Positions 1 through 40,945 of a DNA stretch of 40,945 bases are shown one piece after another (the stretch's first letter is position 1; each line of letters opens with the position of its first letter). The translations under genes and the position numbers were made by a program. Origin of the DNA: a virus; IMG/VR virus record IMGVR_UViG_3300043598_000008, positions 1 through 40,945 of that record. One strand, written 5' to 3'. Below the pieces are notes generated by a model that made no database searches, was not told where the DNA came from, and worked only from the letters and a program-made list of their open reading frames with translations.

Positions 1-42
1 GGCCAACGAGTGTAATGGCTGAGGACACTGCACTCGTTGGCC
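1..42. repeat. terminal inverted repeat, probable fold-back artefact
   Basis: Bases 1-12 are the exact reverse complement of bases 31-42, with an 18-base loop. In the other copy of this junction (40813-40854) the bases upstream of the shared sequence differ: bases 1-7 are not present there, and only a 5-bp GAGTG/CACTC stem remains. The simplest reading is that bases 1-7 were made by snap-back copying of a fragment end or by an assembly error, rather than being a phage hairpin. Confidence 0.6.
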
Positions 43-133
43 TAGGCGTGCAGCCCATCGACATGATGGGCAAGATGAGCCAGTTGCTGCAAATCAAGCA
101 GCAGCAGCAGGCGTTGGCCGGACAGCAGGCGCA
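8..133. repeat. left copy of 126-bp terminal direct repeat
   Basis: Identical to 40820-40945. It shows that the contig closes on itself with a period of about 40,812 bp. It covers the start of the glutamine-rich virion gene, so the coding sequence continues across the join. A P22-type headful packager gives circularly permuted ends that assemble this way. Sequence alone cannot exclude a true short terminal repeat. Confidence 0.9.
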
Positions 134-1523
134 GGTGCAGCAGGAGCAGCAGAGCGCGCGGCAACGCGCGGCGCTGGCTCAATACAAGTGGGGCACCTTG
201 TTAGATGATCGCGGCTTCGTATCTATTGACAAGGCGCTTGACCCGCAGTACGGGCTTGCTGACGCCGCTGGCGATCAATTCCCGGATATTCTTCAAGGCT
301 TGCAGGCCTCGCGCGCTGGGCAAATAGGAGCGCAGAAAAGCCTCTTTGACTTGAACGAAGATCAGCGCGTGGCTGTGGGGCAAATGATTGCTCCGCTATT
401 CACTGACCCTGATATCAATGCAGATCCTAAAGATCCAGAGTTCAAGGAAAAAAATGATCGCGCCAAACAGAAACTGAACGCGGCGCTGATTCAGCTTCAT
501 GACACGCATGGCGACTCCATCCTGCCAGCTATCTCCGCTTACTCGAAACCACTCAAGAATGCTCCGCCCGGAGGTTTGCCGGACCAACTGCGAGCGATGC
601 TGCTGCAAACAGAGGACGCATCGAAGCAGGTGGCGTTGCAGCAGCCGACGCTGGTGAATGCCGGCGACAGGCTGGAGGATGTAAACCCGATCACCAAGGG
701 GCGCAGTAAAGACATTCGCCTTGGTATCGCCCCCGGCATGTCCACGATGATTGATCCTCGCACCGGAAACCCGCTCGCGATCAATCAGCAAAGCGGAGCG
801 ATTGGGAATCTCGGAGAAGGCTTCCCAGGTGCGCCTCCAAGTCAAGCGCCACAGCATTGGTCGCAGGCGTCGCCTACGCGCCCCGCAGGCATGCCAGCTC
901 CATTTGTGCCTGGGCAGAAAGAAGCCACCGAGACCCAGGCTGCCGGAGTCGCTACGCGCGCGAAAGATGCTCAAGAGAAGGCCGATTCATCGGCGCAGGC
1001 CATCGATTCGCTTTCGCGTGCGCGCACGATTCTTGATGGAAATATCGACACCGGCGGCGGCTTTGAAGCCATTACGAAGATGAAGAATGCGTTATCCGGG
1101 ATAGCTGGTTTCGACAATGCCGGCACTGATGCGAATTCATTAGTGAAAAACCTCGCTCGTTATCAGGCCTCACGCGCGACATCTGTTGGCCTTGGCAATA
1201 CAGATGCTGCCCGTGAACTCGCCGAAAAAGGTTCCCCCAATACCAAGATCAACAAAGACGCGCTCAAGGGCATCGTCACACAGTCGCTTGCGGTTGAGCA
1301 GGCGCTGCTTGGCTTCGCGAAGATTCAGACTGCCTCGAATGACCCACAGCAGTTGATTGCGAACGAACGTGAGTTTCGCTCTACGCCGCATCTGATCCAG
1401 GCATACGAGTATGGACTTGCGCGCACGCCAGAGGAAGCCGAAGAGTTTTTGAAGCATCACAACCTAGATGCCGACGATATCGGCAAGTCCCGTGCGAAAC
1501 TTAAGAAGTTAGGCGCTCTCTGA
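15..1523 (+). CDS. putative internal virion / DNA ejection protein (Q-rich N-terminus)
   Basis: This 502-aa protein has a glutamine-rich helical stretch at about residues 25-55 and long Ala/Gln/Lys-rich helical segments. It has no signal peptide or membrane segment. No enzymatic motif was recognised. It lies directly after the gp7-like ejection protein (40099-40827 across the join, ATG touching its stop) and ends in an ATG overlap with the next large protein. In P22-like phages this place holds the ejection proteins gp7, gp20 and gp16, so a role inside the capsid and in DNA delivery is inferred from position and composition only. The first 119 bases occur again at 40827-40945. Confidence 0.6.
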   Translation: MAEDTALVGLGVQPIDMMGKMSQLLQIKQQQQALAGQQAQVQQEQQSARQRAALAQYKWGTLLDDRGFVSIDKALDPQYGLADAAGDQFPDILQGLQASRAGQIGAQKSLFDLNEDQRVAVGQMIAPLFTDPDINADPKDPEFKEKNDRAKQKLNAALIQLHDTHGDSILPAISAYSKPLKNAPPGGLPDQLRAMLLQTEDASKQVALQQPTLVNAGDRLEDVNPITKGRSKDIRLGIAPGMSTMIDPRTGNPLAINQQSGAIGNLGEGFPGAPPSQAPQHWSQASPTRPAGMPAPFVPGQKEATETQAAGVATRAKDAQEKADSSAQAIDSLSRARTILDGNIDTGGGFEAITKMKNALSGIAGFDNAGTDANSLVKNLARYQASRATSVGLGNTDAARELAEKGSPNTKINKDALKGIVTQSLAVEQALLGFAKIQTASNDPQQLIANEREFRSTPHLIQAYEYGLARTPEEAEEFLKHHNLDADDIGKSRAKLKKLGAL

Positions 1524-3604
1524 TGGCCTTTGATCCTGACGCCTATCTTGCGGAGAAGATCGCCAAGAGTGGCCCGAAGCCTGCCGCGTTTGATCCAGAC
1601 GCGTATCTCGAGATGCGCAAGGCGCCTGGTTTCAAGGCGTCGGTTTCAAAGCCTGAAAAATCAAGCACGGCAACATCCTCTGGTTATGGTCGCGGTGGTC
1701 GCGCGCCGACTGCTGAAGAAATGGCGCGCCGACGCGAGGCATTCGATCCTGTATCGGCAGTTGTAGAGCCGGCGCTTAAGATTGGCGGTGGCCTTTTAGG
1801 TTCAGCTCTTGGTGGGGTTGCTGGCATCGGCACAATTGGAACAAATGCGCTAGGTATCACGAACGCAAGCCCAGCAGATGAGGTAGCGCGCTATCAGGAA
1901 TTCTTCGACTACCAGCCAAGAACCGAGGAAGGTCAGTTAGGCGCAGATGCGGTCAGTGCGGCGTTCGATCCGGCAACGCCGACTAGCAAGTTAAACGTGC
2001 TCGCATGGCCTGGAATAGCTGGCGAATTCGCGGGCGATGCGGCGGCTGAAGCTGGTTGGTCGCCAATGGCGTCAACGGCAATGCGCACCGCGCCTGATGC
2101 ACTTGCGTCTGTGCTCGGAGTTCGCGGAGCTCGCAGTATCAAACCAGGCGAGAGCCCGATGGCTCCAGTGCGCGCAGAGCCACCAGCGCAGGCTCCATCA
2201 AAAGCGCCAATCACACCTGAAGTCCAAGCCGCACAGCAAGCTATGAATAAGGCGGCGGCAGAATCTCAGCAGTCAATGGGTGCGGCATCGGCGGCAATTG
2301 ATCTCAAGTCGCTGAGTCCACGGCTACAAAAAGCGGTGGTTGATACGGTGCGCAAAACTGGCGGCGCATTGAATCCGGAAGCCATGATAAGGCAGGTTCG
2401 CGCCGATTCATTGCCGGTACCTGGGCGTCTGACTCAAGGGCAAGCGTTGAAGGATTCATTTCTCATATCGAAAGAGAAGAATTTTCGCGGTAAGGAGCCG
2501 GCAATTCGCGAATTGCTCGATGAGCAAAACGATATGCTTGTGAAAAACATTCAGGCGATCCGTGACCGCGTCGGTCCTGATGTCTTTACGACCAATGCCA
2601 CTCAGCATGCCGATACATTCATCAAGGCCTACAAAGAAAAGGCAGCGGTGGCTGATGCGAATACCTCCGCTGATTACAAGGCGCTAAAGGACGCCAACGG
2701 CGGCCAATTTCCAATTGATGCGCCAACATTGTTGGGCAACGCGACGCAAGCACTTCATCAGGAGTTGCTGTTCGATCACGCGCCCAAGGCCGTCATGTCC
2801 ACTCTTGAGCGTCTTGCCAACTCTAACAACATGACATTCGAGAACTTTGAATCACTGCGGACAAATCTGGCGCGTATTCAACGCTCCAAAACAGCCGATG
2901 GAAATGAGATAGCCTCTGCCGGAATCATCCGCAATGCTATGGAACAACTCCCGCTGGCGCCGAGCGCGGCCAATCTCAAGCCGCTGGCCGATAAGGCGCG
3001 CGCCTCTGCTAAGGCTCAGTTCGATGCATTGAAGGCAGATCCAGCGTATGACGCAGCCGCGAATGACTTGGTGACGCCAGATGCATTCACGCGGAAGTTC
3101 GTCACTCATGGCAATCGCGATCAAGTCGCCTTGATGAGAAAGAACCTGGAGCATGACCCGGTTGCGCTTCAGACAATGGATGTTGCGGCGGTTGATCACT
3201 TGCGAGACGCGGCGCGAATTGATCCCAGCGGAAACGGAAATTTTGCTAGCGCTTCATACAACAAGGCTTGGCGTGATTTAGAACGGAGGTTGGAAACAAA
3301 CGTGCTTGACCCGCGTACCGTTGAAGACCTGACAAACCTCGGAGAATTCGCTAACGATACGCAGTTTCAGCCGCGCGGCTCGTTCGTCAACACCTCCAAT
3401 ACCATGGTTGCTGCCGCTGCCGACTATGGCGCTGGCGCGATGGAAGGCGCTGCCAACGTTGCGGCCGGCGGAGTTCCAGTGGGCACATGGACACGCAAGG
3501 TCATTGACCACGTGAGAAGCGGAAAATATGCGAAGGAAGCCACGGAGCCAGGCGCTGGCATGTCGCGCCTGTCAGACCTTCTGAAAAACAAGGTGCCTAA
3601 ATGA
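1523..3604 (+). CDS. putative large DNA ejection / internal virion protein
   Basis: This 693-aa protein starts with two copies of the short motif FDPDAYL (about residues 3-9 and 23-29), then a low-complexity linker. A Gly/Ala-rich hydrophobic stretch at about 75-105 could insert in a membrane. A long Ala-rich helical region follows. The FDPDAYL-type start is common in large podophage injection proteins. No transglycosylase motif was recognised. Its ATG overlaps the stop of the upstream virion gene, and its own stop overlaps the next start. By size and position it is the analogue of P22 gp16/gp20; this is inference from context rather than a detected domain. Confidence 0.55.
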   Translation: MAFDPDAYLAEKIAKSGPKPAAFDPDAYLEMRKAPGFKASVSKPEKSSTATSSGYGRGGRAPTAEEMARRREAFDPVSAVVEPALKIGGGLLGSALGGVAGIGTIGTNALGITNASPADEVARYQEFFDYQPRTEEGQLGADAVSAAFDPATPTSKLNVLAWPGIAGEFAGDAAAEAGWSPMASTAMRTAPDALASVLGVRGARSIKPGESPMAPVRAEPPAQAPSKAPITPEVQAAQQAMNKAAAESQQSMGAASAAIDLKSLSPRLQKAVVDTVRKTGGALNPEAMIRQVRADSLPVPGRLTQGQALKDSFLISKEKNFRGKEPAIRELLDEQNDMLVKNIQAIRDRVGPDVFTTNATQHADTFIKAYKEKAAVADANTSADYKALKDANGGQFPIDAPTLLGNATQALHQELLFDHAPKAVMSTLERLANSNNMTFENFESLRTNLARIQRSKTADGNEIASAGIIRNAMEQLPLAPSAANLKPLADKARASAKAQFDALKADPAYDAAANDLVTPDAFTRKFVTHGNRDQVALMRKNLEHDPVALQTMDVAAVDHLRDAARIDPSGNGNFASASYNKAWRDLERRLETNVLDPRTVEDLTNLGEFANDTQFQPRGSFVNTSNTMVAAAADYGAGAMEGAANVAAGGVPVGTWTRKVIDHVRSGKYAKEATEPGAGMSRLSDLLKNKVPK

Positions 3605-3804
3605 TGGCTCTAACGCTTTCTGATGGTAGCCAAACCAGCGCCAGGCTCGGTGGCTCGCCGTACGTATCGGTCATTCTTCCATTTTCGATACAGATCAGGA
3701 CCGATGAGCAGCAGAGAGATGAGGACTACGATTCCGAATGGTATGTGCATGGCGCAAGTGTAGCGCTAGCCGGCCTGCGCGCAATCATGGAAGGGCTGAA
3801 CTGA
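3601..3804 (+). CDS. small hypothetical protein between ejection and tail genes
   Basis: This 67-aa acidic protein is not recognised. Its ATG-ATG start overlaps the stop of the ejection protein gene, and it ends four bases before the tail fibre start. It has no membrane segment or cysteine motif. The coupled arrangement supports real translation. A small tail or chaperone role for the following fibre genes is possible but unsupported. Confidence 0.55.
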   Translation: MMALTLSDGSQTSARLGGSPYVSVILPFSIQIRTDEQQRDEDYDSEWYVHGASVALAGLRAIMEGLN

Positions 3805-3807
3805 GAC

Positions 3808-5811
3808 ATGGCTAACGTACTTTCGCCAAATGCAAAGCAGCAATTCTTCTCAAACGACGGGAAACCCTTAGTTGGCGGATTATTGTTCAGTTACGCGGCC
3901 GGCTCCTCAACAAAAGTTGATACGTTCACTGGCCCAGGCGCTGGCACGAACACGAATCCAATCGAGCTCAACTTCCGTGGCGAGTGCGATTTGTGGCTTG
4001 TGCCGAATTTTCACTACAAGCTGGTCCTCTCCCCCGCCACCGACACCGACCCGCCCACGAACCCAATCTGGACCGTCGATGATGTTGTAAACGCGCAGCT
4101 CCTGAGCCTTTTCGGCGGCGTGGATACCGGCTCCGCGAACGCCTACGTCATCACCTTCGATGCGAACTTCGACACGCTGACAGACGGCATCATCATCTAT
4201 TGGGTGCCATCGAATACGAACACGGGTCCGAGCACGCTCAACGTCAATGGCCTTGGCCCTATCGACATTGAGAATCAGGACGGCACGCCTACCTACCCAG
4301 GCGAGATCAAAGCCGGCCAAGTGCAGGCGGTCATCTATCTCAATGGTAAGTGGCGACTGTTGTTAGTGCAGCAGACGACGACCATCAGGAATGCTTGGGC
4401 GGCTGGCAACGCTGACACGTTCGTCACGGTCACGGATGCTGCGACGACGATCTTCGACACCGCGCTCGCCAACGCCTTCAAATGGACGATGGGCGGCTCT
4501 CGCCTCGTGCAAATCGACAATCCGCTCGATGGAAGCTGGCTTGACATCTACATGACCCAAGACGGCACCGGAGGCTGGCAGCCAACGTGGCCTGCAAATG
4601 TTGCATGGGTGAGCGGGCAGGCGCCTAAGATCAATGGCGAGCCAGGTACGACGAGTCGAGTATTCCTGCGCTACGAGCTCGTCACCACCACCTATTGGGG
4701 CTGGACGGCCGGCAACTCAGCCTTCACAACCGTCATCGATGCGGCCACCACCGAGATCCGCTGCGCCATAGGTAATGTGTTTGCCTGGACCATTGGCGGC
4801 AATCGCACGGTGGATGTCCTTGATGAGGCTGATGGCACCGGTATCGAGCTCTATATCACCCAGGATGGCACTGGTGGGCGCACCGTCACATGGCCGGCTA
4901 ACGTCGTATGGGTCGGGGGGGCCGCGCCTGTGTTGTCGAGTGCGCCTGGGGCGGTTGACAAAGTCTTCCTGCGCTATGAACTCGCCACCGACACGTTCTA
5001 TGGTGACTTCAATCTTGGATTCTCAGCCGGCGATGTGTCGCTCAACGTCAGTGGCAACTCCCACGATATGGATATCTATGCGCTTGCGGGAAGCCCTGTG
5101 GCGCCAGTGACTGTCACGGTGACCGTATCTACAGGCGTTGTGATCACGGCCTCTAGCCCCGCAACATACGCCATGAGTTTCGTGGGATTCGTCATCGGAT
5201 CGACTATCAACATCAACAACCGTGGCTATATCCAGGGCCATGGCGGTAAGGGCGGGCGTGGCGGACTGGTCGGAGACGTGGCCTCTGCCAATATCTATGC
5301 CGCTGGGACGGACGGTAGTGATGCAGGGGCGGCGATCGGACTACCCTTCGCGGCAGTCACAACCAACATCGACAACGGCTCAGGCTTCATATGGGGCGGT
5401 GGAGGCGGCGGCGGTGGAGGCGGCCCATCAGGGGACGCTGATGGCTCCAATGTTGGCCAGACGGGCGGTGGTGGTGGTGGCGGCGCAGGGGCCGGCGTGC
5501 CAGGAGACCCAGGCTCACTTGTCGCAGCTTCAGGGACGCCAGGCGTGTACGGCGGCAGCGGTCCAAACGGCACCTTTGGCGCGGGCGGTACGGGCGAAGA
5601 CACTGGCGGTACGGGAGACGCGGCTACGGGAGGCGATGGTGGGGATTGGGGCGCCGATGGCGATGATGGTCAGACGCAAACCGGGCATACCTTCGATGCT
5701 CCCCCTGGAGTGGGCGGCGTGGCTGGTAAAGCCATTGACGTCAATGGAGCCGGTGCGCCGACGTTCTCGAGCGGGTCAGGCAGTCCAAACGTACTCGGGT
5801 CCATAAGCTGA
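3808..5811 (+). CDS. tail fibre/tailspike with glycine-rich C-terminal domain
   Basis: This 667-aa protein has three visible parts. Residues 1-95 form an N-terminal virion-anchoring domain (KQQFF-NDGKP-VG-LFSYAAG, NTNPIELNFRGECDLWL, DTDPPTNPIWTVDD). About residues 195-400 hold two tandem repeats of roughly 100 aa, each with DAAT, a W-x-(I/M)GG-x-R motif, TQDGTGG, TWPANV-WV and VFLRYEL. From about residue 470 the protein is extremely glycine-rich, with runs of 7-9 Gly. The anchor type is common in podophage tail proteins, and Gly-rich tips recall receptor-binding adhesins with polyglycine helices. It probably binds the host surface. No catalytic motif was recognised, and the next gene repeats the anchor. 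Confidence 0.8.
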   Translation: MANVLSPNAKQQFFSNDGKPLVGGLLFSYAAGSSTKVDTFTGPGAGTNTNPIELNFRGECDLWLVPNFHYKLVLSPATDTDPPTNPIWTVDDVVNAQLLSLFGGVDTGSANAYVITFDANFDTLTDGIIIYWVPSNTNTGPSTLNVNGLGPIDIENQDGTPTYPGEIKAGQVQAVIYLNGKWRLLLVQQTTTIRNAWAAGNADTFVTVTDAATTIFDTALANAFKWTMGGSRLVQIDNPLDGSWLDIYMTQDGTGGWQPTWPANVAWVSGQAPKINGEPGTTSRVFLRYELVTTTYWGWTAGNSAFTTVIDAATTEIRCAIGNVFAWTIGGNRTVDVLDEADGTGIELYITQDGTGGRTVTWPANVVWVGGAAPVLSSAPGAVDKVFLRYELATDTFYGDFNLGFSAGDVSLNVSGNSHDMDIYALAGSPVAPVTVTVTVSTGVVITASSPATYAMSFVGFVIGSTININNRGYIQGHGGKGGRGGLVGDVASANIYAAGTDGSDAGAAIGLPFAAVTTNIDNGSGFIWGGGGGGGGGGPSGDADGSNVGQTGGGGGGGAGAGVPGDPGSLVAASGTPGVYGGSGPNGTFGAGGTGEDTGGTGDAATGGDGGDWGADGDDGQTQTGHTFDAPPGVGGVAGKAIDVNGAGAPTFSSGSGSPNVLGSIS

Positions 5812-6575
5812 TGCTTCTCTCCCCCTCCCCAAAACAACAGTTCTTCACCAATGACGGTAAGCCCGCTGTCGGCTATCTACTGTTCACGTATGCGAACGGT
5901 ACGGCGGTCAAGATTGCCACCTACGTCGATGCGTCTGGCGCGGTGCAGAACACGAACCCTATTGAGCTTGATTTCAGAGGGGAGTGCGATCTGTGGATAG
6001 ATCCTACGCTCGCTTACACCTATGTGCTGGCGCCGCTCACGGATACTGATCCTCCGACCAACCCTGTGTGGACGGTGGATGACATCACGGCGGGAGGCGG
6101 TGGAGGTGGTGGATCGGTAAGCGCTGATGCTACGATTTTAACTGTTGCCGATGAGACGGCGGCGTATCCGAATTCACGGCAATTGCTGCCTGGCACAAAC
6201 ATCACTTTCGATGATTCTGTAGCTGGAGAGCGCACGGTAAACGCGAGCGTTGGCGGTACTGTATTCGCTGCAGGCACTTTTGCTGGTGATGGTTCCAGCA
6301 TCTATACACCCAGAAACATATCTGGCGTGGTGCACGATTCAACCGGGAATTATACGGTTACTTTAAGTGGCGATTTTGCCGCAGCGGCCTCTGTTTGCGT
6401 GAGCGGTACGCAGGAATTTCAGACGCCGCCAACCCCGCCTGCCGTTCCATTACTTATATCCACATTCGTGTCTTCACTACCTAATGTGCAAGTTGCATTC
6501 TTTGATTACGTGACTGGGTTAGAAGTAGACCCGCAACAGTGGTGTTTGCAAGCCATTTCGTTAACGCCGCTATGA
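5811..6575 (+). CDS. second tail fibre-like protein with the same anchor domain
   Basis: This 254-aa protein starts with a clear paralogue of the first 95 residues of the preceding gene (LSPSPKQQFFTNDGKPAVGY, NTNPIELDFRGECDLWI, DTDPPTNPVWTVDD). A GGGGGGGG linker follows, then a beta-rich C-terminal domain of about 140 residues that is unrelated to that of its neighbour. Its ATG overlaps the upstream stop. Two short proteins sharing one docking domain suggest either a branched fibre or competition for the same virion site. The C-terminal domain was not recognised. Confidence 0.75.
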   Translation: MLLSPSPKQQFFTNDGKPAVGYLLFTYANGTAVKIATYVDASGAVQNTNPIELDFRGECDLWIDPTLAYTYVLAPLTDTDPPTNPVWTVDDITAGGGGGGGSVSADATILTVADETAAYPNSRQLLPGTNITFDDSVAGERTVNASVGGTVFAAGTFAGDGSSIYTPRNISGVVHDSTGNYTVTLSGDFAAAASVCVSGTQEFQTPPTPPAVPLLISTFVSSLPNVQVAFFDYVTGLEVDPQQWCLQAISLTPL

Positions 6576-6607
6576 AGGTGCTTGGTTGATGCCATGGGGA
6601 AATCACG

Positions 6608-6802
6608 ATGACATTCCCAGAACTTGCCCCATTCATCACCTCTATCTCATCGCTCATTGCGGCAGTCGGGGTGGTGTGGAACCTTCGCGCGACCAAACAA
6701 GTAGTGAAGCAGACCAACCATATCAAGGACGAGCTCGTTGCCGAGGTGCGCAAGGCCTCCTTCGCTGCTGGCAAGAAGGACGAGAAGGACAGCCCCTCGT
6801 GA
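6608..6802 (+). CDS. small membrane protein of the lysis region
   Basis: This 64-aa protein has one hydrophobic segment at about residues 8-25 (ITSISSLIAAVGVVWNL) and a charged, Lys-rich C-terminal half. The ATG at 6608 was chosen because GGGGA lies about eight bases upstream. The stop overlaps the ATG of the DUF5675 gene. The topology (short N-terminal anchor, hydrophilic tail) fits many unassigned phage lysis-region proteins. It could be a holin-like or inner-membrane spanin-like protein, but no family signature was seen. Confidence 0.6.
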   Translation: MTFPELAPFITSISSLIAAVGVVWNLRATKQVVKQTNHIKDELVAEVRKASFAAGKKDEKDSPS

Positions 6803-7251
6803 TGCTCACACTCACACGCACTTATCGCGGCGCCGATTGTACGTTAGGCGTGCTCACGATCGATGGGTTGACGCTCTCAACCATCGAGCGCCCGTGGGTG
6901 CCAAGTCCTACATCGGTAGGCGGAACCAAAGGCGTAAGCTGCGTACCGCCTGGCATTTACAAACTTGTCACCCATGACAGCGAGGCTCATCCTCTCGCCT
7001 TTGCACTCGTGAACCCGGTGCTTGGTGTGGTGCATTTTCAGGAGGATGGCGCACAGACTGATCGCTCGGTCGTACTCATTCATTCGGCTAACTATGCGAG
7101 CGAACTGCGCGGATGCATAGCGCCTGGCATGAGCACTGGCCTTAATCAAGAACGCCATGTGCGCATGGTGCAAGAGTCGCGCAAGGCGATGAAACTGCTC
7201 AACGACAAATTGACTTGGGCAAATGGCTTGTATGGGATTTCAATTACGTAA
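6802..7251 (+). CDS. DUF5675 family protein, lysis-region gene
   Basis: This 149-aa protein matches the DUF5675 pattern: an LTLTRTY start, LGVLTIDG, then STIERPW, V-C-V-PPGIYKLV, and a VLIHSANYASELRGCIAPG motif with conserved His and Cys. The family is found beside phage lysis genes and in bacteria; its biochemical function is not established. The His-N and Cys-Ile region looks like an active site, so a cell-wall-related enzyme is a reasonable guess. No classical endolysin is seen anywhere in the genome, which makes this the best candidate for that position. The start at 6802 overlaps the upstream stop (GTGATG); the frame stays open further 5' but without support. Confidence 0.75.
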   Translation: MLTLTRTYRGADCTLGVLTIDGLTLSTIERPWVPSPTSVGGTKGVSCVPPGIYKLVTHDSEAHPLAFALVNPVLGVVHFQEDGAQTDRSVVLIHSANYASELRGCIAPGMSTGLNQERHVRMVQESRKAMKLLNDKLTWANGLYGISIT

Positions 7252-7263
7252 GGAGAATTCGAT

Positions 7264-7443
7264 ATGCTCAAATCCAAAACCATATGGTTTGCTATCCTCA
7301 CTGCTGCCGCTGGTATCGTGCAGCAACTGACGCCATTCATCCCGCCAGACAAGATCGGCTGGCTGTTAGGCGTGATCGCCGCAGCGACCGCAGGCCTGCG
7401 CGCCGTTACCGACTCGCCGCTTTTCAACAAGGAACCGAAATGA
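7264..7443 (+). CDS. holin-like small membrane protein
   Basis: This 59-aa protein has two hydrophobic segments, about residues 7-26 and 32-47, with a charged tail ending NKEPK. AAGGAG ends eight bases upstream of the ATG. Size, two membrane spans and place next to DUF5675 and a lipoprotein fit a class II-like holin that permeabilises the inner membrane. Its stop overlaps the ATG of the lipoprotein gene. No specific holin family was recognised. Confidence 0.6.
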   Translation: MLKSKTIWFAILTAAAGIVQQLTPFIPPDKIGWLLGVIAAATAGLRAVTDSPLFNKEPK

Positions 7444-7676
7444 AAACCATCATTACTCTATGTGCCATAGTGGCGCTTTCTGGTTGTTCGCTACTCGCCC
7501 CACAGATCGACAAAACAGCCAAGGCGGCCGGCAAAGCGGTAACTTTCTATTGTCTGAATGTCACCGATCAGGCGGCGCGAGAAGCGTTTCGCGCACAGGT
7601 GAATCAGTATGCGGCACCAAACTCGGTGGCTGTGACCTGTGCCAACGGCACGCCTGCCCTTTCGACTGCGCCATGA
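7440..7676 (+). CDS. small lipoprotein of the lysis region
   Basis: This 78-aa protein has a lipoprotein signal: MKT, a hydrophobic core and the lipobox LSGC, so the mature protein starts at Cys16. The mature part is short, with two further cysteines. The ATG overlaps the stop of the holin-like gene and the stop overlaps the next ATG. Position and lipidation would fit an outer-membrane spanin partner (Rz1-like), but the proline-rich character of Rz1 is missing. It may instead modify the envelope during infection. Confidence 0.65.
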   Translation: MKTIITLCAIVALSGCSLLAPQIDKTAKAAGKAVTFYCLNVTDQAAREAFRAQVNQYAAPNSVAVTCANGTPALSTAP

Positions 7677-8137
7677 AGCGGTTCCTTGCGTCAGCGTTAC
7701 TGCTGCTAGCCGCTCCCGCCTTCGCGCAGCGTGTCACCAACTGCAGCCCAACCACCCCCAACAACGCGCTGTGCGTTGAATGGCAGGCCCCGGCCACCAA
7801 TGTCGATGGCAGCCCCACCGTGCAGCCGATGACCTATCGGCTTGAGCAGAAAGTCGGCGCCACCGGGCTGTGGGTAAACGCGATGACGGGTCTCACCACG
7901 ACGCGCGCGTATGTTCAGAACCTGGCACCAGGGCTGTACTTCTTTCGCGTGTACGTCAACTGCGCGACGTGTACCGGGGAGAGTGCCGCCTCGAATGAGG
8001 CCTCGCGCGCCGCCACTGCGCCGCCTCGCGTACCAACATCGCCCGTCATCACGATTGCGGTCGTGATATCGCCGGATGATCCGCCGACGCAGGTGCTCGT
8101 GAACGGTGTCGAGGTGTATGCGAGTGCGACACCTTGA
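7673..8137 (+). CDS. secreted fibronectin type III-like protein
   Basis: This 154-aa protein begins with a textbook signal peptide (MKRFLASALLLLAAPAFA, cleavage after AFA). The mature part reads as one FN3-like beta sandwich: W at the first strand, YRLEQKVG, W-N-A, then YVQNLAPGLYFFRVYV and ESAASNEA. A proline-rich linker and a short beta segment follow. Four cysteines (NCS, LCV, NCATC) suggest disulfides outside the cytoplasm. An exported FN3 protein encoded by a phage is unusual; it could act on the envelope during lysis or affect superinfection. It is coupled by ATGA to the lipoprotein gene. Confidence 0.65.
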   Translation: MKRFLASALLLLAAPAFAQRVTNCSPTTPNNALCVEWQAPATNVDGSPTVQPMTYRLEQKVGATGLWVNAMTGLTTTRAYVQNLAPGLYFFRVYVNCATCTGESAASNEASRAATAPPRVPTSPVITIAVVISPDDPPTQVLVNGVEVYASATP

Positions 8138-8138
8138 G

Positions 8139-8399
8139 ATGAGGCTGACCTACGCCCTCGCCATGGACCGGCGAGCGGCGAGCTACCTTAAATGGGTGCT
8201 TCACGCGCACGACTGGGACGTGTCGAAGGCTGCCAGGAGTGCTGGCTTGAGTCGTTCGCACATGCACAGGTTGATGCGCCGTCATCGGCTCACGCGTCCC
8301 GTACCGAGCCGCTACTACCGAGCAAGCCTCAATCGAGCGAAATCACGCTCGCCAGGCCACGCCGGCATAGCCTCTCTCATGGTTTCGCGCATACCTTGA
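8139..8399 (+). CDS. Fis-type helix-turn-helix protein
   Basis: This 86-aa basic protein has a Fis/NtrC-type C-terminal HTH at residues 16-50 (YLKWVLHAHDWDVSKAARSA then GLSRSHMHRLMRRHRL). That HTH family binds DNA as a dimer and acts with or without enhancer-binding ATPases; here no ATPase domain is attached. It is the last rightward gene, two bases after the FN3 gene, and its final 23 bases overlap the last leftward gene tail-to-tail. A role in switching on late genes or acting on host transcription is inferred. A start at 8163 (MDRRAAS) is also possible. Confidence 0.6.
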   Translation: MRLTYALAMDRRAASYLKWVLHAHDWDVSKAARSAGLSRSHMHRLMRRHRLTRPVPSRYYRASLNRAKSRSPGHAGIASLMVSRIP

Positions 8400-8541
8400 T
8401 GCCTCCAGCTTGGACAAGGTGGCCGCCATCTCGCCAACAATTGTGGATGTAGTCAGAATCGCGTTTGACTGCGTATCCGACAAAGAAAATCGCTGCGCCT
8501 ATCACTAACAACGTTAGCAACGCTTTGAGGTTGTCGGTCAT
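8377..8541 (-). CDS. small single-span membrane protein, last gene of the leftward operon
   Basis: This 54-aa protein has a hydrophobic segment at about residues 5-22 (LKALLTLLVIGAAIFFVGYA), then a charged tail with two cysteines. GGAG lies just upstream of the ATG at 8541, which also overlaps the stop of the preceding gene. Not recognised. Small phage membrane proteins in early operons often affect superinfection or host membrane enzymes, but nothing specific can be said. Confidence 0.6.
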   Translation of the reverse strand: MTDNLKALLTLLVIGAAIFFVGYAVKRDSDYIHNCWRDGGHLVQAGGIKVCAKP

Positions 8542-8942
8542 ATTTTCTCCAGCTCGGCGCGTATGTCGGCTACGTATTGGTCGCATCGCCAGTCTTTCGC
8601 CATCTTCTCCAACAGCCCCCTTGCGCGGGAGAGGGCGATCTCGTACTTGTCGCTCTGCTTGAGCAACGTGCCGTAATCTTCGCCAAGGACTTTTAGCTCC
8701 CTCGTCAGCTTCGCGACTTCGCCCTGTGCACTCGCTAACTGACTCACAGTCTCTTTCTCGCGCTCAAGGTTTGCGGCGACTTCGGCGTCGGTGACGCCGA
8801 TCGAGTTGGTAAAGGCGAGGACGTAGAATGGCCCTTCATCGCTGTCTGGCTCAGTTCCGCTACCGACATCACAAAGGCCCTTGCAGCTCTCCGTACCTAT
8901 GGCATAGGGCGAGACGTACCGCTTCACGTCGCGGGCGGTCAT
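8538..8942 (-). CDS. hypothetical protein with coiled-coil C-terminal half
   Basis: This 134-aa protein starts at the ATG that overlaps the stop of the 55-aa gene (ATGA), which decides the start. The N-terminal half holds two cysteines (SCKGLC). The C-terminal half is a likely coiled coil (REKETVSQLASAQGEVAKLT onwards). Similar Glu/Lys/Leu coiled-coil proteins are common in phage early regions without known function. Confidence 0.6.
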   Translation of the reverse strand: MTARDVKRYVSPYAIGTESCKGLCDVGSGTEPDSDEGPFYVLAFTNSIGVTDAEVAANLEREKETVSQLASAQGEVAKLTRELKVLGEDYGTLLKQSDKYEIALSRARGLLEKMAKDWRCDQYVADIRAELEKI

Positions 8943-9106
8943 AGATAGACCACGGCGCAGCAGCGCCTTAACCACGCACCCATGATAATACGCTGGTACT
9001 CGTGGAGTTCTAGATCCATACGATGCGCGTAGGTTACCGGACAATTACGCACGCGTAGCCATGCGAGACGTCTGGCCATCAACGCGAAACCAATGCCGGC
9101 GATCAT
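8939..9106 (-). CDS. small hypothetical protein, coupled both sides
   Basis: This 55-aa basic protein (MIAGIGFALMARRLAWLRVR start) is not recognised. It is supported by a GGAGG about eight bases before the ATG and by four-base ATGA overlaps with both the upstream 37-aa gene and the downstream 134-aa gene. The N-terminal 15 residues are hydrophobic and could associate with a membrane. Confidence 0.5.
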   Translation of the reverse strand: MIAGIGFALMARRLAWLRVRNCPVTYAHRMDLELHEYQRIIMGAWLRRCCAVVYL

Positions 9107-9216
9107 GGCTTAAACCTCCGCAAATACTCGCGGACCATTCTCGCGATAGCCCACGGCTGTTTGTAGAACACTCCGTCGTGTGTGCCGAACTGCGCCCACC
9201 AGTGCCAGGGCTTCAC
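9103..9216 (-). CDS. very small hypothetical protein (37 aa)
   Basis: This GTG-started 37-aa protein is rich in Trp, Lys and Arg (MKPWHWWAQFGTHDGVFYKQ start). The start is fixed by GGAGG about four bases upstream and by the GTGA overlap with the stop of the DUF551-like gene. The stop overlaps the next ATG. No family recognised. Confidence 0.5.
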   Translation of the reverse strand: MKPWHWWAQFGTHDGVFYKQPWAIARMVREYLRRFKP

Positions 9217-9584
9217 GTGCCCTCCTTGATGGCGGCGTAGGGGGCTGGCAGCTCGCGCCAGGCTATAATGTCTCCTGACCAATTGTCTCCGAACCATTGC
9301 TGTTTCCCGCCAACCCAAGTCATTTCGGCTACATACGGCTCAACATTCTTTGAGCGGAAGGTGCACAGGAAAGTTTTTGTTTGATCTGTCTTACTCGGCA
9401 GCGCTTCCGTCACAGGCACCCACGCATCCCTGGATAGCGCGTTAGCCGCAGCTTTGAGCACGCCAACGAGCTGCATGCGCGCCGGATGCCCATCACGCCA
9501 TTCACGCGTGAGGCTTTCAACGAGCGTCACCGTGCTGCGCAGCCTCTCCACCAACGCCTCTGGCTGCTGTGGTTTGTTAGTCAT
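9213..9584 (-). CDS. DUF551-like protein
   Basis: This 123-aa protein has an N-terminal helical part and a C-terminal DUF551-like part: W-V-P-V-T-E-A-L-P, a central TFLCTF strand, then WRELPAP. DUF551 proteins are small phage and prophage proteins of unknown function, often in early operons. The gene starts with the ATGACTAACAA sequence that recurs at several other starts in this operon. A second DUF551-like gene lies at 14971-15210. Confidence 0.6.
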   Translation of the reverse strand: MTNKPQQPEALVERLRSTVTLVESLTREWRDGHPARMQLVGVLKAAANALSRDAWVPVTEALPSKTDQTKTFLCTFRSKNVEPYVAEMTWVGGKQQWFGDNWSGDIIAWRELPAPYAAIKEGT

Positions 9585-10297
9585 GACTCACCCCGCGCGG
9601 CCTTGCGAGCGGCATACACGGCCGCGACAGCTTTTGGCTCACTCGGCTGGCGTTGGAGGATGACGCGCAGAACTTCAACTACGCGCGTGTATATTGGCGC
9701 GATTGGCCCGATGTCATAAAACTTCTCCATGTTCGGCAGCCCTTCCTTGAGCGTCAGGACAAGCTGGATCAGTTCGTTAATTTCTTCGTGGTCGAACTCC
9801 CCCTGCGCCCGCACATCCTGCGCAGCTTTGGGGATAAAAGCAGTCTGCGGCGGTGGGCCGCGATGCACGAGGTCGGATAAGGGTGCGCCGCTTTCAGCAG
9901 CTTTGGGGATGGATAGGCGTTCGGCGTGGGCCTTGAGCGCGTCAAGATGTCGCTGTACGGCCATCACTTGCTTGACTGTGCCCTGCACTGGAACAAGGCC
10001 AGTGATTACGGCGATTGCATACTCCAACGCGCCGTTGATCGCGGGGTCTGTCGCATCAGCACTCGCAGGTGCGGTACGTTCGGGCGGTGTGGTCGTCGGT
10101 CGTCGGCAGTAACCGCACCCAAGACAACCGTCGCCGCAGGTAGCGGCACTCACAGGCGCGGGGCGGTGGGCTTCATGTGCCGCAAGCATCGCTATGCCCT
10201 TCGCATTGGAAACAAGCTTCAGCGTTTCCATTTCGCTTTTCAGCCTCGCAATCGTCGCCCGTTGTTCGGCGATCAATGCCTCTTGCTCAATTGTCAC
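9581..10297 (-). CDS. hypothetical protein with coiled coil and cysteine cluster
   Basis: This 238-aa protein has an N-terminal coiled coil (EQEALIAEQRATIARLKSEM, residues 3-22 on). A cysteine cluster follows at about residues 54-64 (CGDGCLGCGYC) that could bind a metal, then a Pro/Ala-rich linker and a helical C-terminus. Not recognised. The ATG overlaps the stop of the upstream gene. The cysteine cluster is followed by RRPTTTPPE, as in many early-phage proteins that carry a short zinc knuckle. Confidence 0.5.
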   Translation of the reverse strand: MTIEQEALIAEQRATIARLKSEMETLKLVSNAKGIAMLAAHEAHRPAPVSAATCGDGCLGCGYCRRPTTTPPERTAPASADATDPAINGALEYAIAVITGLVPVQGTVKQVMAVQRHLDALKAHAERLSIPKAAESGAPLSDLVHRGPPPQTAFIPKAAQDVRAQGEFDHEEINELIQLVLTLKEGLPNMEKFYDIGPIAPIYTRVVEVLRVILQRQPSEPKAVAAVYAARKAARGES

Positions 10298-10518
10298 AGC
10301 GCTCTCCTAATTGCGGCTTGCGTAGTCCGCAAGGCAATCTTGCGGAAATTGCTTTTCGGCCCCATGAGCAGACTCAAACGAATTGCTTCGAAAGGGCCGC
10401 GAGCCTTTACGCGAGATTTGAATGTGGTTTCTCGCAGCCCAAGCTTGGCGGCCCAATCTGCCTGACACATCCGCTCGCCCTCATATTCGATGAGTACGGC
10501 CATCTTTGGCTCGTGCAT
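10294..10518 (-). CDS. small basic protein with possible HTH
   Basis: This 74-aa protein contains WAAKLGLRETTFKSRVKARG at about residues 22-41, a pattern like the short helix-turn-helix found next to phage HNH and homing-type proteins, followed by a basic tail. The ATG at 10518 was chosen because it touches the upstream stop (TGATG). A GTG one codon earlier (10521) is an alternative. It probably binds nucleic acid; the role is unknown. Confidence 0.5.
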   Translation of the reverse strand: MHEPKMAVLIEYEGERMCQADWAAKLGLRETTFKSRVKARGPFEAIRLSLLMGPKSNFRKIALRTTQAAIRRAL

Positions 10519-10823
10519 CACCCACCCCCCGCTATCTTCGACAGAGCGCGCAGTTGGGTGGCGTGCTGGTCACAATTGACCGCAGCTTCCGCTGTCATCG
10601 TGTTGGCGACATCAAGCAAGTGGGCACCGTGCTCCAGCGCCGCCTTAGACTCGCGCATAGTGGTGCGAATGGCGAGTAGTTCGCGCAACGCGTCCGTCAT
10701 CTTTCCCCAAAATCGGCATCCCTCAAAATCTTGTGAGGCTTGGGCGCTGTCATACTCGACAACTGCGGCGGCAGTAAGGCGGCCTAAACAATCCTCACTC
10801 ACCACCTCGGGCGTGTCGGTCAT
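10518..10823 (-). CDS. hypothetical helical protein
   Basis: This 101-aa, Ala-rich, mostly helical protein (MTDTPEVVSEDCLGRLTAAA start) has no recognised family. The ATG overlaps the stop of the SEC-C gene. There is no signal, membrane segment or metal motif. Confidence 0.5.
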   Translation of the reverse strand: MTDTPEVVSEDCLGRLTAAAVVEYDSAQASQDFEGCRFWGKMTDALRELLAIRTTMRESKAALEHGAHLLDVANTMTAEAAVNCDQHATQLRALSKIAGGG

Positions 10824-11071
10824 GGCTTTCTAAACGTGGCGTCCGCGACGCGCTCCATCTTCGAGATACAGCAGCGCTTGAACTTGGCGCCAGAATTGCA
10901 CGGACACGGCTCATTGCGGCCAATCTTCCTGCGGCCGACGAACGTATAACCGCGAGCTTCTAGCTCTGCGCGGCGTTCGTTCATGCGAGCAGTTAGGACG
11001 CGTTGCTTCTGAGCAGAGAAGTATTCGCGGAACATCTCGCCGCTTGGTGTTTGCATCTCTTGCACGGTCAT
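10820..11071 (-). CDS. SEC-C motif zinc-binding protein
   Basis: This 83-aa protein has a clear SEC-C motif at residues 51-68 (GRNEPCPCNSGAKFKRCC), with zinc ligands Cys56, Cys58, Cys67 and Cys68. The N-terminal half is helical. The motif is named after the SecA C-terminus, where it binds zinc and contacts SecB and ribosomes. Free-standing small SEC-C proteins are adaptor-like and mostly uncharacterised. In a phage it could target a host complex. It is coupled to its neighbours by four-base overlaps. Confidence 0.8.
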   Translation of the reverse strand: MTVQEMQTPSGEMFREYFSAQKQRVLTARMNERRAELEARGYTFVGRRKIGRNEPCPCNSGAKFKRCCISKMERVADATFRKP

Positions 11072-11379
11072 CCTCTCCCGGGTTTGTGTACGTTGGTGAC
11101 TTCCATACGGAAGGCCTCCAGCTCGTTGTGAATCAGCGTCATTCGGTTGAGGTCGTTGTCAGTCGGTTCTGCGCCCGGCTCAAGAATTCCCATGATGCTG
11201 GCGAACAGGTGCTGCGCCCCCATGAAGAATGCCTTGCGCATCTCACTGACTTGCGTTTCCGGCGCATCGCGCGGCACGACTAGCACGAGCATCGACTGCC
11301 AACCGATCTCAATGAGTAATCCCTTGTCTGTTAGGTCGCGGGTCAGTTTGTCTAGAATCTGGCGTTGCTGTTCATTCAT
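11068..11379 (-). CDS. conserved-type phage hypothetical protein
   Basis: This 103-aa protein contains the stretch AFFMGAQHLFASIMG followed by an acidic loop and NDLNRM, a combination I associate with a recurring phage early protein of unknown function. It is soluble and has no motif that predicts activity. The ATG lies one base from the stop of the preceding 64-aa gene, and its stop overlaps the SEC-C start. Confidence 0.55.
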   Translation of the reverse strand: MNEQQRQILDKLTRDLTDKGLLIEIGWQSMLVLVVPRDAPETQVSEMRKAFFMGAQHLFASIMGILEPGAEPTDNDLNRMTLIHNELEAFRMEVTNVHKPGRG

Positions 11380-11574
11380 CTACATCTCCCCCGGATCAAG
11401 CGCAGCCGTCACAGAAACCCACGCAGTGCTGTTGATTTCAAGCTGCGGAGCACGCTTATACGCGAGCTCGACAATGGGCTTGGCGAGGGTTAGGGCGGCT
11501 TTTGCCCGGACTAGTTCGGCTTTGACCAGTTCGAGTTGGTAGCGGAGCTCGCGGAGGTCTTGTGGGTCAGTCAT
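11380..11574 (-). CDS. small coiled-coil protein
   Basis: This 64-aa protein is mainly one helix of coiled-coil type (DLRELRYQLELVKAELVRAK). The ATG at 11574 overlaps the stop of the 135-aa gene. No family recognised. Confidence 0.5.
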   Translation of the reverse strand: MTDPQDLRELRYQLELVKAELVRAKAALTLAKPIVELAYKRAPQLEINSTAWVSVTAALDPGEM

Positions 11575-11978
11575 GGGGTCTCCTGGGTGGGGGCTAAGTG
11601 CGCAACGACCCAAGCGCGAACGCGACTGAATCTTTCCTCTGGCGTTTCTTTCCAGTGGCCCTCATCGTTTTCGTACGCGATTTCTCGCGCGAGCGCTTCG
11701 GCTATGCCGAATTGCTTCGCGACGGTTTCGTAGTCCTCTGGATAGATCTCAGCGAGATTCATTCCGCGTTTCGCGCCCACGCTGCCCAGTGCGCAGACTT
11801 CGCCGTCCTTTTGCAATTCACCGGAGATGAGCCGTGGTGCTGGCAGCGCGTCGAGGGCAGATAGCATCTCGCGCAGAAACTCTTGCCCACGCTTTCCTCT
11901 GATGGCGCTCACGACGGCTCCGCGCCACATGATCGCCTGCCATTGGTCCAGGTCTTCGCTGTAACAGGATCTGCTCAT
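11571..11978 (-). CDS. conserved phage protein of unknown function
   Basis: This 135-aa protein begins MSRSCYSEDLDQW and continues RGAVVSAIRGKRGQEFLREM, ALDALPAPRLI, GEVCALGSVG and YPEDYETVAKQFGIA. The same order of motifs recurs in many phages and prophages of Proteobacteria. Function is unknown. The ATG at 11978 was chosen because it overlaps the upstream stop and fits the usual start of this family. Confidence 0.7.
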   Translation of the reverse strand: MSRSCYSEDLDQWQAIMWRGAVVSAIRGKRGQEFLREMLSALDALPAPRLISGELQKDGEVCALGSVGAKRGMNLAEIYPEDYETVAKQFGIAEALAREIAYENDEGHWKETPEERFSRVRAWVVAHLAPTQETP

Positions 11979-12157
11979 TTGCTCTCCCCCATCTTCGGGC
12001 GCTGTACTGTAGATAGCCACGCATCCCACGCCTTAATCGCTTCGCAATGACGGCAAGCCGGTACCGGCGCATCTCCGTTGTAGTTAGCGACGCGCATGCA
12101 TGGGTAGGTGCGCAGGGCGTCGGCGAGGGATTGGGCGATGGCCATTGGAACACTCAC
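11975..12157 (-). CDS. small hypothetical protein with CxxC
   Basis: This 60-aa protein is read from the GTG at 12157 that overlaps the RNA ligase stop (GTGA); an ATG at 12145 is the alternative. It contains a CRHCEAIKAWDAWL segment and one earlier cysteine, which may form a small metal site. Not recognised. Confidence 0.5.
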   Translation of the reverse strand: MSVPMAIAQSLADALRTYPCMRVANYNGDAPVPACRHCEAIKAWDAWLSTVQRPKMGESK

Positions 12158-12702
12158 CACAGCAGGCCAAAGTCGCGGCGCTTGATCTTCGCCATGCGTC
12201 CATCTTCGTGATGCCAGACGATCCCCTCCACGATGTTTTCGGAAAGCCATGCCTTGAGGCCATCGAAATCACGTGGTGCTTCTGGGTAAGTTTTCGCCAT
12301 CGAATGTGGTTGAAGAACATGCTGTGTGCGATGGTCTTTGTTGCCCTGGATCTTAGGCCCCAGTAGTTCGTATGTGCCATCCCCGTAGCCTCCGGCGGTT
12401 GCAAACCCTTCACGATAGTATTTGTCATCAGGGCCATCGCCCACCAGCACCCAACCAACTGTCTTGCCGGTGTTCTCGTCTGTGCCCAGACTCTCGAAGT
12501 CTGGTGGTGCGACATCGCCATTTCGCAGCTCTCTGCGCTTGTAGAGCTTGCCATCGCGAATCATGCAAGAAGTGCCGTCATACTTGCGCGTGGCCACGCC
12601 TTCACCATCGCGAACCCACTCGCACCCAATAGACCATTCAGCCGTTACCAACGCAGGTTGGCGGCTCATATCGCGGACAAATATGGTCGGGATCTTTTTC
12701 AT
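12154..12702 (-). CDS. RNA ligase (DUF5565 / RNA ligase 1 type)
   Basis: This 182-aa protein carries nucleotidyltransferase motifs in order: motif I K40-Y-D-G43 (the lysine that takes AMP), a motif III region at 108-118 (DGTYELLGPK), motif IV E159-G-I-V, and motif V with K172 and K174 (MAKIKRRDF). It starts MKKIPTIFVRD like the small RNA ligase family found in phages and some bacteria. Phage RNA ligases mend RNA cut by host defence nucleases, for example tRNA anticodon nucleases. No polynucleotide kinase partner is seen here, so its substrate is open. The ATG is preceded by AGGTAA. Confidence 0.8.
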   Translation of the reverse strand: MKKIPTIFVRDMSRQPALVTAEWSIGCEWVRDGEGVATRKYDGTSCMIRDGKLYKRRELRNGDVAPPDFESLGTDENTGKTVGWVLVGDGPDDKYYREGFATAGGYGDGTYELLGPKIQGNKDHRTQHVLQPHSMAKTYPEAPRDFDGLKAWLSENIVEGIVWHHEDGRMAKIKRRDFGLLW

Positions 12703-12714
12703 GGCATTACCTAG

Positions 12715-12870
12715 TTAGAAATCCAAGCTGCCAACGGCTAACAGTCCGCTAGCAGCCTGGATACCGACGAGCGAGCGAGTTCGCGCGTTTGGGTTCAAAG
12801 AAAGCGGGGCAGAGCTACTCAGTTCCATTGATGGATTCATAACTGGTGGTTGCCCCTTCGGTGTATTCAC
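12715..12870 (-). CDS. small hypothetical protein (51 aa)
   Basis: Read from a GTG that overlaps the stop of the 41-aa gene (GTGA), ending 12 bases before the RNA ligase ATG. Ser/Pro/Asn-rich first half, then a mildly hydrophobic end (GIQAASGLLAVGSLDF). No family recognised; supported mainly by the overlap pattern. Confidence 0.4.
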   Translation of the reverse strand: MNTPKGQPPVMNPSMELSSSAPLSLNPNARTRSLVGIQAASGLLAVGSLDF

Positions 12871-12992
12871 GTCGCCACCTTCGCCCGCTTGGGCGTTGTA
12901 TCGCGCGCTAGCTTGCGCACGCGAAATGCGATGCGATCGAGAAAGGCGGCGAGGGAGAGGAGCCTGCGGCGGGTAGGTAGGGAGAGGGTCAT
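12867..12992 (-). CDS. small basic protein (41 aa)
   Basis: The ATG overlaps the stop of the DEDD exonuclease gene (ATGA). The product is very basic (MTLSLPTRRRLLSLAAFLDR start). It could bind nucleic acid or simply be a coupling ORF. No family recognised. Confidence 0.4.
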   Translation of the reverse strand: MTLSLPTRRRLLSLAAFLDRIAFRVRKLARDTTPKRAKVAT

Positions 12993-13687
12993 GCGACTTC
13001 ACCCCACAGCGTCTTTGCCATCGCGTAGTAGAGCTTTCGTGCACGCTCCACATCCTGCCGGCAGTGCTCGATAACTTTGCCTGGATCTATGGCCCACACC
13101 TTGGCAACGTCGGCGCCGTTGATATCGCCCCCCTCATCACCGAACAGCTCGCGTGTCATGTCCTTGAGCTTCGTCCAGCCCTTGAAGCCGGCCCACACTT
13201 TCATGGTGTCGAAGGTGTTGTAGCGGCCCTTGTCTGGGTCGAAGGCCATGCGCAGGCATGGCGGGATGGTGATGCCGTGCTTCACAGCCCGTTGCATCAA
13301 GAATCGTAGATCGAACTCGATGTTGTGACCCACGGGGGAAAGAGCCCGCGATGAGGCGCTGTTATCAATGCTGGCGGTTTGGATGGTCGCAAACGCCATC
13401 GCGATCATGTGCGCTTCGTTGTCGTAGTTATCGAGCGGCAACACATTCACCGCGTTGCCATTGATCGCCCAGCCAATGCAGCACACTTGCCCATAAAGGC
13501 CGTCAAGCCCTAACTTTCCAAGCTCCTCCGCTGCCAGCGCATCGGCATTTTCAGCCATCCACTGAGCAATGGATTCTGGTTTTTTATACTGCCCAGGCGC
13601 TTGGATACCAGCGCGGATACGGGTTAAGTAGCGCGGATCACTTGGCCCGATTGTTTCGATATCGAGAAAAAGTTTGTTGGTGTTCAT
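12989..13687 (-). CDS. DEDD-type 3'-5' exonuclease
   Basis: This 232-aa protein has the exonuclease motifs: Exo I FLDIET with Asp9 and Glu11, Exo II GHNIEFDLRFL with Asp126, and Exo III EHCRQDVERA with His208 and Asp212. The overall pattern is like stand-alone PolB-type proofreading exonucleases. No phage DNA polymerase gene accompanies it, so it may proofread for the host polymerase, process recombination or replication ends, or degrade host DNA. It lies in the leftward operon next to the HNH and SSB-like genes. Confidence 0.8.
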   Translation of the reverse strand: MNTNKLFLDIETIGPSDPRYLTRIRAGIQAPGQYKKPESIAQWMAENADALAAEELGKLGLDGLYGQVCCIGWAINGNAVNVLPLDNYDNEAHMIAMAFATIQTASIDNSASSRALSPVGHNIEFDLRFLMQRAVKHGITIPPCLRMAFDPDKGRYNTFDTMKVWAGFKGWTKLKDMTRELFGDEGGDINGADVAKVWAIDPGKVIEHCRQDVERARKLYYAMAKTLWGEVA

Positions 13688-13690
13688 GGA

Positions 13691-14038
13691 TTAGATCTTC
13701 CGTCGTCGCCATTGTTGGCGGTCATAAGTCCGTTGTTTGTGACAGGTAGGGCAAACCACATCACAGAGTTTCATTTCACGCAGCATGCGAATATGACTCG
13801 CGCCACGAGTTATTAGGTCTGACATACGAATCCCCTTAGAGCCAACGCCGATGCGATGATCAAACTCGAAGGGGGTTTCGGGATCAGGAGGCTCTCCGCA
13901 ATCCATGCATGGCTGAGCTGAAAGAATGAGCGTTCTTAAGCGCATATTCAGACTGCGTTTAATGTCAGCACGCGCACGAGCTTTTGCTCGCTGAACATCG
14001 CGATTTTTTGCATACCAATTTCGCGCGTACTCAGTCAT
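13691..14038 (-). CDS. HNH endonuclease-like protein
   Basis: This 115-aa basic protein has a zinc-stabilised HNH pattern: Cys44-xx-Cys47, Asp60-His61 in EFDH, then CPTCH with Cys96, Cys99 and His100. That set fits a ββα-metal nuclease of recombination-endonuclease or HNH type. It could be a homing-type or genome-processing nuclease; no intron or inserted context is seen. It starts three bases after the SSB-like stop and ends three bases before the exonuclease start. Confidence 0.75.
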   Translation of the reverse strand: MTEYARNWYAKNRDVQRAKARARADIKRSLNMRLRTLILSAQPCMDCGEPPDPETPFEFDHRIGVGSKGIRMSDLITRGASHIRMLREMKLCDVVCPTCHKQRTYDRQQWRRRKI

Positions 14039-14041
14039 GGA

Positions 14042-14659
14042 TCAGAAAGGGATTGAATCCCCAAACTCATCATCAGATGCGGCTTCCTTCGCGGCCTCCT
14101 TCGCCTTGTCCTCCGTCAGCCGCGCGTCGATCTTCTTTTGCAGCCATTCGGGAATGCGCTGGTAGACAGCCTGATCTGGCGTGCTCAAGTCGAAGAACAC
14201 CGACTTGTTGGCCTGCGGATAGTCGGCTGTCATTCCCTTCGGGATGGGCGTTGCCATGCCGATGTTGGCGTACACGTTGTTGCCTTTCTCGGTGTGCGTG
14301 ACATTGAGAAGGCATTTCTTTCCCAAGACGTGCGACACATCGAAATCACTCGCCGCCTCATCGCTCGGGAATTTCTTACCGAACCACGACTCGATGAACT
14401 TGCGAAGGTTCGCTTTCTCACTCATCGACGCGGTGAACGAGCGGCCAATCGACATCGGACCTTCAATCTCAGCGCCGTCCTTGACGTACTTCACGCGCTC
14501 GGTGGGCAGCTCGAAGCGCACATAGATTTGATGCTTCGGAGCCGGATACTGGCCGCTACCGGGCTGCATGCCGAGATCAATGACGGCATTGCAAATACCG
14601 ACGTGATTGCCGGCTGGGACAATCGCAAAATCTGCACTAGCTTTCGCAGGGAATTTCAC
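14042..14659 (-). CDS. putative single-stranded DNA-binding protein
   Basis: This 205-aa protein has a beta-rich body compatible with an OB fold (QIYVRFELPTERVKY, MSIGRSFTAS, CLLNVTHTEKGNNVYANI) and a linker that ends in the acidic tip DDEFGDSIPF. That tip copies the C-terminus of bacterial SSB (D-D-D-I-P-F), which recruits replication and repair proteins. It likely coats ssDNA during phage replication. It starts at GTG 14659, behind GAGAGAG, overlapping the end of the 53-aa gene by 23 bases. The family call rests on the tail and the context. Confidence 0.65.
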   Translation of the reverse strand: MKFPAKASADFAIVPAGNHVGICNAVIDLGMQPGSGQYPAPKHQIYVRFELPTERVKYVKDGAEIEGPMSIGRSFTASMSEKANLRKFIESWFGKKFPSDEAASDFDVSHVLGKKCLLNVTHTEKGNNVYANIGMATPIPKGMTADYPQANKSVFFDLSTPDQAVYQRIPEWLQKKIDARLTEDKAKEAAKEAASDDEFGDSIPF

Positions 14660-14798
14660 AGGTTTTCTCTCTCTGGTTTATTTCGTTGATTAATTCGATC
14701 CACTTTTCATAGCCTGGATCGTTAGCTAACAATTGATGATATTGGCGCGCCTCACACTCCAGTTGCGCCCACGCTGCATCCTCGGTATCCGGGTCCAT
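14637..14798 (-). CDS. small acidic hypothetical protein (53 aa)
   Basis: The ATG at 14798 shares its first base with the upstream stop (TGATG). Acidic and helical (MDPDTEDAAWAQLECEARQY start). It overlaps the SSB-like gene by 23 bases. A perfect 10-bp palindrome GTTAGCTAAC lies inside at 14721-14730. Not recognised. Confidence 0.5.
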   Translation of the reverse strand: MDPDTEDAAWAQLECEARQYHQLLANDPGYEKWIELINEINQREKTCEIPCES

Positions 14799-14974
14799 CA
14801 CTTCCACCACGCCAGCTTCTGCGCCCATTCCTCGAGCGTCGGCTCTACCTGTTTCTCCCGCACATACCAATACCGCCCACCCGCAACGACGTCATACCCG
14901 CGTAGCTGCCAGTGGCGGGCGAGGTCGCCTGCGCCTGCTTTGGCGACGGTGGCGGGGTGGAGGATGATGGTCAT
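14798..14974 (-). CDS. small hypothetical protein (58 aa)
   Basis: The ATG at 14974 overlaps the stop of the DUF551-like gene. The protein reads as a compact alpha/beta unit (HPATVAKAGAGDLARHWQLR, GYDVVAGGRYWYV, LEEWAQKLAWWK). No recognised family. Confidence 0.5.
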   Translation of the reverse strand: MTIILHPATVAKAGAGDLARHWQLRGYDVVAGGRYWYVREKQVEPTLEEWAQKLAWWK

Positions 14975-15210
14975 GGCAGCTCCGGTGGGGCTAGCATCGG
15001 TAGCCAATGTGTGGGCTCACAACATCCGTCTAGCTTTGTTCGCGAAACTTCAGTCAGAAGATACGACCACCACCCAACATCTTCCGGCTCTACGCCTTCA
15101 CCATCCATCCAGAATGCGTTGTGCACGAACCAACTGTCGCATTGCTTGTAGGTGACGAGAACATCCGTCCAGTCCCTCGGCGCCGTCTCAATCGGCTGCC
15201 ACGCGCTCAC
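14971..15210 (-). CDS. DUF551-like protein
   Basis: This 79-aa protein has W-Q-P-I-E-T-A-P near the start, a VLVTY strand, a W-rich middle and a PTHWLPMLAPP end, the usual DUF551 layout. Function of the family is unknown. The gene couples to both neighbours by ATGA overlaps. Confidence 0.65.
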   Translation of the reverse strand: MSAWQPIETAPRDWTDVLVTYKQCDSWFVHNAFWMDGEGVEPEDVGWWSYLLTEVSRTKLDGCCEPTHWLPMLAPPELP

Positions 15211-15500
15211 CTCTTCACCTCGTGCGACATTGCTGAGTCAAGGGCGACGTCTAACTGTTCGCCATATAAGGCAACTCGGTCACTAACGTTGCAGTTGCTT
15301 TTCTTGTACTGGGTCACCTGCGGTTGAAACGCGCGTTCGTTCTGTTCATCGCGCAACCACCGATACCTCAACGCGTCGCGTCGAATGGCCTCGTACTCCG
15401 CTATCGCCGCCTCCACCTGGGAGGCGTGGTCGGCGTTCATCTCGTCGCGCAGAGCTTCCAGAGGGATGCCCATGGCGGTGGCTAGGGAGGAGGGGGTCAT
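15207..15500 (-). CDS. hypothetical phage protein with RYRWLRD motif
   Basis: This 97-aa protein has a helical first half (EALRDEMNADHASQVEAAIA) followed by ALRYRWLRDE, a short motif that recurs in many small phage early proteins. The second half is predicted to be beta-rich, then helical. Function is unknown. Confidence 0.55.
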   Translation of the reverse strand: MTPSSLATAMGIPLEALRDEMNADHASQVEAAIAEYEAIRRDALRYRWLRDEQNERAFQPQVTQYKKSNCNVSDRVALYGEQLDVALDSAMSHEVKR

Positions 15501-15697
15501 GGCATCACCTCGGCCACGACTGCGACCACAGGCGCGCGTCCCTGTCCGTCTTCACGAAGCCCACTGGGATTGCTAGTGGGCGAGGGCGGCGCAGTAGTAG
15601 ATAGAGAAGGCGGCGGAGGAATCGCATTTTCTGTCTCCATTGCGATATGCAGCCGAAGGCGGGCGGTTTCTGACAAGTCGATGCCGTTGAGCTTCAC
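15497..15697 (-). CDS. small hypothetical protein (66 aa)
   Basis: Starts at a GTG overlapping the stop of the pentapeptide-repeat gene (GTGA). A short folded N-terminus ([20 protein letters not shown]) is followed by a Pro/Ser/Thr-rich tail. Not recognised. Confidence 0.45.
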
Positions 15698-16464
15698 AAC
15701 GCAGCCCCCGCCGCACACGCACGCATGTCTTCCATTGCACCAGCGTTGTCAGCGAAGAAGTGCGGAACGCGACCGGTAGATGCGATATAGAGCATTCGGC
15801 CGGCGTGATGTGGGCCGTACTTCTCTTCCAACGCCTTGCCGGCATCGCCTGCAAGCGTGATTGCCCATCCAGCGCGACAGTGAGTGGTCTGGCACGAATG
15901 CCAGCGCGACATATCGAGCTTGCCGGCGCCGTTTTCTACTGCTGCCAGGATCTTCGCGTCTAACTGCTCAATGACCGGCACGTCAGGATTACGCTCGCGG
16001 AACTTCGCCGAGCGCTTCGCGTAACGAGCGGCGCGCTGCTCATCAGTAATGGCACGCTCATAAGGTTCGGTCGCTTCTGATCCATTGGTCTCTGGAACGT
16101 TGTAGGCGTCCGCGAGGTAGGCGTCCGCGAGGTAGGCGCCCGCGAGGTCGGCGCCCGCGAGGTCGGCGTCCGCGAGGTAGGCGCCCGCGAGGTCGGCGCC
16201 CGCGAGGTCGGCGCCCGCGAGGTTGGCGTCCGCGAGGTAGGCGCCCGCGAGGTCGGCGCGCGCGAGGTCGGCGCCCGCGAGGTCGGCGCGCGCGAGGTCG
16301 GCGCCCGCGAGGTAGGCGCCCGCGAGGTCGGCGCGCGCTTTGATCGCTTCCTTGACGGCGTAACCCAACTGACGTGATACGTATTGCGCTGCGATTTCTT
16401 CTGGCAGTTCGCACGAGAAGAGGACGGCGCTGGAGAATCGATGTTTGATTTCGAATGTGTTCAT
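15694..16464 (-). CDS. pentapeptide-repeat protein with conserved C-terminal domain
   Basis: This 256-aa protein has an N-terminal cap ([21 protein letters not shown]), then about 16 pentapeptides of A(D/N/Y)L type. From about residue 125 a separate domain contains [20 protein letters not shown] and ALEEKYG, a C-terminal domain I know as attached to pentapeptide repeats. Such repeats fold as a right-handed square beta helix; some (Qnr, MfpA) mimic DNA and shield or inhibit gyrase. Substrate here is unknown. It is paralogous in design to 17726-18538 but has a different C-terminal domain. GAGAG lies before the ATG. Confidence 0.8.
16101..16336. repeat. 15-bp minisatellite inside pentapeptide-repeat gene
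   Basis: About 16 tandem copies of a 15-bp unit (plus strand form GCGCCCGCGAGGTCG with small variations). Copies are nearly identical at all codon positions, so the array has probably expanded or been homogenised recently by slippage or unequal exchange. Each unit encodes one pentapeptide. Confidence 0.85.
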
Positions 16465-16497
16465 AGCTCTCTCGTTATCTCGTTTGTGTTTGTTAGC

Positions 16498-16848
16498 CTA
16501 GCGAACAGCCAGCCCCACCGGCTGCAACTGCTCCACCACCCGATCCATCGCAGCGTTCGCGTTCGCCATGGTGGCGCTCATGCGCTCGCTCTCGGCACGC
16601 ATCTGCGCGAACACGCGGGCAAGGTGGCGGTCGGATTCGGCTAGGGCTGCGCGCTTCTGGTCGTGGGTGAGGGCGTGGTAGGTGGTCCAGTCGGCTTCGG
16701 TGCGCTCGGCAGCTTCCTCACGCTCTCGCATCGCGCGGGCATAGCTGGCAAGTGGCTCGCCACAGTAGATGCATACCGGCCAGTCATCCGTAAGCGCTTC
16801 GGCGCTGACAGCTACGTCGCACTGGGTGCAGTAGTAGGTGATGGTCAT
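16498..16848 (-). CDS. zinc-ribbon protein
   Basis: This 116-aa protein has an N-terminal zinc ribbon (Y-C-T-Q-C then VCIYCGEPL, two CxxC pairs), followed by a long charged helical region typical of a coiled coil. It likely binds nucleic acid or a protein partner. The ATG overlaps the upstream stop; a 33-base gap separates it from the pentapeptide-repeat gene. Confidence 0.6.
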   Translation of the reverse strand: MTITYYCTQCDVAVSAEALTDDWPVCIYCGEPLASYARAMREREEAAERTEADWTTYHALTHDQKRAALAESDRHLARVFAQMRAESERMSATMANANAAMDRVVEQLQPVGLAVR

Positions 16849-17069
16849 GGCGTCACCGGCTTTGCCAGTTCTGCAATGAGCAAATCAGCGTAATTGACGG
16901 CATATGAAACCAGTCTTTCACGCGGGTATTCAGCGTCTTCGCACTTGGCTAAGAACCCCTGCATCGCCAGCGCCGCGAAGTGCTCGCGGATGGTTAGGCC
17001 ATGCTGCGGATATCCGTTCGGGGCGTGCTCCGCAGGGACGAAGTTCACAAAATCATTCGCGCGGCTCAC
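16845..17069 (-). CDS. conserved-type small phage protein
   Basis: This 74-aa protein starts at a GTG that begins inside the TAG stop of the 45-aa gene (TAGTGA). It contains GLTIREHFAALAMQGFLA and an end of AVNYADLLIAELAK, a layout found in many phage and prophage proteins of unknown function. The frame is open further upstream but without coding character. Confidence 0.6.
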   Translation of the reverse strand: MSRANDFVNFVPAEHAPNGYPQHGLTIREHFAALAMQGFLAKCEDAEYPRERLVSYAVNYADLLIAELAKPVTP

Positions 17070-17206
17070 TACTTCACCTTCGAAATAGAAACACCGGGGA
17101 CTGTCACGCCCCCGGCGGTTGGGGCAGCCTTTTCGAGCGACGCGCTTTGTGACATTTGCGCCTTGTCGCCCGTGATCCCCATGCTCTGTTTGTGTCCGCG
17201 GCTCAT
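17069..17206 (-). CDS. small hypothetical protein (45 aa)
   Basis: Supported by ATGA overlap with the 63-aa gene and by the TAGTGA overlap with the next gene. Polar, Ser/Lys/Val-rich and probably unstructured at the N-terminus (MSRGHKQSMGITGDKAQMSQ). Not recognised. Confidence 0.45.
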   Translation of the reverse strand: MSRGHKQSMGITGDKAQMSQSASLEKAAPTAGGVTVPGVSISKVK

Positions 17207-17394
17207 TTCGCACCTGTGCGGGCGGCGAGGGCGGCGCGAATAATCTCCGCGATAGCAGCACTGTGTTTGTCCCAGCCGGGGCTGCCGATACCTCGCTCAA
17301 GCGTATGCGCGGCGTGCTGGGCATCTGTTCTGGTGAGAATCAGCGTCACGCAGTCGTCGCGGTCCACTTCCTCGCCCATCGGGTTGTTAGTCAT
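17203..17394 (-). CDS. small hypothetical protein starting MTNNPMGE
   Basis: This 63-aa helical protein has no recognised family. Its first 25 coding bases are identical to those of the gene at 18835, though the proteins then diverge. The ATG overlaps the upstream stop. Confidence 0.5.
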   Translation of the reverse strand: MTNNPMGEEVDRDDCVTLILTRTDAQHAAHTLERGIGSPGWDKHSAAIAEIIRAALAARTGAK

Positions 17395-17729
17395 GACGCA
17401 CCGCCCGTAACAGCAACTGGTGTCCCATCAGCGTGCCCGCGCGAGGCATTCACAGTTGCGACCATTGCCGGATCACGATTGATGAGCGCTTTGCGAAAAG
17501 CTTCAATGTCGCCCTTGCAGTGATCTTTGTAGGCAACCCAAATCTGCGAGCCGCGCATTCCCATGTCATCGAGATCGAGAATGCGCATCAGCGCCATATC
17601 GTCATCTTTGATGAGCGCAGCTAGCGCGGTTACTGCGCCTGGATTTCCCTCTGCCATCTGCACGACCAAATCCAACGTCGTACCGTTCAGGGTGATTCGT
17701 TCGCGCCTTTTCATCGGATTGTTAGTCAC
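17391..17729 (-). CDS. hypothetical protein, GTG start, MTNNP type
   Basis: This 112-aa, mostly helical protein is read from the GTG at 17729 that overlaps the stop of the second pentapeptide-repeat gene (GTGA). The middle (GAVTALAALIKDDDMALMRI) looks like a regulatory-protein-type helical bundle. No DNA-binding motif is clear. The first codons follow the recurring ACTAACAA pattern. Confidence 0.55.
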   Translation of the reverse strand: MTNNPMKRRERITLNGTTLDLVVQMAEGNPGAVTALAALIKDDDMALMRILDLDDMGMRGSQIWVAYKDHCKGDIEAFRKALINRDPAMVATVNASRGHADGTPVAVTGGAS

Positions 17730-18538
17730 GACTTCGGGCCGAACGCTGCGCGCATGTTGCCGACCCACTCATCGCACCAGGCAAGGGCGATCTTTGAAAC
17801 CTCATTCGTCTCTGGCGTATCCCCTTTATTGATACCGAGGAAAAATCGCTCGCTCGGGCGGCTCGAGTCCGGCGCAAGACCTGGGAGCGTGTTGAAATCG
17901 ACGCCGCGCACCTTGGCGATCGTGCCGACCAGGCACGCGCAATCTCCGTTATAGGTGGAGCCGTCAATACGGCCGCCGGCAAGCGCCGCTCTGAGTCCGT
18001 CAACTTCAAGGGGGGCGGCGGAAAGGACCGCCCATAGATCGTCGCGGATGGGCCGCAGGTTGCTGCCGCGCAGGTTGCTGCCGCTCAGGTTGCTGCCGCG
18101 CAGGTCGCTGCCGCTCAGGTTGCTGTCGCTCAGGTCGCTGCCGCGCAGGTCGCTGCCGCTCAGGTTGCTGTCGCTCAGGTCGCTGCCGCTCAGGTTGCTG
18201 CCGCTCAGGTTGCTGCCGCTCAGGTTGCTGCCGCTCAGGTCGCTGCCGCTCAGGTTGCTGCCGCGCAGGTTGCTGCCGCTCAGGTCGCTGCCGCTCAGGT
18301 CGCTGTCGCTCAGGTTGCTGCCGCGCAGGTTGCTGTCGCGCAGGTTGCTGCCGCGCAGGTCGCTGCCGCTCAGGTCGCTGTCGCTCAGGTCGCTGCCGCT
18401 CAGGTTCACGCCTTCGGCGATCGCCTTTTTGATTGCGAAGCCTAATTGCAGGCCGTAGCTCAAGCCGGCGACTTGCGCCGATAGCCCACACTCGAATTTG
18501 ACGTCGGCCGACCAAGGGGCCTTGATTTGAAATTTCAA
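17726..18538 (-). CDS. pentapeptide-repeat protein with CACLVGT C-terminal domain
   Basis: This 270-aa protein has an N-terminal cap (FECGLSAQVAGL, QLGFAIKKAI) resembling that of the other repeat protein. About 24 pentapeptides of S(D/N)LSG type follow. The C-terminal domain contains GGRIDGSTYNGDCACLVGTI, SRPSERFFLGINKGDTPETN and WCDEWV, again a domain known mainly as a partner of pentapeptide repeats. The TTG start at 18538 was chosen because AAGGAG lies six bases upstream and its TTGA overlaps the stop of a 16-aa leader ORF. A GTG at 18556 is less likely. DNA mimicry is a family precedent, not shown here. Confidence 0.8.
   Translation of the reverse strand: MKFQIKAPWSADVKFECGLSAQVAGLSYGLQLGFAIKKAIAEGVNLSGSDLSDSDLSGSDLRGSNLRDSNLRGSNLSDSDLSGSDLSGSNLRGSNLSGSDLSGSNLSGSNLSGSNLSGSDLSDSNLSGSDLRGSDLSDSNLSGSDLRGSNLSGSNLRGSNLRPIRDDLWAVLSAAPLEVDGLRAALAGGRIDGSTYNGDCACLVGTIAKVRGVDFNTLPGLAPDSSRPSERFFLGINKGDTPETNEVSKIALAWCDEWVGNMRAAFGPKS
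18056..18408. repeat. 15-bp minisatellite inside second pentapeptide-repeat gene
   Basis: About 23 tandem copies of a 15-bp unit, plus-strand form CTGCCGCTCAGGTTG, with only a few variants (CTC/CGC, TTG/TCG, CCG/TCG). Near identity at synonymous positions points to recent expansion. The array keeps open frames on several strands by chance; only the minus-strand pentapeptide frame carries cap and C-terminal domains. Confidence 0.9.
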
Positions 18539-18585
18539 GCGGTTCTCCTTGCGCACTCGTTGAGTGCGTTCTGGTTGTTAGTCAT
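18535..18585 (-). CDS. 16-aa leader ORF before pentapeptide-repeat gene
   Basis: Reads MTNNQNALNECARRTA. It starts with the recurring ATGACTAACAA sequence. Its last codons contain the AAGGAG that serves the next gene, and its TGA overlaps the TTG start of that gene. Because the ribosome must pass a hairpin (18551-18567) inside it, it may be a translation-coupling leader rather than a functional peptide. Confidence 0.4.
   Translation of the reverse strand: MTNNQNALNECARRTA
18551..18567. promoter_or_regulatory. hairpin inside leader ORF
   Basis: Perfect 7-bp inverted repeat with 3-base loop, CGCACTC-gtt-GAGTGCG. It lies inside the 16-aa leader just upstream of the AAGGAG and TTG start of the pentapeptide-repeat gene on the minus strand. 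There is no T-run, so it is not a terminator. It could limit start access unless the leader is translated. Confidence 0.4.
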
Positions 18586-18835
18586 GGGAGGCCTCGTACC
18601 GCTCGCAGTACGCGTTGTCACGCTCTGCATCGATGGAGTCGAGCATCGCGAAGTGTTCTTTTTCTTCGCGGTCAATCTTCGCGTCGTACTCGGCGAGCTG
18701 TTTGCGTTCCGCGTCGTCCTTTGCCTGTTCGCGCGCCTCTTGCACGGACTTGTACGTGGCAACAATGTCGCCAGTGTCGCGGTTGCGAACTTCGATTACC
18801 GTCCCCCGCCCCTCGCCCATCGGGTTGTTAGTCAT
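18578..18835 (-). CDS. hypothetical protein with charged coiled coil
   Basis: This 85-aa protein begins MTNNPMGEG, has a short beta N-terminus (GTVIEVRNRDTGDIVATYKS), then a very charged helix (EAREQAKDDAERKQLAEYDA). ATGA overlap with the upstream gene. No family recognised. Confidence 0.5.
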   Translation of the reverse strand: MTNNPMGEGRGTVIEVRNRDTGDIVATYKSVQEAREQAKDDAERKQLAEYDAKIDREEKEHFAMLDSIDAERDNAYCERYEASHD

Positions 18836-19374
18836 GAGCGGACTCCGGTGAAATCCGGGCGCGCCTGAAGTTCGGCAAGGGAAAGAACGCGATTTAGCGC
18901 GTGATCCCACCAGAAGCCGAGCAGCAGCTTGCGATGAGTAGGCTTTTCTGCGTGCCACTTTCGCGACCACGCGAGACATTCAGCGAACGTCGCGCGGGGC
19001 TTGTACCGACCACCGAACACAGTGCCGTCGCCATCGTTGTGGGTGTCGCGCACCGCGCCACCGCCGATCCATGAGCCAAGTTCGTAGATCCTGAACCCGT
19101 CGCGCTGCTGGTAGTTCTGCTCGCAGCACAAATGGTGGCCGTGATCGCGCTGCCCGTGATTACCAACGGCGAACGCATCCAGCCAGCGGGCGCCTTCCAT
19201 TCTGTCAGCCCATTCCTGGCTCGTCGGTTCGAGAATGACGGTACGCCCTGGGCCGTAACTGGCATTGCGAGCGATCTGCGCGGCGATGATGGAGCTAGCT
19301 ACCGCATCATTGCGGATGCAATCCGGCAAATAGCGATTCGCCCCCATCTGCACGCGCTCGGGAGAGGCACTCAT
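18832..19374 (-). CDS. hypothetical protein with DHGHHLCCEQ motif
   Basis: This 180-aa protein is the second gene of the leftward operon, read from the ATG overlapping the first gene's stop. It is rich in His, Trp and Cys in the middle (GNHGQRDHGHHLCCEQNYQQ), which could be a metal site, and ends with aromatic helices (KLLLGFWWDHALNRVLSLAE). I do not recognise it. Early position suggests a host-takeover role, which is inference. Confidence 0.55.
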   Translation of the reverse strand: MSASPERVQMGANRYLPDCIRNDAVASSIIAAQIARNASYGPGRTVILEPTSQEWADRMEGARWLDAFAVGNHGQRDHGHHLCCEQNYQQRDGFRIYELGSWIGGGAVRDTHNDGDGTVFGGRYKPRATFAECLAWSRKWHAEKPTHRKLLLGFWWDHALNRVLSLAELQARPDFTGVRS

Positions 19375-19535
19375 CCCCGCACCAAACAAAAAACGCCCGC
19401 GCTGACTTCGCGCTGCTTGATCGCGCCTCGGGCCAGAGCGCTCTGTGCCGCTTCCACGCTCGCGCGCTCGGCGTCAGAGAGGGCACGCGTCATCGTTGAG
19501 TCGAAGGGATCGTTGTCGGTGGGCTGGGTGGTCAT
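19371..19535 (-). CDS. first gene of the leftward operon, unknown (54 aa)
   Basis: Small polar protein (MTTQPTDNDPFDSTMTRALS start) with a helical centre. GGAGG about nine bases upstream supports the ATG at 19535. It lies about 30 bases downstream of the predicted leftward promoter, so it should be among the first proteins made. Not recognised, and no HTH, so it is not an obvious repressor. Confidence 0.55.
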   Translation of the reverse strand: MTTQPTDNDPFDSTMTRALSDAERASVEAAQSALARGAIKQREVSAGVFCLVRG

Positions 19536-19566
19536 CTGCGCTCGCCTCCGTAAGTCGGTGCTGGCC

Positions 19567-19594
19567 ATTATTCATGTTTCCCGTGAAGCGTCAA
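19567..19594 (-). promoter_or_regulatory. leftward sigma70-type promoter
   Basis: On the minus strand: TTGACG (19594-19589), a 16-base spacer, then AATAAT (19572-19567). Five of six bases match the consensus at each box. Position is right for transcription of the whole leftward operon. One AAGTATTG repeat (19593-19600) overlaps the -35 box. Confidence 0.65.
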
Positions 19595-19622
19595 GTATTG
19601 TTGTGTCTTTAGTAAAGTATTG
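19593..19622. repeat. paired AAGTATTG repeats in the control region
   Basis: Two identical copies, 19593-19600 and 19615-19622, are spaced 22 bp start to start, about two helical turns. One touches the leftward -35 box, the other touches the candidate rightward -35 box. They may be binding sites for a regulator that sees both promoters. Confidence 0.45.
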
Positions 19623-19649
19623 ACTAGTACAGCACATATGACGTCTACT
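19620..19649 (+). promoter_or_regulatory. candidate rightward promoter
   Basis: TTGACT at 19620-19625, an 18-base spacer, TCTACT at 19644-19649. The -10 is only a four-of-six match. If used, transcription would start at about 19656-19657, on or next to the ATG of the Cro-like gene. That would fit the lack of a ribosome binding site there and suggest a leaderless message. Confidence 0.4.
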
Positions 19650-19658
19650 CCACGTCAT
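19638..19658. promoter_or_regulatory. 21-bp dyad, candidate operator of the Cro-like protein
   Basis: Perfect inverted repeat ATGACGT-N7-ACGTCAT. It covers the candidate rightward -10 box and the start codon of the Cro-like gene. Size and symmetry fit operators bound by Cro/CI-type dimers, so autorepression is likely. No second full copy was found in the region; a TGACG half-site lies in the leftward -35. Confidence 0.5.
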
Positions 19659-19866
19659 GACCAAAGCTGAAGCCCGTAAGGCCCTCGGAAGCCAATACCG
19701 TATAGCGCAATACCTGGGCCTCTCGCAGGCTGCCGTATGCAGATGGGGCCGTATGATCCCAGAGCGCTACCGACCGGCCCTGGAGGCTGCTATTTCGGCA
19801 GGGGTCAAGTTTGAGGATAAGCGGCGTGGACCGCGAAAGAAGCGCGATAACCGAGCCGTGGCATGA
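19657..19866 (+). CDS. Cro/YdaS-like transcriptional regulator
   Basis: This 69-aa basic protein has a helix-turn-helix at about residues 12-34 (SQYRIAQYLGLSQAAVCRWG) followed by IPERYRPALEAAI, the typical Cro/YdaS layout where short proteins use a one-domain HTH as dimer. It is the first rightward gene facing the leftward operon, the usual place for Cro. No Shine-Dalgarno sequence precedes the ATG. No CI-like or integrase gene is seen, so a lysogenic switch is not supported; it may control the timing of the early operons. Confidence 0.75.
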   Translation: MTKAEARKALGSQYRIAQYLGLSQAAVCRWGRMIPERYRPALEAAISAGVKFEDKRRGPRKKRDNRAVA

Positions 19867-19907
19867 CCTACGCCGAACGCTGCGCCGTGATTGCGGAGGC
19901 TGCATGA
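19863..19907 (+). CDS. 14-aa micro-ORF coupled between two genes
   Basis: Reads MTYAERCAVIAEAA. ATG overlaps the stop of the Cro-like gene, stop overlaps the ATG of the zinc-finger gene. GCGGAGG near its end can serve as ribosome site for the next start. It may exist to pass ribosomes downstream rather than to make a stable peptide. Confidence 0.35.
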   Translation: MTYAERCAVIAEAA

Positions 19908-20092
19908 GCTCCCTACGTCAGCTCACCCGTCGCGAATGCCCCACCTGCGGCCCGATGCTCTTTGACGCCATCGGTTGCGTTCACTGCCGGCAACCGCACC
20001 CATCGCAGACGACTAAGGCCACCGAGGCGTGGATGAAAGACTTCCTGACGCGAGCTGATAGGGCGCGGCGGATAAGGAAAGCCTCGCCATGA
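19904..20092 (+). CDS. small zinc-finger protein
   Basis: This 62-aa protein has two CxxC pairs (CPTCGPM and CVHCRQP, about residues 12-15 and 25-28), then a basic helical tail. It probably binds zinc and nucleic acid. GGAGG precedes the ATG by about seven bases. It is part of the rightward early run before the nuclease and primase. Confidence 0.55.
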   Translation: MSSLRQLTRRECPTCGPMLFDAIGCVHCRQPHPSQTTKATEAWMKDFLTRADRARRIRKASP

Positions 20093-20417
20093 ACCGCATC
20101 CATCGCGAAGTAGAAGCCGCAGCCCGTATCGCCAAGCGCGAGTACATGCAGGCATATCGTGCGGCGAACCTGGACAAAGCAAAGGCCTACGCAGCTAGAG
20201 CTATCGAGCCTGCTACCGCGCGAAGCTCAACGCAGCAGCGCGCGACTATCGGCGCATTTGCTCAGACCGCGCACGCGCGGCCCATGCCCGATGGTTCGCG
20301 AAAAATCCCGACTACTACACGAAGCGCAATCGGGCGAATCCTGAGTGGTGGCGCGTGGGTGGAAAATATTACGTGGCGTATAGCGAGAGGAAGGGGGTGG
20401 ATGTATGCGCCCCGTGA
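20089..20417 (+). pseudogene. small basic early gene with a minus-one frame break
   Basis: The first frame from ATG 20089 gives MNRIHREVEAAARIAKREYM and on to about base 20199. The protein-like continuation (YRAKLNAAARDYRRICSDRA, then WFAKNPDYYTKRNRANPEWW and GGKYYVAYSERKG) is in another frame from about 20199 to the TGA at 20415-20417. The first frame runs on to 20505 but loses its character. One missing base between 20195 and 20205 would join both parts into about 109 aa. The rejoined end overlaps the next ATG at 20405, like other genes here. Either a base-calling error or a real lesion. Confidence 0.6.
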
Positions 20418-20896
20418 GAATGCCAAAACGCCCATCGATGCGCTCTATCAGAAACGCAATGCAAGGCCTCGACGCGCTCGCCAATGGCACAACGCCAGTG
20501 TTTGAAGCCGCGCCCGCAAAGCGCAAACAGAAGCCACGCGCAGAACGAGAGGGCGGGGCAAGTGATGCGCTGAAGGAGTGGCGCCTCTACAAGCCGGACG
20601 TGCGCATCTGGCGCAACAACGTCGGCTTCTACAAAGACGCGGGCCGAGCGATTCGCTATGGCCTCTGTAACGGCTCGGCGGATTTCATCGGCCTGCACTC
20701 GGTAATCGTGACGCCAGGCATGGTGGGCAAACGCGTGGCTGTCTTCCTGGCCATCGAGTCCAAGGCGCCTAACAAGGACGCCGACGCGCACCAGGCGACA
20801 TGGCTAGATGAGGTGCGTGACGCTGGCGCTATTGCGGGAGTCGCGAGGAATGCGGAGGAAGCGGAAGCCCTACTGAACAGGTGGAGGGAGCTATGA
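20405..20896 (+). CDS. VRR-NUC domain nuclease
   Basis: This 163-aa protein carries the VRR-NUC pattern: RYGLCNGSADFIG with Asp93, AVFLAIESK with Glu118 and Lys120, then Gln130 and the AGAIAGVAR end. These are the catalytic residues of the PD-(D/E)XK fold. Phage stand-alone VRR-NUC proteins can resolve DNA junctions. Residues 1-50 are basic and probably disordered. Location before the primase-helicase fits replication or recombination. Confidence 0.75.
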   Translation: MRPVRMPKRPSMRSIRNAMQGLDALANGTTPVFEAAPAKRKQKPRAEREGGASDALKEWRLYKPDVRIWRNNVGFYKDAGRAIRYGLCNGSADFIGLHSVIVTPGMVGKRVAVFLAIESKAPNKDADAHQATWLDEVRDAGAIAGVARNAEEAEALLNRWREL

Positions 20897-21117
20897 GCAT
20901 CAAAAGTCAGCTAGACAAGATTGCCGAGTTCAATGCGTTGTCAGGCAATCGCCTGGAATCGGCAATAGTTGCGGCCATCGAGAGCACGGTACGCCGTGCG
21001 CTGAAACTCAAGAAGAAGGACCCTCTGAAATATCGCGGGCTTCGCATTAAATGCATTGGCTCAAAGGCGTGGCGCTACGCGAACTGGGAAAAGAATCCAC
21101 AGGCTTCAATAGCGTGA
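20893..21117 (+). CDS. small basic hypothetical protein
   Basis: This 74-aa Lys/Arg-rich protein (MSIKSQLDKIAEFNALSGNR start) is coupled by ATGA to the VRR-NUC gene and by GTGA to the next. Composition suggests nucleic-acid contact, but there is no motif. Confidence 0.5.
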   Translation: MSIKSQLDKIAEFNALSGNRLESAIVAAIESTVRRALKLKKKDPLKYRGLRIKCIGSKAWRYANWEKNPQASIA

Positions 21118-21320
21118 AGGCTATAGAAGAAGTCGCGCGACAGGTTGAGCCATTGGCGCGTTTTATGCGTGACCATCGCCCGGATGTCCGCGTGCTCACG
21201 GTGTCAAAAAAGCAGTGGATAGTGATTGAGCGCGCTGACGTGAATGAAGCTGCCATGCGAGGCTTCCGCCAGCAGCCACTGAGTTATCAAGAGTTCGCGC
21301 TGCGCAGGTCGGACGTATGA
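21114..21320 (+). CDS. small hypothetical protein (68 aa)
   Basis: Read from GTG 21114 overlapping the upstream stop. Compact alpha/beta pattern (DVRVLTVSKKQWIVIERADV). Not recognised. Its stop overlaps a 15-aa micro-ORF. Confidence 0.5.
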   Translation: MKAIEEVARQVEPLARFMRDHRPDVRVLTVSKKQWIVIERADVNEAAMRGFRQQPLSYQEFALRRSDV

Positions 21321-21364
21321 CCGCCTCCCCACCCACGCTGCACTACTACGGAGTGGCGAAATGA
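21317..21364 (+). CDS. 15-aa micro-ORF coupled between two genes
   Basis: Reads MTASPPTLHYYGVAK. ATGA overlaps on both sides link it to the genes at 21114 and 21361. ACGGAG in its final codons can serve the next start. Probably a coupling element. Confidence 0.35.
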   Translation: MTASPPTLHYYGVAK

Positions 21365-21696
21365 ACTTCCTCTCCCGCTACCTACACCGTGCACGCTTCC
21401 TACGCATCGAGGCTAACAAGCCGGTGGCGTGGGGCGCGTGTGAATACTCGCCAGAGCTTGCGCGCCGCAAGCAGTTCCAGCGAATGACGGCTATCGAGCG
21501 AAGGATGGTAGCTGAGCACTACGCATCCATCGCTCGCGCGCAAATGGAGTACCAGTTGGCGTACATCAAGGCGCAGTACGCGGACCAACAACGGCAGGCG
21601 CGGCAGTGTCTGGCGCAAGCGGAGGCTGCGCGGGTGGAGATGGAGCGGCAGCGGGCGATCCGGGCGATCTACAACTCACGCCAATATCCAACCTAA
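21361..21696 (+). CDS. helical hypothetical protein
   Basis: This 111-aa protein is very helical, with a long Gln/Ala/Arg-rich coiled-coil C-terminus (QYADQQRQARQCLAQAEAAR). No family recognised. Position just before the primase-helicase suggests an accessory replication role only by context. Confidence 0.5.
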   Translation: MNFLSRYLHRARFLRIEANKPVAWGACEYSPELARRKQFQRMTAIERRMVAEHYASIARAQMEYQLAYIKAQYADQQRQARQCLAQAEAARVEMERQRAIRAIYNSRQYPT

Positions 21697-21702
21697 CCAC
21701 CT

Positions 21703-21834
21703 ATGCGCAAGTGGACAACAGATGGCCGCGCAGAGGCAGATACGAGAGTCGGCAGGCTGGAGCTGTGGTGTCTATGTCGTGGATGGATGTGGCTCGCGAA
21801 TCTACTGGCACGCGCCAGAGTGAGGCGGCGATGA
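21703..21834 (+). CDS. possible 43-aa Arg/Trp-rich ORF
   Basis: Starts MRKWTTDGRAEADTRVGRLE; its stop overlaps the primase-helicase ATG (ATGA). There is no good ribosome site and the composition is unusual, so it may be chance. Alternatively the primase could start upstream in its own frame, for example at the MSWMD codons at about 21774. Confidence 0.3.
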   Translation: MRKWTTDGRAEADTRVGRLELWCLCRGWMWLANLLARARVRRR

Positions 21835-23657
21835 CGCCTGACGCCGCTACCGTTGCCTCGCGACTGCAAAAACCGAAGCGGTCTGGTCCTGGCTGGATGG
21901 CCTGTTGTCCGGCACACGAAGACTCAACCGCATCACTGTCGATCAATGACGGAGAGAAGGGCGTGGTGTTCAGATGCCACGCAGGGTGCACTCAGGAGTC
22001 GGTATTGAATGCGATTGAGGCTCTTGGGGTACAGATCAGAAAGACAAACGACAATGGTCATCACGAACACCGAGAGCCAATGCCAGTGCTAACCGTCCAA
22101 TCACTTGCAGCGGCAAAGTGGCTCAATCAGCAAATGATGCGGGAGAACTGCTGCCATGATTCATTTCGCGGAGTCGGCTTTTTCTACACGAACCAGTCCG
22201 GCGGTATCTCAGGAACCAAGTTCCGCAAATACCTTGGGCACGGTTCTGACGGGAGAGACTTCTCATGGGAAGTCGGCAGCAAGCCGTGCCTATTCGGCCT
22301 ATGGCGCCTGGAGAAAGACCTGGCCAATGACGGCCGGGTAATTCTCTGTGAAGGCGAGACAGATGCGCTGACACTGTGGCAACACGGATATACGGCACTC
22401 GGACTTCCTGGCGCGTCGATGTGGCGGGAAGAGTGGCTGGCGCAAATCCCTGAAAGCTCCAAGGTCTACGTCATCCTCGAGCCTGATCAAGGCGGGCGCA
22501 CGGTAGAAGCGGCGGTCATGAAGTCGGAGCTGCGCCCCCGCGCCTGGTTCATCCGCATGACGGAGGTGGTGAAAGATCCGAACCAGCTCCACATGGCGAG
22601 CGAGGCCGGTTTTGTCGATAACTTCGACAAGCTGATTGCGGGGGCGCAGCCAGCGGAGCCGAAGAAAGAGCCGCGCATCGTGTTGCGGCACATCGGCGAG
22701 ATTGTTGCCGATCTCAAAGAAACTGACTGGTTGATCGAGGACACAATTGAGCATCGCATAATCGGGCTCATGGTCGGAGCTCGCGGGAGCCTTAAGTCAT
22801 TTGTTGCGCTAGATTGGATGATGCGCATGGCAATCGAGAACCATGGCGTAGTCGCGCTTTCAGCGGAAGGCGATGGCTTAGGCAGACGCATAGAGGCGTG
22901 GCACAAGATGTTCGCGCCGCGCGTGGACATCAATAGCCTGCCGATGGTGGCCATGGAGCGCTCAATAAGCCTGTGTGTAGCGGATGTGCGTGACGAGCTT
23001 GCCAAAAATATTAACGGGCTCCAATGGACGCCCAAGATCATTACGATTGACACGCTGAGCAAGTACAGCGCTGGCCTCGATGAGAACGAGAATAGCGAAG
23101 TGCGGGATTTCCTTGAGGCGCTGTCAGACAGTCTACGCGTTACTTACGGATGCGCCATCCTGCTGGTCGCGCACACAGGCTACGCGGCCTCCGATCGCAT
23201 CCGTGGCGCCTCCAGCTTCGGCGCCAACACCGAGGCTGAGTACATCGTCACGCGCGCATCTCCACTCGAGCTGCTGTGCAAGGTGTCGCGCGAGCGCTTC
23301 AAGGATTCGCCCGGACTTGAACCGATCGGATACGCCGGTGAGGTGGTGGATCTAGGTCGCCAGGACAAGCGAGGGCGCCAAGTCACAAGTCTGGTGCTTC
23401 GGGCTGGAGCGGAATTGCCAGCGGCAAAGGTCCGCGGCGCCGGGGCAAACCAGACCGCCACACTGGTCGCACTCAGGGAGTGGGTCGCCTCCCATCCTGG
23501 CCAAGAAGTCATTCCTCACGACGAACTAGCAGACCTGCTCAAACGCCAAGGCGTCAACAGAAAGCGCAAACCTGAAGTCCTCAACTGGTTGGTGAACGCT
23601 GGCGCCATTTTGCCATCGGTCGGAGGTCACAAAGTGAACGGTAAGGCAATCCTATGA
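21831..23657 (+). CDS. primase-helicase (zinc finger, TOPRIM, RecA-like ATPase)
   Basis: This 608-aa protein has an N-terminal zinc finger (C26-P-A-H29, then C49-H-A-G-C53) as in DnaG-type primases. A TOPRIM domain at about 165-245 follows (VILCEGETDAL with Glu174, VILEPDQGG with Asp219). A RepA/AAA_25-like ATPase starts at about 300, with Walker A GARGSLKS at 316-323 and Walker B IITIDTL with Asp407, then LLVAHTG. It should prime and unwind DNA, relying on a host polymerase since none is encoded. The ATG at 21831 begins right at the zinc-finger module. The candidate origin follows immediately. Confidence 0.85.
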   Translation: MTPDAATVASRLQKPKRSGPGWMACCPAHEDSTASLSINDGEKGVVFRCHAGCTQESVLNAIEALGVQIRKTNDNGHHEHREPMPVLTVQSLAAAKWLNQQMMRENCCHDSFRGVGFFYTNQSGGISGTKFRKYLGHGSDGRDFSWEVGSKPCLFGLWRLEKDLANDGRVILCEGETDALTLWQHGYTALGLPGASMWREEWLAQIPESSKVYVILEPDQGGRTVEAAVMKSELRPRAWFIRMTEVVKDPNQLHMASEAGFVDNFDKLIAGAQPAEPKKEPRIVLRHIGEIVADLKETDWLIEDTIEHRIIGLMVGARGSLKSFVALDWMMRMAIENHGVVALSAEGDGLGRRIEAWHKMFAPRVDINSLPMVAMERSISLCVADVRDELAKNINGLQWTPKIITIDTLSKYSAGLDENENSEVRDFLEALSDSLRVTYGCAILLVAHTGYAASDRIRGASSFGANTEAEYIVTRASPLELLCKVSRERFKDSPGLEPIGYAGEVVDLGRQDKRGRQVTSLVLRAGAELPAAKVRGAGANQTATLVALREWVASHPGQEVIPHDELADLLKRQGVNRKRKPEVLNWLVNAGAILPSVGGHKVNGKAIL

Positions 23658-23800
23658 CTACCCTTAAGGAGCGTCCGAAATGTCCGAAACCGTCCGATTC
23701 GGACAGGATGAAGCGTCCGAAATGTCCGAACAACCGTAAGGTTCGGACGTTCGGACACCCTCGTCTTGTATCACCCCACCACTCCCGAGCCACGCCATGA
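23654..23800 (+). CDS. small basic protein encoded across the iteron cluster
   Basis: This 48-aa Lys/Arg/Pro-rich protein contains two copies of ERPKCP/KRPKCPN because its DNA is the repeat cluster itself. ATGA overlaps at both ends suggest translation. It may be a by-product of an origin placed inside a coupled reading frame. Confidence 0.4.
   Translation: MTTLKERPKCPKPSDSDRMKRPKCPNNRKVRTFGHPRLVSPHHSRATP
23673..23756. repeat. GTCCGA iteron cluster, candidate replication origin
   Basis: Within 84 bp there are eight copies of GTCCGA: forward at 23673, 23682, 23692, 23715 and 23724, reverse (TCGGAC) at 23699, 23743 and 23751. Spacing within groups is 8-10 bp, near one helical turn. 23692-23704 is a perfect 13-bp palindrome (GTCCGA-T-TCGGAC), and an 18-bp unit GCGTCCGAAATGTCCGAA occurs twice. 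Position right after the primase-helicase gene is typical for iteron origins. Function is inferred. Confidence 0.6.
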
Positions 23801-23973
23801 GCTGCCAGTGGTACGTGTGGATACCGCGACCCTGGGCCCTCAAGGGTGGCCATGGCGCTCGCTACAACTTGGGTAAGACGCGATACACCAAACCGGGATG
23901 GCGAGCGCGCCTCAAAGTGTGGGCAAGTTTCTGCCCACTGCACGGACGGCTTTGCTGGGAATACACGCCATGA
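23797..23973 (+). CDS. small Trp/Arg-rich hypothetical protein
   Basis: This 58-aa protein reads MSCQWYVWIPRPWALKGGHG and ends FCPLHGRLCWEYTP. Three cysteines and two histidines could bind a metal. ATGA overlaps on both sides. No family recognised. Confidence 0.45.
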   Translation: MSCQWYVWIPRPWALKGGHGARYNLGKTRYTKPGWRARLKVWASFCPLHGRLCWEYTP

Positions 23974-24032
23974 CCTGGCTCCTCACCCTCTGGCAACGCC
24001 TCGTGAAGTGGTGGCGGGAGAATCGCCCTTGA
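23970..24032 (+). CDS. 20-aa amphipathic micro-ORF
   Basis: Reads MTWLLTLWQRLVKWWRENRP, a Trp-rich basic amphipathic helix that would bind membranes if made. The ATG overlaps the upstream stop and the TGA overlaps the TTG start of the next gene. CGGGAG near its end can serve that start. Either a coupling ORF or a membrane-active peptide. Confidence 0.35.
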   Translation: MTWLLTLWQRLVKWWRENRP

Positions 24033-24391
24033 CGTATCGTCCCCAATTGCCACAGAAATCGGGTTCTTCACATTTGAAAACCAATTCCACCAGTGAAATC
24101 GAGCAATCCGCGAGCCAAGCGGCCTATCGCTCAGCGTTGCAGCGCCTGGGTGCTGTCATCATGGTGCGGGCTAACAACGCGTCTCCCGACTATGCGACCG
24201 TTGCCACCAATGCGCGCCTGCGCGAAGTCGAGATTGCAGCCTTGTTAGACATCGTGATCGAAGCCCGCCTAGCTACTCGCGATCAGTATTTCGATCGCTG
24301 CGCGGCACTGATGGAGCGCGTGGCGACTGGGATGGAGAAGCAAGACACGCCGTCTGCGATCATGGTGCCGAAGATGAATGGGAAGCATTGA
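24029..24391 (+). CDS. hypothetical helical protein, TTG start
   Basis: This 120-aa protein is read from TTG 24029 overlapping the micro-ORF stop. A polar N-terminus is followed by helices (ASQAAYRSALQRLGAVIMVR, LREVEIAALLDIVIEARLAT). No recognised family. Confidence 0.5.
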   Translation: MTYRPQLPQKSGSSHLKTNSTSEIEQSASQAAYRSALQRLGAVIMVRANNASPDYATVATNARLREVEIAALLDIVIEARLATRDQYFDRCAALMERVATGMEKQDTPSAIMVPKMNGKH

Positions 24392-24615
24392 TGTCTAACT
24401 ACCAAGACGGCTACGATCACGGCGGCGGCAGTCCACCGAAGCCGCCAGTGCCCGAGCCACCCGTGGGTGAATACGTCTTCAACTCAGGTCGCGACACGCC
24501 TGAGAATCGCGCGGAGGCTGAAGAGATCCTGCGCAGCGCGGGGTGCCAGCGCATGCGACATGAGCCATTGGACGATGGGCGGCTCGTGACTCATGGCTAT
24601 TTGAGGGCTGATTGA
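24391..24615 (+). CDS. small proline-rich hypothetical protein
   Basis: This 74-aa protein has a Gly/Pro-rich N-terminus (GGGSPPKPPVPEPPVG) and a short alpha/beta C-terminus. TGATG coupling to both neighbours. Not recognised. Confidence 0.45.
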   Translation: MSNYQDGYDHGGGSPPKPPVPEPPVGEYVFNSGRDTPENRAEAEEILRSAGCQRMRHEPLDDGRLVTHGYLRAD

Positions 24616-24875
24616 TGAACAGACGTGGCGCGAGGGCGCGTATGTTCGTAACTAAAGAAAACATCGGAATCCTTAGCAGGATTTATCCTGACCTCGCTAA
24701 CGACACGAGCCATCCATCGAGAATTTTTAGGCCTGGCGTCACGGTGCCTGAGCCATATCAGGGGTGGGATTGGCTTGCTCAGACCATGTACGAAATGTGG
24801 TGTGTTGATAATGGCCTGAGCCCTACGCGCAAGGTCACGATTGAGGAAATGCGCGAAAGGTATCCTGCGCCATGA
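24615..24875 (+). CDS. small hypothetical protein (86 aa)
   Basis: The ATG at 24615 touches the upstream stop. The protein has a basic start (MNRRGARARMFVTKENIGIL) and a Trp-rich helical end (YQGWDWLAQTMYEMWCVDNG). Coupled to the co-chaperonin gene by ATGA. Not recognised. Confidence 0.5.
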   Translation: MNRRGARARMFVTKENIGILSRIYPDLANDTSHPSRIFRPGVTVPEPYQGWDWLAQTMYEMWCVDNGLSPTRKVTIEEMRERYPAP

Positions 24876-25243
24876 CCCAATATCTCGCCGACTCCCCTTC
24901 CCAAGTGCGCATGATGCACGATCACATCCTGCTGAAGCCCCTTGAGTGGCATCCCTCGAAAACTCTCGAAGTAGTTAGACATGGACGCCCGTTACGCGGG
25001 CAAGTGATACGCATCGGCGCTGGTCGAAATCACATGAAGTACAAGGCTGGCCCCAAAGGACCTAAGTCACTGATGGACTACAGCAAGCACTTTCGTCCCA
25101 CAGAAGTGCGCGAGGGTGATGTGGTGGAGCTCGGCGGCCTGGATATCTTCGATGGCGCTGGCTATCAGTTCACCGAGGTCATTGTGGGTGCGGAAACGAT
25201 GCTGATCTGTACCGAGCGTGACGTGGCGTTCATTCATGGCTAA
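24872..25243 (+). CDS. GroES-like co-chaperonin
   Basis: This 123-aa protein follows the Cpn10 layout: MHDHILLKPLEW at the first strand, a mobile-loop region (ASKTLEVV type, here HPSKTLEVVRHGRP), RGQVIRIGAGRN, REGDVVELGG, and the closing LICTERDVAFIHG. It is a little longer than bacterial GroES (about 97 aa) because of an insert at about 52-78. Phage co-chaperonins such as T4 gp31 replace host GroES so GroEL can fold the capsid protein. Location just upstream of terminase and head genes fits that role. No phage GroEL is present. Confidence 0.75.
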   Translation: MTQYLADSPSQVRMMHDHILLKPLEWHPSKTLEVVRHGRPLRGQVIRIGAGRNHMKYKAGPKGPKSLMDYSKHFRPTEVREGDVVELGGLDIFDGAGYQFTEVIVGAETMLICTERDVAFIHG

Positions 25244-25601
25244 CCCGAATCCTCAAAAGCCACCCGTTCACAGCCAGTTCGGCAAGGGCAACAATGCCAA
25301 CCCAGGAGGCAAGCCCGTAGGCGCGCGCAACCGCATCACGGCGCATTTTTTGAATGCGCTCGCCGATCATTTCGCGAAGCATGGCAAGAAAGCCATTGAG
25401 CTCGCATGCGAGGAAGATCCGGTGGGCTACCTCAAGGTCATCGGTGCGCTGATGCCCAAGCAGATCGAGGTCACGCGACCGTTGGAAGGGCTGACCGATG
25501 ATGAACTTTCTGCCATTGCTGAACAAATCCGATCCGCGCTTGATTCTCCAGGCAGTGGATCTGGAGCTCAGCCTTCGCAAGAGCCATCGCAAGTTAACTG
25601 A
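25236..25601 (+). CDS. terminase small subunit-like protein (DUF5681 type)
   Basis: This 121-aa protein shows the N-terminal pattern FGKGNNANPGGKPVGARNRI, followed by a helical HTH-like body (ITAHFLNALADHFAKHGKKA, EEDPVGYLKVIGALMPKQIE), as in DUF5681 proteins next to large terminases. It likely recognises phage DNA and feeds it to TerL. The ATG at 25236 overlaps the co-chaperonin stop; its 3' end overlaps terL by 104 bases. Confidence 0.7.
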   Translation: MANPNPQKPPVHSQFGKGNNANPGGKPVGARNRITAHFLNALADHFAKHGKKAIELACEEDPVGYLKVIGALMPKQIEVTRPLEGLTDDELSAIAEQIRSALDSPGSGSGAQPSQEPSQVN

Positions 25602-26193
25602 GTACGTACCGTACGATAAGCAAAGGGCCTTCCACGACGCTGGCGCTAACTATCGAGAGCGGCTATTCCTAGCAGGTAATCGGTGCGGCAAGACGCAAGC
25701 TGGTGCGTTTGAGATGGCCATGCATCTCACCGGTCTCTATCCAGATTGGTGGCGTGGTAAACGATTCGATAAACCAATACGCGCGTGGGCAGCCGGCATC
25801 ACTGGAGAATCAACTCGCGATGTGGTGCAAGAGAAATTATTCGGCCCTCCCGATCAGCGTGACGCATGGGGCACTGGCGCGATACCGAAAGACCGCATCG
25901 GCGACATCATCACTGGCCGGGGTATTGGCAACGCTGTGGACATGGCGTCCATCAAACATGCGAGCGGTGGCTGGTCATCGCTTGGCTTCAAGTCATATGA
26001 GAAGGGGCGAGAGAAGTGGCAGGGCTCGGCGCTCGAGGTTTGCTGGATGGACGAGGAAAGCCCGCTCCCGCTATACCTCGAAGCTCTAACTAGAACGAAC
26101 GAGACAGGCGGACTTGTCTATTTGACCTGTACTCCGCTCATGGGTATGAGTTCGGTAATGATTCGCTTCCTCATGCCTGAGCAAGACCATTGA
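25498..26193 (+). CDS. terminase large subunit, ATPase part (split gene)
   Basis: These 231 aa cover the packaging ATPase: a YDKQRAFHDAG adenine-binding type motif at 39-49, Walker A GNRCGKT at 60-66, and Walker B ending VCWMDEES at 181-188, with later RTNETGGLVYLTCTPL as coupling motif. The P22/Terminase_6 family normally continues into a nuclease domain of a single protein of about 480-500 aa. Here the frame stops at 26191-26193 right at the domain border. ATG 25498 has GGAAGG upstream. Confidence 0.85.
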   Translation: MMNFLPLLNKSDPRLILQAVDLELSLRKSHRKLTEYVPYDKQRAFHDAGANYRERLFLAGNRCGKTQAGAFEMAMHLTGLYPDWWRGKRFDKPIRAWAAGITGESTRDVVQEKLFGPPDQRDAWGTGAIPKDRIGDIITGRGIGNAVDMASIKHASGGWSSLGFKSYEKGREKWQGSALEVCWMDEESPLPLYLEALTRTNETGGLVYLTCTPLMGMSSVMIRFLMPEQDH

Positions 26194-26954
26194 GCGCTCA
26201 CAAAGACCGCATAGTCATCCAAGCAGGTATCGAAGACGCCGGCCACTTCACAGCCGAAGACCGCGCGCGCATTATCGCGTCCTACCCTTCGTGGGAGCGT
26301 GAAGCCAGAACGAAGGGCATCCCCCAACTAGGATCTGGCCGCGTGTTTCCCATCGACGAAGACGATATCCGCTGCGCCCCAATGCCGATCCCCGCGCACT
26401 GGCCGCAGCTTGCGGGACTCGACTTCGGCTGGGATCACCCATCGGCTGGCGTGCGCCAGGCATGGGATCGCGACGCCGATTGCCTGTACGTCATTGCAGC
26501 GCATCGCGCGCGGGAGCAGACTCCGGCGATGTTCGCCGCCAGCGTGCGGCCGTGGGGAGACTGGTTACCGTGGGCTTGGCCGCATGACGGATTGCAACAT
26601 GACAAGGGCAGTGGCGAGCAGCTTGCCGCGCAGTATCGAGCGCAGGGGCTCAAGATGCTGCCGCAGCGTGCGACATTCGAGGATGGCTCGTTCGGTGTGG
26701 AGGCGGGTATTGCCGAGATGCTTGATCGCATGCAGACGGGACGCCTGAAAGTGTTCAGTCACCTGGCCGACTGGTTTGAGGAATTTCGGCTGTATCACCG
26801 CAAAGACGGACTTATCGTGAAGGCCGGTGACGATCTGATGAGCGCCACACGCTACGGGATCATGATGCGTCGGCATGCGGTCCTTCGGAATAAACCCGCG
26901 CCTGCAACACCGCAGCGAGGACATCACAACGGCTCTGCCGCATGGATGGGATAA
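26190..26954 (+). CDS. terminase large subunit, nuclease part (split gene)
   Basis: These 254 aa hold the C-terminal half: KDRIVIQAGIEDAGHFTAED, SYPSWEREARTKGIPQLGSG and RVFPIDEDDI, then LAGLDFGWDHPSA with Asp78, the first acidic residue of the RuvC-like nuclease. The frame is minus one relative to the ATPase part and could restart at TTG 26190 (TTGA overlap). No slippery heptamer is seen at the join. Either one base is missing from the sequence or TerL is made as two polypeptides. Confidence 0.85.
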   Translation: MSAHKDRIVIQAGIEDAGHFTAEDRARIIASYPSWEREARTKGIPQLGSGRVFPIDEDDIRCAPMPIPAHWPQLAGLDFGWDHPSAGVRQAWDRDADCLYVIAAHRAREQTPAMFAASVRPWGDWLPWAWPHDGLQHDKGSGEQLAAQYRAQGLKMLPQRATFEDGSFGVEAGIAEMLDRMQTGRLKVFSHLADWFEEFRLYHRKDGLIVKAGDDLMSATRYGIMMRRHAVLRNKPAPATPQRGHHNGSAAWMG

Positions 26955-26956
26955 AT

Positions 26957-27256
26957 ATGACGTTTGCACTCGCTGACCCGATGACCCCACCCGATCTCGT
27001 CGATCATCTGCGCGAGCTTGAGCAGACCGCCAAGCGCGCCGACCTTGCCGAAGTACGCGGCGCGCTGATCGCGGCAGCCGTTGAAATCGAGCACTGGCGA
27101 GCGATTGCCACATCGGCCGCTGAGCAGCTCGAGGAAGCCGCGCGCCTTCGTATTGGCACAATGGATAGCCAGTCGCGCGTCGATGATGTGACACGGCAGG
27201 TGAAGTCCACGCTCACGCAGGTGGCGCATGAATTGCGGTTAAAGCTCGCCGAATGA
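26957..27256 (+). CDS. small helical protein between terminase and portal
   Basis: This 100-aa protein is mainly helical (PPDLVDHLRELEQTAKRADL, AEVRGALIAAAVEIEHWRAI) and probably a coiled coil. ATG 26957 was chosen two bases after the terL stop; 26942 is possible. Not recognised. Confidence 0.5.
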   Translation: MTFALADPMTPPDLVDHLRELEQTAKRADLAEVRGALIAAAVEIEHWRAIATSAAEQLEEAARLRIGTMDSQSRVDDVTRQVKSTLTQVAHELRLKLAE

Positions 27257-27462
27257 GACTGAGAGTCATCATCCCACTGCCGTGGTATTCAAAGCAGGCT
27301 TACGACATCTGCAGAGATGAGTTGCGCGGTGGATGGCGAGTCTTCGCCATATACTTGCAGGTGACGCCAGCGCCCAAACTACTTAAGTCTGTTGGCTTCG
27401 TGTTCACGTTTCAGATGCTTATTGGCGTCAAATTCAAGCGAGAAGTGCGGCCGCTAGCATGA
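27253..27462 (+). CDS. small hypothetical protein (69 aa)
   Basis: A basic protein with a VIIPLPWYSKQAYDICRDEL start and a FGFVFTF-like hydrophobic end. ATGA overlaps with the genes on both sides, the downstream one being portal. Not recognised. Confidence 0.45.
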   Translation: MRLRVIIPLPWYSKQAYDICRDELRGGWRVFAIYLQVTPAPKLLKSVGFVFTFQMLIGVKFKREVRPLA

Positions 27463-29675
27463 CCCCCGAAGACTTCGACAAGGACGCGACGAGTGACGAT
27501 GGCATCTGGCTCGAGTGCGCCGAGCGCTTACGCATCGCGACCGCTGCCGAGTCCGAAAACCGCATCAAAGGCATCGATGCGCTGAAGTTTCGGTGGGGTG
27601 ATCAGTGGGATGCGGACATCCGCAAAAATCGCAAGACCGAAGGCAGGCCAGCGCTTACGATCAACCACACGAACACGATAGTTAGCCGGCTTGAAAACAC
27701 GCTTCGCCAGCAGCGCCCGCGCATCAAGTGCCACCCGGTGGGTGATGGCGCCGATATCGACACCGCAGGCGTGGTTAACGGGCTCATCCGCCACATCGAA
27801 ACGATCAGCAACGCAAGCGTGGCGTACGACACGGGCGTCATCAGTGCGCTGAACATCGGTTGGGGCTACTGGCGAATCGTCAGCAAGTACCTATGGGAGA
27901 TGGGCGACGACAAGGCTGACATCAACGATCAGGAGCTGCTGATTCGATCGGTCTGCAACTCGTTCACGGTGTATATGGACCCGGCCGCGACATCCCCCGA
28001 TGGCCGCGACATGGGCTGGTGCATCATCAGCGAGACCATGAAGCGTGCGGAATACAAGCGCAAATACCCGAATGCCGAGAACGTCGAGTGGCGCTACGTC
28101 GATGCGCCTGGCGACATGACGCTCGATTGGGAATCGAAGGAGGAAGTGCGCCTTGCCGAGTACTACCGCATCCACGAAGTGCGCGACACGCTGTGCAAGA
28201 TGAACGATGGGTCGGTGAAGCTCAAGAGCCGGCTTCCCGACAAAGGCCTGATGGAAGCCATCGACTACGGTATCGCGAAGGATCAGGCCGGAAAGCCCAT
28301 AACGCGCGCCACTTCTCGTCGCGTGGTCGAGTGGTTCCGCTTGAACGGGCGCACCATCGTAGATAGGCGCATTGATCCCGGTCAGTACATCCCCGTGGTG
28401 CGCTGCGAAGGCAACGTGTTGCATATCAACGGACGCGTACTGCGCAAGGGCATGGTTGAGGACTTGAAAGACCCGGCGCAGATGTTCAACTACACCGAGA
28501 CGCAGAAGACCGAGCGGTATGCTCTGACACCGAAGGCCCCGTGGGTGGCCTACGAGGGCGTCATCGAAGGCCACGAAGAGTGGAACGACGCGAACCAGAA
28601 GTCCTACTCAGTCCTCGTCGCCAAGGCCGCCACCGGTCCAGACGGCCAGTTACTGCCGCTGCCGCAGCGCACGCCGCCCGCACAGGCTGAGGCTGGCATG
28701 GCCGAATGGAGCCAGTCCGCCGAGCGAAATCTCATGGCAGTCGCCGGCATGCCGCAGGAGAATCCTGAGATCTCAGCACGCGTGATGAGTGGCAACAAAT
28801 ACCTGCAACGCCGCCAGGGCATGCAGGATCTGACGCATTTCCAGTACTACGACAACCAGACGCTTGCAATGGCGTGGACCGGGGAGCTGCTGCTCGAGCG
28901 CTTTCCGTTCTACTACGACATGCCGCGCATGCAGCGCATCATCGGCGTCGATGGTACCCCTGAGATCGTGCCTATCAATCAGAAGCAGCCAGCCGATGAG
29001 GGTGGCATAGTCAAGGTGAAAAACGATCTGACGGTCGGGCGCTACAACGTCGTGATGGACACAGGCCCCGGCTACGCGACCAAGCGTGAGGAAGGCGCCG
29101 AGCATATGATGGAGTTGTTAGGGACGCCGTTGGGTGAGCAGGTGGCTTCGACCTCAGGTGACATCATCGTGCGCAACATGGACTTCCACGGTGCGGATGA
29201 AGTCGCTGACCGGCTTGCTGTGAAGAACCCCGAAGGCATGGAGAAGATCGTCAAGGGGCTGCCCAAGCAGGCGCAGAACATCATCGGTTCTCTCATGCAG
29301 CAGAACCAGCAGAAGGATCAGCAACTGCAGCAGATGGCGCAGGAGCTGAAGTTCAAGACCGAGATCGAGACGATGAAGGACGCGGGACAAACCCGCCGCA
29401 CGATGATCCAGACCACTGCGAAGGTGGATTCTGACGAGAAGCGCGTGGCGGCCGATCAGCAGAACTCCATGCTGGACTTCGAGGGCTGGCTTGCCGAGAT
29501 TCGCGAGTGGCGCCACCAGGCGGAAGTGAACCGCAATACCAAGCTCGATGTGGCGGAGATTCAGCAGGCTGGTAGCTTGCTCAACACGCGTGTGGAAGCC
29601 GAAGCGAATGACCGCGCGGCAGACAAAGCCATCAAGGCGGGCGCGACGGATCGAAAAACCAACGGTGCCACATGA
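27459..29675 (+). CDS. portal protein (P22-type)
   Basis: This 738-aa protein resembles the P22 portal family: an early R-W-G-D-Q-W region, TINHTNTIVSRLENTLRQQR, CHPVGDGADIDTAGVVNGLI, GWGYWRIVSKY, a SRRVVEWFRLNG region, and a long helical, Gln-rich C-terminal barrel region (about 600-738). Length fits the family (P22 gp1 has 725 aa). It forms the dodecameric ring at one capsid vertex through which DNA passes. Directly downstream of terminase, as usual. Confidence 0.88.
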   Translation: MTPEDFDKDATSDDGIWLECAERLRIATAAESENRIKGIDALKFRWGDQWDADIRKNRKTEGRPALTINHTNTIVSRLENTLRQQRPRIKCHPVGDGADIDTAGVVNGLIRHIETISNASVAYDTGVISALNIGWGYWRIVSKYLWEMGDDKADINDQELLIRSVCNSFTVYMDPAATSPDGRDMGWCIISETMKRAEYKRKYPNAENVEWRYVDAPGDMTLDWESKEEVRLAEYYRIHEVRDTLCKMNDGSVKLKSRLPDKGLMEAIDYGIAKDQAGKPITRATSRRVVEWFRLNGRTIVDRRIDPGQYIPVVRCEGNVLHINGRVLRKGMVEDLKDPAQMFNYTETQKTERYALTPKAPWVAYEGVIEGHEEWNDANQKSYSVLVAKAATGPDGQLLPLPQRTPPAQAEAGMAEWSQSAERNLMAVAGMPQENPEISARVMSGNKYLQRRQGMQDLTHFQYYDNQTLAMAWTGELLLERFPFYYDMPRMQRIIGVDGTPEIVPINQKQPADEGGIVKVKNDLTVGRYNVVMDTGPGYATKREEGAEHMMELLGTPLGEQVASTSGDIIVRNMDFHGADEVADRLAVKNPEGMEKIVKGLPKQAQNIIGSLMQQNQQKDQQLQQMAQELKFKTEIETMKDAGQTRRTMIQTTAKVDSDEKRVAADQQNSMLDFEGWLAEIREWRHQAEVNRNTKLDVAEIQQAGSLLNTRVEAEANDRAADKAIKAGATDRKTNGAT

Positions 29676-29845
29676 ACAGAAAGCTGACAATCGACGAACT
29701 TGAAAAACTACTATCGCGCGACGACGAGCAGGCCATTCAGATTTTGCCCAACGGCGAGATCGTTGCGAGCGAACCCAATGAGTCAGGCGATACGCCGAAG
29801 CCGCTCACTCTCAGAGAAAATCTCGGCGGCGAATACGGCGCATAA
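29672..29845 (+). CDS. small acidic protein after portal (57 aa)
   Basis: The ATG overlaps the portal stop (ATGA). The product is acidic (MNRKLTIDELEKLLSRDDEQ start, then IQILPNGEIVASEPNES). Not recognised; it sits where small head accessory proteins often occur. An AGGAG for the next gene follows. Confidence 0.6.
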   Translation: MNRKLTIDELEKLLSRDDEQAIQILPNGEIVASEPNESGDTPKPLTLRENLGGEYGA

Positions 29846-29863
29846 CGCGCAGGAGAATTGACG

Positions 29864-30235
29864 ATGAATGCACAGACAGAAACAGTTGAGCAGGAAATCC
29901 AGCGCAAGGGCCTCACGGCTCCGCGCGTCACGCCAGCAGATATCGAAGCCAACATCAGTGGCGAGTATTTCTTTACCGCAGACAAGGCGACTGCTGGATG
30001 CCCACAGTTCGAATCGCTGAAGCTGCTGACATTCTGCGTCCTCGTGCTCAAGAACGGCTATACCGTGCACGGTGTCAGTGCCTGCGCGAGCCCGGAGAAC
30101 TTCGATGAGGCCCTCGGCCAGCGCATCGCGCGCACAAACGCGGTCAATGCAATCTGGCCCCTGATGGGCTACGCACTACGCCAAAACTTGATGGAAATGC
30201 AGGCCCCACCTCCGCAAGTCATGAGTGACTCTTGA
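29864..30235 (+). CDS. Gp49/Sf6 gp66 family protein
   Basis: This 123-aa protein has the family core LTFCVLVLKNGYTVHGVSAC, SPENFDEALGQRIARTNAVN and AIWPLMGYALR. The family (N4 gp49-like, Sf6 gene 66-like) is widespread in phages; its function is not established. ATG 29864 is preceded by AGGAG at 29851-29855 with good spacing; a TTG two codons earlier is less likely. Placement inside the head module is notable. Confidence 0.8.
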   Translation: MNAQTETVEQEIQRKGLTAPRVTPADIEANISGEYFFTADKATAGCPQFESLKLLTFCVLVLKNGYTVHGVSACASPENFDEALGQRIARTNAVNAIWPLMGYALRQNLMEMQAPPPQVMSDS

Positions 30236-30264
30236 TTTTCCATAACAGTCAAGCGCACTATCCA

Positions 30265-30295
30265 CCTCGCAGCGCAACACGCTGAGGTATTTTTT
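30265..30295 (+). terminator. imperfect hairpin plus T-run before the scaffold gene
   Basis: Stem CAGCG (30270-30274) with CGCTG (30280-30284), extended by CCT/AGG across a 2-base bulge, then TA and six T. It could be a weak terminator or attenuator. Its 3' arm also contains the only GAGG available as ribosome site for the ATG at 30298, so folding could limit scaffold translation. Confidence 0.45.
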
Positions 30296-30297
30296 CG

Positions 30298-31314
30298 ATG
30301 CAGGTCGTCACCAACGAGAACATGCAGGAGTTCATCCAGAACCGCTCCGTGCCGGAATACAAACCCCCGGTGGAAGCGAAGACGGAAGAGAAGCCTGCTA
30401 CTCCGGCAGTGACGACAGAGACGAAGAGCGAGGCGAAGGCGCAAGAGCCCAAGCCTGAATCCGAACGGCCGCGCGGTGAAGACGGCAAGTTTCTAAGTGT
30501 TGAAGAGGTCGCCAACGCAGCAGCGAAAGCGGCAGAGAAGAAAACCGAAGACGATGACGGTGCTGACCTAACAGGTCCCATCAAGGCGAAGATCGACAAG
30601 ATCGTTGCCAAAAAGCACAGGGCGATGAAAGAGGCTGAAGAGTTCGGGCGCGAAGAATGGCGCGCACGAGCGGCAGCAGAGCAGAGGGCAGAAGCTCTAC
30701 AGCGTGAGATAGACACGTTGAAGGGCGTGAAGTCAGACGGCCCAAAGCCGGACGGGGATGAACCGAAACCGGAAGACTTCAAAACCTTGGGTGAGTACAC
30801 CCGGGCGTTGACCAAGTACGAAGTATCGCAGGCGCGCGAGCAGGGGATGAAAGCCCATGCCCAAGCGCAACAGAAGGCACAGGCCGATGAGCGCGTGAAT
30901 ACGTTTGCTCAGAGGCAGGATGCATTCAAGGCAGCCACTCCCGATTACGAAGACGTGATCGGCGCGACTGAATTGAACGTGCCCAATGTCGCGATGCAGT
31001 ACATGGTTGATAGCGATTTTGGTCCGCAATTGGCGTACTACATCGCGAAGAACCCGGAAGAAAACACAAGGCTGTCCAAGCTCTCGCCGCCCCGCATTAT
31101 TGCGGAGCTCGGCAAACTGGAGTTGAAGTTCGAGAAGAAGCCTGAAGCTGTGGTTACGACCGCGCCGGCTCCTGCTGCGAGCACCTCCAGAGCGCCCGCC
31201 CCGATTCAGCCGCTGGAAGGCAAACAGACGCCGGTCACGAAAGACCCGTCAACGATGTCGTTTCAGGAACTCAGGTCCCACCGCATGCAGGAGCGCGCGG
31301 CCAAAGGTGGATAG
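30298..31314 (+). CDS. scaffolding protein
   Basis: This 338-aa protein is acidic, Lys/Glu/Ala-rich and nearly without aromatic residues in its first 200 residues, with Pro/Glu/Lys-rich segments and long helices (MKEAEEFGREEWRARAAAEQ). This is the usual make-up of a capsid scaffold. It lies between portal and coat as in P22 (gp8). The C-terminal end is basic (SHRMQERAAKGG), fitting the coat-binding end of scaffolds. It should guide procapsid assembly and leave before packaging. Confidence 0.75.
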   Translation: MQVVTNENMQEFIQNRSVPEYKPPVEAKTEEKPATPAVTTETKSEAKAQEPKPESERPRGEDGKFLSVEEVANAAAKAAEKKTEDDDGADLTGPIKAKIDKIVAKKHRAMKEAEEFGREEWRARAAAEQRAEALQREIDTLKGVKSDGPKPDGDEPKPEDFKTLGEYTRALTKYEVSQAREQGMKAHAQAQQKAQADERVNTFAQRQDAFKAATPDYEDVIGATELNVPNVAMQYMVDSDFGPQLAYYIAKNPEENTRLSKLSPPRIIAELGKLELKFEKKPEAVVTTAPAPAASTSRAPAPIQPLEGKQTPVTKDPSTMSFQELRSHRMQERAAKGG

Positions 31315-31365
31315 TTAGCTGACTCGGAAGCGGGGTGTAACAACCTCTTTCTGGAGCATGCCGTC

Positions 31366-32721
31366 ATTCCTAACAATCTATTAACGATCAGCTACATCAC
31401 GAATGAAGGCTTGGTCGTTCTCGAAAACACGCTGATCTTCGCCGACAAGGTCGATCGTCAGTATTCCGATGAGTTCGCCATCAAGGGCGCCAAAATCGGA
31501 GCCACCGTCAATGTTCGCCGGCCGCCGCGCTACCTGGGCACCTTTGGTCCCGCGCTCAACGTCGAAGATACGAACGAGACCTACCAGCCCATCACGCTGC
31601 GCAATCAGTTCCATGTGGACGTGCAGTTCACGACCGCAGACCTCCTGCTGTCCATGGACCTGTTCCGCACGCGAGTGCTGAAGCCGATGATAGCGACTAC
31701 CGCCAACCGGGTAGACTCGGACGGCCTGTACTTCGCCTACCAGAACAGTCCGAATTCCGAAGGCACGCCGGGCGTTGCTCCTGGCAACTACCTGACCTTC
31801 GCTCGAGCGCGTGCTCGTTTGGCATCCGAAGCGGTACCGGAAGGCGTGCTGTGCAACATCCTCGATCCGCTCTCCATGGCTGCGGCCTGCGATGGCGTCA
31901 AGGGCCTCTTTAACCCACAGGCTGCCATTGGCGAGTACGTCAAGAACGGCATGATCGCGCGGCGCTTCGCGGGTCTTGACTGGTACGAGGATCAGAACGT
32001 GGTCTCCTTCACCACTGGTGCCCAGGGCGGCACGCCGCTCCTGACGGCGAACACCGGTGGCGCGTTCCTCACGACCGGATGGGCCGCTGATGGCTTCATC
32101 GAAACCAACGGCTGGACCGCATCGACCGGCGTCATCAAAGTCGGTGATGTGATCCAGATGGCGGGCCTCTTCCCGGCCAATCCGCAGAGCCGCACGCAGT
32201 ACGGCAATCAGCTGAAGCAGTTCGTGGTGATCCCGCCTGCCGGGTATGTGTCGAACCCCTCGGGCGCGGCATCGCCTGGCCTCATCTTCGCGCCTGCGAC
32301 GCTCACCAGTGGCACGTTCAACGCCACGACCGGCGTCTACACGTCGGGCGCTGGCGCTGGCGCGCTTTCCATCCGCATTACCGAGGCGGTCATCACGGGC
32401 GGTCAGTTCGTGAACGCGGTGACAACAGCGGCCTTCACTTCGACTGCGGCGCTCACGGTCAACGGCGGTACGGCCAATGCCTCGATCACATCCCCGCAGG
32501 GCATCGTGCTGCACAAATCGGCGTTTGCGCTGGCGTTCGCGGATCTGCCCCTCCCTCGCGGAGTGCAGGAAGCGGCGCGCGCCAACGACTCAGACATCGG
32601 CATGAGCATGCGCATGGTCACGCAGTACACGATCAACAACGACGCCATGCCTACCCGGTGCGACATCTTGTACGGGTACGACCGGCTCTATAACCAGCTC
32701 AGCGTCCGCATCGCAGGCTAA
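31366..32721 (+). CDS. major capsid (coat) protein, P22-type; start uncertain
   Basis: About 451 aa from the codon at 31366. The start of the family pattern (NNLLTISYITNEGLVVLENT, then LIFADKVDRQYSDEFAIKGA, KIGATVNVRRPPRYLG) is clear, but no ATG, GTG or TTG lies before it in frame; the first standard start is TTG at 31411, which would remove conserved residues. An ATT at 31366 nine bases after GGAG would give MPNNLLTI. Alternatively ATG 31358 is one base out of frame. The body contains a large beta-rich insertion region. Highly expressed virion shell protein. Confidence 0.85.
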   Translation: MPNNLLTISYITNEGLVVLENTLIFADKVDRQYSDEFAIKGAKIGATVNVRRPPRYLGTFGPALNVEDTNETYQPITLRNQFHVDVQFTTADLLLSMDLFRTRVLKPMIATTANRVDSDGLYFAYQNSPNSEGTPGVAPGNYLTFARARARLASEAVPEGVLCNILDPLSMAAACDGVKGLFNPQAAIGEYVKNGMIARRFAGLDWYEDQNVVSFTTGAQGGTPLLTANTGGAFLTTGWAADGFIETNGWTASTGVIKVGDVIQMAGLFPANPQSRTQYGNQLKQFVVIPPAGYVSNPSGAASPGLIFAPATLTSGTFNATTGVYTSGAGAGALSIRITEAVITGGQFVNAVTTAAFTSTAALTVNGGTANASITSPQGIVLHKSAFALAFADLPLPRGVQEAARANDSDIGMSMRMVTQYTINNDAMPTRCDILYGYDRLYNQLSVRIAG

Positions 32722-32732
32722 GGGGAACACAC

Positions 32733-33218
32733 ATGGCAACTGTAAATCCTGGTCCTGCGGTCCTTCAGACACAGCAGACGCAAGCGGTTGTAATGCCGCA
32801 GAACACCGTGCTTCGCCCCCAGGAGCCGGGTGCGAACATGCTTCGCTTGCTAGCCTTCGTGAAGGGCATGGATGCGAACGCGGCGGCCGTCGATGTGCGG
32901 GCGCTGGTGATCAACTCCGATCGCTGGAACGCGCATCTATGCGTGCTCTGTAATGCGTCAATCTCGCTCACCACTGCAACGCTCGGCATCTATTCGGCGC
33001 CGGCAGCGGGCGGAACTGCACTCATCACGGCGGCAACAGCACTGGCGCCGTTGTCAGGCCCCACGGTGGTGTTCAAGCCAGCCATCACTACGGCCGGCCT
33101 GATCATCTCGTTCCGCCCATCAGCTGGCGCGAGTGATTCGGTGTACTTCCGCATCGCGACCGCGCAGGGCGCAGCAGCCACCTTCGATGCGTACATCTAC
33201 GGGTATGATTTGTCCTAA
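32733..33218 (+). CDS. small virion protein after coat
   Basis: This 161-aa beta-rich, Ala/Thr-rich protein (LGIYSAPAAGGTALITAATA, VYFRIATAQGAAATFDAYIY) has the look of a head decoration protein. AGGGGAA precedes the ATG. A strong terminator follows. No named family recognised. Confidence 0.6.
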   Translation: MATVNPGPAVLQTQQTQAVVMPQNTVLRPQEPGANMLRLLAFVKGMDANAAAVDVRALVINSDRWNAHLCVLCNASISLTTATLGIYSAPAAGGTALITAATALAPLSGPTVVFKPAITTAGLIISFRPSAGASDSVYFRIATAQGAAATFDAYIYGYDLS

Positions 33219-33228
33219 CAAGCGCTTC

Positions 33229-33257
33229 GCCCCGGTATAACAGCCGGGGCATTTTTT
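33229..33257 (+). terminator. rho-independent terminator after coat region
   Basis: Perfect 7-bp GC stem GCCCCGG (33229-33235) and CCGGGGC (33244-33250), an 8-base loop, then A and six T. It follows the post-coat virion gene by 11 bases and lowers transcription into the tail module, as often seen after coat genes. Confidence 0.85.
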
Positions 33258-33270
33258 CCAAGGAGCCATC

Positions 33271-33603
33271 ATGGCCGCAGCAGACATTCCCACCGGCAAC
33301 CTCGCAAACATTGTGATGTTGCAAGCGACTCTTACGCCCGCAGAAGTCGCAGCAGCGACTACCGCGCAGCAGACATTCACAGTGCAGGGCCTTCGCACGA
33401 GCGACATGGTTTTCGTGCAGAAACCTACCGCACAGGCTGGCATCGGCATTTCTGGCGCCGTCGTCATCGCGGCCAATGTGCTCGGTATCAGCTTCGTCAA
33501 CGCAACGGCTGCGACCGCTACGACACCGACCGCAGGCGAGACTTATCTCATTCTGGTAGTTAGGCGTGAGAATCTGGGTCCACTGCCGACCGCCTTCATA
33601 TGA
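33271..33603 (+). CDS. small Ala/Thr-rich virion protein
   Basis: This 110-aa beta-rich protein (ANIVMLQATLTPAEVAAATT, TYLILVVRRENLGPLPTAFI) follows the terminator. AGGAG ends five bases before the ATG. Composition is like the other post-coat virion proteins. No family recognised. Confidence 0.6.
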   Translation: MAAADIPTGNLANIVMLQATLTPAEVAAATTAQQTFTVQGLRTSDMVFVQKPTAQAGIGISGAVVIAANVLGISFVNATAATATTPTAGETYLILVVRRENLGPLPTAFI

Positions 33604-34121
33604 GCAGCGTGAACGGCGGCTCGTCGATCTCCGCGCAGGATAATACGCAGGCGCTGATGGTGCCTCCTGATCCTTTGGCCCCTGATGAGGATGGCAGCAT
33701 TCTCATCGGCAATCAGGATGCAGCCAGCGCGACCGACAATGGCGCTGCGACGACCCTTGCTGGCGGCAAGGGCGGCGCGACATCAGGCGACGGTGGTCCG
33801 GTCGAAATCATCGGAGGCGAGGCTACCGATGGTGCCGGTGGTTCGGTCAACATCAGTTCAGGATCAGGAGTTGGCGGCACCAACGCAGGGGGTGACGTCA
33901 ATATCACGGCTGGCTCATCTGAAGGCGGCGATCCGGGCAAGATCACGATCGCTACCGATGCAGGCGTTCTCATCCAAGCCGATGATACGGGTTTAGGCTT
34001 CTTCGGTGAGGCACCAATAGCACAGCCCACGGTCACGGGAAGCGCGGGAGCTAATGCCGCGCTCATCAGCTTGCTGGCGCAATTGGAATTGCTTGGCCTG
34101 ATAGTCGATGGGAGTAGCTAG
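33600..34121 (+). CDS. glycine-rich structural repeat protein
   Basis: This 173-aa protein is acidic, with irregular Gly/Asp/Ser repeats that read as a solenoid (SILIGNQDAASA, GGPVEIIGGEAT, GGSVNISSGSGV, GGDVNITAGSSE). Such a pattern fits a short beta-helix as found in phage fibres. It is coupled to both neighbours. Role in a capsid fibre or tail is inferred. Confidence 0.6.
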   Translation: MSSVNGGSSISAQDNTQALMVPPDPLAPDEDGSILIGNQDAASATDNGAATTLAGGKGGATSGDGGPVEIIGGEATDGAGGSVNISSGSGVGGTNAGGDVNITAGSSEGGDPGKITIATDAGVLIQADDTGLGFFGEAPIAQPTVTGSAGANAALISLLAQLELLGLIVDGSS

Positions 34122-34516
34122 TGCAAGACACCCAAGCCTTCGCGCCGTTCTACAGGCGATCTGTTCAGTCGGGCAATCCCAATGCATCAACGGCCGGCAC
34201 GCTCCTGCCATCGGTTACGGTCACAGGCTCCGCCGCCGTCGCTACCGCAAGCACCGTGTTCCCGGGCACCAATGGCAATGACAGCGTTCAGATCCAGATC
34301 GCCAACACCACGACCGCGTGGGCGTATGTAAACTTCGGCGTGTTGTTAGGTGGTATTACGGTTACGGCTGCCACGGTCGCGACTGGTTATCCTGTGGCGC
34401 CTGGTGCCGTGGTTGCGGTCACGGTGGACAAGGAAGTGAATGCGGCGAGCGTGATCTTGGGCGCTGCGAGCACGGGCGGAACTACGGTTATCTTCACGCG
34501 CGGCGCTGGCGTTTGA
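34121..34516 (+). CDS. small beta-rich virion protein, GTG start
   Basis: This 131-aa protein is read from the GTG that overlaps the upstream TAG. Thr/Val/Ala-rich strands (SVTVTGSAAVATASTVFPGT) suggest a capsid or fibre component. The stop overlaps TTG 34513 of the next gene. Not recognised. Confidence 0.55.
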   Translation: MQDTQAFAPFYRRSVQSGNPNASTAGTLLPSVTVTGSAAVATASTVFPGTNGNDSVQIQIANTTTAWAYVNFGVLLGGITVTAATVATGYPVAPGAVVAVTVDKEVNAASVILGAASTGGTTVIFTRGAGV

Positions 34517-35316
34517 GCGTCAAGAGCCCAGGTGGGGGCGGGGGCGGCAACTCAGTTACCGCGCCTATCACTGGTGATGGCAGTGCCGGCAGTCCGCTCG
34601 CGCTTGATCTGTCGGCTGCATTCACCTTTACAGGCCTTCAGACAATTTCGTCGGCTGAACCGCGCCTGCGATTCAATGAGACCGATGTCGGAGCCGATCT
34701 AAAACTCTGGGATGTCGATGTTAATGCGAGCGTGCTCACCATACGCACGCGTACTGACGCTGATGGCGCTGGCGTCAATGCGATTGCAGTTACGCGTGGC
34801 GCGACCACGGCCATTACTAACATTGCTTTCGGCAACGCGACTAACAACCCAACATATACGTTTCTAGGCTCTGGTGCGGTGACAGCAGGTGGATTCACCA
34901 CTACCGGAGTAGGAACCATAGGCCGTGTTTCCGTCACCTCTACAACGATACCGGGAAACGGTATCTATCGGCCGGCTACTGACCAATTGGCATTCGCTAG
35001 TGCCACCACTTTGCGCGGAATGTTCGATGCTACCGGCCAGTTTATTATATCGACGGCTGGTCGTGGCATATCACTACCTGAAGGTGCAAACGCCAAGATG
35101 GGCGTCGCTACACTCGTTGGCGGGACAGTTGTAGTTGCAACGACCGCGGTTACGGCCACTTCGCGCATCTTCCTCACATGCCAGTCATTAGGAACTGTCG
35201 CCGTTCCATCCGGATATTGCGTTTCTGCGCGCACGGCCGCCACGTCGTTCACAATCCTAGCTTCCGCTCCTACTGACACATCGGTGATCGCGTGGATGAT
35301 ACTAGAGCCGACATGA
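34513..35316 (+). CDS. fibre-like structural protein
   Basis: This 267-aa protein is read from TTG 34513 (TTGA overlap). It starts with a Gly linker (SPGGGGGGNSVTAPITGDGS), then a beta-rich body with a fibre-like pattern (SSAEPRLRFNETDVGADLKL, TYTFLGSGAVTAGGFTTTGV). This layout is common in phage and prophage tail or head fibres before a chaperone domain, which is missing here. The frame extends upstream of 34513 without coding character. Confidence 0.6.
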   Translation: MSVKSPGGGGGGNSVTAPITGDGSAGSPLALDLSAAFTFTGLQTISSAEPRLRFNETDVGADLKLWDVDVNASVLTIRTRTDADGAGVNAIAVTRGATTAITNIAFGNATNNPTYTFLGSGAVTAGGFTTTGVGTIGRVSVTSTTIPGNGIYRPATDQLAFASATTLRGMFDATGQFIISTAGRGISLPEGANAKMGVATLVGGTVVVATTAVTATSRIFLTCQSLGTVAVPSGYCVSARTAATSFTILASAPTDTSVIAWMILEPT

Positions 35317-35337
35317 GGGGTAATTTGCGACGCAGAC

Positions 35338-36192
35338 GTGAGTAATCGACGTCGTGGATATCGGCGCAGCCGTCCATCGCAAGGAAACATACCGGACGGG
35401 CCTTTAAGGGCTTTTGTGATTGGAAACTCTCTAACCAATGACGGCAGGCACGATATCGATTCGATTAGAGGCGCAGACATGGGCTCAGCAATTTCGACTG
35501 ACTACTATATCAACGGCAATTATTCGCTGCGTCTGATCGTTGACGACCCAGACTCGCCACAGAATTCCGCTGGTTTATGGCCAGCGGCTCTGCCGGCCAT
35601 CGCGCGCAACTTCTTCGCGTTCCAACCGTGGCCGACCACATCAAACACCATGGCCACAGAAAACGCCGCATTCATGACACTCGCGAATGCCGCGCTTTCC
35701 AGCCCATCTGTGAATCCGAGATTCTTTCACTACCAGACATGGCCCAGTCAGGTGCGCTTCGGTGACAATTACAGCGCATATTGGGCACTCCCTGTTGTAA
35801 ATGCTGACAGCACGTTCGTTGTTCAAAAGAAGCAGTTCCATGACTTTTTCTACGCGCGGATTCTCGCGCAGCTGCCCAATACGTTGCTTATTCCAGCAGG
35901 CGATGTTCTTGCGGAAATAGACAGACTAGCGCGTCTTGGACAAGTGCCAGGAATATCAACTGTGTTCGAGATGTACCGCGATGTACAGCACTTAAGCGAC
36001 GCTGGGCGATTTGCGGCTTCAAGCACGCGCTTGGCAGTTATGCTCAACCGCTATCCAACAAGCCTCAACACCCGCGCTTTATATGCACAAGGGCTTGATG
36101 GCGCGCCGTTGACAGATGTGCTGGCGGATGTGATTGAGCAGGTCGTGTGGGCAGTAGTTTCTGGCGATACTAGAACCGGAGTGACCCCATGA
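35338..36192 (+). CDS. SGNH/GDSL hydrolase-like virion-region protein
   Basis: This 284-aa protein has the key SGNH blocks: AFVIGNSLTND with nucleophile Ser31 near the N-terminus, a YQTWP segment, and DVQHLSDAGRFAAS with Asp215 and His218 forming the usual D-x-x-H of block V. The family includes esterases and deacetylases acting on lipids and polysaccharides. In the fibre region it may deacetylate a surface polysaccharide of the host during adsorption. The first 20 residues are basic. GTG 35338 lacks a clear ribosome site, so the start is uncertain. Confidence 0.7.
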   Translation: MSNRRRGYRRSRPSQGNIPDGPLRAFVIGNSLTNDGRHDIDSIRGADMGSAISTDYYINGNYSLRLIVDDPDSPQNSAGLWPAALPAIARNFFAFQPWPTTSNTMATENAAFMTLANAALSSPSVNPRFFHYQTWPSQVRFGDNYSAYWALPVVNADSTFVVQKKQFHDFFYARILAQLPNTLLIPAGDVLAEIDRLARLGQVPGISTVFEMYRDVQHLSDAGRFAASSTRLAVMLNRYPTSLNTRALYAQGLDGAPLTDVLADVIEQVVWAVVSGDTRTGVTP

Positions 36193-37136
36193 ACTTCACA
36201 ACCGCTCAAGATTTGGTAACGGGTGCTCTGAAATTTATCAACCAGTACGCCCCTGGAGAGTCGCTTTCCTCGAGTGACGCGAACGATGCCCTTGAGACGC
36301 TGAACGACCTTCTCAATTCTCTCTCGACAGATCAGGCGAGCGTGTATGCGACCGATGAGAGCGTGTTCACATTCGTTGGCGGTCAGTACATCTACACGAT
36401 CGGTAACTACGACGCGGGCACATTCGCCGGCATTGTGACAGCAGCAAGTCCTACGATCACGGGAGTTACGATCCCTACTGACATGCTCATCAATGGCGAC
36501 TTAACAGGCGCCGGCATTCCAGACGGAACGACCATTCTCGCCTTCGATGTGGGACTCGGCACCATCACCATGAGCGCCAACGGGGTGAGCTCCCCCGGTA
36601 TCCAGCAAATCGAGTACACGATACCGGGGGACTTCAAAGTACAGCGCCCGCTGCGCATCACGAACGCCTTCACTCGTATCAATACTGGAGCGTCAGGCCT
36701 CGATTACCCCATTGAAATCGTGGACGGCAAGCGCTATCAGGACATCGGCTTCAAAGGCATCGCAGGGCCTTGGCCGATTGTGCTTTGGTACAACCCGACA
36801 TTTCCTCTTGGGACTATCTACTTCTATCAGAACCCGTCAGGTAGCGGCGAGCTGCATTTGTTCTTGGATCTGATCATCACGAACCTTGAAGACCTGACGC
36901 AGCAGCTCGTCATGCCGCAGGGATATTCGAGAATGCTCAAGCGTCTGCTGGCTCGTGAGTTGGCGCCTGAGTACGGGGCTATCTGGACGGCGCAGCAGGA
37001 ACGACTGACGAAGGAAGCGTACGACGCCGTGAAGTCTCTGAACATGGTGCCGCAGCCTGTGTCTAACTACGACGCGAACTTACAGCAGGGTCGCGTGACA
37101 GACGCCGGGTGGATTTTGCACGGCGGCTTCAGGTGA
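36189..37136 (+). CDS. P22 gp4-like tail accessory factor
   Basis: This 315-aa protein follows the P22 gp4 family: N-terminal FTTAQDLVTGALKFINQYAP, ALETLNDLLNSLSTD, and a C-terminal helical part (MPQGYSRMLKRLLARELAPE, KEAYDAVKSLN). The family member in P22 has 166 aa; this one has a middle beta-rich insertion, as in many relatives. It closes the portal after packaging and docks the tail. ATGA-coupled to the hydrolase gene. Confidence 0.8.
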   Translation: MNFTTAQDLVTGALKFINQYAPGESLSSSDANDALETLNDLLNSLSTDQASVYATDESVFTFVGGQYIYTIGNYDAGTFAGIVTAASPTITGVTIPTDMLINGDLTGAGIPDGTTILAFDVGLGTITMSANGVSSPGIQQIEYTIPGDFKVQRPLRITNAFTRINTGASGLDYPIEIVDGKRYQDIGFKGIAGPWPIVLWYNPTFPLGTIYFYQNPSGSGELHLFLDLIITNLEDLTQQLVMPQGYSRMLKRLLARELAPEYGAIWTAQQERLTKEAYDAVKSLNMVPQPVSNYDANLQQGRVTDAGWILHGGFR

Positions 37137-38674
37137 GCTATGTCGGTGGCGATTTCGGCTTCGTAGGCCAGTCTTATAAGGCCCCTGACCCATCGCAGGA
37201 TCGCCAGGCCACAATCAACTTCTATCCTGAGATCAGTCAGGACGACAAATCAAAAACCCCCACAGCCTTGTTAGGATGCCCTGGCTTAAATCCCCTGTTC
37301 TCCGTCTCCGCCGATGGTCCCGCAGGTGGTGAGGTGCGTGGCCTATGGGTGCTACCGGGCGGCGAGCGAGCCATAGCGGTTTGCGGCAACAACTGCGCGA
37401 TGATCGAGCTGTCAGTACCGGCGACGCAGACTTCCATTGCGCAGTTCACAGTCACGATATTCGGGACGCTACTGACCAACAACGGCCCCGTAGGCATTCG
37501 CGACAACGGCCCTGGCGGGCAGATCGTCATTGTGGATGGGCCTTTCGGCTATACCGTGAACATGGTGGGGCCGCCGATCTTTTTGCAGATCGTGGACCCT
37601 GGATTTTTGGGCGCCGATCGCGTGGCATTCATCGACGGCTGGCTCATCTTCAATCGCCCGGGAACGCAGACCTTCTACACAACGGGACCTACGCCCTACA
37701 CGATTACTTTCCCTGGCGCCTTCTTTGCGTTGAAGGACTCGAGCTCTGACAATCTCATCACGCTCTTTGAGAACGAACGCGAGCTATGGCTCATCGGTGA
37801 GCGCACGAGCGAAGTCTGGTACGACGCCGGTGGCGCTAACTTCGCCTTCTCGCGCATTCCGGGTGTAGCGCCGCAAATCGGCTGCTCCGCGGTTCATTCC
37901 ATTGCCCGATTCGGCGCCAACCTTGTGTGGTTGGGGAAATCCGAGCGCGGCGAAAACGTCGTGATCATGACCGAGCAATACAGTTACAAGGACATCTCCA
38001 CACGAGCAGTGGAGGCCGCGATCTCTAGCTACCCGCTGGTCAATGATGCAGTTGGTTTTGTTTATGAAGAGCAGGGGCACCTCTTCTACGTGCTCACCTT
38101 CCCCACGGCCGACAAAACCTGGGTGTTCGACGGCACCACGAACATGTGGCACGAGCGCGCATCGTTCACCGCGAGCACGGGTGCCTTCCATCGAGCTCGA
38201 GCGAACTGCTTCATGAACCTACAAAACATTCGCATGGTCGGGGACTTCGAGACAGGCTTCGTGCACCAGATGAGCCGTAGCGTGTATACGGACGCCGGGC
38301 GCGACCCCGAGAGCGGACTTCCGACCATGGAACCGCTGGTCGCCGTGCGCCGAGGGCCTACACTCTGGAGCCGCGAGAATCGTAAGCGTCTGTTCCATGC
38401 ATCATTGCAGGTGGACTTTGCTCCTGGCGTCGGGCTTCAGACCGGCCAAGGCGAGAACCCCCAGGCCATGATGCGATTCTCGGACGATGCGGGGGCGACA
38501 TTCGGCACCGAGCGCTTCGCCGATATCGGGCGGGCGGGGCGTACCAAAAACCGCGCCATATGGCGCAGGTTAGGCCAGGCGCGCGATCGGGTGTATGAGG
38601 TGCGTATCTCAGATCCGGTGCAGCGGGATATCGTTGGGGCGACTCTCTTTGCCCAAGGCGAGCAGGAGGGCTAG
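37133..38674 (+). CDS. packaged DNA stabilisation protein (P22 gp10-like tail hub)
   Basis: This 513-aa protein resembles the gp10 family: a SYVGGDFGFVGQSYKAPDPS start, INFYPEIS, a beta-propeller-like series of repeats (VWYDAGGANFAFSRIPGVAP, WVFDGTTNMWHERASF), and RFSDDAGATFG near the end. P22 gp10 forms the hub between gp4 and the tail needle or spikes. GTG 37133 was chosen because its GTGA overlaps the gp4-like stop and gives the expected family start; an upstream GTG at 37109 also exists. Confidence 0.8.
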   Translation: MSYVGGDFGFVGQSYKAPDPSQDRQATINFYPEISQDDKSKTPTALLGCPGLNPLFSVSADGPAGGEVRGLWVLPGGERAIAVCGNNCAMIELSVPATQTSIAQFTVTIFGTLLTNNGPVGIRDNGPGGQIVIVDGPFGYTVNMVGPPIFLQIVDPGFLGADRVAFIDGWLIFNRPGTQTFYTTGPTPYTITFPGAFFALKDSSSDNLITLFENERELWLIGERTSEVWYDAGGANFAFSRIPGVAPQIGCSAVHSIARFGANLVWLGKSERGENVVIMTEQYSYKDISTRAVEAAISSYPLVNDAVGFVYEEQGHLFYVLTFPTADKTWVFDGTTNMWHERASFTASTGAFHRARANCFMNLQNIRMVGDFETGFVHQMSRSVYTDAGRDPESGLPTMEPLVAVRRGPTLWSRENRKRLFHASLQVDFAPGVGLQTGQGENPQAMMRFSDDAGATFGTERFADIGRAGRTKNRAIWRRLGQARDRVYEVRISDPVQRDIVGATLFAQGEQEG

Positions 38675-39015
38675 TGGCGAGTCAGTTCAATACGCTGCCG
38701 AATTATCCGGTACAACTCGCCGAAAAGGGCTACACCAGCAAGGACTGGTATTTTTTCTGGGCGGGCCTCTTTAAGGGCTTAGCGCCTGGAAACGTGGAAC
38801 CGGTGGTGGTTGGCCCATCGCCATTCACCTACACAGCGCTAAAACGCGGCTCTATGATCGTCAACGGCGGCACAGTCTCGCTGATTGAATTCTCGCGCGA
38901 TGGGGTCAATTTCTTCGATGTCGGCGCGACGGCTGGCATGTTTGCATTAAATGCGTCGGACCAGCTACGGGTTACCTATACAGTCCCTCCGATCATGACG
39001 TTTGTGCCATCGTGA
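38674..39015 (+). CDS. small tail-associated hypothetical protein
   Basis: This 113-aa protein (FNTLPNYPVQLAEKGYTSKD, then FFWAGLFKGLAPGN) ends in beta strands that include LIEFSRDGVNFFDVGATAG. GTG start overlaps the gp10-like TAG. Position fits a small tail or neck component. Not recognised. Confidence 0.55.
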   Translation: MASQFNTLPNYPVQLAEKGYTSKDWYFFWAGLFKGLAPGNVEPVVVGPSPFTYTALKRGSMIVNGGTVSLIEFSRDGVNFFDVGATAGMFALNASDQLRVTYTVPPIMTFVPS

Positions 39016-39031
39016 GCGCCGTCGCGCCGCC

Positions 39032-39060
39032 TTGAGTCGATTGCTGGCGCGCTGTACAGT
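39032..39060 (+). promoter_or_regulatory. weak candidate promoter before cupin gene
   Basis: TTGAGT at 39032-39037, 17-base spacer, TACAGT at 39055-39060, four of six matches each. It lies in the only gap of about 100 bases in the tail region. Transcription would run into the cupin-like gene at 39120 and the ejection genes. Position supports it more than sequence. Confidence 0.3.
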
Positions 39061-39119
39061 CGCCCGTTAGAGCAGGTTTGCCGCGTGATTGGCTCGTCAC
39101 GACCGCCATTTGAGGCGCT

Positions 39120-39605
39120 ATGAGCCAACCTGCACTTCCTGCACCTCCTGCACTTCGCGAGACTACCGACCCGACAGCGCACCTGTCGCACGCTGAGCAA
39201 GTGGCCTTCATCGGGCACTGCTTATCAGCGTTACCACAGACCGAAATGCCGCTCAGGCATCACTTCGCGCCGGGGCTGTACCTGCGCGAAATCTTCATGC
39301 CGGCCGATACCGTGGTCATCGGCATGATTCATAAAACTGAGCACTTCAATATCCTTGTCAAGGGTGCCTGCTACATCGTGCATGACGATGGTAGTCGCGA
39401 GGAATTGCGAGCGCCGCGTGTGTTCGTGTCAAAGGCTGGCGTGCAGAAAGTTCTCCACATCACCGAAGACATGATCTGGATGACAACTCATGTCACTGAT
39501 GAAACCGACACTGACAAGATTTTCGATGCGCTGGTTGAGCAGATCCCTGAAAACCCGCTGCCGCAGTTGGCTAATCCATTCATGCCATCATTGGAGCAAT
39601 CATGA
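39120..39605 (+). CDS. cupin-like protein of the tail/ejection module
   Basis: This 161-aa protein has a small cupin-type barrel: LREIFMPADTVVIGMIHKTE, HFNILVKGACYIVHDDGSRE, LRAPRVFVSKAGVQKVLHIT, then EDMIWMTTHVTDETD. Cupin-like proteins recur beside podophage ejection genes without known function. Metal ligands are only partly present (His-x-x-HFN), so catalytic activity is doubtful. Coupled to the next gene by overlap. Confidence 0.65.
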   Translation: MSQPALPAPPALRETTDPTAHLSHAEQVAFIGHCLSALPQTEMPLRHHFAPGLYLREIFMPADTVVIGMIHKTEHFNILVKGACYIVHDDGSREELRAPRVFVSKAGVQKVLHITEDMIWMTTHVTDETDTDKIFDALVEQIPENPLPQLANPFMPSLEQS

Positions 39606-40099
39606 CCGTCGCATGGATCGGTGTGGGAACAGCGTTGCTAGGCGCTGGTGCTTCATATGCTGGATCGAAAAAACAAGCCGATGCCTCCAAGAAGGGTGCA
39701 AACCTTCAGATGGAGCAATTCAATCGCATGCAGGCTCAACAGCAGCCGTTTATCCAGTCTGGATACGGCGCCATGGGCAAGCTCAACACGTTGTTAGGAC
39801 TGGGCGGCGGGCAGGCGGGCTACGGTGGTCAGCCTCGAGGCGGCGCAATTCCGCCGGGCATGGGGCCACAAGCGCCCCCATCAGGACTCACTGTGAACAA
39901 TGGACCGAATGGTCCTGGCGTTCGCTTGCCGCAGTATCTGCCGGGGGGTAGTGGCGGAGGCATGCAAAACCACATGGTTTCAGCCCCCAAGATGGCGCCG
40001 CAAGCCATGGGCGGGCAGTCATCGCGCCTGAAACAGTTGTTAGCCTTGCGCGCGCAGCATGGCGACACTGAAGCGGCTCGCATGCTGGAGTTGGTCTGA
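39602..40099 (+). CDS. putative DNA ejection / internal virion protein
   Basis: This 165-aa protein has a short N-terminal hydrophobic helix (VAWIGVGTALLGAGASYAGS), then SKKQADASKKGANLQMEQFN and a Gly/Pro-rich tail. That start is typical for phage ejection proteins of the p32 or gp7 sort. It is coupled to the next ejection gene. Role in the trans-envelope channel is inferred. Confidence 0.65.
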   Translation: MTVAWIGVGTALLGAGASYAGSKKQADASKKGANLQMEQFNRMQAQQQPFIQSGYGAMGKLNTLLGLGGGQAGYGGQPRGGAIPPGMGPQAPPSGLTVNNGPNGPGVRLPQYLPGGSGGGMQNHMVSAPKMAPQAMGGQSSRLKQLLALRAQHGDTEAARMLELV

Positions 40100-40827
40100 T
40101 GGGCTTCCTCAATGACCTGTTGAACCCTGTCAAGCATTTTCAGGACGCCAAGCACGGCATAAAGTCGCTCGCCAGTGGCGATATCAAGGGCGCGCTTGAT
40201 CCAAGCGGCCATATCTTGGGCGGCTCATCGCCGAAAACACCGCCGCAAGCTGTCGCTGGCCCGCAGGAGATGGACCCATCACTCTACGGTGGCGATGCCT
40301 CTGACCCCGCGTACGGATCGCTTCTGGAGGGTTTCAGCGGCGATATCACGAAGCCTTTCGGGGTGGAGGAGTTCTACAACTATCAAGATCCTGGTTACGC
40401 ATTCCGATTGCAGCAGGGAAATCAGGCATTGCAGAATTCTGCCGCAGCGGGATCAGGCGCGATGTCGGGAGCGGCATTGAAGGACTTGCTTGGCTACAAC
40501 CAAGACATGGCATCTCAAGAGTACGGCAACGCGTTCAACCGCTATCAGACTGAGTACAACCGCTCCTTCGATCAACGCAACATCGAGCAGGGAAACATTT
40601 TCTCGCGCCTGTCGTCCATCGCGAATCTTGGTCAGAATGCGGCAGCCGGCGTCGGTCAGCAGGGAACCGCGCTCGCTGGCAATGCTGGCCAGATGCTCTC
40701 CAATGCAGGAGCGGCGGAAGGTGCGGGCATAGTCGGAGCTGGCAATGCCATCGGCCAAGGCGCGTCTAACTACTGGCTCATGCGCCAGATGGGTCAGCCG
40801 CCACCGCCCGCAGTCGGGGGAGTGTAA
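40099..40827 (+). CDS. DNA ejection protein (P22 gp7-like / DNA transfer protein)
   Basis: This 242-aa protein has the family core: DPGYAFRLQQGNQALQNSAA, AGSGAMSGAALKDLLGYNQD and MASQEYGNAFNRYQTEYNRS, followed by ASIANLGQNAAAG-type repeats and a Gly/Ala-rich end. These motifs mark DNA transfer or injection proteins packed in the virion and released ahead of the genome. It leads across the join directly into the Q-rich virion protein. Confidence 0.8.
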   Translation: MGFLNDLLNPVKHFQDAKHGIKSLASGDIKGALDPSGHILGGSSPKTPPQAVAGPQEMDPSLYGGDASDPAYGSLLEGFSGDITKPFGVEEFYNYQDPGYAFRLQQGNQALQNSAAAGSGAMSGAALKDLLGYNQDMASQEYGNAFNRYQTEYNRSFDQRNIEQGNIFSRLSSIANLGQNAAAGVGQQGTALAGNAGQMLSNAGAAEGAGIVGAGNAIGQGASNYWLMRQMGQPPPPAVGGV

Positions 40828-40945
40828 TGGCTGAGGACACTGCACTCGTTGGCCTAGGCGTGCAGCCCATCGACATGATGGGCAAGATGAGCCAGTTGCT
40901 GCAAATCAAGCAGCAGCAGCAGGCGTTGGCCGGACAGCAGGCGCA
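40820..40945. repeat. right copy of 126-bp terminal direct repeat
   Basis: Identical to 8-133. This copy is preceded by the natural upstream sequence (the end of the ejection protein gene), so it is the more trustworthy version of the junction. The ATG at 40827 is the same start as the ATG at 15. Confidence 0.9.
40827..40945 (+). CDS. 5' part of the Q-rich virion protein (duplicate of 15-133)
   Basis: The reading frame is open to the end of the window and identical to the start of the 502-aa gene at 15. It is not a second gene but the overlap made by linearising a circular genome. Its ATG lies directly in the stop region of the preceding ejection protein gene (a GTG TAA TG arrangement), which shows translational coupling. 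Confidence 0.9.
   Translation, partial: MAEDTALVGLGVQPIDMMGKMSQLLQIKQQQQALAGQQA

Follow-up and report, generated by a model that had tools for sequence, protein, structure and literature searches.

An array of eight GTCCGA/TCGGAC hexamers lies directly behind the primase-helicase gene in a stretch of viral DNA of 40,945 nucleotides (IMG/VR record IMGVR_UViG_3300043598_000008; the whole stretch is termed the window here), and it is very probably a replication origin of the iteron type or, at the least, the site at which the cognate primase-helicase, encoded immediately upstream, binds and is loaded. The evidence, drawn from sequence throughout, consists of the array itself, its position, its recurrence behind related genes, the covariation of the iteron with a winged helix in the adjacent protein, and a helicase that is homologous to RSF1010 RepA. 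An earlier, sequence-only reading of the window had proposed a phage origin recognised either by the primase-helicase or by a small neighbour protein. The former option is strongly favoured by comparison, in that the layout recurs at the 3′ ends of related helicase genes and the iteron tracks the winged helix, while nothing was found to support a small neighbour protein as the reader.

The array occupies positions 23673–23756 and begins 15 bp past the stop of the primase-helicase gene. All eight hexamers were located within these 84 bp, in the forward orientation at 23673, 23682, 23692, 23715 and 23724 and inverted at 23699, 23743 and 23751, giving start-to-start spacings of 9, 10, 7, 16, 9, 19 and 8 bp. 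The copies form a first half-array of three direct copies and one inverted copy (23670–23704) and a second half-array of two direct copies, a hairpin and two inverted copies (23712–23757), the second being offset by 42 bp from the first; neither the array nor its halves are assigned to a strand. Two details of the sequence-only reading needed correction. The duplicated unit it described is present at 23670–23688 and 23712–23730 (AGCGTCCGAAATGTCCGAA), again at an offset of 42 bp, but is 19 rather than 18 bp long, and the 13-bp palindrome within the first half-array (GTCCGATTCGGAC, 23692–23704) exists but is not perfect, as 6-bp arms flank one unpaired base.

Over the whole window GTCCGA occurs 18 times, compared with 22.8 expected from shuffles, and the hexamer is thus without general enrichment; its distribution is uneven, 8 of the 18 copies being concentrated in the 84 bp. 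In 200 first-order Markov sequences of the window the maximum count of any hexamer per 84 bp was 5, and usually 3–4, vs. the 8 seen. GC skew around the genome, which had been suggested as a guide to the origin, gave no usable signal, as the change it shows near 20 kb falls where the coding strand switches. Within the window the DNA repeat signal is strongest in the gene for a minus-strand protein at 17726–18556 which, like a second minus-strand protein at 15694–16464, consists largely of pentapeptide-like repeats (ADLAG, SGSDL/SGSNL).

The primase-helicase is encoded by a 683-codon ORF on the plus strand (21606–23657), the true start of which may lie further downstream than this GTG, and comprises a CHC2 zinc finger (residues 87–130), a primase region, a RepA-type AAA_25 helicase (residues 364–525) and a C-terminal winged helix. 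Pfam comparison gave AAA_25 at 1.6e-22 and Zn_ribbon_DnaG at 6e-5, the latter slightly below its cut-off, and the protein also matched phrog_239 (DNA primase/helicase) at 6e-24. A profile of the helicase and tail matched RSF1010 RepA (1g8y) with an E-value of 3e-15, and the AlphaFold2 model of the same region (pLDDT 92) aligned with the RepA structure 1olo over 217 residues (Z 22.0, 2.5 Å). On these profile and model comparisons, the helicase core is homologous to RSF1010 RepA, a RecA-fold hexameric helicase. In another part of the window, the terminase large subunit was represented by two overlapping ORFs, 25498–26193 (ATPase half) and 26190–26954 (nuclease half), both matching phrog_2, which is either a natural split or a frameshift.

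The last 70 residues of the primase-helicase (23445–23654, plus strand) were modelled by AlphaFold2 as a winged helix with the element order H-E-H-H-E-E, and this domain is the predicted iteron reader. Fold searches with helicase and tail together were uninformative on the tail, as helicase matches fill the list. When the tail was used alone, the best VIA match was the MCM8 winged helix 6l0o (Z 10.1, 68 residues, 2.0 Å), and Foldseek returned general winged-helix matches only (best E 0.08). The winged helix is a general fold, which by itself reveals no function. The predicted recognition helix is the third helix of the modelled domain (RKRKPEVLNWLVN, model residues 295–307), encoded at 23559–23597 on the plus strand, and the corresponding segment in relatives is the site of iteron-class-specific residues.

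A whole-protein search of public phage records returned distant relatives only (at most 59% query coverage, ~ 24–31% identity), and the comparison was therefore based on IMG/VR and GTDB contigs. A further protein search gave distant relatives in which other repeats occupy the same place, namely CACCGAA in L002 and L004, GCCGCA in L001 and TGTCCC in L007. Profile searches then enlarged the set to 203 RepA-type proteins for which downstream sequence was available; removing redundancy left 100. The 170-bp interval at the stop codon had the top repeat score of the whole locus in 64 of these 100, and fell within the top 5% of locus repeat scores in 78. About a third of the 100 had no array at the stop codon; several of these had a displaced one, found at +270 in L298 and at ~ +850 in L348, both with CTTTAG hairpins, and the L348 array was apparently pushed ~ 850 bp from the helicase stop by inserted sequence. 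The iterons at RepA-type stop codons differ (GTCCGA, GTACGA, GGTCAA, GCACCGAA, CCGGACAT, GGGGAAA and others), and a common layout of direct copies, an inverted copy, further direct copies and then a hairpin with iteron arms is found in dozens of lineages. As a set, the arrays are 6–11 points more AT-rich than their own loci.

A reciprocal scan used DNA alone, starting from three GTCCGA copies and keeping clusters that had at least four copies in one orientation and two in the opposite one. Many database GTCCGA clusters are in-frame codon repeats. The scan gave 12 clusters of the required form, and 7 of the 12 lay where a gene for a RepA-type helicase ends. L066, L080, L098, L103, L107 and L129 have a RepA-type helicase and tail with the array directly past the stop codon, and a Prim-Pol at the N terminus wherever the contig extends that far, while L121 has a weaker RepA-type match and its array 9 bp past the stop. 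Within the GTCCGA group the arrays are closely alike: copy positions are 0, 9, 19, 26 (inverted), 42, 51, 70 (inverted) and 78 (inverted) in the window, and 0, 9, 19, 36 (inverted), 52, 61, 81 (inverted) and 89 (inverted) in L177.

Four cultured phages, Idiomarinaceae 1N2-2, Salicola CGphi29, Alteromonas PB15 and Roseobacter CRP-406, had an array in the corresponding position, built on an iteron particular to each phage, and no array was found at the helicase stop of Caulobacter GB2A, Gordonia Sour or Mycobacterium Wanda. Salicola phage CGphi29 is named in a paper on TIGR arrays. In a TIGR array, which adjoins the gene for a Nop-domain (Tas) protein, two repeats of 8–12 nt alternate, with spacers of 9 nt; the present layout does not fit, the repeats being 6–7 nt long, in mixed orientation and without regular spacers, and the neighbour being a primase-helicase. 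RepA-type proteins with arrays were also observed in bacterial genomes (L255–L290; Streptomyces, Actinomadura, Mycolicibacterium, Methylobacterium and Mesorhizobium), and these loci are probably prophages or integrated elements. Arrays were observed, too, behind primase-helicases that do not appear to be RepA-like, with GAAGGGATA and a long hairpin at L006 3461–3590, GGAAAC at L008 7600–7720 and GGCTGGGT at L048 7480–7660, and fused phage primase-helicases may in general be followed by an array at the 3′ side.

The relationship between the iteron and the modules of the adjacent protein was analysed for 65 arrays. Array similarity correlated with tail similarity when the core was accounted for (partial r 0.18, permutation p 0.001) but not with core similarity given the tail (0.007, p 0.87); since the sequences compared share ancestry, the permutation values overstate independence and are indicative only. 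The iteron was shared in 74–93% of pairs with tail similarity of at least 0.6, compared with ~ 5% at 0.4–0.6. Mapped onto the tail tree, the 31 iteron classes required 30 changes, which is the smallest number possible; the core tree required 35, and on it sister cores (L080/L250, L185/L192 and L303/L304) have different iterons. As judged from these comparisons, iteron identity follows the C-terminal winged helix and not the helicase core. Nor does it go with the type of primase. L177, which is 46% identical to the window protein in helicase and tail, has a Prim-Pol, as does L080, in place of the CHC2 primase of the window, and the helicase, winged helix and GTCCGA array are common to all three; the iteron thus goes with the helicase and tail.

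Recombination would move the adjacent tail and array together, and such linkage explains part of the congruence. Class-diagnostic residues were found at 0.40 in the recognition helix and 0.19–0.24 in other segments (57 of 10 000 random column sets were as high), and were not enriched in the protein segment nearest the array. Within one subfamily, recognition helix GLPRQSVHDAVEKL goes with GTCCGA, GLPRSSVHEAVEKL with TGTCCGG, GLNRHSVHDAVEKL with TTGGAA, GQSKQSVHKAVEAM with GGTCAA and MSKTTAHAAAEAL with GTACGA. Because class-specific differences are about twice as strong in the recognition helix as in neighbouring segments, linkage alone does not fully explain the congruence, and the peak of class-specific residues at this helix argues for function.

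Among openly licensed papers, none was found on this arrangement in RepA-type phages, and the closest comparisons are with other replication systems. SaPI origins have two iteron sets around an A+T-rich stretch. The window differs in having two half-arrays without an A+T-rich stretch between them, and no A+T-rich unwinding region was seen beside the array, the array and its flanks within 200 bp being 33–50% AT. SaPI Rep and SCC Cch2 bind iterons directly 3′ of their own gene through the C-terminal domain of the helicase, and in SaPI5 Rep primase and helicase are fused (PMC7581432). The position directly downstream of the initiator-helicase gene is thus alike, at 15 bp in the window and at the stop codon in 64 of 100 relatives, and the modelled winged helix, which the iteron follows, would correspond to the C-terminal reader. 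The SaPI Rep and Cch2 helicases are D5/SF3-like AAA+ enzymes, however, whereas the helicase here is of the RecA-fold AAA_25/RepA type. The helicase of phage P4 α is likewise SF3-type, unlike the RepA-type helicase here, and we know of no P4 counterpart of the hairpin at the array end. P4 α, acting with ori/crr, is alike in carrying primase, helicase and winged helix on one polypeptide, of which the winged helix binds origin repeats (PMC4234260, citing Ziegelin and Lanka 1995; Yeo et al. 2002). The Sulfolobus plasmid pRN1 depends on a stem-loop that follows its replication gene, and a structured element 3′ of a primase-helicase-winged-helix gene has been shown as origin in pRN1 and proposed in phage BIP-1 (PMC4234260); these differ in having an SF3 helicase and a large stem-loop without iterons. 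The RepA-type family thus appears to work like SaPI Rep, P4 α and pRN1 with another helicase, but is not a member of the SaPI/D5 family.

RSF1010, with oriV and ssiA/ssiB, is alike in its homologous RepA helicase core and in combining iterons with stem-loops, where RepA unwinding exposes the stem-loops at which RepB′ primes (PMC4234260). It is unlike the present system in using three separate proteins, RepA, RepB′ and RepC, with RepC rather than RepA reading the iterons. In the window, a single chain contains the primase, the helicase and the predicted iteron reader, the stem-loop is built of iterons, and no separate RepC or RepB′ was assigned among the window proteins tested.

This stem-loop (GTCCGAACAACC-GTAA-GGTTCGGAC, 23724–23748, plus strand) is a second hairpin, absent from the sequence-only reading, and is the counterpart of the CTTTAG-tipped hairpin of the relatives, although its own tip is GTAA and not CTWWAG. 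As DNA, the array region folded better than 200 of 200 shuffles (z −3.9), with the tip paired as in the 23724–23748 hairpin. CTTTAG or CTATAG was present in 37 of 65 arrays, compared with 3.2% of background windows, and the centre of the paired CTWWAG tip was TT in 25 cases, AT in 7, TA in 6 and AA in none. Such a strand bias would be unnecessary for a palindrome acting purely as double-stranded DNA, and by analogy with the RSF1010 stem-loops we infer that the hairpin is a strand-specific priming or entry site.

For DNA binding, unwinding, origin activity and the role of the hairpin together, we infer the following course of events. The C-terminal winged helix of each subunit would read a single GTCCGA iteron, and the spacing of the copies by roughly a helical turn would let two groups of subunits assemble, one per half-array. 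The RepA-type RecA-fold helicase on the same chain would then close round melted DNA and unwind it, the hairpin that ends the second half-array would become single-stranded and serve as a strand-specific entry or priming point, and the primase portion of that chain would synthesise the first primer.

A winged helix and palindromic sites would also be compatible with a regulator, and the array could be an operator through which the primase-helicase regulates its own or downstream transcription, the origin lying elsewhere; same-strand genes do resume immediately downstream. This is unlikely, however, as the array stands behind the gene and not at a promoter, no site resembling a promoter or a terminator was found near it, and experimentally studied proteins of like architecture use the 3′-adjacent site as an origin (PMC7581432, PMC4234260). 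A role as RNA, in which the array would give the primase-helicase transcript a structured 3′ end or a coupling element, would account for the strong folding of the region as RNA (z −4.3, better than 200 of 200 shuffles) and for the fixed orientation of the tip (CT-TT-AG 25 vs. CT-AA-AG 0), and GTAA would form a GNRA tetraloop in RNA. This must nevertheless be judged distinctly improbable, given that the folding as DNA is equally unusual, direct-repeat copies also lie outside any local stem, the iteron sequence covaries with a domain of a DNA-binding type, and the window array has neither a terminator-like U-run nor an Rfam match.

The sequence-only reading had placed the repeats inside a translated, coupled 48-aa ORF (23654–23800, plus strand). 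The ORF and its ATGA overlap with the primase stop are present, but its translation is unsupported, and it probably represents no conserved gene product. ATGA start-stop overlaps at 23654 and 23797 link the primase, the 48-aa ORF and a 58-aa ORF (23654–23973), an arrangement that suggests translational coupling across the array. Together with the finding that 48 of 65 arrays, compared with 17.8 in shuffles, have an ORF of at least 100 nt beginning close to the stop codon, these overlaps would suit a reading in which the array codes for a short repetitive peptide and repetition at the DNA level is a by-product of this. The frequent open frames can, however, be explained because the iterons are stop-free. 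Iteron copies fall in differing reading phases within one array and between arrays, inverted copies are kept, relatives read the array in other frames and L175 has no such ORF; in the comparison with relatives the repeats are kept and the 48-aa peptide is not, which makes this reading highly improbable. Neither of the two outcomes that the sequence-only reading had named as speaking against an origin, an even spread of GTCCGA or a peptide conserved without the repeats, was encountered. Finally, functionless chance or simple-sequence expansion, to which the in-frame codon repeats among database clusters might point, has practically nothing left to it, with 8 copies against a Markov maximum of 5, mixed orientation, and a comparison that already contradicts it through dozens of lineages sharing the same layout with different sequences.

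If the array is the origin, as favoured here, several consequences follow for phages of this kind. To our knowledge, origins are unmapped for most phages with this replication module, and the rule 'just past the RepA-type primase-helicase stop codon' predicts them for many uncultured phages as well as for the cultured Alteromonas PB15, Idiomarinaceae 1N2-2, Salicola CGphi29 and Roseobacter CRP-406. The winged helices paired in nature with different iterons form a ready test of the evolution of origin specificity, and of why co-infecting phages or satellites do not share origins; iteron/winged-helix pairs could also supply mutually compatible replicons. A wider proposal is put forward tentatively and with some doubt, namely that RepA-type phage primase-helicases carry an exchangeable, fast-diversifying cassette of winged helix and iteron origin, such that close relatives with near-identical helicases would fire only their own origin, and that each origin would end in a strand-specific iteron hairpin with a recurrent CTTTAG tip, a built-in single-strand priming site resembling the ssi of RSF1010 but independent of the type of primase. 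Were this to hold, the correspondence between winged helix and iteron would amount to a readable specificity code.
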